From the NCBI GenBank assembly GCA_949130485.1, contig OX422193.1, positions 5,934,871 through 5,998,870 on the forward strand: DNA of 64,000 nt. Direction: 5' to 3'. The notes under the pieces are model-generated. The model was not told the DNA's origin, did not search any database, and was given only the letters and a program-made list of their open reading frames with translations. The position numbers and the translations under genes are program-made. Each line of letters opens with the position of its first letter. Position 1 is the stretch's first letter. The DNA is from Agelas oroides. Lineage: Eukaryota > Porifera > Demospongiae > Agelasida > Agelasidae. Below are positions 1 through 64,000 of the stretch, piece after piece.

Positions 1-1202
1 GTGTAGTAGAGCCAAGTAGAGCCATGGTAGTGTGCAGTAGAATCAAGTAGAGCCAAGTAGAGCCATGGTAGAGAGTAATAGAGTCCAGTAGAGCTAACAA
101 GAGTAATGATAGAGTGTAGAAGAGTCAACTAGGGTCAAGTAGAGCCATGGTAGACAGTAGTAGAGTCCAGTAGAGCTAAGTAGTGTAATGGTAGAGTGTG
201 GTAGAACTAAGTAGAGACATGGTAGGGGGCACAAGTGTCATGTAGAGACAAGTAGAGTCATGGTAGAGAGTAGTAGAGTCCAGTAGAGCTAAATAGAGTA
301 ATGGTAGAGTCAAGTAGAGTCACGTAGAGCCATAGAAGTATTTAGTAGAATCCAGTAGAACTAGGTAGACCAATGGTAAGGTGTAGTAGAGTCCAGTAGA
401 GCTAAATAGAACAATGGTAGAATGTAGTAGAGCCAAGTAGAGACATGGTAGAGTGTAGTAGAGTCCAGTAGAGCTAAATAGAGCAATGGTAGAATGTAGT
501 AGAGCCAAGTAGAGACATGGCAGAGTGTAGTAGAGTCTTGTAGAGCCAGGTACAGCAACGATAGGGTGTAGTAGAGTCAGGTAGAGCCAAGTAGAGCCAT
601 GGTAAAGTGTAGGAGAGTCAAGTAGAGCCAAGTAGAGCCATAGTAGACAGTAGTAGAGTCTAGTAGAGCTAAGTAGAGTAATGGTAGAGTGTAGTAGAGC
701 CAAGTAGAGACATGGTACGGGGCACTAGTGTCATGTAGAGACAAGTAGAGCTATGGTAGAGAGTAATAGAGTCCAGTACAGATAAGTAGAGTAATGGTAG
801 AGTGTAGTAGAATCATGAAGAGCCATGGTAGAGTGTAGTAGAGTCAAGGAGAGCCACGTAGAGCCATAGAAGTGTTTAGTAGAATCTAGAAGAGCTAGGT
901 AGAGCATTGGTAAGGTGTAGTAGAGTCCAGTAGAGCTAAGTAGAGCAATGGTAGAGTGTAGTAGAGTCAAGTAGAGACATGGTAGGGGGCACTAGTGACA
1001 TGTAGAGACAAGTAGAGCAATGGTAGAGAGTAGTAGAGTCCAGTAGAGCTAAGTAGAGTATTGGTAGAGGGTAGTAGAACCAGGAAGAGCCATGGTAGAG
1101 TGCAGTAGAGTCAAGTAGAGCCACGTAGAGCCAGAGAAGTGTTTAGTAGAATCCAGTAGAGCTAGGTAGAGCAATGGTAAGGTGTAGTAGAGTCCAGTAG
1201 AG

Positions 1203-1919
1203 CTAAGTAGAGCAACGGTAGAGTGTAGTAGAGCCAAGTAGAGACATGGTAGAGTGTAGTAGAGTCAAGTACAGCCAAGTGGAGCCAATGTAGGGTGCAG
1301 TATAGTGTCCAGTAGAGTCATGGTAGAGTGCAGTAGAATAAAGTAGAGCGAAGGAGAGCCATAGTAGAGAGTAGTATAGTCCAGGAGAGTTAAGTAGAGT
1401 AATGGTAGAGTGTAGTAGAGCCAAGTAGAGCCATGGTAGTGTGCAGTAGAGTCAAGTAGAGCCAAGTAGAGCCATTGTAGAGAGTAGTAGAGTCCAGTAG
1501 AGCTAACTAGAGCAATGGTAGAGTGTAGAAGAGTCAACTAGGGTCAAGTAGAGCCATGGTAGACAGTAGTAGAGTCCAGTAGAGCTAAGTAGAGTAATGG
1601 TAGAGTGTAGTAGAGCCAAGTAGAGACATGGTAGAGTGTAGTAGAGTCAAGTACAGCCAAGTGGAGCCAATGTAGGGTGCAGTATAGTGTCCAGGAGAGT
1701 CATGGTAGAGTGCAGTAGAATAAAGTAGAGCGAAGGAGAGCCATAGTAGAGAGTAGTATAGTCCAGTAGAGCTAAGTAGAGTAATGGTAGAGTGTAGCAG
1801 AGCCAAGTAGAGCTATGGTAGTGTGCAGTAGAGTCAAGTAGAGGCAAGTAGAGCCATGGTTGAGAGTAGTAGAGTCCAGTAGAGCTAACTAGAGCAACGG
1901 TAGAGTGTAGAACAGTCAA
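1203..1919 (+). repeat. 382-bp duplication inside the satellite
   Basis: The block at about 1,203-1,537 is repeated 382 bp further on at about 1,585-1,919, including a rare 'gtagggtgcagtatagtgtcc' segment. The same 382-bp pair exists at about 8,507-9,223, so it predates the 7.3-kb duplication. Confidence 0.7.
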
Positions 1920-2237
1920 CTAAGGTCAAGTAGAGCCATGGTAGACAGTAGTAGAGTCCAGTAGATCTAAGTAGAGTAATGGTAGAGTGTAGTAGAGTCA
2001 AGTAGAGACATGGTAGGGGGCACTAGTGTCATGTAGAGACAAGTAGAGCCATGGTAGAGAGTAGTAGAGTCCAGTAGAGCTAAGTAGAGTAATGGTAGAG
2101 TGTAGTAGAACCAGAAAGAGCCATGGTAGAGTTCAGTAGAGTCAAGTAGAGCCACGTAGAGCCATAGAAGTGTTTAGCAGAATCCAGTAGAGCTAGGAAG
2201 AGTAATGGTAGAGTGTGTAGTGGAGCCAAGTAGAGCC

Positions 2238-2315
2238 TAGCCTCATCCCCATGACAGGCTCTCTCCTCACAAACGGGAGGGGGGGGGGAGGAGAGAGCCT
2301 GGGGACATGGCTGAG
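2238..2315. mobile_element. GC-rich hairpin element inserted in satellite (copy 1)
   Basis: A 78-bp GC-rich segment with no GTAGAG motif interrupts the array. Its ends pair: 'aggctctctcctc' on the left and 'gaggagagagcct' on the right, around a loop with a G run. The outer part resembles the TAGCCTC(G/A)TTCCC...GGGAACGAGGCTA termini of the mini-elements found through the rest of the window, so it is probably the same family. Confidence 0.7.
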
Positions 2316-4027
2316 TAGGACCATGGTAGAGTGTAGTATAGACAAGTAGAGCAAATTGGAGCCAATGTAGGGTGCAGTATAGTGTCCAGGAGAGCCATCG
2401 TAGAGAGTAGTAGAGTCCAGTAGAGCTAAGTAGAGCAATGGTAGAGTGTAGAAGAGTCAACTAGGGTCAAGTAGAGCCATGGTAGACAGTAGTAGAATCC
2501 AGTAGAGATAAGTAGAGTAATGGTAGAGTGTAGTAGAGCCAAGTAGAGACATGATAGCGGGCACTAGTGTCATGTAGAACCAAGGAGAGCCATGGTAGAG
2601 AGTAGTAGAGTCCAGTAGAGCTAAGTAGAGAAATGGTAGAGTGTAGATGAGCAAAGTAAAGCCATGGTAGAGAGTAGTAGAGTCATGCAGAGGCAAGTGG
2701 AGCAATGGCAGAGTGTAGTAGAGTCAAGTAGAGACATGGTAGGGGGCACTATTGTCATGTAGAGACAGGTAGAGCCATGGTAGAGAGTAGTAGAGTCCAG
2801 TAGAGCTAAGTAGAGTAATGGTAGAGTGTAGTAGAACCAGGAAGAGCCATGGTACAGTGCAGTAGAGCTAAGTAGAGCCACGTAGAGCCATAGAAGTGTT
2901 TAGTAGAATCCAGTAGAGCTAGGTAGAGGAATGGTAATGTGTAGTAGAGTCCAGTAGAGCTAAGTAGAGCAACGGTAGAGTGTAGTAGAGCCAAGTAGAG
3001 ACATGGTAGAGTGTAGTAGACTCACGTAGAGCTACATAGAGCAATGGTAGAGTGTAGTAGAGCCAAGTAGAGCCATGGTAGAGAGTAGTAGAGTCATGCA
3101 GAGGGAAGTAGAGCAATGGCAGAGTGTAGTAGAGTCAAGTAGAGCTATGTAGACCAATGGTCGAGTGTAGTAGAGCCAAGTAGAGCCATTGTAGAGTGTA
3201 TAGTAGAGTCCAGTGGAGCTAAGTAGAGCAATGGTAGAGTGTAGTAAAGTCAAGCATAGATCTAAGTAGAGCAATGGTAGAGTGTAGCAGAGCCAAGTAG
3301 AGCCATGGTAGAGTGTAGTAGAGTCAAGTAGAGCTAACTAGAGCAATGGTAGAGTGTAGTACAGTCAACTAGGGTTAAGTAGAGCCATGGTAGACAGTAG
3401 TAGAGTCCAGTAGAGCTAAGTAGATTAATGGTAGAGTGTAGTAGAGCCAAGTAGAGACATGGTAGGGGGCACTATTGTCATGTAGAGACAGGTAGAGCCA
3501 TGGTATAGAGAGTAGTAGAGTCCAGTAGAGCTAAGTAGAGTAATGGTAGAGTGTAGTAGAACCAGGAAGAGCCATGGTACAGTGCAGTAGAGCCAAGTAG
3601 AGCCACGTAGAGCCATAGAAGTGTTTAGTAGAATCCAGTAGAGCTAGGTAGAGGAATGGTAAGGTGTAGTAGAGTCCAGTAGAGCTAACTATAGCAATGG
3701 TAGAGTGCAGTATAGACAAGTAGAGACATGGTAGAGTGTAGTAGAGTCATGCAGAGGCAAGTAGAGCAATGGCAGAGTGTAGTAGAGTCAAGTAGAGCTA
3801 AGTAGACCAATGGTAGAGTGTAGTAGAGCCAAGTAGAGCCATTGTAGAGTGGATAGTACAGTCCAGTGGAGCTAAGTAGAGCAATGGTAGAGTGTAGTAG
3901 AGTCAAGTATAGATCTAAGTAGAGCAATGGTACAGTGTAGCAGAGTCAAGTAGAGCCATGGTAGAGTGTAGTAAAGTCAAGTAGAGCTAACTAGAGCAAT
4001 GGTAGAGTGTAGTAGAGTCAACTAGGG

Positions 4028-4740
4028 TTAAGTAGAGCCATGGTAGACAGTAGTAGAGTCCAGTAGAGCTAAGTACATTAATGGTAGAGTGTAGTAGATC
4101 CAAGTAGAAACATGGTAGAGTGTAGTAGAGTTAAGTAGAGCCAAGTAGAGCCAATGTAGATTGTAGTAGAGTCCAGTAGAGCTAACTAGAGCAATGGATG
4201 AGTGTAATAGAGTCAACTAGGGTCAAGTAGAGCCATGGTAGACAGTAGTAGAGTCCAGTAGAGCTAAGTACAGTAATGGTAGAGTGTAGTAGAGTCATGT
4301 AGAGCCAAGTAGAGCAATGGAAGAGTGTAGTACAGTCAAGTAGAGACATGGTAGAGTGTAGTAGAGTCATGCAGAGGTAAGTAGAGCAATGGCAGAGTGT
4401 AGTAGAGTCAAGTAGAGGTAAGTAGACCAATGGTACAGTGTAGCAGAGCCAAGTAGAGCCATGGTAGAGTGTAGTAAAGTCAAGTAGAGCTAACTAGAGC
4501 AATGGTAGAGTGTAGTAGAGTCAACTAGGGTTAAGTAGAGCCATGGTAGACAGTAGTAGAGTCCAGTAGAGCTAAGTACATTAATGGTAGAGTGTAGTAG
4601 ATCCAAGTAGAAACATGGTAGAGTGTAGTAGAGTTAAGTAGAGCCAAGTAGAGCCAATGTAGATTGTAGTAGAGTCCAGTAGAGCTAACTAGAGCAACGG
4701 ATGAGTGTAATAGAGTCAACTAGGGTCAAGTAGAGACATG
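4028..4740 (+). repeat. 503-bp tandem duplication in the left copy only
   Basis: The segment from about 4,028 to 4,216 recurs at 4,531-4,719 with the same rare variants ('tacattaatgg', 'tagatccaagtagaaac'). The corresponding part of the right copy (from about 11,365) has it once, so this duplication is younger than the 7.3-kb event. Confidence 0.75.
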
Positions 4741-6469
4741 GTAGACTCCAGTAGAGCTAAGTACAGTAATGGTAGAGTGTAGTAGAGTCATGTAGAGCCA
4801 AGTAGAGCAATGGAAGAGTGTAGTACAGTCAAGTAGAGCTACGTAGACCAATGGTAGAGTGTAGTAGAGTCAAGTAGCTACATGGTAGAGAGTAGTATAG
4901 CCATGTAGAGACACGTAGAGCCAAGGTAGAGGGTAGTACAGTCCAGTAGAGCTAAGTAGAGTAATGGTAGAGTGTACAGGAGGAGCCATTGTAGAGTGCA
5001 GCAGAGTCAAGTAGAGCCACGTAGAGCCCTAGAAGTGTTTAGTAGAATCCAGTAGAGCTAGGTAGAGCAATGGTTAGGTGTAGTAGAGTCAAGTAGAGCT
5101 AAGTAGAGCAACGGTAGAGTGGAGTAGAGCCAAGTAGAGACATGGTAGAGTGCAGTAGAGTCTTGTAGAGGCAAGTAGAGGCAAGTAGAGCAATGGTAGT
5201 GTGTAGTAGAGTCAAGTAGAGCTAAGTAGAGCAATGGTATAGAGTGTAGTAGTGCGAAGTAGAGCCACTGTAGAGTGTAGTACAGTCCAGTAGAGCTAAG
5301 TAGAGCAATGGTAGAGAGGAGTAGAGTCAAGTAGAGCTAAGTAGAGCAATGGTAGAGTGTAGTAGAGCCAAGTAGACCCATGGTAAGGGGCACTAGTGTC
5401 ATGTAGAGACAAGTAGAGCCATGGTAGAGAGTAGTAGAGTCCAGTAGAGCTAAGTAGAGTAATGGTAGAGTCAAGTAGAGCCACGTAGAGCCATGAAGTA
5501 TTTAGTAGAATCCAGTAGAACTAGGTAGACCAATGGTAAGGTGTAGTAGAGTCCAGTAGATCTAAGTAGAGCAATGGTAGAGTGTAGTAGAGCCAAGTAG
5601 AGACATGGTAGAGTGTAGTAGAGTCTTGTAGAGCCAGGTACAGCAATGGTAGGGTGTAGTAGAGTCAGGTAGAGCCAAGTAGAGCCATGGTAGAGTGTAG
5701 GAGAGTCAAGTAGAGCCAAGTAGAGCCATAGTAGACAGTAGTAGAGTCCAGTAGAGCTAAGTAGAGTAATGGTAGAGTGTAGTAGAGCCAAGTAGAGACA
5801 TGGTACGGGGCACTAGTGTCATGCAGAGACAAGTAGAGCTATGGTAGAGAGTAATAGAGTCCAGTACAGCTAAGTAGAGTAATGGTAGAGTGTAGTAGAA
5901 TCATGAAGAGCCATGGTAGAGTGTAGTAGAGTCAAGTAGAGCCACGTAGAGTCAAAGAAGTGTTTAGTAGAATCTAGTAGAGCTAGGTAGAGCAATGGTA
6001 AGGTGTAGTAGAGTCCAGTAGAGCTAAGTATAGCAATGGTAGAGTGTAGTAGAGCCAAGTAGAGCAATGGTAGAGAGTAGTAGAGTCCAGTAGAGCTAAG
6101 TAGAGTATTGGTAGAGGGTAGTAGAACCAGGAAGAGCCATGGTAGAGTGCAGTAGAGTCAAGTAGAGCCACGTAGAGCCATAGAAGTGTTTAGTAGAATC
6201 CAGTAGAGCTAGGTAGAGCAATGGTAAGGTGTAGTAGAGTCCAGTAGAGCTAAGTAGAGCAACGGTAGAGTGTAGTAGAGCCAAGTAGAGACATGGTAGA
6301 TTGTAGTAGAGTCAAGTACAGCCAAGTGGAGCCAATGTAGGGTGCAGTATAGTGTCCAGTAGAGTCATGGTAGAGTGCAGTAGAATAAAGTAGAGCGAAG
6401 GAGAGCCATAGTAGAGAGTAGTATAGTCCAGGAGAGCTAAGGAGAGTAATGGTAGAGTGTAGTAGAGCC

Positions 6470-8010
6470 AAGTAGAGCCATGGTAGTGTGCAGTAGAATC
6501 AAGTAGAGCCAAGTAGAGCCATGGTAGAGAGTAATAGAGTCCAGTAGAGCTAACAACAGCAATGATAGAGTGTAGAAGAGTCAACTAGGGTCAAGTAGAG
6601 CCATGGTAGACAGTAGTAGAGTCCAGTAGAGCTAAGTAGTGTAATGGTAGAGTGTATAGTAGAGCCAAGTAGAGACGTGGTAGGGGGCACTAGTGTCATG
6701 TAGAGACAAGTAGAGCCATGGTAGAGAGTAGTAGAGTCCAGTAGAGCTAAGTAGAGTAATGGTAGAGTCAAGTAGAGTCACGTAGAGCCATAGAAGTATT
6801 TAGTAGAATCCAGTAGAACTAGGTAGACCAATGGTAAGGTGTAGTAGAGTCTAGTAGAGCTAAGTAGAGCAATTATAGAATGTAGTAGAGCCAAGTAGAG
6901 ACATGGTAGAGTGTAGTAGAGTCTTGTAGATCCAGGTACAGCAATGGTAGGGTGTAGTAGAGTCAGGTAGAGCCAAGTAGAGCCATGGTAGAGTGTAGGA
7001 GAGTCAAGTAGAGCCAAGTAGAGCCATAGTAGACAGTAGTAGAGTCCAGTAGAGCTAAGTAGAGTAATGGTAGAGTGTAGTAGAGCCAAGTAGACACATG
7101 GTAGGGGGTACTAGTGACATGTAGAGACAAGTAGAGCAATGGTAGAGAGTAGTAGAGTCCAGTAGAGCTAAGTAGAGTATTGGTAGAGGGTAGTAGAGCC
7201 AAGTAGAGACATGGTAGAGTGTAGTAGAGTCAAGTACTGCCAAGTGGAGCCAATGTAGGGTGCAGTATAGTGTCCAGTAGAGTCATGGTAGAGTGCAGTA
7301 GAATAAAGTAGAGCGAAGGAGAGCCATAGTATAGAGTAGTATAGTCCAGGAGAGCTAAGTAGAGTAATGGTAGAGTGTAGTAGAGCCAAGTAGAGCCATG
7401 GTAGTGTGCAGTAGAATCAAGTAGAGCCAAGTAGAGCCATGGTAGAGAGTAGTACAGTCCAGTAGAGCTAACTAGAGCAATGATAGAGTGTAGAAGAGTC
7501 AACTAGGGTCAAGTAGAGCCATGGTAGACAGTAGTAGAGTCCAGTAGAGCTAAGTAGAGTAATGGTAGAGTGTATAGTAGAGCCAAGTAGAGACATGGTA
7601 GGGGGCACTAGTGTCATGTAGAGACAAGTAGAGCCATGGTAGAGAGTAGTAGAGTCCAGTAGAGCTAAGTAGAGTAATGGTAGAGTCAAGTAGAGTCACG
7701 TAGAGCAATAGAAGTATTTAGTAGAATCCAGTAGAACTAGGTAGACCAATGGTAAGGTGTAGTAGAGTCCAGTAGAGCTAAATAGAGCAATGGTAGAATG
7801 CAGTAGAGTAAAGTAGAGACATGGTAGAGTGTAGTAGAGTCTTGTAGAGCCAGGTACAGCAACGGTAGGGTGTAGTAGAGTCAGGTAGAGCCAAGTAGAG
7901 CCATGGTAGAGTGTAGGAGAGTCAAGTAGAGCCAAGTAGAGCCATAGTAGACAGTAGTAGAGTCTAGTAGAGCTAAGTAGAGTAATGGTAGAGTGTAGTA
8001 GAGCCAAGTA
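6470..8010 (+). repeat. 918-bp tandem duplication in satellite
   Basis: Variant order at about 6,550-7,089 is repeated at 7,468-8,007 with a constant 918-bp offset. Confidence 0.7.
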
Positions 8011-9581
8011 GAGACATGGTACGGGGCACTAGTGTCATGTAGAGACAAGTAGAGCTATGGGAGAGAGTAATAGAGTCCAGTACAGCTAAGTAGAGTAATG
8101 GTAGAGTGTAGTAGAATCATGAAGAGCCATGGTAGAGTGTAGTAGAGTCAAGGAGAGCCACGTAGAGCCATAGAAGTGTTTAGTAGAATCTAGAAGAGCT
8201 AGGTAGAGCATTGGTAAGGTATAGTAGAGTCCAGTAGAGCTAAGTAGAGCAATGGTAGAGTGTAGTAGAGCCAAGTAGAGACATGGTAGGGGGCACTAGT
8301 GACATGTAGAGACATGTAGAGCAATGGTAGAGAGTAGTAGAGTCCAGTAGAGCTAAGTAGAGTATTGGTAGAGGGTAGTAGAACCAGGAAGAGCCATGGT
8401 AGAGTGCAGTAGAGTCAAGTAGAGCCACGTAGAGCCAGAGAAGTGTTTAGTAGAAATCAGTAGAGCTAGGTAGAGCAATGGTAAGGTGTAGTAGAGTCCA
8501 GTAGAGCTAAGTAGAGCAACGGTAGAGTGTAGTAGAGCCAAGTAGAGACATGGTAGAGTGTAGTAGAGTCAAGTACAGCCAAGTGGAGCCAATGTAGGGT
8601 GCAGTATAGTGTCCAGTAGAGTCATGGTAGAGTGCAGTAGAATAAAGTAGAGCGAAGGAGAGCCATAGTAGAGAGTAGTATAGTCCAGGAGAGCTAAGTA
8701 GAGTAATGGTAGAGTGTAGTAGAGCCAAGTAGAGCCATGGTAGTGTGCAGTAGAGTCAAGTAGAGCCAAGTAGAGCCATGGTAGAGAGTAGTAGAGTCCA
8801 GTAGAGCTAACTAGAGCAATGGTAGAGTGTAGAAGAGTCAACTAGGGTCAAGTAGAGCCATGGTAGACAGTAGTAGAGTCCAGTAGAGCTAAGTAGAGTA
8901 ATGGTAGAGTGTAGTAGAGCCAAGTAGAGACATGGTAGAGTGTAGTAGAGTCAAGTACAGCCAAGTGGAGCCAATGTAGGGTGCAGTATAGTGTCCAGGA
9001 GAGTCATGGTAGAGTGCAGTAGAATAAAGTAGAGCGAAGGAGAGCCATAGTAGAGAGTAGTATAGTCCAGTAGAGCTAAGTAGAGTAATGGTAGAGTGTA
9101 GTAGAGCCAAGTAGAGCTATGGTAGTGTGCAGTAGAGTCAAGTAGAGGCAAGTAGAGCCATGGTTGAGAGTAGTAGAGTCCAGTAGAGCTAACTAGAGCA
9201 ACGGTAGAGTGTAGAACAGTCAACTAAGGTCAAGTAGAGCCATGGTAGACAGTAGTAGAGTCCAGTAGATCTAAGTAGAGTAATGGTAGAGTGTAGTAGA
9301 GTCAAGTAGAGACATGGTAGGGGGCACTAGTGTCATGTAGAGACAAGTAGAGCCATGGTAGAGAGTAGTAGAGTCCAGTAGAGCTAAGTAGAGTAATGGT
9401 AGAGTGTAGTAGAACCAGAAAGAGCCATGGTAGAGTGCAGTAGAGTCAAGTAGAGCCACGTAGAGTCAAGTAGAGCCACGTAGAGTCAAGTAGAGCCACG
9501 TAGAGCCATAGAAGTGTTTAGCAGAATCCAGTAGAGCTAGGAAGAGTAATGGTAGAGTGTGTAGTGGAGCCAAGTAGAGCC

Positions 9582-9654
9582 TAGTCTCATCCCCATGACA
9601 GGCTCTCTCCTCACAAACGGGGGGGGGAGGAGAGAGCCTGGGGACATGGCTGAG
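9582..9654. mobile_element. GC-rich hairpin element in satellite (copy 2)
   Basis: Near-identical copy of the element at 2,238-2,315, with the internal G run 5 bp shorter. It sits at the equivalent position of the 7.3-kb duplicated block, so it was copied with the block and is not an independent insertion. Confidence 0.7.
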
Positions 9655-12600
9655 TAGGACCATGGTAGAGTGTAGTATAGACAAGTAGAGCAAAGTGGAG
9701 CCAATGTAGGGTGCAGTATAGTGTCCAGGAGAGCCATCGTAGAGAGTAGTAGAGTCCAGTAGAGCTAAGTAGAGCAATGGTAGAGTGTAGAAGAGTCAAC
9801 TAGGGTCAAGTAGAGCCATGGTAGACAGTAGTAGAATCCAGTAGAGATAAGTAGAGTAATGGTAGAGTGTAGTAGAGCCAAGTAGAGACATGATAGCGGG
9901 CACTAGTGTCATGTAGAACCAAGGAGAGCCATGGTAGAGAGTAGTAGAGTCCAGTAGAGCTAAGTAGAGAAATGGTAGAGTGTAGAGGAGCCAAGTAGAG
10001 CCATGGTAGAGAGTAGTAGAGTCATGCAGAGGCAAGTGGAGCAATGGCAGAGTGTAGTAGAGTCAAGTAGAGACATGGTAGGGGGCACTATTGTCATGTA
10101 GAGACAGGTAGAGCCATGGTAGAGGGTAGTAGAGTCCAGTAGAGCTAAGTAGAGTAATGGTAGAGTGTAGTAGAACCAGGAAGAGCCATGGTACAGTGCA
10201 GTAGAGCTAAGTAGAGCCACGTAGAGCCATAGAAGTGTTTAGTAGAATCCAGTAGAGCTAGGTAGAGGAATGGTAATGTGTAGTAGAGTCCAGTAGAGCT
10301 AAGTAGAGCAACGGTAGAGTGTAGTAGAGCCAAGTAGAGACATGGTAGAGTGTAGTAGACTCACGTAGAGCTACATAGAGCAATGGTAGAGTGTAGTAGA
10401 GCCAAGTAGAGCCATGGTAGAGAGTAGTAGAGTCATGCAGAGGGAAGTAGAGCAATGGCAGAGTGCAGTAGAGTGAAGTAGAGCTATGTAGACCAATGGT
10501 CGAGTGTAGTAGAGCCAAGTAGAGCCATTGTAGAGTGTATAGTAGAGTCCAGTGGAGCTAAGTAGAGCAATGGTAGAGTGTAGTAAAGTCAAGCATAGAT
10601 CTAAGTAGAGCAATGGTAGAGTGTAGCAGAGCCAAGTAGAGCCATGGTAGAGTGTAGTAGAGTCAAGTAGAGCTAACTAGAGCAATGGTAGAGTGTAGTA
10701 CAGTCAACTAGGGTTAAGTAGAGCCATGGTAGACAGTAGTAGAGTCCAGTAGAGCTAAGTAGATTAATGGTAGAGTGTAGTAGAGCCAAGTAGAGACATG
10801 GTAGGGGGCACTATTGTCATGTAGAGACAGGTAGAGCCATGGTAGAGAGTAGTAGAGTCCAGTAGAGCTAAGTAGAGTAATGGTAGAGTGTAGTAGAACC
10901 AGGAAGAGCCATGGTACAGTGCAGTAGAGCCAAGTAGAGCCACGTAGAGCCATAGAAGTGTTTAGTAGAATCCAGTAGAGCTAGGTAGAGGAATGGTAAG
11001 GTGTAGTAGAGTCCAGTAGAGCTAAGTATAGCAATGGTAGAGTGCAGTATAGACAAGTAGAGACATGGTAGAGTGTAGTAGAGTCATGCAGAGGCAAGTA
11101 GAGCAATGGCAGAGTGTAGTAGAGTCAAGTAGAGCTAAGTAGACCAATGGTAGAGTGTAGTAGAGCCAAGTAGAGCCATTGTAGAGTGGATAGTACAGTC
11201 CAGTGGAGCTAAGTAGAGCAATGGTAGAGTGTAGTAGAGTCAAGTATAGATCTAAGTAGAGCAATGGTACAGTGTAGCAGAGCCAAGTAGAGCCATGGTA
11301 GAGTGTAGTAAAGTCAAGTAGAGCTAACTAGAGCAATGGTAGAGTGTAGTAGAGTCAACTAGGGTTAAGTAGAGCCATGGTAGACAGTAGTAGAGTCCAG
11401 TAGAGCTAAGTACATTAATGGTAGAGTGTAGTAGATCCAAGTAGAAACATGGTAGAGTGTAGTAGAGTTAAGTAGAGCCAAGTAGAGCCAATGTAGATTG
11501 TAGTAGAGTCCAGTAGAGCTAACTAGAGCAATGGAAGAGTGTAGTAGAGTCAACTAGGGTCAAGTAGAGACATGGTAGACAGTAGTAGAGTCCAGTAGAG
11601 CTAAGTACAGTAATGGTAGAGTGTAGTAGAGTCATGTAGAGCCAAGTAGAGCAATGGAAGTGTGTAGTACAGTCAAGTAGAGCTGCGTAGACCAATGGTA
11701 GAGTGTAGTAGAGCCAAGTAGCTACATGATAGAGAGTAGTATAGCCATGTAGAGACACGTAGAGCCAAGGTAGAGGGTAGTACAGTCCAGTAGAGCTAAG
11801 TAGAGTAATGGTAGAGTGTACAGGAGGAGCCATTGTAGAGTGCAGTAGAGTCAAGTAGAGCCACGTAGAGCCCTAGAAGTGTTTAGTAGAATCTAGTAGA
11901 GCTAGGTAGAGCAATGGTAAGGTGTAGTAGAGTCCAGTAGGGCTAAGTAGAGCAATGGTAGAGTGTAGTAGAGCCAACTAGAGACATGGTAGAGTGTAGT
12001 AGAGTTTTGTAGAGCCAAGTAGACCAATGGTAGAGTGTAGTAGAGTCAAGTAGAGCCAAGTAGAGCCATTGTAGAGTGTAGTACAGTCAAGTAGAGCCAA
12101 GTAGAGCCATGGTAGAGTGTAGTAGACTCAAGTAGAGCCACATAGAGCCATGGTAGAGTGTAGTAGAAACCAGTAGAGCTAAGAGGAGCAATGGTAGAGT
12201 GTACTAGACCCAAGTAGAGCCATGGTAGAGTGCAGTAGAATCAAGTACAGCCAAGTAGAGCCATGGTAGACAGTAGGAGAGTCCAGTAGAGCTAAGTAGA
12301 GTAATGGTAGAGTGCAGTATAGCCAAGTATAGACATGATAGGGGGCACTATTGTCATGTAGAGCCAAGGAGAGCCATCGTAGAGAGTAGTAGAGTCTAGT
12401 AGAGCTAAGTAGAGAAATGGTAGAGTGTAGTAGAGCCAGGAACAACCATGGCAGAGTCAAGTAGAGCCACGTAGGGCCATAGAAGTGTTTAGCAGAATCC
12501 AGTAGAGCTAGGTAGAGTAATGGTAAGGTGTAGTAGAGTTGAGTAGAGCTAAGTAGAGCAATGGTAGAGTGTAGTAGAGCAAAGTAGAGACATGGTAGAG

Positions 12601-12780
12601 TGTAGTAGAGTCATGCAGAGCCAAGTAGAGGAATGGTACAGTGTAGTAGAGTCAAGTAGAGCTACGTAGAGCAATGGAAGAGTGTAGTAGAGCGAAGTAG
12701 AGCCATGGTAGAGTGTTGTAGAGTCATGTAGAACCAAGTAGAGCAATGGTAGAGTGTAGTAGAGTCAAGTAGAGCTAAGT

Positions 12781-14100
12781 AGAGCAAAGGTAGAGTGTAG
12801 TAGAGCCTAGTAGAGGCATCATAGAGTGTAGTATAGAGTCAAGTAGAGCCCACTAGAGCCATGGTAGGGTGTGGTAGAGACAAGTAGAGTCATGGTAGAG
12901 TGTGGTAGAGTCACGTAGAGCAAAGTGAAGCTTTGGTAGAGTGTAGTAGAGTCCAGTAGAGCTAATTAGAGTAATGGTAGAGTGTAGTAGAGCCAAGTAG
13001 AGACATGGTAGAGTGTAGTAGAGTCATGTAGAGCCAAGTAGAGCAATGGTAGAGTGTAGTAGAGTTAAGTAGAGCTAAGAAGAGCAAAGGTAGAGTGTAG
13101 TAGAGCCTAGTAGAGGCATCGTAGAGTGTAGTATAGAGTCAAGTAGAGCCCACTAGAGCCATGGTAGGGTGTGGTAGAGCCAAGTAGAGCCATGGTAGAG
13201 TGTGGTAGAGTCAAGTAGAGCGAAGTGAAGCTTTGGTAGAGTGTAGTAGAGTCCAGTAGAGCTACGTAGAGTAATGGTAGAGTGTAGTAGAGCCAAGTAG
13301 AGACATGGTAGAGTGTAGTAGAGTCATGTAGAGCCAAGTAGAGCAATGGTAGAGTGTAGTAGAGTCATGTAGAGCCAAGTAGAGCAATGGTAGAGTGTAG
13401 TAGAGTTAAGTAGAGCTAAGAAGAGGAAAGGTAGAGTGTAGTAGAGCCTAGTAGAGGCATCGTAGAGTGTAGTATAGAGTCAAGTAGAGCCCACTAGAGC
13501 CATGGTAGGGTGTGGTAGAGCCAAGTAGAGCCATGGTAGAGTGTGGTAGAGTCAAGTAGAGCAAAGTGAAGCTTTGGTAGAGTGTAGTAGAGTCCAGTAG
13601 AGCTAAGTAGAGTAATGATAGAGTGTAGTAGAGCCAAGTAGAGACATGGTAGAGTGTAGTAGAGTCATGTAGAGCCAAGTAGAGCAATGGTAGAGTGTAG
13701 TAGAGTCATGTAGAGCCAAGTAGAGCAATGGTAGAGTGTAGTAGAGTTAAGTAGAGCTAAGAAGAGCAAAGGTAGAGTGTAGTAGAGCCTAGTAGAGGCA
13801 TCGTAGAGTGTAGTATAGAGTCAAGTAGAGCCCACTAGAGCCATGGCAGGGTGTGGTAGAGCCAAGTAGAGCCATGGTAGAGTGTGGTAGAGTCAAGTAG
13901 AGTAAAGTGAAGCTTTGGTAGAGTGTAGTAGAGTCCAGTAGAGCTAAGTAATGTAATGGTAGAGTGTAGTAGAGCCAAGTAGAGACATGGTAAGGTGTAG
14001 TACAGTCCGGTAGAGCTAAGTAGAGCAATGGTAGAGTGTAGTAGAGTCAAGTAGAGACATGGTAGAGTGTAGTAGAGTCATGTAGAGCTACGTAGACCAA
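12781..14100 (+). repeat. 341-bp higher-order repeat, about four copies
   Basis: The marker 'agagcaaaggtagagtg' (third copy has a G variant) occurs at about 12,781, 13,081, 13,422 and 13,763. The spacings are 300, 341 and 341 bp. The shorter first unit lacks exactly one 41-bp monomer. Each unit also carries 'gaagctttggtagag', which is not seen in the flanking array. Confidence 0.85.
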
Positions 14101-16615
14101 TGGTAGAGTGCAGTAGAGCCTAGTAGAGCCATGGTAGAGTGCTGTAGAGTCAAGTAGAGCCAAGTAGAGCTAAGGTATAATGTAGTAGATTGCAGTAGAG
14201 ATAAGTAGAGCCACGGTAGAGAGTAGTAGAGTCCAGTACAGCTACGTAGAGTAATGGTAGAGTGTAGTAGAGCCAAGGAGAGCCATGGTAGAGTGCTGTA
14301 GAGTTAAGTAGAGCCAAGTAGACCCATGGTAGAATGTAGTAGATTCCAGTAGAGATAAGTAGAGACATGGTAGAGTGTAGTAGAGTCTAGTAGAGCAAGG
14401 GTAGAGTGTAGTAGATTCCAATAGAGCTTAGTAGAGACATGGTAGAGGAGAGAAGAGTCCAGTACAGCTAAGTACAGTAATGGTAGAGTGTAGTAGAGCC
14501 ATGTAGAGCCAAGTAGACCCATGGTAGAATGTAGTAGATTCCAGTAGAGATAAGTAGAGACGTGGTAGAGTGTAGTAGAGTCCAGTAGAGCTAAGTAGGG
14601 CAATGGTAGAGTGTAGTAGAGCCAAGTAGAGCAAGGGTGAAGTGTATAGTAGATTCCAATAGAGCTTAGTAGAGACATGGTAGAATATAGAAGAGTCCAG
14701 TACAGCTAAGTACAGTAATGGTAGAGTGTAGTAGAGCCATGTAGAGCCAAGTAGAGCAATGGTAGAGTGTAACTGAGTGAAGTAGAGCCAAGTAGAGTAA
14801 TAGTAGAGTGTAGTAGAGCCAAGTAGAGCCATGGTAGAGTGCTGTAGAGTCAAGTAGAGCCAAGTAGAGCTAAGGTATAATGTAGTAGATTGCAGTAGAG
14901 ATAAGTAGAGCCACGGTAGAGAGTAGTAGAGTCCAGTACAGCTACGTAGAGTAATGGTAGAGTGTAGTAGAGCCAAGTAGAGCCATGGTAGAGTGCTGTA
15001 GAGTCAAGTAGAGACATGGTAGGGGGCACTAGTGTCATGTAGAGATAAGTAGAGCCACGGTAGAGAGTAGTAGAGTCCAGTACAGCTAAGTAGAGTAATG
15101 GTAGAGTGTAGTAGAACCAAGTAGAGCCATGGTAGAGTGCTGTAGAGTCAAGTAGAGCCAAGTAGACCCATGGTAGAATGTAGTAGATTCCAGTAGAGAT
15201 AAGTAGAGACGTGGTAGAGTGTAGTAGAGTCCAGTAGAGCTAAGTAGAGGAATGGTAGAGTGTAGTAGAGCCAAGTAGAGCAAGGGTAGAGTGTAGTAGA
15301 TTCCAATAGAGCTTAGTAGAGACATGGTAGAGGAGAGAAGAGTCCAGTACAGCTAAGTACAGTAATGGTAGAGTGTAGTAGAGCCATGTAGAGCCAAGTA
15401 GAGCAATGGTAGAGTGTAGTAGATTCCAGTAGAAGTAAGTAGAGACGTGGTAGAGTATAGAAGAGTCCAGTACAGCTAAGTACAGTAATGGTAGAGTGTA
15501 ACAGAACCATGTAGAGCCAAGTAGAGCAATGGTAGAGTGTAACTGAGTGAAGTAGAGCCAAGTAGAGTAATAGTAGAGTGTAGTAGAGCCAAGTAGAGCC
15601 ATGGTAGAGTATAGAAGAGTCCAGTACAGCTAAGTACAGTAATGGTAGAGTGTAGCAGAACCATGTAGAGCCAAGTAGAGGAATGGTAGAGTGTAACTGA
15701 GTGAAGTAGAGCCAAGTAGAGTAATAGTAGAGTGTAGTAGAGCCACGTAGAGCCATGGTAGAGTATAGTAGAGCTAAGTAGAGCCAAGGAGAGCCAAGGA
15801 AGAATGTAGTAGTGTCCAGTAGAGCTAAGTAGAGCAATGTCAAAGTGTACTAGAGTCCAGTAGAGCTAAGTAGAGCCATGGTAGAGTGTATTATAGTCAA
15901 GTAGAGGCAAGTAGAGCCAAGGTACAGTGTAGTAGAGTCCAGTAGAGCTAAGTAGAACAATGGTAGAGTGTAGTATAGTCCAGTAGAGCTAAGTAGAGTA
16001 ATGGTAGAGTGTAGTAGAGCCAAGTAGAGCCAGGGTAGAGTGCAGTAGAGTCCAGTAGAGCTAAGAAGAGCAATAGTAGCATGTAGTAGAGTCAAGTAGA
16101 GCCATGGTAGAGTGTAGTTGAGTGAAGTAGAGCTAAGTAGAGCAATGGTAGCGTGTAGTAGAGCGAAGTAGAGCCATGGTAGAGTGTAGTTGAGTGAAGT
16201 AGAGCTACGTAGAGCAATGGTAGAGTGTAATAGAGTCCAGTAGAGCTAAGTAGAGCAACGGGAGAGTGTAACAGAGCCAAGGAGAACCATGGTAGAGTGT
16301 AGTAGAGTCAAGGAGAGCCAAGTAGAGCCATGGTAGAATGTAGCAGAGTCTAGTGTAGCTAAGTAGAGTAATGGTAGGGTGTAGTAGAGCCAAGTAGAGC
16401 TGTAGTAGAATCAAGTAGAGACAAGGAGAGGCATGGTAGAATGTAGTAGAGTCCAGTAGAGCTAAGTAGAGCCATGGTAGAGATTAGTAGAGTGCAGCAG
16501 AGCTACGTAGATTAATGCTAGAGTGTAGTAGAGCCAAGTAGAGTCAAGGTAGAGTGTAGTAGAGTCAAGTAGAGCCAAGTAGTGCAATGTTAGAGTGCAG
16601 TAGAGTCCTGTAGAG

Positions 16616-17288
16616 GTTGGGGTGTCAGGTGGGGGAGTGCCAACACTGCTACACACATCGTAGCTCCCATTTGTTGAGGCAAGACTTTCATAATTATGTA
16701 GCCTGTGTCTTTTCCTAATGCGTGGGGATCGTTGAGGGAGAGGGGGGGGATGGCCACTTGTTTTGGATTGTGCTACTTATGGGGGTGGGGCTGAATAGTT
16801 TAGGGGATCCCGGTAGGGGTTCTTCATGCTGGGGGCTAGTGTTATCGAAAGAGGTTGGACTGTTAGTGGGGCTAAGTGGAGGGGGAGGTGGGTGGTTCTG
16901 GGAGGAGTCAGGGGTAGGGGCATGGACTGGGCTTGAGGTGGGTGTGGGGCTAAACAGTAAGGGGGAACAGCTATGGTTAACAGATTCTATACTACTTATA
17001 CGAGGCATGCACGGGGTTACCGAGAGTATCAGCCTGAATTGGCTGTTCGGTGTCTCTTGTATGCTGTTGATGCTGTCATTCTGCGTCTGGGGGGGCTCTG
17101 ACAGTATCTCCGGGGATGTAATCGGTCCCTCGGTATAGATCTCCCTGGACCGGAGTGTGTATCTCAGGGTGCGGGTTCGAGTAGTATAGTGCAGTAGTTT
17201 CAAAAATGACGTCATCTCTGCGGCGCTGCGGTATAGGTTTATGATGAGGACAGTATAGGAGGGGGTTGGCAAAACTTTATTCACTGCT
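16616..17288. other. Non-satellite island inside the GTAGAG array
   Basis: About 670 bp with ordinary base composition breaks the satellite. The left edge follows 'tagag' near 16,615 and the right edge is at 'tagaggctaag' near 17,289. Because the array itself consists of TAGAG, a target-site duplication cannot be proved. It holds one minus-strand ORF, and an AATAAA lies just upstream of it (minus strand). Confidence 0.7.
16715..17215 (-). CDS. Pro/Ser-rich hypothetical ORF in the satellite island
   Basis: I do not recognise this protein. The first in-frame ATG is at 17,215, giving 166 residues. The frame is open further upstream to a TAA, but that part has only a GTG. The N-terminus (begins MTSFLKLLHY) is basic with several TRT/RYT groups. 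From about residue 35 it is rich in Pro, Ser, Thr and Asn, with PPPPP and repeated 'LFSPTP'. No catalytic motif, signal peptide or membrane segment is visible. It could be an exon or retroelement ORF1 fragment trapped in the satellite, or a chance ORF. The opposite strand is also open for 138 codons, which weakens the coding case. Confidence 0.25.
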   Translation of the reverse strand: MTSFLKLLHYTTRTRTLRYTLRSREIYTEGPITSPEILSEPPQTQNDSINSIQETPNSQFRLILSVTPCMPRISSIESVNHSCSPLLFSPTPTSSPVHAPTPDSSQNHPPPPPLSPTNSPTSFDNTSPQHEEPLPGSPKLFSPTPISSTIQNKWPSPPSPSTIPTH

Positions 17289-20200
17289 TAGAGGCTAAGT
17301 ACAGCAATGGTACAGTGTAGTAGAGCCAAGTAGAGCCATGGTAGTTTGTAGTAGATTCAAGTAGAGCCAAGTAGAGCCCTGGTAGAGTGTAGTAGAGTCC
17401 AGTAGAGCTTAGTAGAGCAATGGTAGAGTGTAGTAGAGTCCAGGAGAGCTAAGTAGAGCCACGGTAGAGAGTAGTAGAGTCCAGTACAGCTAAGTATAGA
17501 GTAATGGTAGAGTGTAGTAGAGCCAAGTAGAGCCATGGTAGAGTGCAGTAGAGTCAAGTAGAGCAAAGTAGTGCCAAGGTAGAATGTAGTAGATTCCAAG
17601 AGAGCTAAGTACAGCATGGTAGAGTGTAGTAGATTCCAGTGGAGCTAAGTAGAGCAATGGTAGAGTGTAGTAGAGCGAAGTACAGCCATGGTAGAGTGCA
17701 ATAGAGTCAAGTAGAGCCAAGTAGACCCATGGTAGAGTGTAGTAGAGTCCAGTAGAGCTAAGTAGAGTAATGGTAGAGTGTAGTAGAGCCAAGTAGAGCC
17801 ATGGTAGAGTGCAGTAGAGTCAAGTAGAGCGAAGGAGAGCAATGTTAGAGTGCAGTAGAGTCCAGTAGAGCTAAGTACAGCAATGATAGAGTGTAGTAGA
17901 GCCAAGTAGAGCCATGGTAGAGTGTAGTAGAGTCAAGTAGAGCCAAGTAGAGCCATGGTAGAGTGTAGTAGAGCCAAGTACAGCCACGGTAGAGTGCAGT
18001 AGAGTCAAGTAGAGCGAAGTAGAGCAATGTTAGAGTGCAGTAGAGTCCAGTAGAGCTAAGTACAGCAATGATAGAGTGTAGTAGAGCCAAGTAGAGCCAT
18101 GGTAGAGTGTAGTAGAGTCAAGTAGAGCTAAGTAGAGCCATGGTAGGGTGTAGTAGAGTCCAGTAGAGCTAAGTAGAGCAATGGTAGAGTGCAGTAGATT
18201 CCAGTAGAACTAAGTAGAGCCATGGTAGAGTGTAGTAGAGTCCAGTAGACAAAAGTAGAGCAATGGTAGAGTGTAGTGGGGTCCAGTAGAATCATGGTAG
18301 AGTGCAGTAGAGTCAAGTAGAACCAAGTAGAGCCATGATATAGAATGCAGTAGATTCTAGTAGAGCTAAGTAGAGACATGGTAGAGTGTAGTAGAGTCCA
18401 GTACAGCTAAGTATAGTAATGGTAGAGTGTAGTAGAGTCATGTAGAGCCAAGTAGAGCAATGGTAGAGTGTAATTGTGTGAAGTAGAGCCAAGTAGAGTA
18501 TTAGTAGAGTGTAGTAGAGCGAAGTAGAGCCATGGTAGAGTGTAGTAGAACCAAGTAGAGCCAAGGAGAGCCAAGGAAGAATGTGGTAGATTCCAGTAGA
18601 GCTAAGTAGAGCCACGGTAGAGAGTATTAGAGTCCAGTACAGCTAAGTAGAGCCATGGTAGAGTGCAGCAGAGTCAAGTAGGGCCAAGTAGAGCCATGGT
18701 AGTGCGTAGTAGAGTCCAGTAGAGCTAAGTAGAGCAATGGCAAAGTGTAGTAGAGTCCAGTAGAGCAAAGTAGAGTAATGGTAGATTGTAGTAGAGCCAA
18801 GGAGAGCCATGGTAGAATGTAGTAGAGTCAACAAGAGCCAAGTAGAGCCATGGTAGAGTGTAGTAGAGTCCAGTAGAGCTAAGTAGAGCAATGGTAGAGT
18901 GTAGTACGTAGAGCAACGGTAGAGTGTAGTAGAGCCAAGTAGAGCCATGGTAGAGTGTAGTAGAGTGTAGTAGAGCTAAGTAGAGCAATGGTAGAGTGTA
19001 GTAGAGCCCAGTAGAGCTAACTATAGACATAATACTCAGAGTGTAGTAGAGCCAAGGAGAGCTGTGGTAGAGTGGAGCAGAGTGAAGTAGAGCTAAGTAG
19101 AGGAACGATAGAGTGTAGTAGAGCCAAGTAGAGCCATACTAGAGTGTAGTAGAGTCCAGTAGAATTATAAGTTGAGCTATGGTAGAGAGTAGTAGAGTCC
19201 AGTAGAGCTAAGTAGAGACATTGCATGTAGAGTGTAGTACAGTCGAGCAGAGCTAAGAAGAGTAATGGTAGAGTGTAGTAGAGCAAAGTAGAGCCATGGT
19301 AGGGAGGAGTAGAGTCCAGTAGAGCTAAGTAGACTAATGGTAGAGTGTAGTAGAGCCAAGTAGAGCCATGGTAGGGAGGAGTAGAGTCCAGTAGAGCTAA
19401 GTAGACTAATGGTAGAGTGTAGTAGAGCCAAGTAGAGCCATGGTATAGTTTGTAGTAGATTCAAGAAGAGCCAAGTAGAGCCCTGGTAGAGTGTAGTAGA
19501 GTCCAGTAGATCTACGTAGAGCAATGGTAGAGTGTAGTATAGTGTAGTAGAGCCAAGTAGCTGAGCCATGGTAGAGTGTAGTAGAGTCAAGTAGAGCCAT
19601 AATAGAATGTAGTAGTGTGCAGTAGAGCTAAGTAGAGCAATGGTAGATTGTAGTAGAGCCAAGTAGAGCCATTGTAGAGTGCTGTAGAGCCAAGTAGTGC
19701 GATGTAGAGCTATGGTAGAGAGTAGTAGAGTCCAGTAGAGCCAAGTATAGAGACATTGTAGAGTGCAGTACAGTCGAGCAGAGCTAAGCATAGTAATGGT
19801 AGAGTGTAGTAGAGCAAAGTATAGAGCCATGGTAGGGAGGAGTAGAGTCCAGTAGAGCTAAGTACACTAATGGTAGAGTGTAGTAGAGCCAAGTATATAT
19901 ATAGAGCCATGGTAGATTGTAGTAGAGTCAAATAGAGCCTAGTAGAGCCCTGGTAGAGTGTAGTAGAGTCCAGTAGATCTACGTAGAGCAATCGTGGAGT
20001 GTAGTAGAGTGTAGTAGAGCCAAGTAGAGCCAAATACAGCCATAGTAGAGTGTAGTAGAGCCAAATAGAGCCATAGTAGAGTGTAGTAGAGCCAAATAGA
20101 GCAATGGTAGAGTGTAGTAGAGTCCTGTACAGCTACGTAGAGCAATGGTAGATTGTAGTAGAGCCAAGTAGAGCCATGGTAGAGTGCAGTATAGAGTCCA

Positions 20201-22338
20201 GTAGAGCTACGTAGAGCAATGGTAGAGTGTAGTAGAGTCCAGTAGAGCTAAGTAGAGACATAATAGAGTGTAGTATAGCCAAACAGAGCTGTGGTAGAGT
20301 GTAGCAGAGTGAAGTAGAGCTAAGTAGAGTAACGGGAGAGTGTAGTAGAGCCAAGTAGAGCCAAGTAGAGCAATGGTAGAGTATAGCAGAGTGAAGTAGA
20401 GCAAAGGGGAGCAATGGTAGAGTGCAGTATAATCATGTAGAGCCATGGTAGAGTGCGGTAGAGTCAAGTAGAGACAAGTAGAGTGATGGAAAGTAGAGTG
20501 ATGGTAAAGGGTAGTAGAATCAACTAGAGCCAAGTAGAGCCATGGTAGATTGTAGTAGATTCCAGTTCAGCTAAGTAGAGCAATGGTAGAATGTAGTAGA
20601 GCCAAGTAGAGCCATGGTAGAGCGTATAGTAGAGTCCAGTAGAGCTAAGTAGAGGAATGGTAGAGTGTAGTAGAGTCGAGTAGAGCTAAGTAGAGACATA
20701 ATAGAGTGTAGTAGAGCCAAGGAAAGCTGTGGTAGAGTGTAGCAGAGTGAAGTAGATCTAAGTAGAGTAACGGTAGAGAGCCAAGTAGAGCAATGGTAGA
20801 GTGCAGTATAGTCAAGTAGAGCCATGGTAGAGTGCAGTAGAGTCAAGTAGAGCCAAGTAGAGTAATGGTAAAGGGTAGTAGAGTCAACTAGAGCTAAGTA
20901 GAGCCATACTAGAGTGTAGTAGAGTCAGGTAGAAATAAGTAGAGAAATCTTAGAGTGTAGTAGAGTCCAGTAGAGATAAGTGGTAGAGTGTTGTAGAGTC
21001 CAGTACAGCTAAGTAGAGTAATGGTAGAGAGTAGTAGAGCCAAGGAGAGCCATGGAAGAGTGCAGTAGAATGAAGTAGAACCAAGTAGAGCCATGATAGA
21101 GTGTAGTAGAGTCCAGTAGAGCTAAGTAGAGCAATGATAGAGTGTAATAGATTCTAGTGGAGTTAAAGAGAGCAATGGTAGAGTGTAGTAGATCGAAGTA
21201 GAGACATGGTAGAGTGTAGTAGAGTCAAGTAAAGCCACGTAGAGCCATGGTAGAGTGTAGTAGAGTCCAGTACAGCTAAGTAGAGGAATGGTAGAGTGTA
21301 GAAGAGTCCAGTAGAGGGAAGTAGAGATATAAGGGAGTGTAGTAGAGCCAAGAAGAGCTGTGGTAGAGTGTGGCAGAGTGAAGTAGGGCTAAGTAGAGGA
21401 ACGGTAGAGGGTAGTAGAGACAAGTAGAGCCAAGTGGAGGAACGGTAGAGTGTACCTGTGTGAAGTAGAGCCAAGTAGAGGAATGGTAAAGTGCAGTATA
21501 GTCAAGTAGATCCACGGGAGAGTTGAATAGCGTCAAGTTGAGCAAGTAGAGTGATGGTAAAGGGTAGTAGAGTCAACTAGAGCCAAGTAGAGCCATACTA
21601 GAATGTAGTAGAGTCCAGCAGAACTAAGTAGAGCCATGGTAGAGTGTAGTAGAGTCCAGTAGAGTCCAGTAGAGATAAGAACAATGGTAGAGTGTACTAG
21701 AGCCCAGTAGAGGCATGGTATATAGAGTGGAGTAGAGTCATGTAGAACCAAGTAGAGCCATGGAAGAGCGTAGTAGAGTCTAGTAGAGCTAAGTAGAGCA
21801 ATGGTAGAGTGTAGTATAGAGTGCAGTAGAGCTAAGTAGAGAAATGGTAGAGTGTAGTATAGCCAAGTAGAGCCATGGTAGAGTGCAGTAGAGTGTAGCA
21901 GAGCCATGGTAGAGTGTAGTAGAATCAACACGTAGAGGCATGGTCGAATGTAGTAGAGTCCAGTAGAGCCAAGTAGAGTAATGCTAGAGTGTAGTAGAGC
22001 CAAGTAGAGCCATGGTAGTGTGTAGTAGAGTCAAGTAGAGCCAAGTAGAGCAATGCTAAAATGCAGTAGAGTCTAGTAGAGGTACGTTCAGCAATGGTAG
22101 AGTGTAGTAGAGCCAAGTACAGCCATGGTATAGAGTGTGGTAGAGTCAAGTAGAGCCAAGTGAAGCTTTGGTAGAGTGTAGTTGAGCGATGTAGAGCCAA
22201 GTAGAGTAATGCTAGAGTGTAGTATAGCCAAGTAGAGCCATGGTAGAGTGTAGTAGAGTCAAGTAGAGCCAACTAGAGCAATGTTAGAGTGCAGTAGAGC
22301 TAAGTACAGAAATGGTAGAGTGTAGTACAGCCAAGTAT
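17289..22338 (+). repeat. GTAGAG satellite array, second block
   Basis: Same 41-bp monomer and orientation as the first block but more degenerate, with frequent small insertions such as 'tatagag' and 'tatatatatagag' near 19,895. It ends at an abrupt strand switch near 22,338. Confidence 0.93.
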
Positions 22339-22780
22339 ACTTGACTCTGTTACTCTCTATACCCTTGCCTCTACTTGGCTCTATTTGACTACTACACTCT
22401 ACCATGACTGTACTTGAATCTACTGTACTCTACTACAACCTACCATGGCCCTACTCGACTACACTGCACTGTACCATGGCTGTACTTGGTTCTACATGAC
22501 TGTATTACACTCTATCATTGCTCTATTTGGCTCTATATGAGTCTGCTACACTCTACCACGGCTCTATCTGACTGTACTACACTCTACAATGGCTCAACTT
22601 GGCTCTACTTGACTCTACTAACTCTACCATGTGTACACTGCACTCTACCATAACTCTACTTGGCTCTACGTGACTCTACTACAACCAACTATGGCTCTAC
22701 TTGGCTGTATACTACACTCTACCATGGCTCTACTTGGCTCTACTTACACACTACCATGGCTCTACTGCACTATACAGACA
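22339..22780 (-). repeat. GTAGAG satellite, inverted block 1
   Basis: The same satellite in reverse orientation: the plus strand now reads 'ggctctacttgactctactacactctaccatgg'-type text in short units. The switch from direct to inverted is abrupt at 'agtatacttgac'. Confidence 0.9.
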
Positions 22781-23296
22781 GTTTTACCTAATTATTTGGT
22801 TACTACAATTGCGTGACTATCCTTCGTATGCCAATTCAATCTGATGTATGTTTTCCTTTTGGAGTAAGTGCATGATCTGAAAATAGTCTAGGTACAGTTG
22901 TGATTTTACCATTTATATGTAACGGTCACTCGTTTTCAAGCCTGAAATGAGTAATTCTCGACCAAACTAGACAAAATGGGTATCAAACAGTTCCATTTGG
23001 TTTGTACATTCATAATCTGATGTTTGTTTACCTTTTGGAGTAAGTAATCTGAAAATAGTCTAGGTACGGTTGTGATTTTACCACTCATACGTAACGGTCA
23101 CTTATAACTAAGTTAGCGTTTTCAAGCCTGAAATGAGTAATTCTTGACCAAACTAGACAAAATGGGTATCAAACAGTTCCATTTGGTGTGTACATTCATA
23201 ATCTGACGTTCATTTTCCTTTTGAAGTAAGTGATCTGCAAATATAGTCTAACCAAATACTTAGCTAAAGCAACAACTTTGTTTTTGTAGTGCCGGA
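22781..23296. repeat. Unique spacer with 2.3 copies of a ~180-bp tandem repeat
   Basis: This AT-richer, non-satellite segment lies between the two inverted satellite blocks. A unit starting 'ctgatgt' begins at 22,841, recurs at 23,017 and begins a third time at 23,203 (periods 176 and 186 bp). Each unit contains 'ggagtaagt', 'agtctaggtac', 'cctgaaatgagtaattct' and 'caaacagttccatttggt'. No ORF of note is present. Confidence 0.8.
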
Positions 23297-23940
23297 CACT
23301 ACTACACTCTACCATGGCTCTACTTGGCTCTACTTGCCTCTACTACAACCTACTGTGGCTCTACTTGACTGTACTGCACTCTAACATGGATCTACTTGGC
23401 GCTACTTGACTCTACTACAAACTACTGTGGCTCTACTTGACTGTAGTGCCCCCTACCATGGCTCAACGTGGCTCTAATACACTCTACCATTGCTCTACTT
23501 AGCTCTACTGGACTCTACTACACTCTACCATGGCTCTACTTAGCTCTACTGGACTCTACTACATTCTACCATGGCTCAATCTACTTAGCTCTACTGGACT
23601 CTACTACATTCTACCATGGCTCTACTTGGCTCTACCTGACTACACTTTACCATGGCTCTACTTGGCTCTACGTGACTCTACTACTCTCTACAATGACTCT
23701 ATTTGACTATACTGCACTGTAACATGGATCTACTTGACTCTACTACACTCTACCATGGCTCTACTTGGTTCTGCTAGATTCTACTGCACTCTACCGTGGA
23801 TCTACTTGGCTCCACTGCACTCTACCATTGCTCTACTTGCCTCTACTTGACTCTCTACCACAGCTCTACTTGGCTCTACCAGACTCTACTTCACTCTACC
23901 ATGGATCTACTTGGCTCCGCTTGCCTCTACTACGAACTAC
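23297..23940 (-). repeat. GTAGAG satellite, inverted block 2
   Basis: Reverse-oriented satellite (CTCTAC on the plus strand). It continues inverted block 1 on the other side of the unique spacer. Confidence 0.9.
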
Positions 23941-23956
23941 TATTACAATAGTAGTT
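23935..23956. repeat. Perfect palindrome at the satellite inversion junction
   Basis: AACTACTATT and AATAGTAGTT are exact reverse complements separated by two bases. They sit exactly where the satellite switches from inverted to direct orientation. Confidence 0.85.
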
Positions 23957-25790
23957 TGGTAAGTAGAGTGAAGTGGAGCTAAGTAGAGCAATGGTAGAGT
24001 GTAGTATAGTCAAGTAGAGCCAGGTAGAGCCATGCAGTATAGTCAAGTAGAGCCATAGTAGGTTGTAGTAGAGTTAAGTAGAGCTAAGTAGAGTTATGGT
24101 AGAGTTTAGTAGAGTCTAGTTGAGCCATGGTAGAGTGTAGTAGACTCAAGTAGAGCCACGGTAGAGTGTAGTAGAGTCACGTGGTGCCATGGTAGAGTGT
24201 AGTAGAGTCAAGTTGAGCCAAGTAGAGCTATGGTAGAGTGTAGTAGAATCAAGTAGAGCCAAGTAGAGCTATGGTAGAGTGTAGTAGAGTTAAGTAGAAC
24301 CATGTAGAGGCATGGTAGAGCGTAGTAGTGTCTAGTAGAGCCATGGTATAATGTGGTTGACTCAAGTAAAGCCACGTATATAGAGCCATGGTAGAGTGTA
24401 GTACAGTCAAGTGGAGGTGTGGTAGAGTGTAGCAGAGTCAAGTAGAGCCAGATAAAGCCATAGTAGGGTGTAGTACAGTCAGGTAGAGCCAAGTAGAGCA
24501 GTGGTATACAGTGCAGTATGGTCAAGTAGAGCTAAGAGTGTAGTAGAGTCAAGTAGAGCAAAGTAGAACCATGGTACAGTGTAGTAGAGCGATGGTACAG
24601 TGTAGTAGAGTCAGAGCCATGGTACAGTGTAGTATAGTCAAGTAGAGCCATGGTAGGTTGTAGTAGATTATAGAATAGAATCTATTCAATAGATTCAGGT
24701 ACAGTCATGGTAGAGTATAGTACAGTCAAATAGAGCCGAGCAGAGGCAAGGTAGTGTGTAGCAGAGTCAAGTAGAGCCAAGTAAAGCCAGGGTAGAGAGT
24801 AGCTAACAGAGTCAAGTATAGCCAAGTACAGCAATGGTACAGTGTAGTAGAGTCAAGTACAGCCAAGTAGAGCCATGGTAGAGTGCAGTACAGCCAAGTA
24901 GAGCCATGGTAGAGTGTAGTAGAGTCAAGTAGAACCAAGGAGAGCCATGGTAGAGTGTAGTAGAGTCCAGTAGAGCCATGGTAGAGTGTAGTAGAGTCAA
25001 GTATAGAGCCATGGTAGAGTGTAGCAGAGTCAAGTAGAGCCAAGTAGAGCAATGGTATAGTGCAGTAGAGCTAGAGTCAAGGTAGAGTGTAGTAGTGTCT
25101 AGTAGAGCCATGCTGTATAGAATGTGCATGGTAGACTCATGTAGAGCCACGTAGAGCCATGGTAGAGTGCAATACAGTCAGGTAGAGCCAAATAGAGCGA
25201 TGGTAGAGTGTAGTAGAGTCCAGTAGAGCCAAGTAGAGCCACGGTAGAGTGTAGTAGAGTCAAGTAGAGCCAAGTAGAGCCATTGTAGAGTGCAGTAGAG
25301 TCCAGGAGAGCTAAGTATATGGTAGAGCATAGTAGAGTCCAGAGTATAGTAGAGCGAAGTAGAGCCATGGTAGAGTGCAGTATAGAGTCAAGTAGAGCCA
25401 TGGTAGGGTGTAGTAGAGTGAAATAGAGCCAAGTATATAGCCATGGTTGAGCAATGGTAGTGTGTAGTAGAGTCAAGTAGAGCCAAGTATAGACATGGGA
25501 AAGTGCAGTATAGTCAAGTAGGTTGTAGTAGATGCAAGTAGAGCCATGGTAGAGTGTAGTAGAGTCCAGTAGAGCCATTGTAAAGTGTAGTAGACTCAAA
25601 TAGTGCCAAATAGAGTAATGGTAGTGTGTAGTAGTCAAGTAGAGTGATGGTAGAGTGTAGTAGAGTCAAGTATAGCCAAGTAGAGCCATGAGCAATGGTA
25701 GAGTGCAGTATAGTCAAGCAGAATCCAGTAAAAGCCAGGTAGGTCGATTGTAGAGTGAGGAGACTTATTAAGTACAGTCAAGTAGAACCA
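23957..25790 (+). repeat. GTAGAG satellite, last block
   Basis: Direct-orientation satellite, the most diverged part of the array. It fades out near 25,790 into ordinary AT-rich sequence. Confidence 0.9.
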
Positions 25791-26008
25791 ACAGCCAGTG
25801 GGTGCAAAATTATGTTTAGCGTGTGGTTAGTCCAAAAAGTGGTGTTTCACAGTTTGAAGTACTAGTTTGAATATATAGAAATGCACTAATAGTTATTATT
25901 AAACATGTAATTCACACCACAGAACAAGGTGTACAGCTTAAAGAATTAGAGTGCAGTACCACTAAGTTAAAGTTAAATACAAAAATTAATATACATAAAT
26001 TAGGATTG

Positions 26009-26290
26009 CTATTCGCATGAAACGGCACATACAATCATATTAAGCATGTTCTGATCAAAGCCATAAACATAAAGACTATTGTCTCTAATCTCCCTGATTA
26101 GGTTAACAATCGAAAGATTTCCACAGCTATAGTTACGAACAAAATTGGAGCCATACTTAAAGTTATAACCAATAAAATTACGACAAGACAGTGAGGAGCT
26201 TTGAAAAACAGATCGTACTAGATGATTACAAGAGATCTTAGCTGAACACAATAGCTTACAAAAACGATTATAGCAGACACTATCAGAACC
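26009..26290 (-). pseudogene. Probable 3' end of a LINE-type retrotransposon ORF2
   Basis: The minus frame ends in a stop at 26,009 and is open back to about 26,310. It has no ATG start of its own, so it is a fragment. It reads '...CNHLVRSVFQSS' followed by a C-terminal stretch '...LIREIRDNSLYVYGFDQN'. The pattern of 'E(L/I)R D . . . . . GF' shortly before the stop is typical, to my memory, of non-LTR retrotransposon reverse-transcriptase C-termini. The catalytic core is absent. It could alternatively be an unrelated ORF fragment. Confidence 0.4.
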
Positions 26291-26329
26291 AGAAGAATAT
26301 CAGTATGACAGTTACATGGCAAAGACCAA

Positions 26330-26990
26330 ATGTGCCGTAGCACTTTATTGATACATTACAACAATAATACAATATTTAGTAGCCATCACAATGGTAACAG
26401 GTTTTTCTTCCCCCATTACTGAGACTCATGGAGGGTCTATGAACTCAAGAGATGAGTTTGATACCCAAATATCATTTACAAAGACAAGCCTTTGTTAGGC
26501 AGACCCATCAAGCCTGACGCATTTCAGTGCCATCTCACGCTGTTATGCTTGTACTCAACAAAACCTCACGCACCACCGATTTCTGCAGGCAGTTTTAGGC
26601 GTGGCCAAGCCCCTGATGCATTATGCGTGTATCTTGATCGAATGCCACATAACAACATAAATAGGGACCGTTGATCTCCAAAAGAGGCTGTTTGGAAGTG
26701 CTACATATGGGACATCGCAAACATAAATCTGCTCAAGATTTGCTATCTCAGAGAGTTTCAATTCCAACATTCCCCCAGACCCCCTAGCCATGCATTCCAA
26801 GTCATCTCAATCACGGCATGCAGTTGTCGTGCCTTGGAAGCTCTGCTTTAGGACGTCACTTTGACATAGGCTTTGATGCACAAATATCATTTTTTAAGAG
26901 TAGGTGAAACACAACTTTTTGGTCTAAAGTAGGCAAAATGGGAGTAGGCGAAACATGCACGTGTATGGTGTGCTTGAAATTGAACGACCT
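26330..26990. other. Intergenic sequence, nothing recognised
   Basis: No ORF with coding character, no long repeat and no RNA gene that I can support. Short ORFs here (for example 60 codons at 26,492-26,674) have no recognisable motif. Confidence 0.5.
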
Positions 26991-26995
26991 GACAC

Positions 26996-27351
26996 CTGTC
27001 ACAAAGTAAATGGGCCCCTGAAGCAGGTGGTCCCCTGGCCCATTTACTCTGGAGCAATTGGTTCCCCGGACAATATACTCCGGAGTAGCTGTTCCCCAGG
27101 GATAACTTACTCCGGAGTAACAGATCAGGCCCCCCTTGTCCCCCCCTCAAAGCATGAATGACACAGCATCTGCAGCACACTATGCATACAAATGTATTTT
27201 CTTCACTTGTTGGAACATTGGTTGGGACAAAAGCCAGGTAGTACACACAGGACAATGATTGCAAGAAGGGGGATAATTTACTTCAGAGGGGGTCTCCGAA
27301 GTAGACTCCCCGGGGACCACCTACTTCGGGGGCCCGTTTACTTCGTGACAG
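26996..27351. mobile_element. MITE with ~45-bp terminal inverted repeats, abutting THG1
   Basis: The left end begins CTGTCACAAAGTAAATGGG. The reverse complement of the right end begins CTGTCACGAAGTAAACGGG, and the match continues through 'GCCCC.GAAG.AGGTGGTCCCC', about 45 bp. The interior repeats 'tactccggagta'-like palindromes several times. There is no room for a transposase, so it is non-autonomous. No clear target-site duplication was found. The right end lies 4 bp before the upstream in-frame ATG of the THG1 gene, so it must form part of that gene's promoter or 5' leader. Confidence 0.75.
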
Positions 27352-27355
27352 ACCA

Positions 27356-30300
27356 ATGCACTTGACAAGATTATGGACCAGGCGTCTTTCCCATATGGCT
27401 AAGTCCAAGTTTGAATACGTGCGGAAGTTTGAGCAGAACGACAGTTGTCTGCCCAACACCTGGATTGTAGTGAGGCTGGATGGCAGGAGCTTTCACAGGT
27501 GAGACTGCATGCCGCCAGTTCAGTTAACTGGCACGTGCTGTGCACCTAACTTGGTTGGGGGCCTGCCCCCCCCCCCCCCCATCCCCCCCCCATCCCCGTT
27601 CCTACGCCTATGTTCGTTCCCGGTCTTTCACAGCCCCAGCTTGTTTCTACTGCAAGTGATGCAGGCTGGCCACACCACTTTGTATTTTTCTGCTAGGACA
27701 TAAAAGCCATTTCACTATGAGAGTCACACAGGCTGTAGTCAAGATCTCACGTTTCATGAGCCAGACTCTCATGGGAGAGAGAGAGAGTTAACATGACATG
27801 TCTTGATGTGATGTCCGTCACTAACCCAATTAGTGTATTATAACACCCCATAGAAGTTTGAAGCTGATGGAAATTTGACAGCACTCCCCTCTCCCATGAG
27901 TGTTGGGTCCGCAAGACTAGTCAAGATCTTGATTGTGAGATCTAGGTAGTTTGGACCACGCATTATTATGATTGTAGCAAAATGTAGACATTCAGTGTCT
28001 CATTGAAGTGGGTAAGGCAGGACTGCTGGAAGCAAGTTGGAGATGGTCAGGCTATTTTATGCCCAAAGTGCGTAGCCAAATCTTTTGACCATACTTTCTG
28101 CGCTTGTCTAACTTCAGCTTCAACCTGCAATACCATATACATGTACTCCCAAACAGAGATGTTCTTTTATACAAGCATAACCCATCTTAGCAATGGCTAA
28201 TCTACTGGGATTATCTCAGTTAATTCAGTATGGAAGTGAGAAGATGAACACTGATACTACTAAGTTGGGTGACTCAGCAGAAAAATGGTCTGGTCATGGC
28301 CTCACCAGCTGTACAAGTTTTGGTGTTGATGAGTTAAATGCTTTGTTCATATGTAGTCTGTAGCCAGGGCTTACTGCCGACCTGTTTTACATCACTTACA
28401 GTATATGGAGTAACGGAGGGGGGAAGGTCTGGGAGCATTTGGTATGTGAATGTCTACCTAGGTACTCACAGGTCGGGTCGGAATGAGCTTGAGGTCTTTT
28501 CTTGTAGTGTCTGTCCAAGCACTTGAGTTAGATGAAGCAGAAACTTACCACTCGTTGTGTTTAGCTAGACATAGAGTCTCGTACAGTTCAATGTGCTCAA
28601 GTGTAGATGCTACATAGCTCTTGTAGCAACGTGATGTGTTGGTGTGTTTACAGGTTTGCAGATGAGCATGGTTTCCATAAGCCTAACGACGACCGTGCTC
28701 TGGGGCTGATGAACTGGTGTGCAGAGCAGGTGATAAGGGACTTTGGGCACATTGTAGTTGCCTACGGTCAGAGTGATGAGTACAGGTAAACAATTCACAA
28801 ACCTATGTATAAATTTAAATGATGCTGAAACTGTTTGTGTTTAATGAGCCTGCACAATTTGTCTCACTCAGAAGAAGATACATGCACTTCAAGTAATTGT
28901 ACGGTTGGATTTGGTATCTGGAAAGGAAGTGTACGACCACCATATATGATATACATGTAGCTACATGAATGTATGTTGTATCATTATAGAATTTGCCAAT
29001 TAGGATGCAAACTGTAACTAATATACGCAGGTGCAGAGTAAGCCTTGCGCAGGCAGATGTGGTCGAAGACTGATAAGTGGACAGCTCGAGGCAGGGCGAA
29101 CAAAAGGTGGCCAAGTGTGCTTTCGAGGAGTTTGGTGTTCACCATCACTGTCTTTCGGTTACCTTTTGTCCTTGCTCTCACTCCACTCTGTCTAGCTGTC
29201 TGCCCTCGCTTTCTTGATCTTGCAAGGCACTGACTGTGTTCTGCTGGCCCCTCCAACACAGCCTTTGTGCATGGAACATTGAGACCGCTAGTGATGCTGC
29301 AATACTGAAAATGATGAACTTGTGTAAGTTCCTTCTCTTTGCTTTTGACATTTGGACGTTGACGACAATGAGATTGCTAACACCATTACAGTGCTGAGAA
29401 CAATAAACTTACATAAGTTATGTAAACCGGATGTTTTAAATTGCATTCCTAAGTGTGACGGATGTTTGCGCACAAGCCACACCCTGCCAACCAAGGACAA
29501 CCTACATTGCAAGATTAGTAGCCTCGTGCTAAGGTGTTCAGCAACAACACATGGACTAAATGCATGCTGTGTGTGTACATACATGTATGTAGTATCCATG
29601 CATGGATGTTTAACGATTTCTAGTTGCTAATATGCTAGTGTACTGCTACATGTACAATCTCATGCAGTATTATTTATGGTAGGATTATATGTTGGCTGTT
29701 CAAACTTTGAACTTGAATAACATGAAGTGAAATAGGTGGAGGTGATAATGGGCATGTCAGTAAGTTGGTAGGGGTAACATCCAACAAATAAGTTGCGTTC
29801 CTCAGAAAGAACAGCATTGGCCCTTGCATACTTCTCTTTCTGGAGAGTGTAACTACTATTTACATACCACATCTGTACAATTCATGTATCTACTTGGTAG
29901 CATAAGGCATATTCTTAAGTTAACATACTATCAACAGCCACTGTATTTTTCAGTGTAAGTTGCATTAATTTAGTGTGATCAAGATGAATTTTCTTGTAAA
30001 TGGCGATTGATGACTGTATTCTATGATTTGAATATGTGGACTCAATTGTTTCTTGGAATTATGATGTGTCTTTTCAGTTGATTAACCATTTCCATAATTT
30101 GTTTCCTCAGTTTTGTCTTGAATAAGGAAACCACTTTGTTTGGTAGGAGAGCAAGGTATGCAAATCTACATTAGTTGCTGAAGTTAGCCTTTCTCTCACT
30201 CCTTCCCTCCCCCCCTCCCTCCCTCCCTCCCTCCCTCCCTCCCTCCCTCCCTCCCTCCCTCCCTCCCTCCCTCCCTCCCTCCCTCCCTCCCTCCCTCCCT

Positions 30301-33300
30301 CCCTCCCTCCCTCCCCCCCTCCCCTCCCTCTCTCTCCCTCCAGCAAGATCATGACCACGTTGGCCTCCTACTTTGCCTCCTGCTATGTCTTCCACTGGTC
30401 CAAGTTCTTCCAGGACACACCCCTACTCTACCCCCCAGCCTTTGATGGCAGGGTTGTCCTCTATCCCTCCAACAAGAACCTCAGAGACTACCTTAGCTGG
30501 AGACAAGCCGACTGTACGGACCATAACATACCACTGATAATTCAAACATGATTTGCATCATGGGTAGATCAAAGTACCAGTTTACACCATATTTGCTGTT
30601 TTATGCAAAGGCTTAGGTCAGAATCTGAGATACAGTGCCTCTGATATCTAAACCACAAGTACCTCTGACGCCACATGCAGACAGTGTAGACAAGCTAAAT
30701 GTCAGACTTGGCATGCTGCCTTTGCTTTATCTGTAGCTTTCCGCATTTAACCACGAAAGTGTGCCCATCTCACTCGATGCCCTCGAAACAAATAATTGGA
30801 CAAACAGTAATGTACAACAGAACCACCAGTGGCTTCGAAGTCAAGTCCTGACGGCACACAACACCCTAAACGACACCATATCACCATGAGCATGTTGTAG
30901 CTCACGGTGCGCATCGCGTTAGCTACGTCTGTCTATGCAAAGGTGCCTTGTAGTAACCTTCTGTGATGTATTACATGAAGTTTCTTACCTCAGATATGCA
31001 TAGCGCTTGAGTCTGTGCTTCTGAAACTCCGCACGAAGCTCGCTCCAGCGTGGGTGCTCATTTGAGTAAACTTTGACCCTATACAGGAAATTGGGCCAAA
31101 AGTAGAGGCTGGGCACTCTTTTGTGAGTGGGTGCTCTTTCTTGAGACTACGGTATACTTACTTATGATGTAGTCATTTTGATGCAGCAAAGGCGGTATTT
31201 GACACATGCTTGTATCAGATACACCCCCTTTGTTACATTGCATGACCTGTATCTGAGAAGTTGCTCAGGGGGCAACTGATTTGTATCATGTTCAATACTA
31301 ACCCAGCACACATGCACAAAGGGGTTAAGCAATTGGTTTTGTCCATCTCTGTTTGTCTGCCTGTCTGCCTCTCTGTCTGTCTCTGCCAGTGTAGTGAAAA
31401 TGTTAAGATCAGCTCATTTACTGAGTTAAACAGTTGCTGTAGCAACAATAACGTGTGGCAATTTAAAAACCAAATTTTGTGTACCTGATATAGATAGCAG
31501 TTTGATCCTCTGCATTTCCGGCACTTTTCTGTTTAACATTAGTATCGTCCACCATTTTGATGTGATGAACAACTTGGATACGGTGGAGACCAGTCGTATG
31601 TGGACTCCAAACACCTGTTCGCATATGCTAGCCTTGCTCCCAGTATAGTACATGGTAGTGAAAAGCTGGGTGTGGACTTGGAGGTTTGACAGGGAAGTGA
31701 AACCACACTCTAAGACACCAGCAGCCAAAAAGGGGTATGACAGGGAGGGCACAAGACTAACTCTTCATGGAAAAATTATCTTGGCATTTGCATGCTAATA
31801 GAAAACCATGATGTACACTGCACACCACAAGAGTTATTGTTCCATGGGTGCACATAGGTAACAAACAGTTTACTTCACTATAACATTGAAATAGGGGGTG
31901 GGGTATGTCTTCTGTGAAAACCTCTGGTAGTTTTAGTTGTCTTGTTTTCGCAGTGCAGCTCCAGGTAAAGCAGCACAGTGCTACTGTAAGTCAAAATTTA
32001 CACCATCTGCATGTGACATTAGAGGTATTGTATCTAGTCCACACTTGAGTCAGAGATATGGTGTCTCAGACAGTGATGGTGAGATACAGTGCCTCTGATG
32101 TAGTCATACCTTGTTCCCAGTCTCTCGTGCGGTGGCCTGGGAATGAGGCTAACATAGTCGTAACTCGGTATGGCAACTGTGGCACAGAGTGGTACATTGA
32201 TCAGCCTACACCAACATACCACAAATGTAACATGCTAAGATCTACCTATGAATGGTACTTTGTACCTACACAACATACCACAAATGTAACATGCTAAGAT
32301 CTACATGTACCTATGAATGGTACATAGTGCCTACATAGTCATAGCAACTGTGGCACAGAGTGATACTTTGATCAGCCTACACAACATACCACAAATGTAC
32401 CTATGAATACCACCATTTCCTCCCCTCCCCTTCCTCCCCCTGTCCCACCCCCCTCTCTGCCCCACTCTGTAGGTCACATTAACAACCTGTACAATACATG
32501 TTTCTGGTCGCTAGTCCATTCTGGTCTCTCTACTACTGAGGCACAGAAGAGGCTGAGTGTGAGTCAGCATATTGCTCTTGTTCAAATTCAAGTATATGTC
32601 ACGTAGTTTGAGTCACAAAGAATGGTAAAGAGTGTGGCTATATACGTGTAATTGCAAGTATGCAAGAAGAGTTTTAACTACCGGTATGTGCATGTATTCA
32701 TATGCCCAAATGGGATCAGGGTTCACAGTGGGCAAGTGGAAAATGCTGATGTACAATATATGAAACCAACGTAAGTATGAAAATGAAAATGTAAGTATGA
32801 AAACATAAGTACAGAAGCAAGAAGATAAAGCGCCTTGCATGTAGTGCCTTGCATGTAGTGCCTTGCTAACTGACTTTCTGAATTTTCGTTTCAGTTCTTT
32901 AGTTTCTGCAGTTGAGTGTTTTCTGCTTCTCCTGTTTACAGTTACTAGTGTGTAATTAGAATTATGAGTACATGCAAAATAATGGTAGACAAAACTGACT
33001 TGCATTGTTCCAGTACCTTCGTACACATTACGTTATCGGTTGTAGACATAGCCTCATACCCAGGTTTTGGCAGACCTGAATGAGGCTACATTTTTTACAG
33101 TTAGAAACTGGGAAGAGCATTGAAGGCATTTGTGACAGACTCATGAAGAAAATCGAAAATCATTCCATAGCATAATATGTTGATTGCATCATTCAAAGCT
33201 GTGCAATGCTGAGCTTCTGTTAAGTGCAGAGCTCACTCGTGTTTCTTGAATGCATGAATATTTTATACACCTACAAAGCATGTATGAGCCCAGCCCTTCT

Positions 33301-36300
33301 TAACGATGCTCCCCTTCAAATGTGAACACCACGGTGTGATTGGAGGCAGTGTGGGGGTCGAATCTCGGTTTTGTCTGTAACGCTTCGGAATGTAATCTAC
33401 AGTGGTGCGTGTGCGTGATCATGAGGTAGAAGTGGAGTAGGATGCAGAGAGGAAGAGGAGATTAACCAGGGTATGAGTGCAGCGACACCTTCAAGGAGAG
33501 GATGATTCCCGGAGGCAGCAACAGCAAGAGGCTGACTGACGCCGATAGTATAGGCACAACCTCACTCATTTGTGCCTACATCGGTCAGCCCCTTGTCATT
33601 GCTACCTCTGATGGTGTAGCTGCACTCGTATCTTGGTTAATCTACGAGTGCAGTGACACTGTTGAGCAGAGCATGATTCCTGGAGGCAGCAACAACGAGA
33701 GGCTGACCGTCATAGACACACGTAACTGTTACACATCACTTCCCGCGAGGCTCTCCTGTGTGCATTTACATATGCCCTAGTAACGTATGTATTGCAGTTA
33801 TTACTGCTGACCCAAAACTGAGCTGTCAAGATGCATTTTCAGAATTGACTGCATGACAAGCAGGAAAGTTCCAGTACCAAAGTTTGGGGAGCGTGATCAG
33901 AGTGAATAAATAATCCCTTTCAACATAACTTTAGAAACAATGCAACTGACTAAATGTGTAGGTTATTTATTTGAACTGAAACCTACTATGCTAGTTGGCA
34001 TTTGTTAAAGTATTCATTGTTGTTATGACTAGATTTCTAACTCAATAATGTACATACCATTGCCTTTGTCGCTTAATTGGTCATGTTTACATTTAATAAT
34101 CATTGCGTAACTTACCACACCTTACCATGTACACGTAACACTGCATTGTCGCCTAGCAACCCCTGTATTAGCCCCAGAGCATACTACCCTCTATGGAATA
34201 GCACCAGTGGAGCCTAATCAGCCAGGATCACCAGGGTAGACCCCTTAATGGCCAGGGTAATTCCCATAACTTGGTCAGGGTAGATCCTGTAACTGGTAAG
34301 GGCAGGCCCCCTTTTTACCAGGGTAATCCCCCTGATTAGTCAGGGTAGACCCCTAGTTATCTGGTTACCCCCTGGGATTATACCAGTGAGAGGTACATGT
34401 ATACGTAGCATGTCTGCCACGAACATTGAAGTTTGGTTAGCTCTTGATCGGTAGATTCAGGGATGAAGTTCACAGTTGTCCATCACCAAGACTCAGGGAT
34501 GAAGTTCACAGTTGTCCATCACCAAGACTCTGGGACAAAGTTCACAGTTGTCCATCACCAAGACTCGGGGACGAAGTTCACAGTTGTCCATCACCACGAC
34601 TCGGGGACGAAGTTCACAGTTGTCCATCACCAAGACTCGGGGATGACGTTCACAGTTGTCCATCACCACGACTCGGGGACGATGTTCACAGTTGTCCATC
34701 ACCAAGACTCAGGGACGAAGTTCACAGTTGTCCATCACCACGACTCGGGGACGACGTTCACAGTTGTCCATCACCAAGACTCGGGGACGAAGTTCACAGT
34801 TGTCCATCACCACGACTTGGGGACGAAGTTCACAGTTGTCCATCACCAAGACTCAGGGACGAAGTTCACAGTTGTCCATCACCAAGACTCTAGGATGAAG
34901 TCCACTGTTGTCCATCACTGTAAATAACTGAAACCCTTTCCACTTTGAACTGTGAACTTCATCCCCAGTCTTAGGTAGGTTGTATATTAAATGTAAACAT
35001 GACCAATTAAACTACAAAGGAATTCGCACTGTGAACTTCACCCCTTAGTCTTATGACAGACAGCTGTGAACTTCATCCCTGAGTCTTGGACTTACACTTA
35101 AGTAATAGCCACTGATTTAAACACATGTTAATCAGAGGGTAGCCCAGCACCTACCAAGTCCATGGCAAAGAGAATTACATTACACTGCAGTGCAGAGCTC
35201 AGGTGTAAGGGGGTAGAAGGAAACTTAGTGAGATGAATGGAAGCATACTGATAGTTTTATCTATACCTTCTTTTGATCAGCAACTCAATCCCTGTGCTTC
35301 TGAATTGAATAAGCTGTTGGACTGACCAATCAAAAATGTATTCATGGAACTATATTTATGATGGATGTATAGACAATTTAGTTAGTGCTTTAGTGTCCAT
35401 TTTGACGTCATGATATAGTATTCTATAGCAGTTACACATTGCTGAAACTGGGTCCCCTTTTACTCCTCTTTTCGTTATGCTTAGGATTGATGCTAGGGGG
35501 ATTTAAAGTTGAAAGACTTGCCCTTGGTAGCTGTGACAATGCTCTTTTTCTGGACATCATTGGACATCTGTTAACAGATGGTCATTAATGTGTACAGACA
35601 TTCTAGTACAATATATGTAGGTGTAGATCGGTTTCTAATTAAGCACAAGGGCACCACATCTCTCTGAGTGCATTTACACGTGTATATGTCCATGTTAGTA
35701 TAATGCACATTAGCCTGTTTCCTAATATGCACAGCATCGCTGCTCTTTTGCACATGTATACAATTATTGCAAATTGCATTGTATTACTCAATTATATCTA
35801 AGTCAGCACATCAAGAACATAGCTCTTTGAGTGATATACACATCATCTTCATGCATCATGCTGAAGTTCTAGTTTTGTGAGACAGCAAGTACTCAACATT
35901 TTCGCTAGGTCTCTTCCATAGGGCGCTGTGCACATTGGGTCTTCAAATTATAATGTGCCTTTTCCCAAAAACCAATAATGCGGTGAATGCGTTCTTTGGG
36001 TTCACTCCTAATCCAGTCACTATTTTAGCAGCCATGCACTTGAACTTCTTGAACTGCTTGCTGACTGGGCACTAAATATAGAACTTCCTTAGGGTGGCAT
36101 GATTGACAGTCGTACAGTAATGGCACTGACAATTATTATGCACAAGATGAGGGGCATCGTTATGATTATTGATTGTACCCCTTGGCCTGTAACTCCTGGT
36201 TAGAACCCTGCAATCAATGACTGGCAGCAGCCAGACCCTTTGCTAGAGAGAATGCATGATGATGAGACAGAACACATTTCAGAGAAGGTTATGGGATCAC

Positions 36301-37720
36301 CTCAAGTGCATGGGGTATGGCCTAGCCTCGTACCCAGGCTCTTGGTGGGCGGGGAGCCCACCAAGAGCCTGGGTACGAGGCTAGGTATGGCCATAATGTC
36401 AGCCACCTAGGAGACTCTGAAGCAATGGTTAACTAAATGCTGTCATTTAGTCTATTGAACACCATCTCCCACTCGCCCAATTCTTCTACCGCTTTTCTTG
36501 AGGGTAAGTGGTGGTCCAGCTCAATAGACTACATGAAGCTGTCATTCAATTACGGCAGACCACCCTTAGAGATAATGTAATGTGGTGCTATGGTATAGGT
36601 TTTAACCCTTGGTTAATCTCTAGCCTGGCCCCAGATAGATGTGAATGGTGATGTATACACATACAGTACAACATGGAGCAAGTGCAGAAAGCAAATATAA
36701 GAAACAACTGTCTCTGTTTTTCTTCTGCAGGGGACAGTTTCCTCAGACAAGAATGAGCTGCTGTTTTCAGAGTTTGGTATAAACTACAATACCTTACCCC
36801 AGCTCCATCGCAAGGGTACTGTGCTCCTGTGGCAGACTAAAACTGAAATGGTGAAGGTAATCCTCCTGTACTTGATCTGTTAAGCAGCATGTATTATTGC
36901 TAGGAACAAGGATATAGCATTCCACTTACTCATGCAGAAATTACCTGCGTGCACATTGTTTGTATTTCTGCACCTGGTTAGAACAAAACTATGGTCGTGC
37001 AATGTAAAGTTTGAGCACTGTTCCGTGTCTTGATAGCATGATCCAGAACCGTGGTTTTGTAGCCCATAATAATGATTGTGAACCTGGCATGGCAGCTGTG
37101 CATGTAGGCATATACACGTATGATATTTTAGTTGTGGAGTCGTAGGTGTTGTATTATAATACAGTGTAGAAATACTAAGAATTGAACCATTTTTATCTAT
37201 TGCTCAAGACTCCGACTTGGCTTATTTTGACTATGAGTGATATTACTTTAGCAAGTTGCTGATTCTTATGGTCATATACCATTGCGCAAATGTCTCAGTC
37301 CCCTATACTGAAGTTATAGATGCCAAAATACTGCACTGTGTACCTGTTGCAGTGTATATGCAAGTAAATACAAGTAAATGATGTGTTTGTCTGCTTTTGT
37401 CTGACTTGTGTGTGCAGGCCAACTACAAGAGAAAGGTGTCCATGACACTACAGGAAGGTTTGGCAACTCAGCCCAGTAACAGCACTCTAACCACTGCCAC
37501 CACCAACACCATGACAGCTGCAACAGACTCCTATTTTCATGCTGATGACAGCACTTTAGGGCCAGGTTCCACCTTCGACACAGCCAACAGTTCAGCAGAA
37601 ACACCTGACTCTCAAATGGTAGCTAGGAAACAGAGGACTGTTGTGAAGCTACATATGGATATTATTAGTGACTCATTTTGGGAAGAGCATCCAGAAATTT
37701 TGGGGACAGAGAGCAGTTGA
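27356..37720 (+). CDS. THG1L: tRNA-His guanylyltransferase (THG1), seven exons
   Basis: Exons: 27,356-27,498; 28,654-28,785; 30,111-30,155; 30,344-30,513; 32,473-32,558; 36,731-36,856; 37,418-37,720. They sum to 1,005 nt in one frame (334 residues); all introns are GT-AG. The family adds the extra G(-1) to tRNA-His by 3'-5' polymerisation. Residues 14-24 read [11 protein letters not shown], the conserved family start. Metal ligands are visible as RLDGR (Asp42) and the Asp89/Glu90 pair in GQSDEYS. The SWRQADCHINNLYN block spans the exon 4/5 junction, and FSEFGINYN and KGTVL follow. The ending [15 protein letters not shown] is also typical. An in-frame ATG 13 codons upstream adds an Arg-rich, acid-free extension that could target mitochondria; the MAKSK start gives 321 residues. 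Residues ~249-300 are a Ser/Thr-rich insertion before the conserved tail, making it longer than the usual 270-300. Confidence 0.95.
27499..28653 (+). other. THG1 intron 1
   Basis: A phase-2 intron with GTGAGA donor and TTTACAG acceptor. It contains two C runs near 27,567-27,592 and otherwise no repeat or ORF I can name. Confidence 0.7.
28786..30110 (+). other. THG1 intron 2
   Basis: Intron with GTAAAC donor and CCTCAG acceptor. Short ORFs on both strands lack family features. No inverted repeat was noticed. Confidence 0.6.
30188..30343 (+). repeat. (CCCT)n tract that forms the 3' end of THG1 intron 3
   Basis: About 150 bp of nearly pure CCCT repeats run into 'ctctctccctccag', the acceptor of exon 4. 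The intron is only 188 bp long, so most of it is this polypyrimidine tract. The opposite strand is (GGGA)n. Confidence 0.9.
30738..31154. mobile_element. TIR element, copy 1 (left end lost), in THG1 intron 4
   Basis: Clearly homologous to the element at 44,163-44,652: both share 'gcatttaacca', 'caaataattggacaaaca', 'gaaccaccag', 'gtcctgacggca' and 'atgagcatg' in the same order. The right end reads 'gggtgctctttcttgagactacggta', close to the other copy's terminus. The left ~70 bp are not alignable. Confidence 0.75.
32106..32155. mobile_element. Mini-element with AGCCTC/CCCAGG termini
   Basis: 'ccttgttcccag' on the left pairs with 'ctgggaatgagg' on the right around a short GC-rich loop. It belongs to the AGCCTCGTTCCCAGG family seen throughout the window. 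Confidence 0.5.
32171..32410 (+). repeat. Small tandem/interspersed duplications in THG1 intron 4
   Basis: 'caacataccacaaatgtaac' occurs at 32,212 and 32,271, and a truncated form at about 32,383. 'caactgtggcacagagtg' occurs at about 32,174 and 32,345. The pattern is a local tandem duplication of 60-170 bp units. Confidence 0.75.
33046..33090. mobile_element. Mini-element with AGCCTC termini
   Basis: 'atagcctcatacccagg' on the left and 'cctgaatgaggctaca' on the right are imperfect reverse complements. It is a 45-bp member of the AGCCTC family in THG1 intron 5. Confidence 0.5.
33472..33725 (+). repeat. Imperfect direct duplication of ~165 bp
   Basis: 'gagtgcagcgacac...atgattcccggaggcagcaac' at about 33,475 is repeated as 'gagtgcagtgacac...atgattcctggaggcagcaac' at about 33,646. 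A 92-codon ORF (33,502-33,780) runs through both copies, with the peptide MIPGGSN twice. I do not recognise it and do not call it a gene. Confidence 0.6.
34200..34380 (+). repeat. Degenerate ~30-bp minisatellite (CAGGGTAGACCCC)
   Basis: 'ccagggtaga' or 'tcagggtagaccc'-like blocks recur about every 30 bp with heavy divergence. Confidence 0.6.
34458..34918 (+). repeat. 36-bp minisatellite, 13 copies, in THG1 intron 5
   Basis: The motif 'gaagttcacagttgtccatc' starts at 34,465, 34,501, 34,537 and so on every 36 bp to 34,897. Because 36 is a multiple of three, two plus frames and one minus frame stay open (about 150 codons each, 12-residue repeats). This is an artefact of the period and not evidence for a gene. 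Confidence 0.95.
34951..35088 (-). repeat. Three inverted single copies of the 36-bp motif
   Basis: 'tgtgaacttcatccccagtc' at 34,951, 'gtgaacttcaccccttagtc' at about 35,031 and 'tgtgaacttcatccctgagt' at about 35,065 are reverse complements of the preceding minisatellite unit. They are separated by unrelated sequence. Confidence 0.85.
35100..36310 (+). other. Rest of THG1 intron 5, nothing recognised
   Basis: Ordinary AT-rich intronic sequence. No long ORF, repeat or RNA gene that I can support. Confidence 0.5.
36316..36390. mobile_element. Perfect 30-bp-arm palindromic element with TATGG target duplication
   Basis: The arms are 36,321-36,350 and 36,356-36,385, exactly complementary with a 5-bp GGGGA loop. 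They begin CCTAGCCTCGTACCCAGGCT. TATGG flanks both sides (36,316-36,320 and 36,386-36,390), a clean 5-bp target-site duplication. This is the best-preserved member of the AGCCTC family in the window. Confidence 0.85.
36857..37417 (+). other. THG1 intron 6
   Basis: Intron with GTAATC donor and TGTGCAG acceptor. No feature recognised within. Confidence 0.6.
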
Positions 37721-37977
37721 TTTTGAGAGATCTTTCAGTTTCAGCAAGGGCTTATCAATCCTGGAGTGTACAAGTCCCCTTCCTGCCTTTGTTTATTGTC
37801 TTCTATACATGTATGCACTGACTGATTTGATAAGAGATCGAGTGATTCAAAAAGCGTTTGGTTTGGACTTTTCATATAGTCAGTACCAACAGAGGTAGAG
37901 GCTGGGTTTGTGCAAGGCTAGTGAAAGCACAGATCTATGGTGAAAGTACATGCATGTTACCCAATTGTGATAAAGTG

Positions 37978-37983
37978 TTTATT
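37978..37983 (-). promoter_or_regulatory. Candidate poly(A) signal of the BCL2-like gene
   Basis: The minus strand reads AATAAA here, 224 bp downstream of the BCL2-like stop codon. The 37,721-38,206 interval separates two convergent genes and shows nothing else recognisable. No matching plus-strand AATAAA for THG1 was seen in it. Confidence 0.4.
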
Positions 37984-38206
37984 TTTTCTTCTTCTAATCA
38001 ATGCCAAAAAATTAATACACAAATCATGGTATCATGATGAACGGAGATGATGTCATACATTGACTGAGAGTGAGGGATAAAAAGTGGGGTAGATATGTTT
38101 GAGATGTATACAAAAATAGTAGCTTTCCCACTGAGTTACATCAGCTGAGTAAAACACAACAGGAGGACCATGCTAACCATGATGCATGGACTCATGAATC
38201 GAGCAG

Positions 38207-38866
38207 TTACAAGAACTTTTTTATCAGGAGGACTCCACCAGCAATAACAGCAGCAGCCAGTCCTGCTCCCATGAGAAACTGAGGGATTTCAACTTTCCAT
38301 CTCTCGTCATCAAAATGATCCATGAAAGCTTGCAATCCACCCTTTTCCTGTACCCAGTCTCTCACTCTACTCTCCATCTGTTCTTCGGTCCAATCAATAA
38401 CATCCTTGACTTTGTCTTCCATTCTGTGCTCTGCACAGTAGACTGCCAGTGAACCCGAGAACACAATGAAGGCTACTATTCTCCCCCAGTGGATATCATC
38501 CCGGAAGATCTCTGAAACAATCGACATGTATGTTTCTTTCAAATTCTGACTGGTGAGTTGCAGATGATACAGAATATCTTCAAATTGTTGTTCTCTCTCA
38601 TTAGCAAGTTGGTTAGCTATTGCATGCAAGATGTCATGTAAATCGTCTTCAACTGCATCTTCCGGATTAGATAATCGATCAGCAACTTCACTCTGATTGT
38701 GTTTTCTCAGTTGGTTGAGGATGTAATATCTGGCAAATTGCCTCATGCTCTTGGTGTTTCTGCTTCGTATTAGCACAGTTTGTTTGCTTTGCGTCGAATC
38801 TGGAAACCGTTTGCTCCCAGCAGGAAAACGACTAGCAGAAGACGGTTGGATAGTTTCCAGAGACAT
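38207..38866 (-). CDS. BCL-2-family protein, pro-survival-like, intronless
   Basis: 219 residues from the ATG at 38,866; the frame upstream has only a TTG, then a TGA. BCL-2 proteins control mitochondrial outer-membrane permeability. Helix 1/BH4-like segment at 41-56 (RQFARYYILNQLRKH). BH3-like segment near 79-92 (ILHAIANQL), in which the usual Gly-Asp pair is Ala-Asn. BH1 at 120-140 (FRDDIHWGRIVAF, with the WGR core). BH2 at 171-185 (WVQEKGGLQAFMDHF). A hydrophobic tail at 195-216 followed by KK points to a tail anchor. The BH4-like segment and WGR resemble pro-survival members, so I favour that role, but this is inference. It lies tail to tail with THG1 and head to head with the BAK-like gene at 41,483. 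The coding region has no intron, unlike both neighbouring BAK-like genes. Confidence 0.9.
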   Translation of the reverse strand: MSLETIQPSSASRFPAGSKRFPDSTQSKQTVLIRSRNTKSMRQFARYYILNQLRKHNQSEVADRLSNPEDAVEDDLHDILHAIANQLANEREQQFEDILYHLQLTSQNLKETYMSIVSEIFRDDIHWGRIVAFIVFSGSLAVYCAEHRMEDKVKDVIDWTEEQMESRVRDWVQEKGGLQAFMDHFDDERWKVEIPQFLMGAGLAAAVIAGGVLLIKKFL

Positions 38867-39659
38867 TCTACTTGACAATACCGCGAGTATAGCACCTTTT
38901 ATTCGTACACAAGTTCACCAGGTTGTAAGTAGAGCTTCTTCGTATTTTCCAATCGGTTGGATTTCTTTCTCTTTTATACTGCGCCTCGGACAAAGTCCCT
39001 ACTCTGGCTCAGGGGCGGTTGTAGCTGGAAAAAGTCACCAAGAACTAGAGCTCTATAGTAACTGTTCTTGATTTGAACCTCAAAGTAATCAACTTACGTC
39101 ATGATTTGTAATCTTAGAATTACGGAAACAGGAAAAGTTCCAAGCAAGAGACTACACAGAGGGGATAGGCTTACGATCGATTTTTACCACAAAAAGGTAA
39201 TCTCTCATCTCTATCTAGCTGATTTTCAGATAGCAGTCGTGTATTACATAGTAAGCAGTTATTTGCATAGTCTTGGGTGGTCACACCCAGTCCAGATGGG
39301 TATGTCAGTCTTGTCAGAAGACAACGAGCCCTTCTTAGGCCTAGATACAGAGATGTAAAAGGTTTAAGTTACATAGGAAGGACCTAGTGTTGTTGTCAGG
39401 CCCTCATAAAAGAGGGTCTGGTAAACATGATGGGGTGGGCGTGTACACAGTCTGTGGAATTTAAATACTTGATGGACTTTCTGTTACCAGTAGAGCCTTC
39501 TGCTAAACCAGACATTCAAAGGAGTGTTCTAAGCTTTCACCTTAGTGTTCAAAGCTTAGGCTACAACAAAGCAAAACACAGCCACTGCGGGGGAATATGG
39601 CTCTTGTGTAGTTATGATAAATTGGCTGGTTTTGTTGTCAGCTGCTGGTCTAATACATG
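38867..39659. other. Upstream region of the BCL2-like gene
   Basis: About 0.8 kb of non-coding sequence that should include the promoter. I cannot point to a specific element. Short ORFs (85 and 79 codons) have no recognisable motif. Confidence 0.5.
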
Positions 39660-39765
39660 TGCTTAATTTTGTTTCCGGTGGTTTATTAACTTATTTCTGA
39701 CGTTTTTGTGAGTCCAGTCCAGTCCAGGCCAGTCCACTTCAGTCCAGTGATTAGTTACACCCTTC
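39660..39765 (+). repeat. Dispersed repeat, copy 1
   Basis: 'gcttaattttgttt...ggtggtttattaac...acgtttttgtgagtccagtccag...gtgattagttacaccc' matches 41,091-41,190 almost base for base. It includes a short GTCCA repeat. Confidence 0.85.
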
Positions 39766-39947
39766 AGAAGTGCAGTAGGATACATCCCAGGTGCAGTGTA
39801 CACTTCTACGGAGCTCGCTAATGGTATTGGGCTTGTGGGATGCCATGTCAACCTTTGCCTGTATATACCCTGGACTTACATCCTGTAACTGGCCGTGAGT
39901 AAATGGGATGACCTGCATAGTCTGAACCCTTGACCGAGCGAGTAGAG

Positions 39948-40720
39948 TACCGTAGTGTCCCGCTAATACGCCCCCTTCGAAAATACCCCCCCCCTCTTCC
40001 GCCAAAGTTCCTGCACAGGGTAGTTTGACTCGTTATAACGCCCCCCGGTGAGCGTCTTCTGGAACATCAAAACTACACGTGCTTACTATACGTTGCAAGT
40101 GCGTTCAGTAAGACTATAGTAGTCGGTGAATCTTTTGTAAGTTTTGTGGCTTTTAGAAAAGCCGGTTAGATGTTCCAAGTTTTAAGCTGCTAGTTTAGCA
40201 AACAGGTTTATCAGTCTGTCAAGGTGTTTTTGTTTCCCTCTGAAGATGTACACGCACGGAACCACGAGTCCTTTCCCATCAACTTCAGAACGTCTTCTGT
40301 CACCATTGACGATGCAAGTCATCTCGCTGCCACTCTTGTGCAAGAAATACCAGCAGACTCTGGAAATTTCCCGTGGTACATGACCGACAGTGTTGCCGTT
40401 CTTGAGAACAGCTACAGCGAAGTCGTCGTGAATGTTATTGACCTCGCGTTAAACTGGCAGCTCTTCTCCGATGTAGGGAGACCACGCAGCTTTGTAAACG
40501 TGATGTCCACGAACAGTACTCTCGATCCTGAAAGTCGTCGCCATAGTTACATGTAGTTAGTTGGAGGTGTCCTAATTGCGTACATAGCACTTGCGTAAAA
40601 TCTTTTGGGGGGGGGGCTTATAGTCGAGACTAATTGCATCCTCGAATATAAGCCCCCCCCCCACTTTAGGCGGGATGTAGTGTACAAAATGAGGGCGCGT
40701 ATTAACGGGACACTACGGTA
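39948..40720. mobile_element. 773-bp DNA transposon-like element, TACCGTA termini
   Basis: The left end TACCGTAGTGTCCCGCTAAT and the reverse complement of the right end TACCGTAGTGTCCCGTTAAT form TIRs of about 28 bp. Outermost TA on both sides fits a TA target duplication, as in Tc1/mariner-type elements. Inside, C and G runs flank a hairpin ('ggggcttata...tataagcccc', about 40,608-40,664). A 110-codon ORF (40,224-40,556) has no DDE signature I can see, so the element is probably non-autonomous. Confidence 0.8.
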
Positions 40721-40826
40721 CAATCGGGAGAACATTCATGAAAGCCCCTCGGCAGGCACACAGTCTATATTACCATTTTTGTATACAAAACCTAGAATGA
40801 AAATGGTGGAGGTACATAGACAGAAG

Positions 40827-40911
40827 TAGCCTCCTTCCTAGGCTCTCCTCACACAGCTGACACGCATGATGCAAGCGATGGAAAGCTGGGTTGGGCTTGG
40901 GAACGAGGCTA
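40827..40911. mobile_element. Mini-element with TAGCCTC...GAGGCTA termini
   Basis: 'tagcctccttcctaggctc' at the left and 'gggcttgggaacgaggcta' at the right pair imperfectly. An 85-bp AGCCTC-family copy between the BCL2-like and BAK-like genes. Confidence 0.6.
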
Positions 40912-41090
40912 GGACAACTGTTGGTTTAGTCTCTCATAGCCAGACAGGTGAGACTGCTGTTGGTTACACATAACAAGTAACATTCTAATCATCGGACTCC
41001 CAATGTCCCATTGATATAGCAGGACAGATTTACAGGCCCTGGAAATTCTATGTTCCATCGCATGCATCAGTGTGTTTGATTTTTGTGTGT

Positions 41091-41190
41091 GCTTAATTTT
41101 GTTTCTGGTGGTTTATTAACTCATTTCTTACGTTTTTGTGAGTCCAGTCCAGTCCAGTCCACTTCAGTCCAGTGATTAGTTACACCCACT
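41091..41190 (+). repeat. Dispersed repeat, copy 2
   Basis: Second copy of the 100-bp repeat at 39,660, same orientation. It has one GTCCA-type unit fewer. Confidence 0.85.
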
Positions 41191-41482
41191 TTTGAATGGT
41201 TTTTGAGACAAAACCTTACTGGGCACAGCTATTGCTTCTCTTGTGATTTACAAAACTGAACAAGCCTAATATTAGTTTTATTACTCTTAAACCAGGTATA
41301 GATAGGCCTCATGATGTAGGGGAAGTACACCTACAACCCCTTCCTATTGGATAAAAAGTATTTCAGTTCAGTTTGTTTGTCAACTATAAAAGTAATGGGG
41401 GGAAGTTTCAGTTTCTAAAGTAGTTGTTTTTGATTAACAGGTTAATTGGTTATCTTTTGAAACAGTTACTTTTACGCCAAAG

Positions 41483-44400
41483 ATGTCGCAAAAGACAATC
41501 TCCAGTGCAGACACACGTCTGTCAGGTATCGACATTGACTCCCAACAAGTGGAGGAAGAGGAAGACACACAAAATGCTCTCTTTGAGTATGTTGTTGAGA
41601 GGGCTTCAAGAGATCAGACACTATCACGTGAGCAGGCCACTACGTTTACAAGGGTTCAACATCAGACTGGGAGAGGCAACCAGACAGAGGCAGCATTAGT
41701 GGGGAGAAGACTGGCTGAGTTGGGTAAGTTTCAGTGGTGTGCTTTAATTAGACTCTTACATTCATAGTCTTACTGTGCACTGTAGTCTTGTGCATGGCTG
41801 TCCATGTCCCACAGCGAAGAATGTCAATTGGTTTTGTCACAGAGGCTGCCCATGCTTGGGAAGAGAAATATTTTTGTTGTTGTAAGCCAGAAGGGGTGAA
41901 GCCACTGGGTGCAGGCTGTGTAAACACTGTGGTTGCATGCTGAATACAGAGTTTACACAAGTCACGCACCCCTGACCAGCATGCACAGCTGACCAGGAAC
42001 AGGAAACTAGTGGCTAATGAAAGTGCCTGGTGGAAGGAGGTTTCTGTTAGTTAGAGGTCCGGATAAAAGAGGTTTTACTGTACACATACATGTAGGCTGG
42101 TTGTAGCCTAGTTCTGGAAAGAATGAAGCACTAATGCTTCGAGTTCTCTCTTCCTTACCAAAATATTGCAAACCTTGGAATATTGCTCTACAATTTTATT
42201 ATTTAATTATCATTTGCTACTAATGATGTGTGATCCCTTGAGTGTGATACTTAATGTTATCAACATCTTTACAGGTGATGAGATTGACTCACAGTACCAG
42301 GAAGAACTTGATGAAATTGTGCAACTAACAGGCTCACCAGAAAAAGGCTTCAGCATGTTTTTTGACATAGTCAAAAACCTCTTTGAGTGGGATGAGAGAG
42401 GAGGGGGTAAGTATATCACGTAAGAAGGTACATGTAGTGCTGGTGCATGTGCATTACCAAAACAGCACTGGCCTGAGTGTTGTCACACAAACAATATTGT
42501 CCATGTTAACCACAAAACATAGACAAGAGAGGTGGGTGATGAGACTAGGCAGAGGAGGATGGAACACAGGTGCACAGGTACCGTATTGTCCCTGGCAAGT
42601 GCCCATGGGTGCTCGCAGCTCATGTACCAAACATTGGGAGTGGGCAGTTGCACGGATGTGGTGCTTGAATGGTTCAACTATCCTTGTGCAAGCGCCCACC
42701 ATGGATCTAAAGTTAACGGTATCATCCCTTCGCCCATGCTTCGTTTTCATCCAAACAAGGCCAATCCAGTGGTAGAGAAGGGGACGGACTCGTACCCTCA
42801 TTGCCTAACATCTGCAGCATTCATTGGTTGTAGTATGTGAAATTTATGCTGTAAGTGAAGAATGCTGTAGGGAAAGCCATGGACCAGTGTGTGCGAACCT
42901 TTGCTGCCAGATGTCGTGGCACGTGAAGCACATCAAGATGTTCACAGCTATGTATGTTAGTTCATCGACTATATGTACTCAACTGTGAAACATATCTGCA
43001 GTCACCAAGCAAGATTTCAGATGGTAGGATGGTTACATGAATGACCTCACAAAACCACAGAACTGTCAAAATTGGTGGGTGGGTTCTTGTATGGAAATGG
43101 GTGCTTCCCTGGGACAATACAGTAGGAACATAATGTAACTGTCACTCCTAAAATGGCAAGTTGGTGTTTAGGGTTGGTTGTAGTCTGAGGACGAGATTAG
43201 TCAGCTAGTGTAGGCTTGCTAATTATGGTTGCAGGTACATGTTCATGAATAAAATTAGTATGTCACAAACTTGCCTGTATAAAATTTCCTACAAAAAACC
43301 CACTGAATTTTTACAAAAACTGGTCACTATACAGACCTAGAGGGCATTCAGCTATAGTTCAGCATAACACTAACTTCGCTACAGTACACAGTTAAGTGAC
43401 AGTGGGCGGCTGCTCGGTGGAGTATGAGTATAAATTTCTGCGTCAGTTTGCTCGCGTTGTTGCACACAGAATGCCGTATACCAGCGTTCTATCTATTTGT
43501 ACGACATCTCTGCAGGGCCACACGAAGCGTTTTTTAGAAAAAAAAAAAAATTTTGCCATAGTTTGTTTGCAAAGTTACTGGGTACCCATTTTCCGAGTAT
43601 CCAGTAGCCTTTCAGCCACTGCCACTCTGTTCTAGTCCGAGATGTGAGCAAAAACGCTTCGTGTGGCCCTGCAGTGAGTTGCTCTGGCTCTGTTTAAGCT
43701 ATAAATAGCACCTAGTTCCTCCTACCATTGTAGTAAACTGACATAGAAGTTTGTACTCATACTCCACCGAGCAGCCACCTACTGTCACTCGACTGTGTAC
43801 TGTAGCGAAGTTAGTGTTATGCTGAACTATAGCTGAATGCACTCTGTAGTGACTGGTTGTAAAAAAATGTAGGAAATGTTATACAGGTAAGTTTATGACA
43901 TACTAATTTTATTCATGAGCATGTCCTTGCACTCTGTGGAATGGTACCCTCCCCTTTAAGGAATGGTACCCCACCTTTAAGGAATGGTACCTCCCCCTTT
44001 AAGCAGGAACCTTTGAAATGCTGCAATGGCATATTCGTAGCGGGTGCCCAAGTTCTTTACTCTTTGCCCTCTATTCACTTGTTATTAGACAAGTAGCCAT
44101 TTTAACACTTGATAAATGCTATCCAACTCAAATTTTACAAAATTAATGCATGTACATGCATATACTGTACTCTTGCGAAAGAGCACCAATGGGTGGAGCA
44201 CCTTACAAGTCTGCCAAAGAGGGGGGTGGGCACTCTTTCAAGTATTTCTGCATTTAACCAAGAAATAGTGCCCATGTCATGTTTGCAGCGACTCAATGCC
44301 CTTGAAGCAAATAATTGGACAAACAATAACGCACAGCGGAACCACCAGCGGCTTCAAAGTCGAGTCCTGACGGCACTTAGCACTCTGAATGGCACCATGG

Positions 44401-47400
44401 TACCATGAGCATGGTGTAACTCGCAGTGCGCAACGCATTAGCTATGTCTGTCTACGCAAAGATGCCTTGTAGTAACCTTCGGTGAAGTATTACCTCAGGT
44501 GTGCATAGCTCTTGAGGCTGTGCTTCTCGAAATCCACGCGAAGCTTGCTCCAGGGTGGGCGCTCATTCGAGTAAACTTTGACCCTGTACAGGAAAATGGG
44601 AAAAAGTAGGGGGTGGGCGCTCTTTCGTGAGTGGGCGCTCTTTTGCGAGGTACTTTCATTTATAAATTGATGAAAGTATGTAAATTACCGAAAACTCCAA
44701 GATACATTTATAAATGATGGTCGAGGATTTGCGTTGTAAAGCTAAGGAAACTGATTGGCAACTTTGAGCATGTAACTGCATGTATCCACCCTCGGTTAGC
44801 TGCCATAGTGACCAACAGATAATGGCTCGTAAGCTTATCTTCTCTCTACACGTGCCTCTGCCTAAGCTGGGTGAGTTTCCGTTGTGTGAAGAGATCAGTC
44901 ACACTAAGACCTCCAGCCAATATCAGAGACCAAGTTACGAACTTTAATTTCATTGCATACTATACACAGTGTTTGTTCAATGCTGAGGCTGGACAAGACC
45001 TATATAAGGAACATGGATGGAACCCCAGCATATTCACCATCTGTGCGATCGCCACCAAGAACCAGAGTACAGAGCAAGTTTATTTGTGCTTCTGATGTCA
45101 GAAACGGCAGCCATCTTACTGCTGTGCCCATCTCACTGTGCTTGCACACAAGCACATTTCTGTTGTGCCTGAATTTGTGCATGTATGAATTGATTGGAAA
45201 AGGGGTGTACAAATTAAGGGTGAATAATAAAATTGCATGGTAGTACATGTATAGTAAATACATTCATGTGGGAGATCACATGATACATTCCATCTTCCTC
45301 TAGCCTCGTACCCTGGCCATTGAGGCTAATCTTTCTCTGGTACCAAGGGAAGGCCGCTACGCTAAGTGTATACAGTGATCCTGACAAGCAGTTCTAGTAC
45401 ATCTGCAGTACATGAAATAATGTCATTGGTCGATTCATGAGTTAATACCCAATGAGTTAATACCCAATGTGCACTGAGAAGACTGCACACAGTGAAACCT
45501 TATTTTTTCTGTATGGCTAAATACAACTTGTAGCTTATAGTTTGTACTGGATGGCACTATATAATTATCACCATAGTACAAAGCTATACCGGAAAATATC
45601 ACGAGTTTGTTGCCGTCTGTATTGTTACGAATGTGCAGCACAAGTAACAATGCCAACGGCAACAAAACGAATGATATTTTTTCCGGTATAGCTTGGTACT
45701 ATGGTGATAATGATTTTATCATATGAACCTTTGATTTCATTGCACGTTCAGACGCACGCACGTGACTTGTAGTACCTGATACGGATTCTCACGTGACTTG
45801 TAGTAAAAAATACGGCTTTTTATAAACTGCGTGCAGCTGCAAGGCTTCCCCATTGACTCCCATACATTAGCGTGAGTTAGACGTATGATAAATAACAAGT
45901 AATTGTGGTACAAGTATGTTGCATTGACATAAGCATCAACACGAAATAGTAATTCGCTGTCATAGTTGGGTCTAGTCATGTGCATTTCTAAGATACATAT
46001 TTTATTGCTCAACAGTACTAGCAATCTTATTTATTGACCACAGCACGCATCAATGTGGGACGGATTGCAGCACTGTTGGCCTATTGCTACCGCCTGTGTA
46101 AGGCTTACATTCAGAGCCACTTATCAGTTGGTGGGCTGATGGGATTTGTGATGATGGTCGCTGGGTGGCTGTTCAAGTTCCTCTTGAAAGCAAAGTTTTA
46201 CGATTGGCTGGAAAGACAAGGTGGATGGGTAAGTTTTCAGTAGCCGAGTATTGTGTCCTTGGCCAATCCTTTTATGGTTTGATTTTGCGATTACTATAGA
46301 AATACATTTACAGACTGGTGTAGGTTTGTTCCCATTCCTTGAGAACGAGACTAGGGATGATACGGTTTAACCTCAGAACCAGAATGGATTCAGTTAGCTT
46401 AGTACGTACTCTTGCGCTGGCAAACTATTGTGACTATACCAGCCTAGAATTGTTGTGTACAGTACATAGAAATGCCGTATACAATCTAACATAAAACTAG
46501 TGTAAATGTAGAGCATTGTGGGGCGAGACTGAGCGAGCATCGCAGAGCAGCATCGTTTGGCTAACTATGACTTTACCGGTCTTATTACCAGGTTACAGCA
46601 TACAGGACATGCATGTCTGCAGCTAGCAATTAAGGATTAAGTCTGGCCTCCTGCTGACCTCTATTGACTCTGAACACACTGCCTGGCTAGTTCTTACACA
46701 AATAGGATAGACTTCGAAAAGTCACTACGCATGATAGATATACCATCAGCTATTCAACTGTTAAAGAATCTCTGCCGCCTTCTGCGTTCTGCCCAGGTTT
46801 GTTTTCACAACTTTGGGCCCTTGTACAGTAAACGTTCGCGCTCTATCTACTCCTTCCTAGTGTCTCTCCTCACTGTCTTCACCCACACTGCTGGAAAGTA
46901 GTTTGCAGAGCGAAAATACTACTTATTGTCCACACACGGTGTGTGGTTGCGTTAAATTACAGTCTACACTGACACACTAGTGAGTTGAACAGTGGATTTT
47001 ATTATCTCACTGAGGCTCGCCCCAACTAATGTCAGCTACAGTATCTACAAAATTGTTGCAATCCAACATGAATTTCAGATATAATACCTAGAAATGTCAG
47101 CTACAGTCTAACATACAATGTGAATGTCATACGATACCATGCATGAATGTCAGGACCTGGTGCAATACCTAGAAATGTTGGTATAGTCAATAACCTGGTG
47201 CATAGCATGTGGCATGAGTATATTTACTGATAATGCCTAAGAGACAGAATGGTACCATGCACGTACATATTTCTACAGTGAAAACAAACTGTAATGGTGT
47301 CAAATAACTGCATTGCCTTACGGGATTTTGTATGCAAACTGAAGTGCTCAGAAAAATAGTGGACCGGTTAGTTTGTTTACACAAAACTATGCTTTGGAGC

Positions 47401-47623
47401 TAAAACACCTACTAGTAACTCAGGCCACACAATACATTCCATCCTCCTCCTGAGATTTCTGGTTATACCCAATTGTACTTTCTCCCTCTCCTTCTCCCTC
47501 TACCCTACTTCACAGGGCCAGCTGCTAGCCGTGTCTACCAGTGGGTGGGGACAACATGTATTCCTAGTTATTGGTGTCACTTCACTGTTAGTGTGGGCAT
47601 TCTCGTACTTTCGTGGGAGGTGA
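41483..47623 (+). CDS. BAK1: BAK-like pro-apoptotic BCL-2 family protein, four exons
   Basis: Exons 41,483-41,723; 42,275-42,406; 46,044-46,228; 47,516-47,623, total 666 nt (221 residues), all GT-AG with GTAAG-type donors. BAK and BAX oligomerise in the mitochondrial outer membrane to release cytochrome c. Residues 73-88 (VGRRLAELGDEIDSQY) are a textbook BH3, close in pattern to vertebrate BAK. BH1 at 127-140 reads INVGRIAALLAYCY, with Val where most members have Trp. BH2 ends at FYDWLERQGGW (176-186). A tail anchor follows (about 200-218). Intron 1 splits the Gly codon of the BH3 'LGD'. Intron 3 falls directly after the BH2 Trp, the known conserved BCL-2-family intron site. It is convergent with a paralogue at 48,895-52,672. 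The BAK label rather than BAX rests on BH3 similarity by eye. Confidence 0.9.
42579..43124. mobile_element. 546-bp TIR element in BAK-like intron 2, TACCGTATTGTCCC termini
   Basis: Left TACCGTATTGTCCCTGGCAA and reverse-complemented right TACTGTATTGTCCCAGGGAA match over about 30 bp, into 'AGTGCCCAT/AGCACCCAT'. Terminal TA fits a TA target. No transposase ORF is visible. The termini resemble those at 39,948 and 44,163. Confidence 0.8.
43237..43924. mobile_element. 688-bp long-inverted-repeat (foldback) element
   Basis: Arms of about 180-200 bp (left 43,237-43,437; right 43,748-43,924) are near-identical reverse complements, starting ACATG(T/C)TCATGAATAAAAT. A second nested inverted repeat of 25 bp (ctgcagggccacacgaagcg) lies at 43,510-43,534 and 43,650-43,674. 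It has no coding capacity and lies in intron 2 of the BAK-like gene. Confidence 0.85.
44163..44652. mobile_element. 490-bp TIR element, copy 2
   Basis: Complete copy of the family at 30,738-31,154. The left end is TACTGTACTCTTGCGAAAGA. The right end in reverse complement is TACCTCGCAAAAGAGCGCCC. 'GCGAAAGAGCgCC' is repeated internally near both ends. No transposase ORF is seen. Confidence 0.75.
45300..45336. mobile_element. Mini-element with AGCCTC termini
   Basis: 'tagcctcgtaccctggcc...attgaggcta': a short, imperfect AGCCTC-family hairpin in BAK-like intron 2. Confidence 0.45.
45559..45714. mobile_element. ~155-bp hairpin MITE
   Basis: The left arm 'ttatcaccatagtacaaagc' followed by 'tataccggaaaatatc' pairs with the right 'gatattttttccggtata' followed by 'gcttggtactatggtgataa'. 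The pairing continues inward through 'tttgttgccg' and 'ggcaacaaaa'. No coding capacity. Confidence 0.8.
46229..47515 (+). other. BAK-like intron 3
   Basis: 1.3-kb intron after the BH2 Trp. A weak AGCCTC-type hairpin lies near 46,327-46,360; nothing else was recognised. Confidence 0.55.
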
Positions 47624-48894
47624 TAAATGAGCTTACTATATATTTAAGTTTTTACACACATTGTGTGTATAACCACAATTTCTGTTGTGTATATAGAACC
47701 CTATAACAATCTGCTCCGAGTCTCCAATAGCCAAGCTCTTATATTATTACTATAGGTACATGTCATAGGCACTCTTTTATCGCATCACTGGTACTTCTGT
47801 TCTAGTGCTATTATATTATGTAGTAATGAACAAGACCATGGTACATGTACGACTGTAAACATAGGTATGCAAGTTGAGTGAATTGTTCCCAGAATGTCTA
47901 CCCCAAAAATGTCTAATCCCAATGCCAAACAGAGCACTAATTAGAACAGTACAGGGATGTAACCAGGGATAATGTTTATTACGTGTATGTGATATATTAA
48001 CGCATACACGTAATATATTATCCCTGGTCTAACCACTACTCTTAATAGACAGAAATCATGAAAAATGCAGTATTAATGCTACATTCCTGGGGCCAGTGTC
48101 TGTTTCTTGCAGTCTAAATTGATAATGCTGGTGACAAATTCTGCAGGGACCTGTGAACAAGGCTATTTTATACATCAGTATTGTTATTGGCTTTGTGATT
48201 ATCAGACATCATGCAGTATGTCATGTACTGTTCTTGATCCTGCTGGCACAGTTTAAGGCCCCACATACGAAATCTCAGGAAGTTGCATTTTTGAAGTAGA
48301 AAATCTGCAAGCAATATCACATATTAGCATTGTTTGAGCCCCCCCCACCTCTGTATCTCCCAAATTAAAAAGAAGTATAGACTATCCAATTTCTTCCACA
48401 GGCAAAATGCCAAGAGAGCACTTCAGGAGTATTGATTTTAGCTTGTATTGGTTTTGATAAGTCAGATTCCTTTAGGTATATTTTGGCATTAGACATTTTG
48501 GACATTAGACATTATGGGATGTTGAATGTATGAATCTTGATCAAAAAGTCGAACATATGTCACAAAATATACATCATGCATTGGTGCCAATATATATAGT
48601 ATGGTGTTATACACAAGAGGATAAGTATCTGAGACATTATTTTACAGTAAGATACAGTCAACAGTAACAAAATTAATGACATTTAGTTCAAGTACAAGTT
48701 TGGCAATGTGCAATGAGTCATGACCAAGTACAGAAAGTAGTCACCATTAGTGCCACGTACATGGTGCCGAAATGGTGGTGTGTTAGACACAACAGGATAA
48801 ATATCTATGTTTCTTTTACATAACATCTAACAAAAATAAGTGACAGTCACGAAATTAATGTCATTCAAAAACAAAGAAATGTTGCATGCATGGG
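47624..48894. other. Convergent interval between BAK-like genes
   Basis: 1.27 kb separates the two stop codons. Apart from the palindrome at 47,963 it holds nothing recognisable; 3' UTRs of both genes must lie here. Confidence 0.5.
47963..48027. mobile_element. 65-bp near-perfect palindrome
   Basis: 'ccagggataatgtttattacgtgtatg' in short pieces pairs with 'catacacgtaatatattatccctgg', with 27-bp arms and a short AT loop. It lies between the two convergent BAK-like genes, so it could be a tiny MITE. Confidence 0.75.
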
Positions 48895-51800
48895 CTATGA
48901 TCTCAGGTATCTGTACACCAACACAGCAAAGACCACCACAACACCCCCTATCACAAGGTGTCGCTTTGATATAGGCAGCCTGGGCAATAACCAATCTGTC
49001 ATTGCCAACAGCTGGCCCTGCATGAGTATCAAGATGAATATCCATATTTAGTGTTTTGTAAACAGCTACACATCCTACAGCATGCAGTGAGTGACTTTGC
49101 ATAACATCTAGCCTCGTTCCTAGGCCTTTCCTGCCTCCAGTTTGTGATTGTTTGCAGTATGCAGCAAGCTATATATATAGGCCTGGGAACGAGGCTGCAT
49201 GAAATGAATGATACTATATAGTGATCAGTAATCATCAATACTCAATAAAGTGATGTATCACCAATCTATGCTAGATCATGCTGCTAGCTTAGCCCTTTAT
49301 GGTCAGTATATAGCCATACACGGTACTGGCTCTGTTCACAAGATATACGGCTGCATATGCAGTCTGATATAATCTGTACTGCCCTTATAAGGATGACACT
49401 TAGTCTATTTTTTTTTACTTACCCATCCTCCAATCCTGCCAAGCCAGTCATAGAACCCTGTCCTCACTAGGAACTGGGCGAGATACCCCAGCAGCACACC
49501 TAGGAACCCAAAGATCCCCTTCAGAGCATACCTCAGGATGAAGGCCTTGCAGAGGTAGTAGCAGTAGGCAAAGACTCCAGCAATTCTACCCAAGTTAATC
49601 CTTCTAGCTGGAGAAAGAAATGGCATAGACAGAGAAATATAATAATAGTGGCCTGATATATAGCGTTGTTCCTAGGCCTCTCCCTTTAGTTTGTGTTCAA
49701 TATAATACACAGAAGTGGAAGAGCTGTGTGATATAGTCAACCACACTTCCTGTCAGTCTTTAGCCTGACGGTGTTTACACTTGCTGTGCATTTGGGTGAT
49801 GTACCTTTGTGTATTTAGCACATTATCACCAGCTTCCATTTCCTTTTCATTGGTACTGGACGGAAATTTTTACAAAAAGTTGACGTTTGTTTACATTTGG
49901 GTGTGAGCAACTGCCATTTAAGGTGAAATGGCCAACAATTCTCATTAACATGGGACTCGCCCCAACCATTGTCATGCCAGTTTCAATACGTCAATTTTTA
50001 AAGTATTTACACAACTGGGCTACATGTACTGCTATATTAGTTATGCAGGCTGTGGATACTTGATGTCAGTGGTGTATACAAGTCCATAAAACCAAAGTTG
50101 CCATACTAATTAGCACTAAATGACTGTGATCATGCTTTTACTGCTGGGAGACTACAAACACCGGACCCAGGACCCAAATTAGCACTAAATGACTGTGATC
50201 ATGCTTTTACAGCTGGGAGACTACAAACACCTGACCCAGGACCCAAATTAGCACTAAATGACTGTGATCATGCTTTTACTGCTGGGAGACTACAAACACC
50301 GGACCCAGGACCCAAATTAGCACTAAATGACTGTGATCATGCTTTTACTGCTGGGAGACTACAAACACCTGACCGAGGACCCAAATTAGCACTAAATGAC
50401 TGTGATCATGTTTTTACTGCTGGGAGACTACAAACACCGGACCCAGGACCCAAATTAGCACTAAATGACTGTGATCATGCTTTTACTGCTGGGAGACTAC
50501 AAACACCTGACCGAGGACCCAAATTAGCACTAAATGACTGTGATCATGCTTTTACTGCTGGGAGACTACAAACACCTGACCGAGGACCCAAATTAGCACT
50601 AAATGACTGTGATCATGCTTTTACTGCTGGGAGACTACAAACACCGGACCCAGGACCCAAATTAGCACTAAATGACTGTGATCATGCTTTTACTGCTGGG
50701 AGACTACAAACACCTGACCAAGGACCCAAATTAGCACTAAATGACTGTAATCATGCTTTTACTGCTGGGAGACTACAAACACCGGACCCAGGACCCAAAT
50801 TAGCACTAAATGACTGTAATCATGCTTTTACTGCTGGGAGACTACAAACACCGGACCCAGGACCCAAATTAGCACTAAATGACTAATACTGCTGAGATAG
50901 AGGCTGGACAGTATGACCTAATAATTATAGATGTTAATTGAATATAATAACTGAGCCTATGAGAATGGGAACTGTTGTTGGTACAGATGCAATTACAGTA
51001 CTACAGATTATATTTCCATAGCATTGACAAGTTGAGAGTTCAATACAAGCACATTGTCAAAGGTGAGCTCTATCATCTGTATATAAACTGAATTTTAACA
51101 TCCTACTTCATGAGCTTTTGAGTTAGAGTTACATGTACCATAATCTGGAAGTGCCATGATTAGATACTTTACCACACTATGGTAGGCAGCGTTTCCTGGA
51201 TTGGTAATACCAACTAAAACACTTTCAAAGGGGGACAGAAAAATGCAGTGAATAAAGGAGAAGCCTTTTACAACTTCTCATGGACTCTATTAGGCCTGAC
51301 AAAGTTATTCACAGATATATCAGCCCACCCTCATTTTCTGTATGGTTGCTTATACAAGAATACATGGGGGGCAAGCCCCGAGTAATGCTTGCAGACCAGT
51401 ACTGAGGTGGTTGTTTGGTTATAGATAAGCTTCTATATTGCAGTTGTAGATCACAGCACAGAGTGGCCATGTAGCTATCCCTCATGTTTACACTAGTTAA
51501 AGGAAGGCAGCTCAGATAAACTGTCATGAAGACAAATAATGCTTTTCTGACATTAAGCAAAAGGCAGTCCCTACCAGAGGTATCCCACAATGGTGCTATT
51601 CATGCTGCCTGGGTAACCACTATGGCTAACAGAGCTTAAATATATGCAGGTTAAGTCTGGCCTCCTGTTGAAACTGCAGCCTCATCCTACTTCATGAGCT
51701 TCTGAAACTCTGGTGCTTCGACAGATGTGACAAGAAAGGCCTCAAGTGCATGGAGAGATTCAGATCCCCTTCCTCCCTCTGTCTACCAACTAGGTATACA

Positions 51801-52672
51801 GTGACATAAAAAAAATCGACCAGGTCTTCTCCTTTCACTTTCTATAAATTGTGATAAAACTGGACAGTGGGAAGGCCTGGGAGTGAGGGTACTTTAACAG
51901 TTCATAAAAGACTAGGGGTGGTCACTCCCATTAGCGCCATATCAACAGCTGCGACTGGGGTCACAGTTGTGGTCATGGGGTTACAAAGATGTTTTGATGC
52001 GGTCATTTCATGGACGGTTGTGTGGGCCACAGAGCATTCCAGAGTCAAATTAAGAAATGCTGTGGTCACTTGGTCATTTTTGATTTGAGTTGTGGTCGGT
52101 CACAGAGTCACAGCCAAATTTAGGCGATCACAAATTGTGACCCTGGTCACGGTTGTTAATGTTGCATTAACTAGTAGGAGGGACCACCCCTGGAAAAGGC
52201 ATGGAGACACATGAACGAATCTGTAGATCTACAGAATACACTCACCAACGCCATTCTCGTCACATTCAAACACATTCTTGACCACTTTACAGAAGTGCTC
52301 AAAGGCACTCTCAGTCGAGGGATTGCCATGTGCATCAACCGTGCACTTATCCACAATGTTTCTCATCTTGGGATCCTTCTCGAAATGCTCCATAAACTCG
52401 TCCGCTATGGCGCGTATTCGCTTTCCAACACGCTCAGCCTTTGCGTGTTTATGGACTCCCTCAGAAGATATCCCACTCAGGCGAATCGACTGTGCCTGGG
52501 CCTCGGAGAGGTCTTCGTCCAACCGCGCGCTCTCGTTCATAAAACCGAGCGCCGCTGCCGTGGTCTCCTCATGTTCTTCGTCCCGTACTTGACCGGCAGT
52601 GTCCCCCAGATTAAGCTGGAGGTTGACCCTGTGCTGTGTCCCAACCTGATTGACGGTGATGGCTAGTGACAT
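48895..52672 (-). CDS. Second BAK-like BCL-2 family protein, three exons
   Basis: Exons (minus) 52,672-52,246; 49,607-49,423; 49,017-48,895, total 735 nt (244 residues), frame kept across GT-AG introns. The N-terminal 80 residues are acidic and polar. BH3 at 82-97 reads VGKRIRAIADEFMEHF, with Ala for the usual Gly before Asp. BH1 at 146-160 reads INLGRIAGVFAYCYYL, lacking the usual Trp. BH2 ends FYDWLGRIGGW at 204. The tail anchor is 225-239 (LVIGGVVVVFAVLVY) followed by Arg residues. The middle exon is 185 nt, exactly as in the gene at 41,483, and both last exons start GQLLA. They are therefore tandem paralogues now in convergent orientation. The first intron carries a 69-bp minisatellite. 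The role is probably pro-apoptotic; the altered BH3 could change partners. Confidence 0.9.
49108..49196. mobile_element. Mini-element CTAGCCTCGTTCC...GGGAACGAGGCT
   Basis: An 89-bp AGCCTC-family copy whose outer 18-bp ends pair well ('gcctcgttcctaggcc' with 'ggcctgggaacgaggc'). It lies between the second intron region and the last exon side of the minus-strand BAK-like gene. Confidence 0.7.
50108..50885 (+). repeat. 69-bp minisatellite, 11 copies plus a partial
   Basis: The motif 'tagcactaaatgactgtgat' recurs every 69 bp from 50,111 to 50,870. Units differ mainly at one site ('accggaccca' or 'acctgaccga'). It lies in intron 1 of the minus-strand BAK-like gene. No spacer variation occurs, so it is not CRISPR-like, and stops in the frames rule out coding. 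Confidence 0.97.
50886..52245 (-). other. Rest of intron 1 of the second BAK-like gene
   Basis: No gene seen. The part at about 51,900-52,160 is a degenerate cluster of 'gtggtcac'/'ggtcac' words, perhaps a decayed tandem repeat. Confidence 0.5.
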
Positions 52673-52742
52673 CGTTCTCAGACGTGGTTGATCTACGGAT
52701 ACTCAAAAACACTCCAATAATCGCCCATTGTTTTGCTGTTAC

Positions 52743-54015
52743 CGAGCCTCATTCCCGAAACAACCCTGGACCGGACCGGGCGAATTTGTTTTTATTTTGG
52801 ACGAGGTGTAGTCGCCAAATGATGGAAAATTAGTGACAGGGTTGTACCCATTCTGGTAGCTATTATGACTGTGAAGATCAAGTTGCTGACTGTGTGTTTG
52901 AATACCCAGTGTGTTGTTCTTTGCCCATCTCAAGGTGGGTCAAAGGTCATGATTCACCCACACAAAGTGAGACGTTAGACTTGGAGACATTTTCATTCTG
53001 GCTGCCAAAATGCTACTACTGTGAGAGTGATACTATCACTACTGTGAGACTGTTGGGTGTGTTGCTTTGCGTTCTCTTATAGAGTAACTGGCATATACTA
53101 TTTTTTGTATGTCATACTGTAGGTTTTAATGCTAAACCATCAACCAACTCTTCGTTTACCAAACATTGATTCCTACCAAAAGTTGCAGAGGGAACATAAA
53201 AGCAGAGCTATCACAATCTTACGGAAGCAGTTGTGTTGGCCAGCAGAATGTCTCTTAAATTCTCATCTCATTTATGTTTGTGACAATATGATGAATTTAG
53301 CCAATGAAAATGCCATATCAATTTCTGGAAATATGTTCATTCTGCTGATCATTTGCTGTGCGATTGTGATCCTTCTGCTATTAGGTTCCTCTCTTACACA
53401 CTGTGATGACTTGAATGATTTGGTTCTTTATCGTAACGTGTGATCCACCAGCAACATCAAACATCATAAACATTCACTCAACATTCAACGTCTCTTTAAC
53501 TCACGATGTTTATTACTACAGACTGGTCAATCTTTATTGATTATTGATGTTTAGAAAAAAGTTGATTCCAAGAGTTCAGATCGCAGAGTAAAATGACAAT
53601 GTTAAGATCAAGTATTGACGCCAATGGTAGCTATGCCATACAAAATAGTGCATGCCAGATAGTAGGATGGAAGCCAAAGGCAACAGACCCAACGTTTCAG
53701 TGCTGTCAGCATGCCTTGAAAGCGGTAGTTTGCTGATATAAAAATGTCTCTAAGTTCAACCTCTCACTTTGTGTGTGTAAATCACGACTTTTAATTTGAC
53801 ACAGTCTTGTCAACTTCAGATGGCAAGTAACAACACACTGGCAACAACACACGGGGCAAACTCAGCGACTTTCTCGGATCTTGACAGTCATTTCAATTAC
53901 GTATAGCTACCAGAATGGGTACAAACCTGTCATTAATTTCCCGTCGTTTTGGCGACTAAGTTCTCGAACCTCGTCCCCCCAAAAAATTCGCCCAGACTGG
54001 AACACCACTCCACCA
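52743..54015. mobile_element. 1.27-kb element with ~380-bp imperfect inverted arms
   Basis: The left arm (52,743 to about 53,120) and right arm (about 53,628-54,015) are reverse complements with divergence. Examples are 'tgggtacaa...cctgtca.taattt', 'agctaccagaatgggtac' and the 'cacacaaagtgaga'/'tctcactttgtgtg' pair. The centre holds a 104-codon ORF (53,129-53,443) with one hydrophobic stretch but no recognisable domain. It lies immediately upstream of the second BAK-like gene start, so it may carry part of its promoter. Confidence 0.7.
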
Positions 54016-54137
54016 TTCCGTTCCGGTTTTGCATGTGGTTCCACAACACGCCTTATTCAGCTAGACTTCCACACTATGTGCAGTGAGTTAGCTTAATGAT
54101 TATGACAAGCTCAGAGACAAGCTGGTTAATTTCTCCA

Positions 54138-54206
54138 CCTAGCCTCATTCCCTGGCTCATTTCCTCTCCTGCATGCAGGACACTGAAGAGCCTGGGTACA
54201 AGGCTA
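54138..54206. mobile_element. Mini-element CTAGCCTCATTCCC...GGGTACAAGGCTA
   Basis: A 69-bp AGCCTC-family copy with imperfectly pairing ends, 270 bp beyond the 3' end of the Kelch/ZU5 gene. Confidence 0.6.
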
Positions 54207-54476
54207 TTGTCCACCAGCATTCAATTTGTGGAAAAAGAAAGAGAAAAAAAAAAACGTAAAAAAGAGAACACTTTAATTAGAAACTTGTATTGTTAGCAAC
54301 TAGAGACTAATTTTTTGCAACATTACTACTCAAGGCCATGAGAGGAGAAGGAGCAGAAATGAACAATGGTCAGTGGGACACAATATAGCCACAATGAAGA
54401 AACTCAATACCAAACACAGGTTGAAGAGAACAAAAATGATTAGTGGGTGACAACATTCATTCAGTAACAAAGTAAT

Positions 54477-57400
54477 TCAATTATCATGTCTAGTATACTT
54501 CTTTCTGAGTTCATTCCCAAGTTGCTCTTTCCCCAGAAACTCCACAGCCTCAATGATGGCAGGCCAAGTGGGAGGAGGATCCACTCTATTTAGCCACACC
54601 TCCAGCATTCCAATAAGGCACTTGTGAGGGTCATGGTGGTGTTCTGCGTTTATTGCTTTTAGTGCAGCCATGGGAAGGTGGAGGTAGATGCCAATGTGCT
54701 CCCACTTGTCTGCCACCGTGTGGTAGAGGGCATCCATCAAATCTTTCATAGCTGGTGTTTGAACTACATGTATATGAATAATTATATACATGGTCAGAAA
54801 GTACAAAACGTTTATCTTCAGAGTTTATGATCTGGTCTAGTACATTGGCAGATCAAAGTCACTGATAATGTTAAACAAATATTGCATACTGCTGTGTCAG
54901 ATATCAAGGCTTATAACTAATATTGCCATTCAAAAAAGGTGTACCTTCTTCTGCTCTACTGAAACAGTTTGGAATAGCTAGCTACTCTGCATGTTTGCTA
55001 CAGCAATAATGATAATGGTAGGTCAGTACCTCACAAACAAGTTTTACAACTTGTAAAAATTATGTTCAAGTGTGGAGTATTCATAGAAACTGACCAATAA
55101 ATAATAACTAATAGTATACCATATGACCCTGAATATACGTATTACTGCCCTGTAGTTTGTAAGGTGCCTCTTTTAGAGCTGTATGGTGTAAATGAAGTTG
55201 TGTATTATTACTTATACTCAAGCAGTGAAACTAGGTATATATATATGCAGGGGCATTGTGCCTCATGCAGATTATGTGGGAATGGCTTTAGCTATAATAG
55301 CCTTATATAGTTGGTTTTCTATGTGATAGAGGGAAGTACGTCTAGCGTGCGGAGAAAATGTAAAGAAGTTAGCAAGCTGTGAGTCCCTCAATGACACTGG
55401 GCTGCCTCTAGCTCATGGACGTGGTTACGAGAAATGTACAATTTACCAACAAGAAGTATATCAGTCAGCTGCTAGCACACACGTCGCCTATTGTCTTGTG
55501 TAGTTCTAGTCTAGGTTCCTCAGTGCCGGGAACCAGGCTAGTGTAGTTCCTCTGCCATACAGTAAGTTCTTAAATCGCCCTAGCCTGCATGTTGTTGCTT
55601 TTACTGCAAATAATGAATATGGCAGTGGGGCACATAAACTACTATGCAACATTCGTATAATTCAATAGTAAACCATTACAGACACACATACATATATACA
55701 AGCACAGACCTCCAACTAAGACCTCACAAGCGCCTGCTGCACATGCACAATTATGTGCCTTGGTGTTTGGCAATTCTAGCATATCAAAAGGTTGCTTTTA
55801 ACTTCACTTACTCTGAGGGGATCCACCACAGGACGGTGAAGTATGGCTTGCCACCTCTAAATGAAACATGCAAAACATATATTTTTGAGGTATCCACTCG
55901 TTAAGGGTGGTCATATCTATACAAGACCTCAAACACATAAAAAAGCTATTGTTGACAAACCAGTTGAACTATGACCCCAAGCAACTGCTGAAAACTGCAG
56001 CTAAGCATGCATTTACAATGCACAACGGAGGATCAATTCTTTTTCGAGTAAAATTTATATAACTCCTCTGGCCTATGCTCATTGGAACACTGGTATTTCA
56101 GTTTCTCTGTCAACATCCTGCAGGAGTGGACTTGACTATAACAAATGTTGCTAAGCAGCAGAGCAAAGCATGTGCTTCTGCTTATTCTACAATAAACAGT
56201 GGCACATTATTGACTTCCCCTTATCTATTCATACTGACATTTGGCTGCATTGCTGTGTTGTAATCAATTACTGCAGTAATCCGTAGCAACTGGCTACCTT
56301 CTCATAAATAATTAAGTATTCCAACTACTCTTATCTAGTGGTGGATACTGCACAGAGTAAATTGTACCTTCCCCCTTTGGATTCAAGGTGAGGTAGATGA
56401 AGTCATGTGGTGGTTTGGCTCCAATAAGATGTACTTTGTGCATGAGGTTCATGGGGCTTCGGTCCTCCCTCTCCCACTGCACAATAAGCTGACACTCGGG
56501 GATCCACTGACCTGGTTCAAACTGATCTGCATCTTTCCTAGAGATCTATGGCCAAAATGATTTACATCAAAAGAGCTAAAAAGTGCCACACATAACAAAT
56601 AGACCATAGCAGCAGCTTAACACACCAGATGAGCGCATGTTATTACTTGCATGAAGATGTGAATCCAAACTTTGAGACAGCCATATACAAGTAATTATAT
56701 GCCAGAGTAGTTACTGCTCGCTGCTGTGGTAAATGGATTTATAAGTCATGTATATATATGTAGCTATTAAACTATTTATGTGTACTCCTCACAGTGGGGT
56801 GAAAACATGGTGTTATATACTCTTGCCACAGTAGTCACTGCTCGCTGCTGTCATGTTTACTTAGCTATTAGGCTATTTATGTGTGCTCCTCACAGTGGGG
56901 TGAGAACGTGGTGTTATTCTCCAGCCCTCCCTTGTCACCAATCCAGCAAAGTGGCCATAGTGCTCTCTCACAAACTGCAATGCAAATTTAAAGCAGTCAT
57001 GTTAAATCTGAGTTGAGCGATCTGTAGGAATACATACCGTATTTTTTGCTTCAAGGTCTTGTGCAATGACAAAGTAGTATCTCCAGTCATGCATCTGCTT
57101 CATAGTGTAGTACAAATGTGCACAGTAAGACCGTGGGGTGCTCTTTCTTCCAGTGACAGCCAACCCAGAGAAGTGGCTCAGCTGGATGCTACCATAGGAG
57201 CTGTGCCTGGTGAAGACTCCTCCATCCACCTGTCTGAACCTGTAGGGAAGGTCATTCTGAGAGCACCTGGCAGAGACAATGCGGAGATTGGACAATGTTG
57301 CCTCATCTTCTCCGAGTGCGCAGTGCTGGATTTCCAGTGTCACAGGCCAGGTAAACTTGCAGGGTGCTGAGAGCCAAAAGACAGGGCTGAGGAGGACTGA

Positions 57401-59492
57401 ATCCCCAGGACGCTGAAACTGCCTAGAGAGACTCATTCCAATGTTGATCCTGCACTCTTCCATGCCAGCTGGAAAGCTGCCCTTGTGGACATGAAGCTTC
57501 AGTCCATAATCTTTCCACCCAAATGAGCCTCCCTGGTGTGGAATTCTAAACTTTACTACTGTAATCATCTCCACTCCACGTATAAAGCCTGGAAAAGGAA
57601 TGAAATCGCAGTATAAGCGGCAATAATTATGTGGCTGAAATAAAAGAGGTCACTTCTGAAAGTACATGTATCAAGTGCTTTCCCTACTAGTGATCTCCAC
57701 AGCAGTAGCCTCTCCACATGTCTGAACAGCCACCACCTGGCAATCTGGACTGCTCTGAACTTCCACGTCTTTGCTATCAGGACTGTTCTGGACAGCCACA
57801 TCTTTGCAATCTGCCTTGGTCTGCTGCTCTTTCCTCTCAATTTCAGATATGTCTACCTCAAACTCCTGCTTACTGCTAGGCATCTAAGAAGACTGTGATT
57901 GTACACCAGTATGCATTTCAGCTACCACTATACTATGTAAATACAGGCCCCCCCAACATACCATGGATGGTGATGGTAAGATAGCAGGCGTTCTTTTGAA
58001 GAAGTGCCAAATCTCCTCAGCTAGGTCTCCCATCTGAATATCTCGAAAAATCCTCAGCAACACTTGCCAAGTGGGAGGTACGGAACTTTTTTCAAGGAGC
58101 CATGCTTTAAACATTGCTTTCAGTCCCTCAACTGGATTGTTTTCCATTCTGAGACTGTCAAGAAGAGATTCATGAAAGTCTAATGCTGGGACCATAATAG
58201 GAAACTTTGGGGCTAGCTTGTTAAAGAAGGGAATGCCAGCTACTTCTTCCAAGCGATCAAGTGCACTCATGTCAAAGCGGGCATCAGGAAATGAGGTTAC
58301 TGTGGAAATGAAAAGCAATTGGCTGTCGTGTTAATATTGCCCATTCTCACTGAAAACCAATACATGCACATGGGGCAATTGCATGCAATATAATATATTC
58401 ACCACACAAATTCACTGAGACATGCACCTCTAATGTTTGCTCTGAATAAACGAGAGGACGACCCAGATTGAACATCTACCCCCACCACAAGTAGTTCTCC
58501 AGCAGGGAGGACTACAGTGCAAGTAGAATAAAAGGCAGCAGGAAGGTTTCCAACATGATCCCAGCAGTTGTTGTTAGGTGAGTAGGCATGGATAGCTGAG
58601 TTGTAGGGGTGCCCTTCCCCCACACTTATCAACTGGTTTCTAAGTACAGCAGGTGTGGAAGACTCTAGAGGTGTGCCAGGTAGCTCTTTCCACACTGGAG
58701 TCACATTTGAGTGGGCAGTGCCTATCAAAGATTCCAAAGATGTGTAATAGACCTGGCTGTCTTGTTCAACTCCACCAGCTAGATACCAGTTCCTCTCATG
58801 AAGAGTGGACTTCATACCAGAACAAGCTCTGGGAAGAGACTGGATCTTTCTCCACCGGCAACCGTCATACATCTCTACTGAATCTAGAGGATCAAATTCA
58901 CTACCACCGCACCCCCCAGCCACAATGAGATGGTCACCTACACTCACAGCAGATGCTTGACAGCGTTTTGTCATCATTGGAATGTGGGTTTGGATCCAGT
59001 GGTGCTTCTCATCCAAGACCCACAGTTGGTCGGTGGCCATTTCAGTATCTGGATCCATACCTCCAACCAGCACCAGCTGGGAGTGGTACGTACTGAGTGC
59101 ATACCACTGGGTGGGTGTGTCTACTATCTCCCAGGAATCCTTGGTGAAGTCACAGATGAGGAGCCTGGATGATGATCCGGGATCCATGCTCCCTCCTCCA
59201 ACATAGACCTTGCTGCCTAGCACAACTGCCTGGGCATTATATACACCCACTGGTGCCTTGCAGTGTTCCCTCCACTCCCACGATGCAAGGGGGTAGAGGA
59301 GGTCCACCTGAGGCTAGAGATCGAGAGATGACGGTAGTGAGACCATGCACGTGATCTCTGGCACTGAACAGCAAATAAACCACACACAAAGACGAGTCCA
59401 TAATTCCACAATTTAATGTCGGCGGCCTAACCAATAGCAAACATGACCACAACAGCGAGCAGAATTGCAGCTACCTGGGGTGGTTGATCCAT
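54477..59492 (-). CDS. Kelch - death domain - ZU5 - UPA-like - death domain protein, seven exons
   Basis: Exons (minus): 59,492-59,475; 59,307-58,428; 58,299-57,962; 57,883-57,688; 57,588-57,038; 56,545-56,368; 54,763-54,477. They sum to 2,448 nt in one frame (815 residues), all GT-AG. Residues 7-299 form a six-blade Kelch propeller, with six motifs such as YVGGG, LVGGM, IVAGG and YLAGG. Residues ~315-405 are a death domain (PPTWQVLLRIFRDI). Residues 413-477 are an acidic linker with three SPDxKDVxVQ-like repeats. Residues 484-625 are ZU5, containing SHFSGL at 615-620. Residues 626-720 are UPA-like. Residues 725-815 are a second death domain (PPTWPAIIEAVEFLG). There is no signal peptide or membrane segment, so it is probably cytosolic. 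PIDD1, UNC5 and ankyrin carry ZU5-UPA-death tails, and PIDD1 self-cleaves at HFS motifs. The role as death-signalling sensor or scaffold is inferred. The 18-nt first exon is the least certain part. Confidence 0.85.
54764..56367 (-). other. Last intron of the Kelch/ZU5/death gene
   Basis: 1.6 kb without coding signal. A weak AGCCTC-type hairpin ('ctaggttcct...gggaaccaggctag') lies at about 55,511-55,541. Confidence 0.55.
56705..56925 (+). repeat. Imperfect ~100-125-bp tandem duplication
   Basis: 'actgctcgctgctgt', 'actatttatgtgt' and 'ctcctcacagtggggtga' each occur twice, about 100-125 bp apart, in the intron between the ZU5 and UPA-like exons. Confidence 0.75.
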
Positions 59493-59736
59493 GGCGACAA
59501 AAATCCAGCACCAAGGTTCAACTTCAATGTCAGTCTTACTCTTAATAGTCTTGGGCAAGTCTCTTTCCCGTACCACTGACCCCGCTCCGTGAGGGGGTAT
59601 GGCCTGGACATGTAACTAACTTGTGACATAATGGATCTGAGAAATATGGTCAAATGCAACTGATGCAGTTTATCGATACCAAGCAAAGTGAATTTGCGAT
59701 TCATGGGTCATCATTCACCTCATCATCATAGTATAT

Positions 59737-59994
59737 ACACTGTAAAAAAAGTGGGTAGTTTTAACCCATTTTGGTTACCTCAGTTTCATACCCTTTTCCA
59801 CACGATTGGACAATTTCATTAGCAAAGTATTCTCCCATGACATTTACTAATGTTCTGGAAAGTCAAATTAAGTTGTTAATCTGTTGGAATCTAAAGCAGG
59901 CAGAGGGACTCCACTGTGTTTAACAATGCAGACAATTGAAATAAAACTGAGGTAACCAAATTTAGTCAGAACAACCTTTCCTTTTTTACAGTGT
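59737..59994. mobile_element. 258-bp MITE with ACACTGTAAAAAA termini
   Basis: Left end ACACTGTAAAAAAAGTGGG; right end in reverse complement ACACTGTAAAAAAGGAAAGG. Further inside both read TTTGGTTACCTCAGTTT, so the inverted repeat is about 55 bp with mismatches. No coding capacity. It lies just upstream of the Kelch/ZU5/death gene. Confidence 0.8.
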
Positions 59995-60455
59995 ATCTCG
60001 GCTCACCAACAGCTTCCACATTGCCTCCTCAGTAAGCTAATGGCTTCCTTCTTGTTTTGATGCTTTGATGTGATAGCATGAACTCCAGCTCTAGAGTGGT
60101 CACTGCCACGGCATTTGAGAAATAATTCAAGTAAGCTCTCCTAAGAATGCCTCTAGCCATGGCCAGCTAACACAGGTGCTAGAAATAATCCAGTTCTCAT
60201 TTCCAGTTAGCTAAACAGGTGCTGGAATCATACATGGATCTGGTAGACAATGGACTTAGATCTCGCTGCGAAAAGCTCCAATGCTCTCAAAGTGGAAGAA
60301 CATCCTATGTGCCTTCTCCGCCACAGAGTGCATTGCCATGAGGTTTACCATAAGCCTAGGCACTTTATATGCACATTCTCTGACTAGGGGCACTGCACTC
60401 CTGACAATGCACATGCAGTGGCCATGCACTGCCAGCACTGCACTCCTGACACTAG
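59995..60455. other. Intergenic, nothing firm
   Basis: No feature I can support. A 100-codon ORF pair on opposite strands at 60,256-60,589 is probably spurious or part of the decayed LINE next to it. Confidence 0.45.
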
Positions 60456-60459
60456 AACA

Positions 60460-60645
60460 TGGGTCTGATCTCTGGACGACAGTCCCGCATCGCTCATTGT
60501 CAGCCATGCAGATGACCTCAGGACTGGAGCAAGTAGCTTTGGTGGCACTCACAGCCCAGGTGGAGCAATTCCTGCTGAAAACTTCGTAAAGTTAAATGCT
60601 CTGAAGAGTGCATGTGTAGTGTTTGGCTGGGGTCACTCAGAATGA
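60460..60645 (+). pseudogene. LINE reverse transcriptase remnant (HADD region)
   Basis: A short plus-strand frame reads '..LIVSHADDLRTGASS' and then '..NFVKLNALKSACVVFG'. The xxADD box followed about 35 residues later by a 'LKLN..K..VV.F' block is the usual spacing in non-LTR reverse transcriptases. The frame is short and lacks the rest of the enzyme, so it is a decayed copy. Confidence 0.5.
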
Positions 60646-60993
60646 TGGTAAATTCTGGTCAGAATGGTGGCCTGAATGAGGTCACCCACACGGAACTCAT
60701 CTCCTGAGAGACCAGGTTTTTATTCTTCCCAACTTCTGAGCAGTGGGTCCATAATTAGCATGCAGAAACAGTGATAGAGAGAGTATTGATCCCTCCCTTT
60801 GATTGGAAGCTCTACTGATGATCTCCCATGTATAACTTCACACAGACAGAAGCACTCATGCATTTACTTTCAATTTACAACAATCTCCATATTTTACCAT
60901 TGAATTCCACATCAAACAGCCACTCCAACAGCATTGGATACTCCATCAAGACTACACTGTCATGTCTTAAATACCTTGCAGTGGCCTTCTGTG

Positions 60994-61317
60994 TTACAAA
61001 GATAGCATCCACACAGACGCTGCACTTTCTGTATGTGCATGGTCTGGTTTACATGTGGTAGGTTCTTCACTGAGAAAATCGGCTCCATGCATCCTCTCCA
61101 ATAACAGAAATTCCAGCATACTTCGCATGGTAAGGACAAAGTTGTGCCTCAGTATAGCTGTCAACAAGGTGTGGGGCCTTTCCAGCTCATTCGTATACAC
61201 TGGCACCAACATGCTATAGTTCAGAATGTCTGGAATTATCTCCAACTCTACAAAAGCATTCAATGATCTCCAGTTTGTTTTTAAACCAAGGAGCTTATCC
61301 AGTCCTTGACCTTGCAA
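60994..61317 (-). pseudogene. LINE reverse transcriptase remnant (N-terminal palm), opposite strand
   Basis: A 107-codon minus frame contains 'IPDILNYSMLVPVYTN', then after a gap 'LEFLLLERM'. This looks like the 'IP..L..G..VPVYK...SYRGITLT...LE.LLL.R' stretch of LINE reverse transcriptases with the conserved SYRGI core destroyed. It faces away from the HADD fragment, so the two are separate insertions or one rearranged copy. Confidence 0.4.
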
Positions 61318-61777
61318 GCTCTTTAAAGTGCCTTGTCTGTACCACCTCTGGATCTGTCAACACCACCCTCTCTATCACCAGGTTTTAGCAGTAAAGTATC
61401 TCATAGACATCCTGAATCTGCCCCTTTCACTCTTCCTAAACTGCCCTATTTTTCATCAGGATTTTAAACCGCACTTTCAACCTTAGTAGTGCAAAACCTC
61501 ACTTGCCTACTCATTGAAGCCTGTACCTCTCTGCAAACACAGGCCCATCAAAAGGAGTGACCAGTTTTCATCCAAGCTCTGTGAGCAATGCTTTTCTGTA
61601 CCCCAAAACATGATAGAGATCATCACACTGTCTCTCCTGCTACATGAAACATGTGAGGCGTATCTTCTCTGCTGCATGCATCAACCAAGAGCCAGAAGGA
61701 GAAAGAAACTGGGTGGAGGACTAGAGAAGCCATATTGTCACACTGTTGTCTGGCTGCTAATTTGCAACCTCTCTCTC

Positions 61778-61823
<46 letters not shown>

Positions 61824-62425
61824 ACGCATGCACACCTGCTGTGTGATTATGTACGCTATTGTCACTCAATTCCCCTAAGTTGAACTATCCTCTTCTGCTA
61901 GCCACATGTGCCCTTCTGTATTTCATGCTACCAACGACACAACAGAGTTCAACTGGTGTTGCCATTATTATATGATCTTTAGCCAATTGCCTTCCACCCA
62001 ATGCTCTGCTGTCCACGTTCTTTAAAAACAATACAGTAAAATTGAATTCTGGGTATCAGCCACATTCTTTATCCTACTCCTTTTTCCCCCCACCTGTGTT
62101 ATGGTGTCCCCTCTAAAGTGCATGATCTATAAGGGTGGGATCTAGCTAGCTGCTAATATGGTAATGTAGAGACAAACCCAGGGCTTTGCGAACGTGACCT
62201 AAGCTATACCCTGGAGATGACATCAATTCCTTGATCTCTAGTTAACATTAAGTGATGAAAGTTTTGATCCACGTACAAAAGTTGATAAAAATATTAGCTA
62301 GCTATAGGGCAGTGGTAACTGAAATTTAAAGAATAGTAGAACAATACATTATTATACAAGTGAGATGCTCAGACTCTCCACAGTGACAATGAATTAATTT
62401 ATGATCAAGTTGGTTATGCATTCAT
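61318..62425. other. Intergenic; C run and CA microsatellite
   Basis: About 1.1 kb without a gene I can support. At 61,770-61,826 a CT repeat leads into about 30 C and then (CA)n, giving low-complexity ORFs on both strands that I do not call. Confidence 0.6.
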
Positions 62426-64000
62426 TTAGACATATACATGGTTGAGATAGTTAGTCAACAAAACTACTGAGATCACTGCTACAAGAAGCTTGGCTGTGTT
62501 GATGGCTGTTGGACTGGTTGCAGATGATATTGGTGTTGATTCAGTAGGCTTAGTATGAAGTGATGTTGGTTTAGTAGGCTTAGTATGAAGTGATGTTGGT
62601 TTAGTAGGCTTAGTAGGCAATGATGGTTTAGTAGGCTTAGTAGGCAATGATGGTTTAGTAGGTTTAGTAGGCAATGATGGTTTAGTAGGTTTAGTAGGCA
62701 ATGACGTTGGTGTAGTAGGTACTGAAGTGGTAGTTGGTAACACTGATGGCAAGCTAGATGTAGATATGGTTGCTGATGTTACTAGAATGGTTGTCGATGC
62801 CTCTGGTATGGGTGTTGAGGCTACTGGAATTGTTGTCGATGCCACTGGGATGGTTGTCGACGCCACTGGGATGGTTGCTGATGCCACTGGGATGAGTGTT
62901 GATGTCACTTGGATGGTTGTTGATGTCACCGGAATGGTTGTAGATGCTTCTGGAATAGGTGTAGATGCCACTGGCATGGTTGTCGACGCCACTGGGATGG
63001 GTGTCGATACTACTGGGATGGTTGTTGACTCCACTGGGATGGGTGTCGATACTACTGGGATAGTTGTCGATGCTTCTGGAACAGGTGTGGATGCCACTGG
63101 CATGGTTGTCGACGCCACTGGGATGGTTGTCGATGCCACTGGGATGGTCGTTGATACTACTGGGATGGGTGTTGATACTACTGGGATGGGTGTTGATGCT
63201 TCTGGAACAGGTGTGGGTGCCACTGGCATGGTTGTCGACGCCACTGGGATGGGTGTTGATACTACTGGGACGGTTGTTGACTCCACTGGGATGGTTGTCG
63301 ATGCCACTGGGATGGTCGTTGACTCCACTGGGATGGGTGTCGATACTACTGGGATGGTCGTTGACTCCACTGGGATGGGTGTCGATACTACTGGGATAGC
63401 TGTCGATGCTTCTGGAACAGGTGTCGATGCTTCTGGAATAGGTGTGGATGCCACTGGCATGGTTGTTGATACTACTGGGATAGTTGTCGATGCCACTGGG
63501 ATGGTTGTCGATGCCACTGGGATGGTCGTTGACTCCACTGGGATGGGTGTCGATACTACTGGGATGGCTGTCGATGCTTCTGGAACAGGTGTGGATGCCA
63601 CTGGCATCGTTGTCGACGCCACTGGCATGGGTGTTGATGCCACTGGGATGGGTGTTGACTCCACTGGGATAGCTGTCGATGCTTCTGGAACAGGTGTGGA
63701 TGCCACTGGCATGGTTGTTGATGCCACTGGGATGGGTGTCGATGCCACTGGGATGGGTGTCGATACTACTGGGATGGTTGTTGATGCCACTGGGATGGTT
63801 GTTGATGCCACTGGGATGTTTGTTGATGTTCCTGGGATGGTTGTTGACACAACCGGGATGGGTGTTGATGACAATGAAATGGGTGTTGATGACGTAGGGA
63901 TAGGTGTGGATGCAACTGAGCTGGTTGTCAACATAGGAGTGTTGGTAGCAAGTAGACTTGGTGTACAACTGAGGTAGGTGGATGATGTTACTGCTGTGGG
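62426..64000 (-). CDS. Mucin-like Ser/Thr/Pro repeat protein, 3' part (partial)
   Basis: The frame is open from the right window edge to a stop at 62,426, so the 5' end lies outside (at least 524 residues here; an internal ATG at 63,934 is not necessarily the start). It has about 50 heptads of the type ASTTIPV (21-bp unit), then SLPTKPTKP nonapeptides (27-bp unit) and TSLHTKPTKP. Next comes a short TSP-rich spacer. A C-terminal hydrophobic stretch (KLLVAVISVVLLTNYL) ends near the stop, fitting a GPI-attachment signal or a tail anchor. Dense Ser/Thr/Pro suggests a heavily O-glycosylated extracellular stalk. I know no specific family. The same 21-bp period leaves two other frames open over 400 codons; I chose this one because of the Ser/Thr/Pro bias and the hydrophobic end. 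Confidence 0.7.
   Translation of the reverse strand, partial: PTAVTSSTYLSCTPSLLATNTPMLTTSSVASTPIPTSSTPISLSSTPIPVVSTTIPGTSTNIPVASTTIPVASTTIPVVSTPIPVASTPIPVASTTMPVASTPVPEASTAIPVESTPIPVASTPMPVASTTMPVASTPVPEASTAIPVVSTPIPVESTTIPVASTTIPVASTTIPVVSTTMPVASTPIPEASTPVPEASTAIPVVSTPIPVESTTIPVVSTPIPVESTTIPVASTTIPVESTTVPVVSTPIPVASTTMPVAPTPVPEASTPIPVVSTPIPVVSTTIPVASTTIPVASTTMPVASTPVPEASTTIPVVSTPIPVESTTIPVVSTPIPVASTTMPVASTPIPEASTTIPVTSTTIQVTSTLIPVASATIPVASTTIPVASTTIPVASTPIPEASTTILVTSATISTSSLPSVLPTTTSVPTTPTSLPTKPTKPSLPTKPTKPSLPTKPTKPSLPTKPTKPTSLHTKPTKPTSLHTKPTESTPISSATSPTAINTAKLLVAVISVVLLTNYLNHVYV

Follow-up and report, generated by a model that had tools for sequence, protein, structure and literature searches.

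A minus-strand gene occupies positions 54,477-59,492 of the window, the 64,000-nucleotide stretch at C11:5,934,871-5,998,870 of the Agelas oroides genome analysed here. Spliced in phase, its nine modelled exons give 2,580 nt of coding sequence, stop-free until the end and without frameshift, and the predicted product has 859 aa. As the preliminary description had proposed, one open frame runs through a Kelch propeller, a death domain, a ZU5 domain and a second death domain; the full order in the protein is Kelch, death domain 1 (DD1), linker, ZU5, a region in the position of a UPA domain, and death domain 2 (DD2). Exon 1 (59,475-59,492) was tentatively placed on a start codon and comprises six codons (MDQPPQ); upstream of this ATG the frame is open for another 41 codons and the start is a guess. 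The Kelch propeller is encoded by exon 2 (58,428-59,313, aa 7-301), whose acceptor and phase-1 donor are common to paralogous rows L053-L055. Exon 3 (57,962-58,299, aa 302-414) carries DD1, assigned from Pfam, family and genome matches, and is followed by a variable linker in exon 4 (57,688-57,883, aa 415-479), the repeat units of which differ among paralogs. The ZU5 domain and the start of the UPA-position region lie in exon 5 (57,038-57,588, aa 480-663). This region continues through exon 6 (56,894-56,974) and ends in exon 7 (56,368-56,545), which was modelled from splice signals and paralog comparison. A short linker, exon 8 (55,812-55,856), and exon 9 (54,477-54,763), with DD2 and the stop codon, complete the gene.

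This model departs from the seven exons and 815 residues first proposed. The shorter version can be obtained from the 859-aa model by dropping exon 6 (27 aa) and exon 8 (15 aa) and trimming two residues at the Kelch acceptor, and each of these choices keeps the frame. From the comparison of sequences, the 81-nt exon 6 missed earlier appears well supported, as it was found in 29 of 29 paralogs compared. The 45-nt exon 8, also missed earlier, appears less so and is the less certain of the two: it has good splice signals and is in frame, and a short DNA search gave no paralog match to it. By eye, a likeness to exon 8 was seen only in L010 and L037.

Pfam searches of the whole product gave a clear Kelch match (PF24681, 2.2e-19), with Kelch_6 and Kelch_1 also matching exon 2. 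Death (PF00531) was found at 4.6e-5 and 23.9 bits against a cut-off of 22.6, distributed over two stretches; taken alone, each death domain falls below the cut-off, DD1 with 18.2 bits and DD2 with 14.2 bits. The N-terminal half reads as a Kelch propeller plus a death domain, as had been suggested. Among the family members, DD1 matched in five of ten (best 3.5e-5) and DD2 in four of eight, the window's own DD2 not being one of the four. When the DD2 family profile was compared with solved structures, it retrieved the death domains of FADD (9e-4), CRADD (1.4e-3) and PIDD (0.03), which bears out the second death domain placed at the C-terminus. The best match of the DD1 family profile in the PDB reached only 0.16, and a single-sequence PDB search with the C-terminal half retrieved nothing at E values up to 1.

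The ZU5 domain was matched by PF00791 in one stretch only, at 1.3e-5 and 25.8 bits against a cut-off of 21. The family profile found ZO-1 (7.3e-10) and ankyrin-3 (2.4e-5) in the PDB, and Foldseek with the AlphaFold model of exon 5 returned a single match below 0.001, again ZO-1 (4.4e-4), with UNC5b at 0.034. The fold of the ZU5 exon resembles those of ZO-1 and the ankyrins; in the same comparison the NLRP1 match was no better than unrelated rows. Structure prediction, which had been suggested earlier, was poor around the HFS motif near the end of ZU5: in the exon-5 model pLDDT was below 50 over exon-5 residues 111-152, around that motif, and the model of P0001, considered in place of the complete module and likewise poor there, was set aside with a mean pLDDT of 45.9. 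No Pfam UPA or FIIND match was obtained at E up to 10 in the 270-aa ZU5-UPA piece, nor at E up to 1 in nine family members. The region after Ser620 is taken as a putative UPA by its position only, because it sits between ZU5 and a death domain. Of the PIDD1/UNC5 plan (ZU5, UPA-like, death) that had been proposed and of the profile matches expected from it, the ZU5 and Death parts stand, the latter over the two stretches, and the UPA part is positional.

The genome (259 Mb, 141 contigs) holds many relatives of these exons. At E up to 1e-20 the Kelch exon has 132 matches, many of which belong to other Kelch genes; the DD1 exon gave 31 rows and the DD2 exon at least 150 (150 of 822 candidates scored), while 115 of the 149 rows from the ZU5 search were sorted by hand as ZU5-exon places. 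The matches to the ZU5 exon rule out that the gene is a unique copy. Co-location was counted from 43 Kelch places, obtained by taking the 44 best of the 132 Kelch rows and merging two adjoining ones, against the 31 DD1 rows, the 150 DD2 rows scored and 135 ZU5 places, some of which are fragments; this last total omits two rows confined to the end of exon 5. At 17 loci on nine contigs Kelch, DD1, ZU5 and DD2 follow in the same order on one strand. The other Kelch places comprise eight that lack only a detected DD2, four without a detected DD1 within 4 kb (at one of them a DD1 row lies 4.4 kb away, beyond this limit), two with Kelch and DD1, and twelve with Kelch alone. Two of the 17 loci are interrupted, C18:2222683 by internal stops and C18:2736743 by one TAG in the Kelch row.

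Splice acceptors, counted with the window's own row, are kept in 17 of 17 cases for DD1, 31 of 32 for ZU5, 30 of 30 for exon 6 and 27 of 29 for exon 7, and splice sites and phases at shared exon borders agree among the loci read as letters (for Kelch, part of the rows listed). One of the paralog comparisons omitted three of the 29 paralogs, one with a stop and two with an exon missing from the stretch covered. The long gap before the last exon could suggest that the model joins two neighbouring genes, one for Kelch and death and another for ZU5 and death; however, order and strand are the same in 17 loci, splice phases and the linker exon match in those read as letters, and the gap from Kelch to ZU5 is just 843 bp, so that we consider two genes very improbable. 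Median dN/dS, for pairs with dS < 1 that share history and are not independent, was 0.25 for ZU5 (362 pairs), 0.36 for DD1 (90), 0.28 for DD2 (65) and 0.33 for Kelch (37); the test covered these four domain exons only (2, 3, 5 and 9), with DD2 taken from copies other than the window's. These four domain exons are under purifying selection. Positive selection in Kelch was also considered and rejected, none of its 37 pairs exceeding 1, as was the case in every tested exon. Since 17 loci share the order, with matching splice sites and phases and with purifying selection, the arrangement goes beyond chance, and the architecture read from the sequence is very probably Kelch, death, ZU5, UPA-position region and death.

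Outside this genome, proteins of other assemblies were searched for the Kelch-DD1 pair, which yielded 108 candidates, none significant; as evidence of absence this is weak, because many of the relatives listed look like single-exon frames. The C-terminal half was found at similar length in other assemblies only in P0001 and P0002.

The ZU5 domain carries the motif His618-Phe619-Ser620 near its end (57,167-57,175), which was correctly located in the preliminary description and numbered there 616-618. In a set of 70 family ZU5 exons that includes the window's own, 68 have the Ser, 67 the Phe and 57 the His, and the Ser is the 12th most conserved of 178 positions. From a further batch of 84 paralog exons 40 were read, L062 not aligning through the site; HFS occurs in 28 and xFS in 37. 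Likewise, 110 of 121 database relatives carry HFS; this set takes the closest ones listed out of 613 and consists of P0001, P0002 and 119 from a list of 120, with P0046, the window's own, left out, and some may come from the same species. The codons of the motif in 30 close exons contain synonymous changes while the residues mostly hold, and His is replaced in some paralogs by Gln, Arg, Cys or Asn. The position can be compared with known proteins using PMC3210808, in which PIDD is cleaved directly after each ZU5, at HF/S, and UNC5b His624 and Leu677 (53 residues apart) are paired with CARD8 His252 and Phe296 (44 apart); here, 51 residues separate the invariant ZU5 His (aa 568) from Phe619. In the same paper, the His in PIDD and Nup98 is termed functionally important, and changing that residue in Nup98 and CARD8 is described as having little effect. 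A FIIND-type catalytic His was also sought: at its spacing, about 27 residues before the Ser, no conserved His is present in the 70 family exons and Leu occupies 67 of them, although loops may shift the position. The conservation pattern would be that expected of a cleavage site; the Ser could also persist for structural reasons. We regard self-cleavage between Phe619 and Ser620 in the family as probable and well motivated.

It is also conceivable that ZU5-UPA stays uncut and serves as a scaffold in the manner of ankyrin, UNC5 and ZO-1, with HFS forming a structural turn that packs the Phe into the sandwich and both death domains recruiting partners. In both sequence and fold, the closest matches are the ZU5 domains of ZO-1 and ankyrin, for which we know of no cutting at the equivalent site, and other ZU5 genes of this genome also keep HF with Cys or Thr next. 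Against a scaffold, the Ser is retained (68 of 70 family exons) next to a His that varies (57 of 70), and UNC5b has Leu where CARD8 has Phe (PMC3210808). On balance an uncut scaffold seems unlikely, and self-cleavage remains the preferred reading of the site.

The window's copy differs from its relatives in exon 6, where an in-frame loss of 66 nt takes 22 residues out of the central part of the UPA-position region. Alignment with seven paralogs puts the loss at approximately 56,945-56,946. The stretch is present in 29 of 29 paralogs compared; some lack one to four residues there and none lacks the whole of it. If the UPA-position region is indeed UPA, this copy would be without a portion of the fold by which the C-terminal piece is held or assembled. 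Its ZU5 dN/dS to the two nearest relatives is 0.37 and 0.39, compared with the family median of 0.25. According to these sequence comparisons the copy may be an altered or failing member, and it may be dead, unrestrained or a blocker. Owing to the 22-residue loss, we rate self-cleavage with regulated release in this particular copy as somewhat doubtful, below an even chance. A related explanation, compatible with the preferred reading at the level of the family, is that the copy is a decaying or altered paralog in which the loss spoils regulated holding and leaves a dead, always-released or blocking protein. The loss itself and the raised dN/dS speak for it; against it, the modelled 2,580 coding nt are free of stop and frameshift, dN/dS is still far below 1, HFS is intact, and the missing 66 nt may be an assembly or allele effect. 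We hold this explanation to be possible, though less likely than not.

Taking the family as a whole, we slightly favour a protein-coding member of a multi-copy death-signalling family with a self-cleaving ZU5 switch. Everything beyond the domain order, that is, cleavage, association, sensing and output, is inferred by analogy. Like PIDD and CARD8/NLRP1, the folded protein would cut itself where ZU5 ends, Ser620 attacking the bond that joins it to Phe619. The two products, Kelch-DD1-ZU5 on the N-terminal side and UPA-DD2 on the C-terminal side, would remain associated. Sensing or degradation on the Kelch side would free UPA-DD2, which could then nucleate death-domain partners. A more specific version, in which Kelch is a bait or degradation handle of self-cleaving animal death receptors, with an NLRP1-like functional-degradation switch acting on a PIDD-like site and with UPA-depleted copies as unrestrained or blocking variants, seems improbable.

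By comparison with known systems, the protein resembles PIDD1 in having a ZU5 with HF/S at its end and a C-terminal death domain, with the putative UPA between them. Unlike PIDD1, it has a Kelch front with no LRR in Pfam, one ZU5 instead of two and an extra death domain before the ZU5. It differs from the FIIND proteins NLRP1 and CARD8 in its C-terminal death domain, in place of a CARD, with no NACHT in Pfam, and from UNC5 and the ankyrins in giving no Ig, thrombospondin or ankyrin-repeat Pfam match; to our knowledge, UNC5 and ankyrins are not cut at the site equivalent to HFS. MACC1 and SH3BP4 combine ZU5-UPA with two death domains in tandem at the C-terminal end and an SH3 domain, and are not known to have Kelch; two death domains are common to both, here split around the ZU5 and with Kelch present. 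PMC8195603 describes large lineage-specific sets of death-like and TRADD-N domains with varied partners in Amphimedon and, for animals, UPA-ZU5 fusions; the protein studied here has no TRADD-N Pfam match and the word Kelch is absent from the main text of that paper. NACHT-ZU5 is mentioned in a sponge NLR paper. The order Kelch, ZU5 and death was not found in the open-licence literature searched, including parts of PMC12909245, PMC8195603, PMC6208332, PMC8081665 and PMC3210808, in agreement with the initial impression that no such protein had been described. All the parts are known; the protein is neither PIDD1, lacking LRR and having one ZU5, nor a FIIND protein of the known type, with death instead of CARD, and by analogy it may work like them.

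The intact paralogs are better test objects than the window's copy. The natural HFS, QFS, RFS, CFS and NFS variants provide a test set for what the site requires, and the natural deletion in the window's copy a test of what holds the fragments together. If the self-cutting site is real, this would be a known cell-death switch fitted with a sensor of new design: self-cleaving ZU5-UPA death switches would not be limited to LRR and NACHT sensors, and in this sponge the switch would have been joined to Kelch propellers and amplified, with at least 17 loci in the genome.

Two loci of the Kelch-ZU5-DD2 type on contig C10 of the Agelas oroides genome had a short distance between the Kelch and ZU5 portions, of just 541 bp at C10:802895 and 352 bp at C10:841903. 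Considering that the spacing is so small in both, these loci probably represent a sister form lacking the first death domain (DD1). Regarding the linker exon of the Kelch-ZU5 gene (exon 4, window 57688-57883), it contains few copies of a short SPDCQEVAVQN-like unit, and many copies were seen in the intact paralog L010.

In the surroundings of the Kelch-ZU5 gene, a Bcl-2 family frame (PF00452, 2.7e-23) was located on the minus strand at window 38207-38911, about 15.6 kb away. Tandem repeats form long open frames at window 50110-50886 and 62589-63977, which are probably not genes.

In P0001, a JGI protein, a ZU5 module of the Kelch-ZU5 family is fused to the terminal part of a hydroxylase of the biopterin-dependent kind (PF00351, 9.2e-37). 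In the Agelas genome a ZU5 exon (C11:8817365) lies on the same strand as the hydroxylase exons at C11:8804615-8809166, about 8 kb downstream of them.

The HFS site at the end of ZU5, predicted to self-cleave in the Kelch-ZU5 product, has counterparts elsewhere. Among other ZU5 genes of this genome, the position near the domain end reads HFS in L041, HFT in L046 and L048, and HFC in L040, L050, and L007; nucleophiles also include Cys and Thr. In the database protein P0002 (531 aa), whose ZU5 is of the Kelch-ZU5 family type, the site reads SFS, which is likewise the form of the site in CARD8 and NLRP1.
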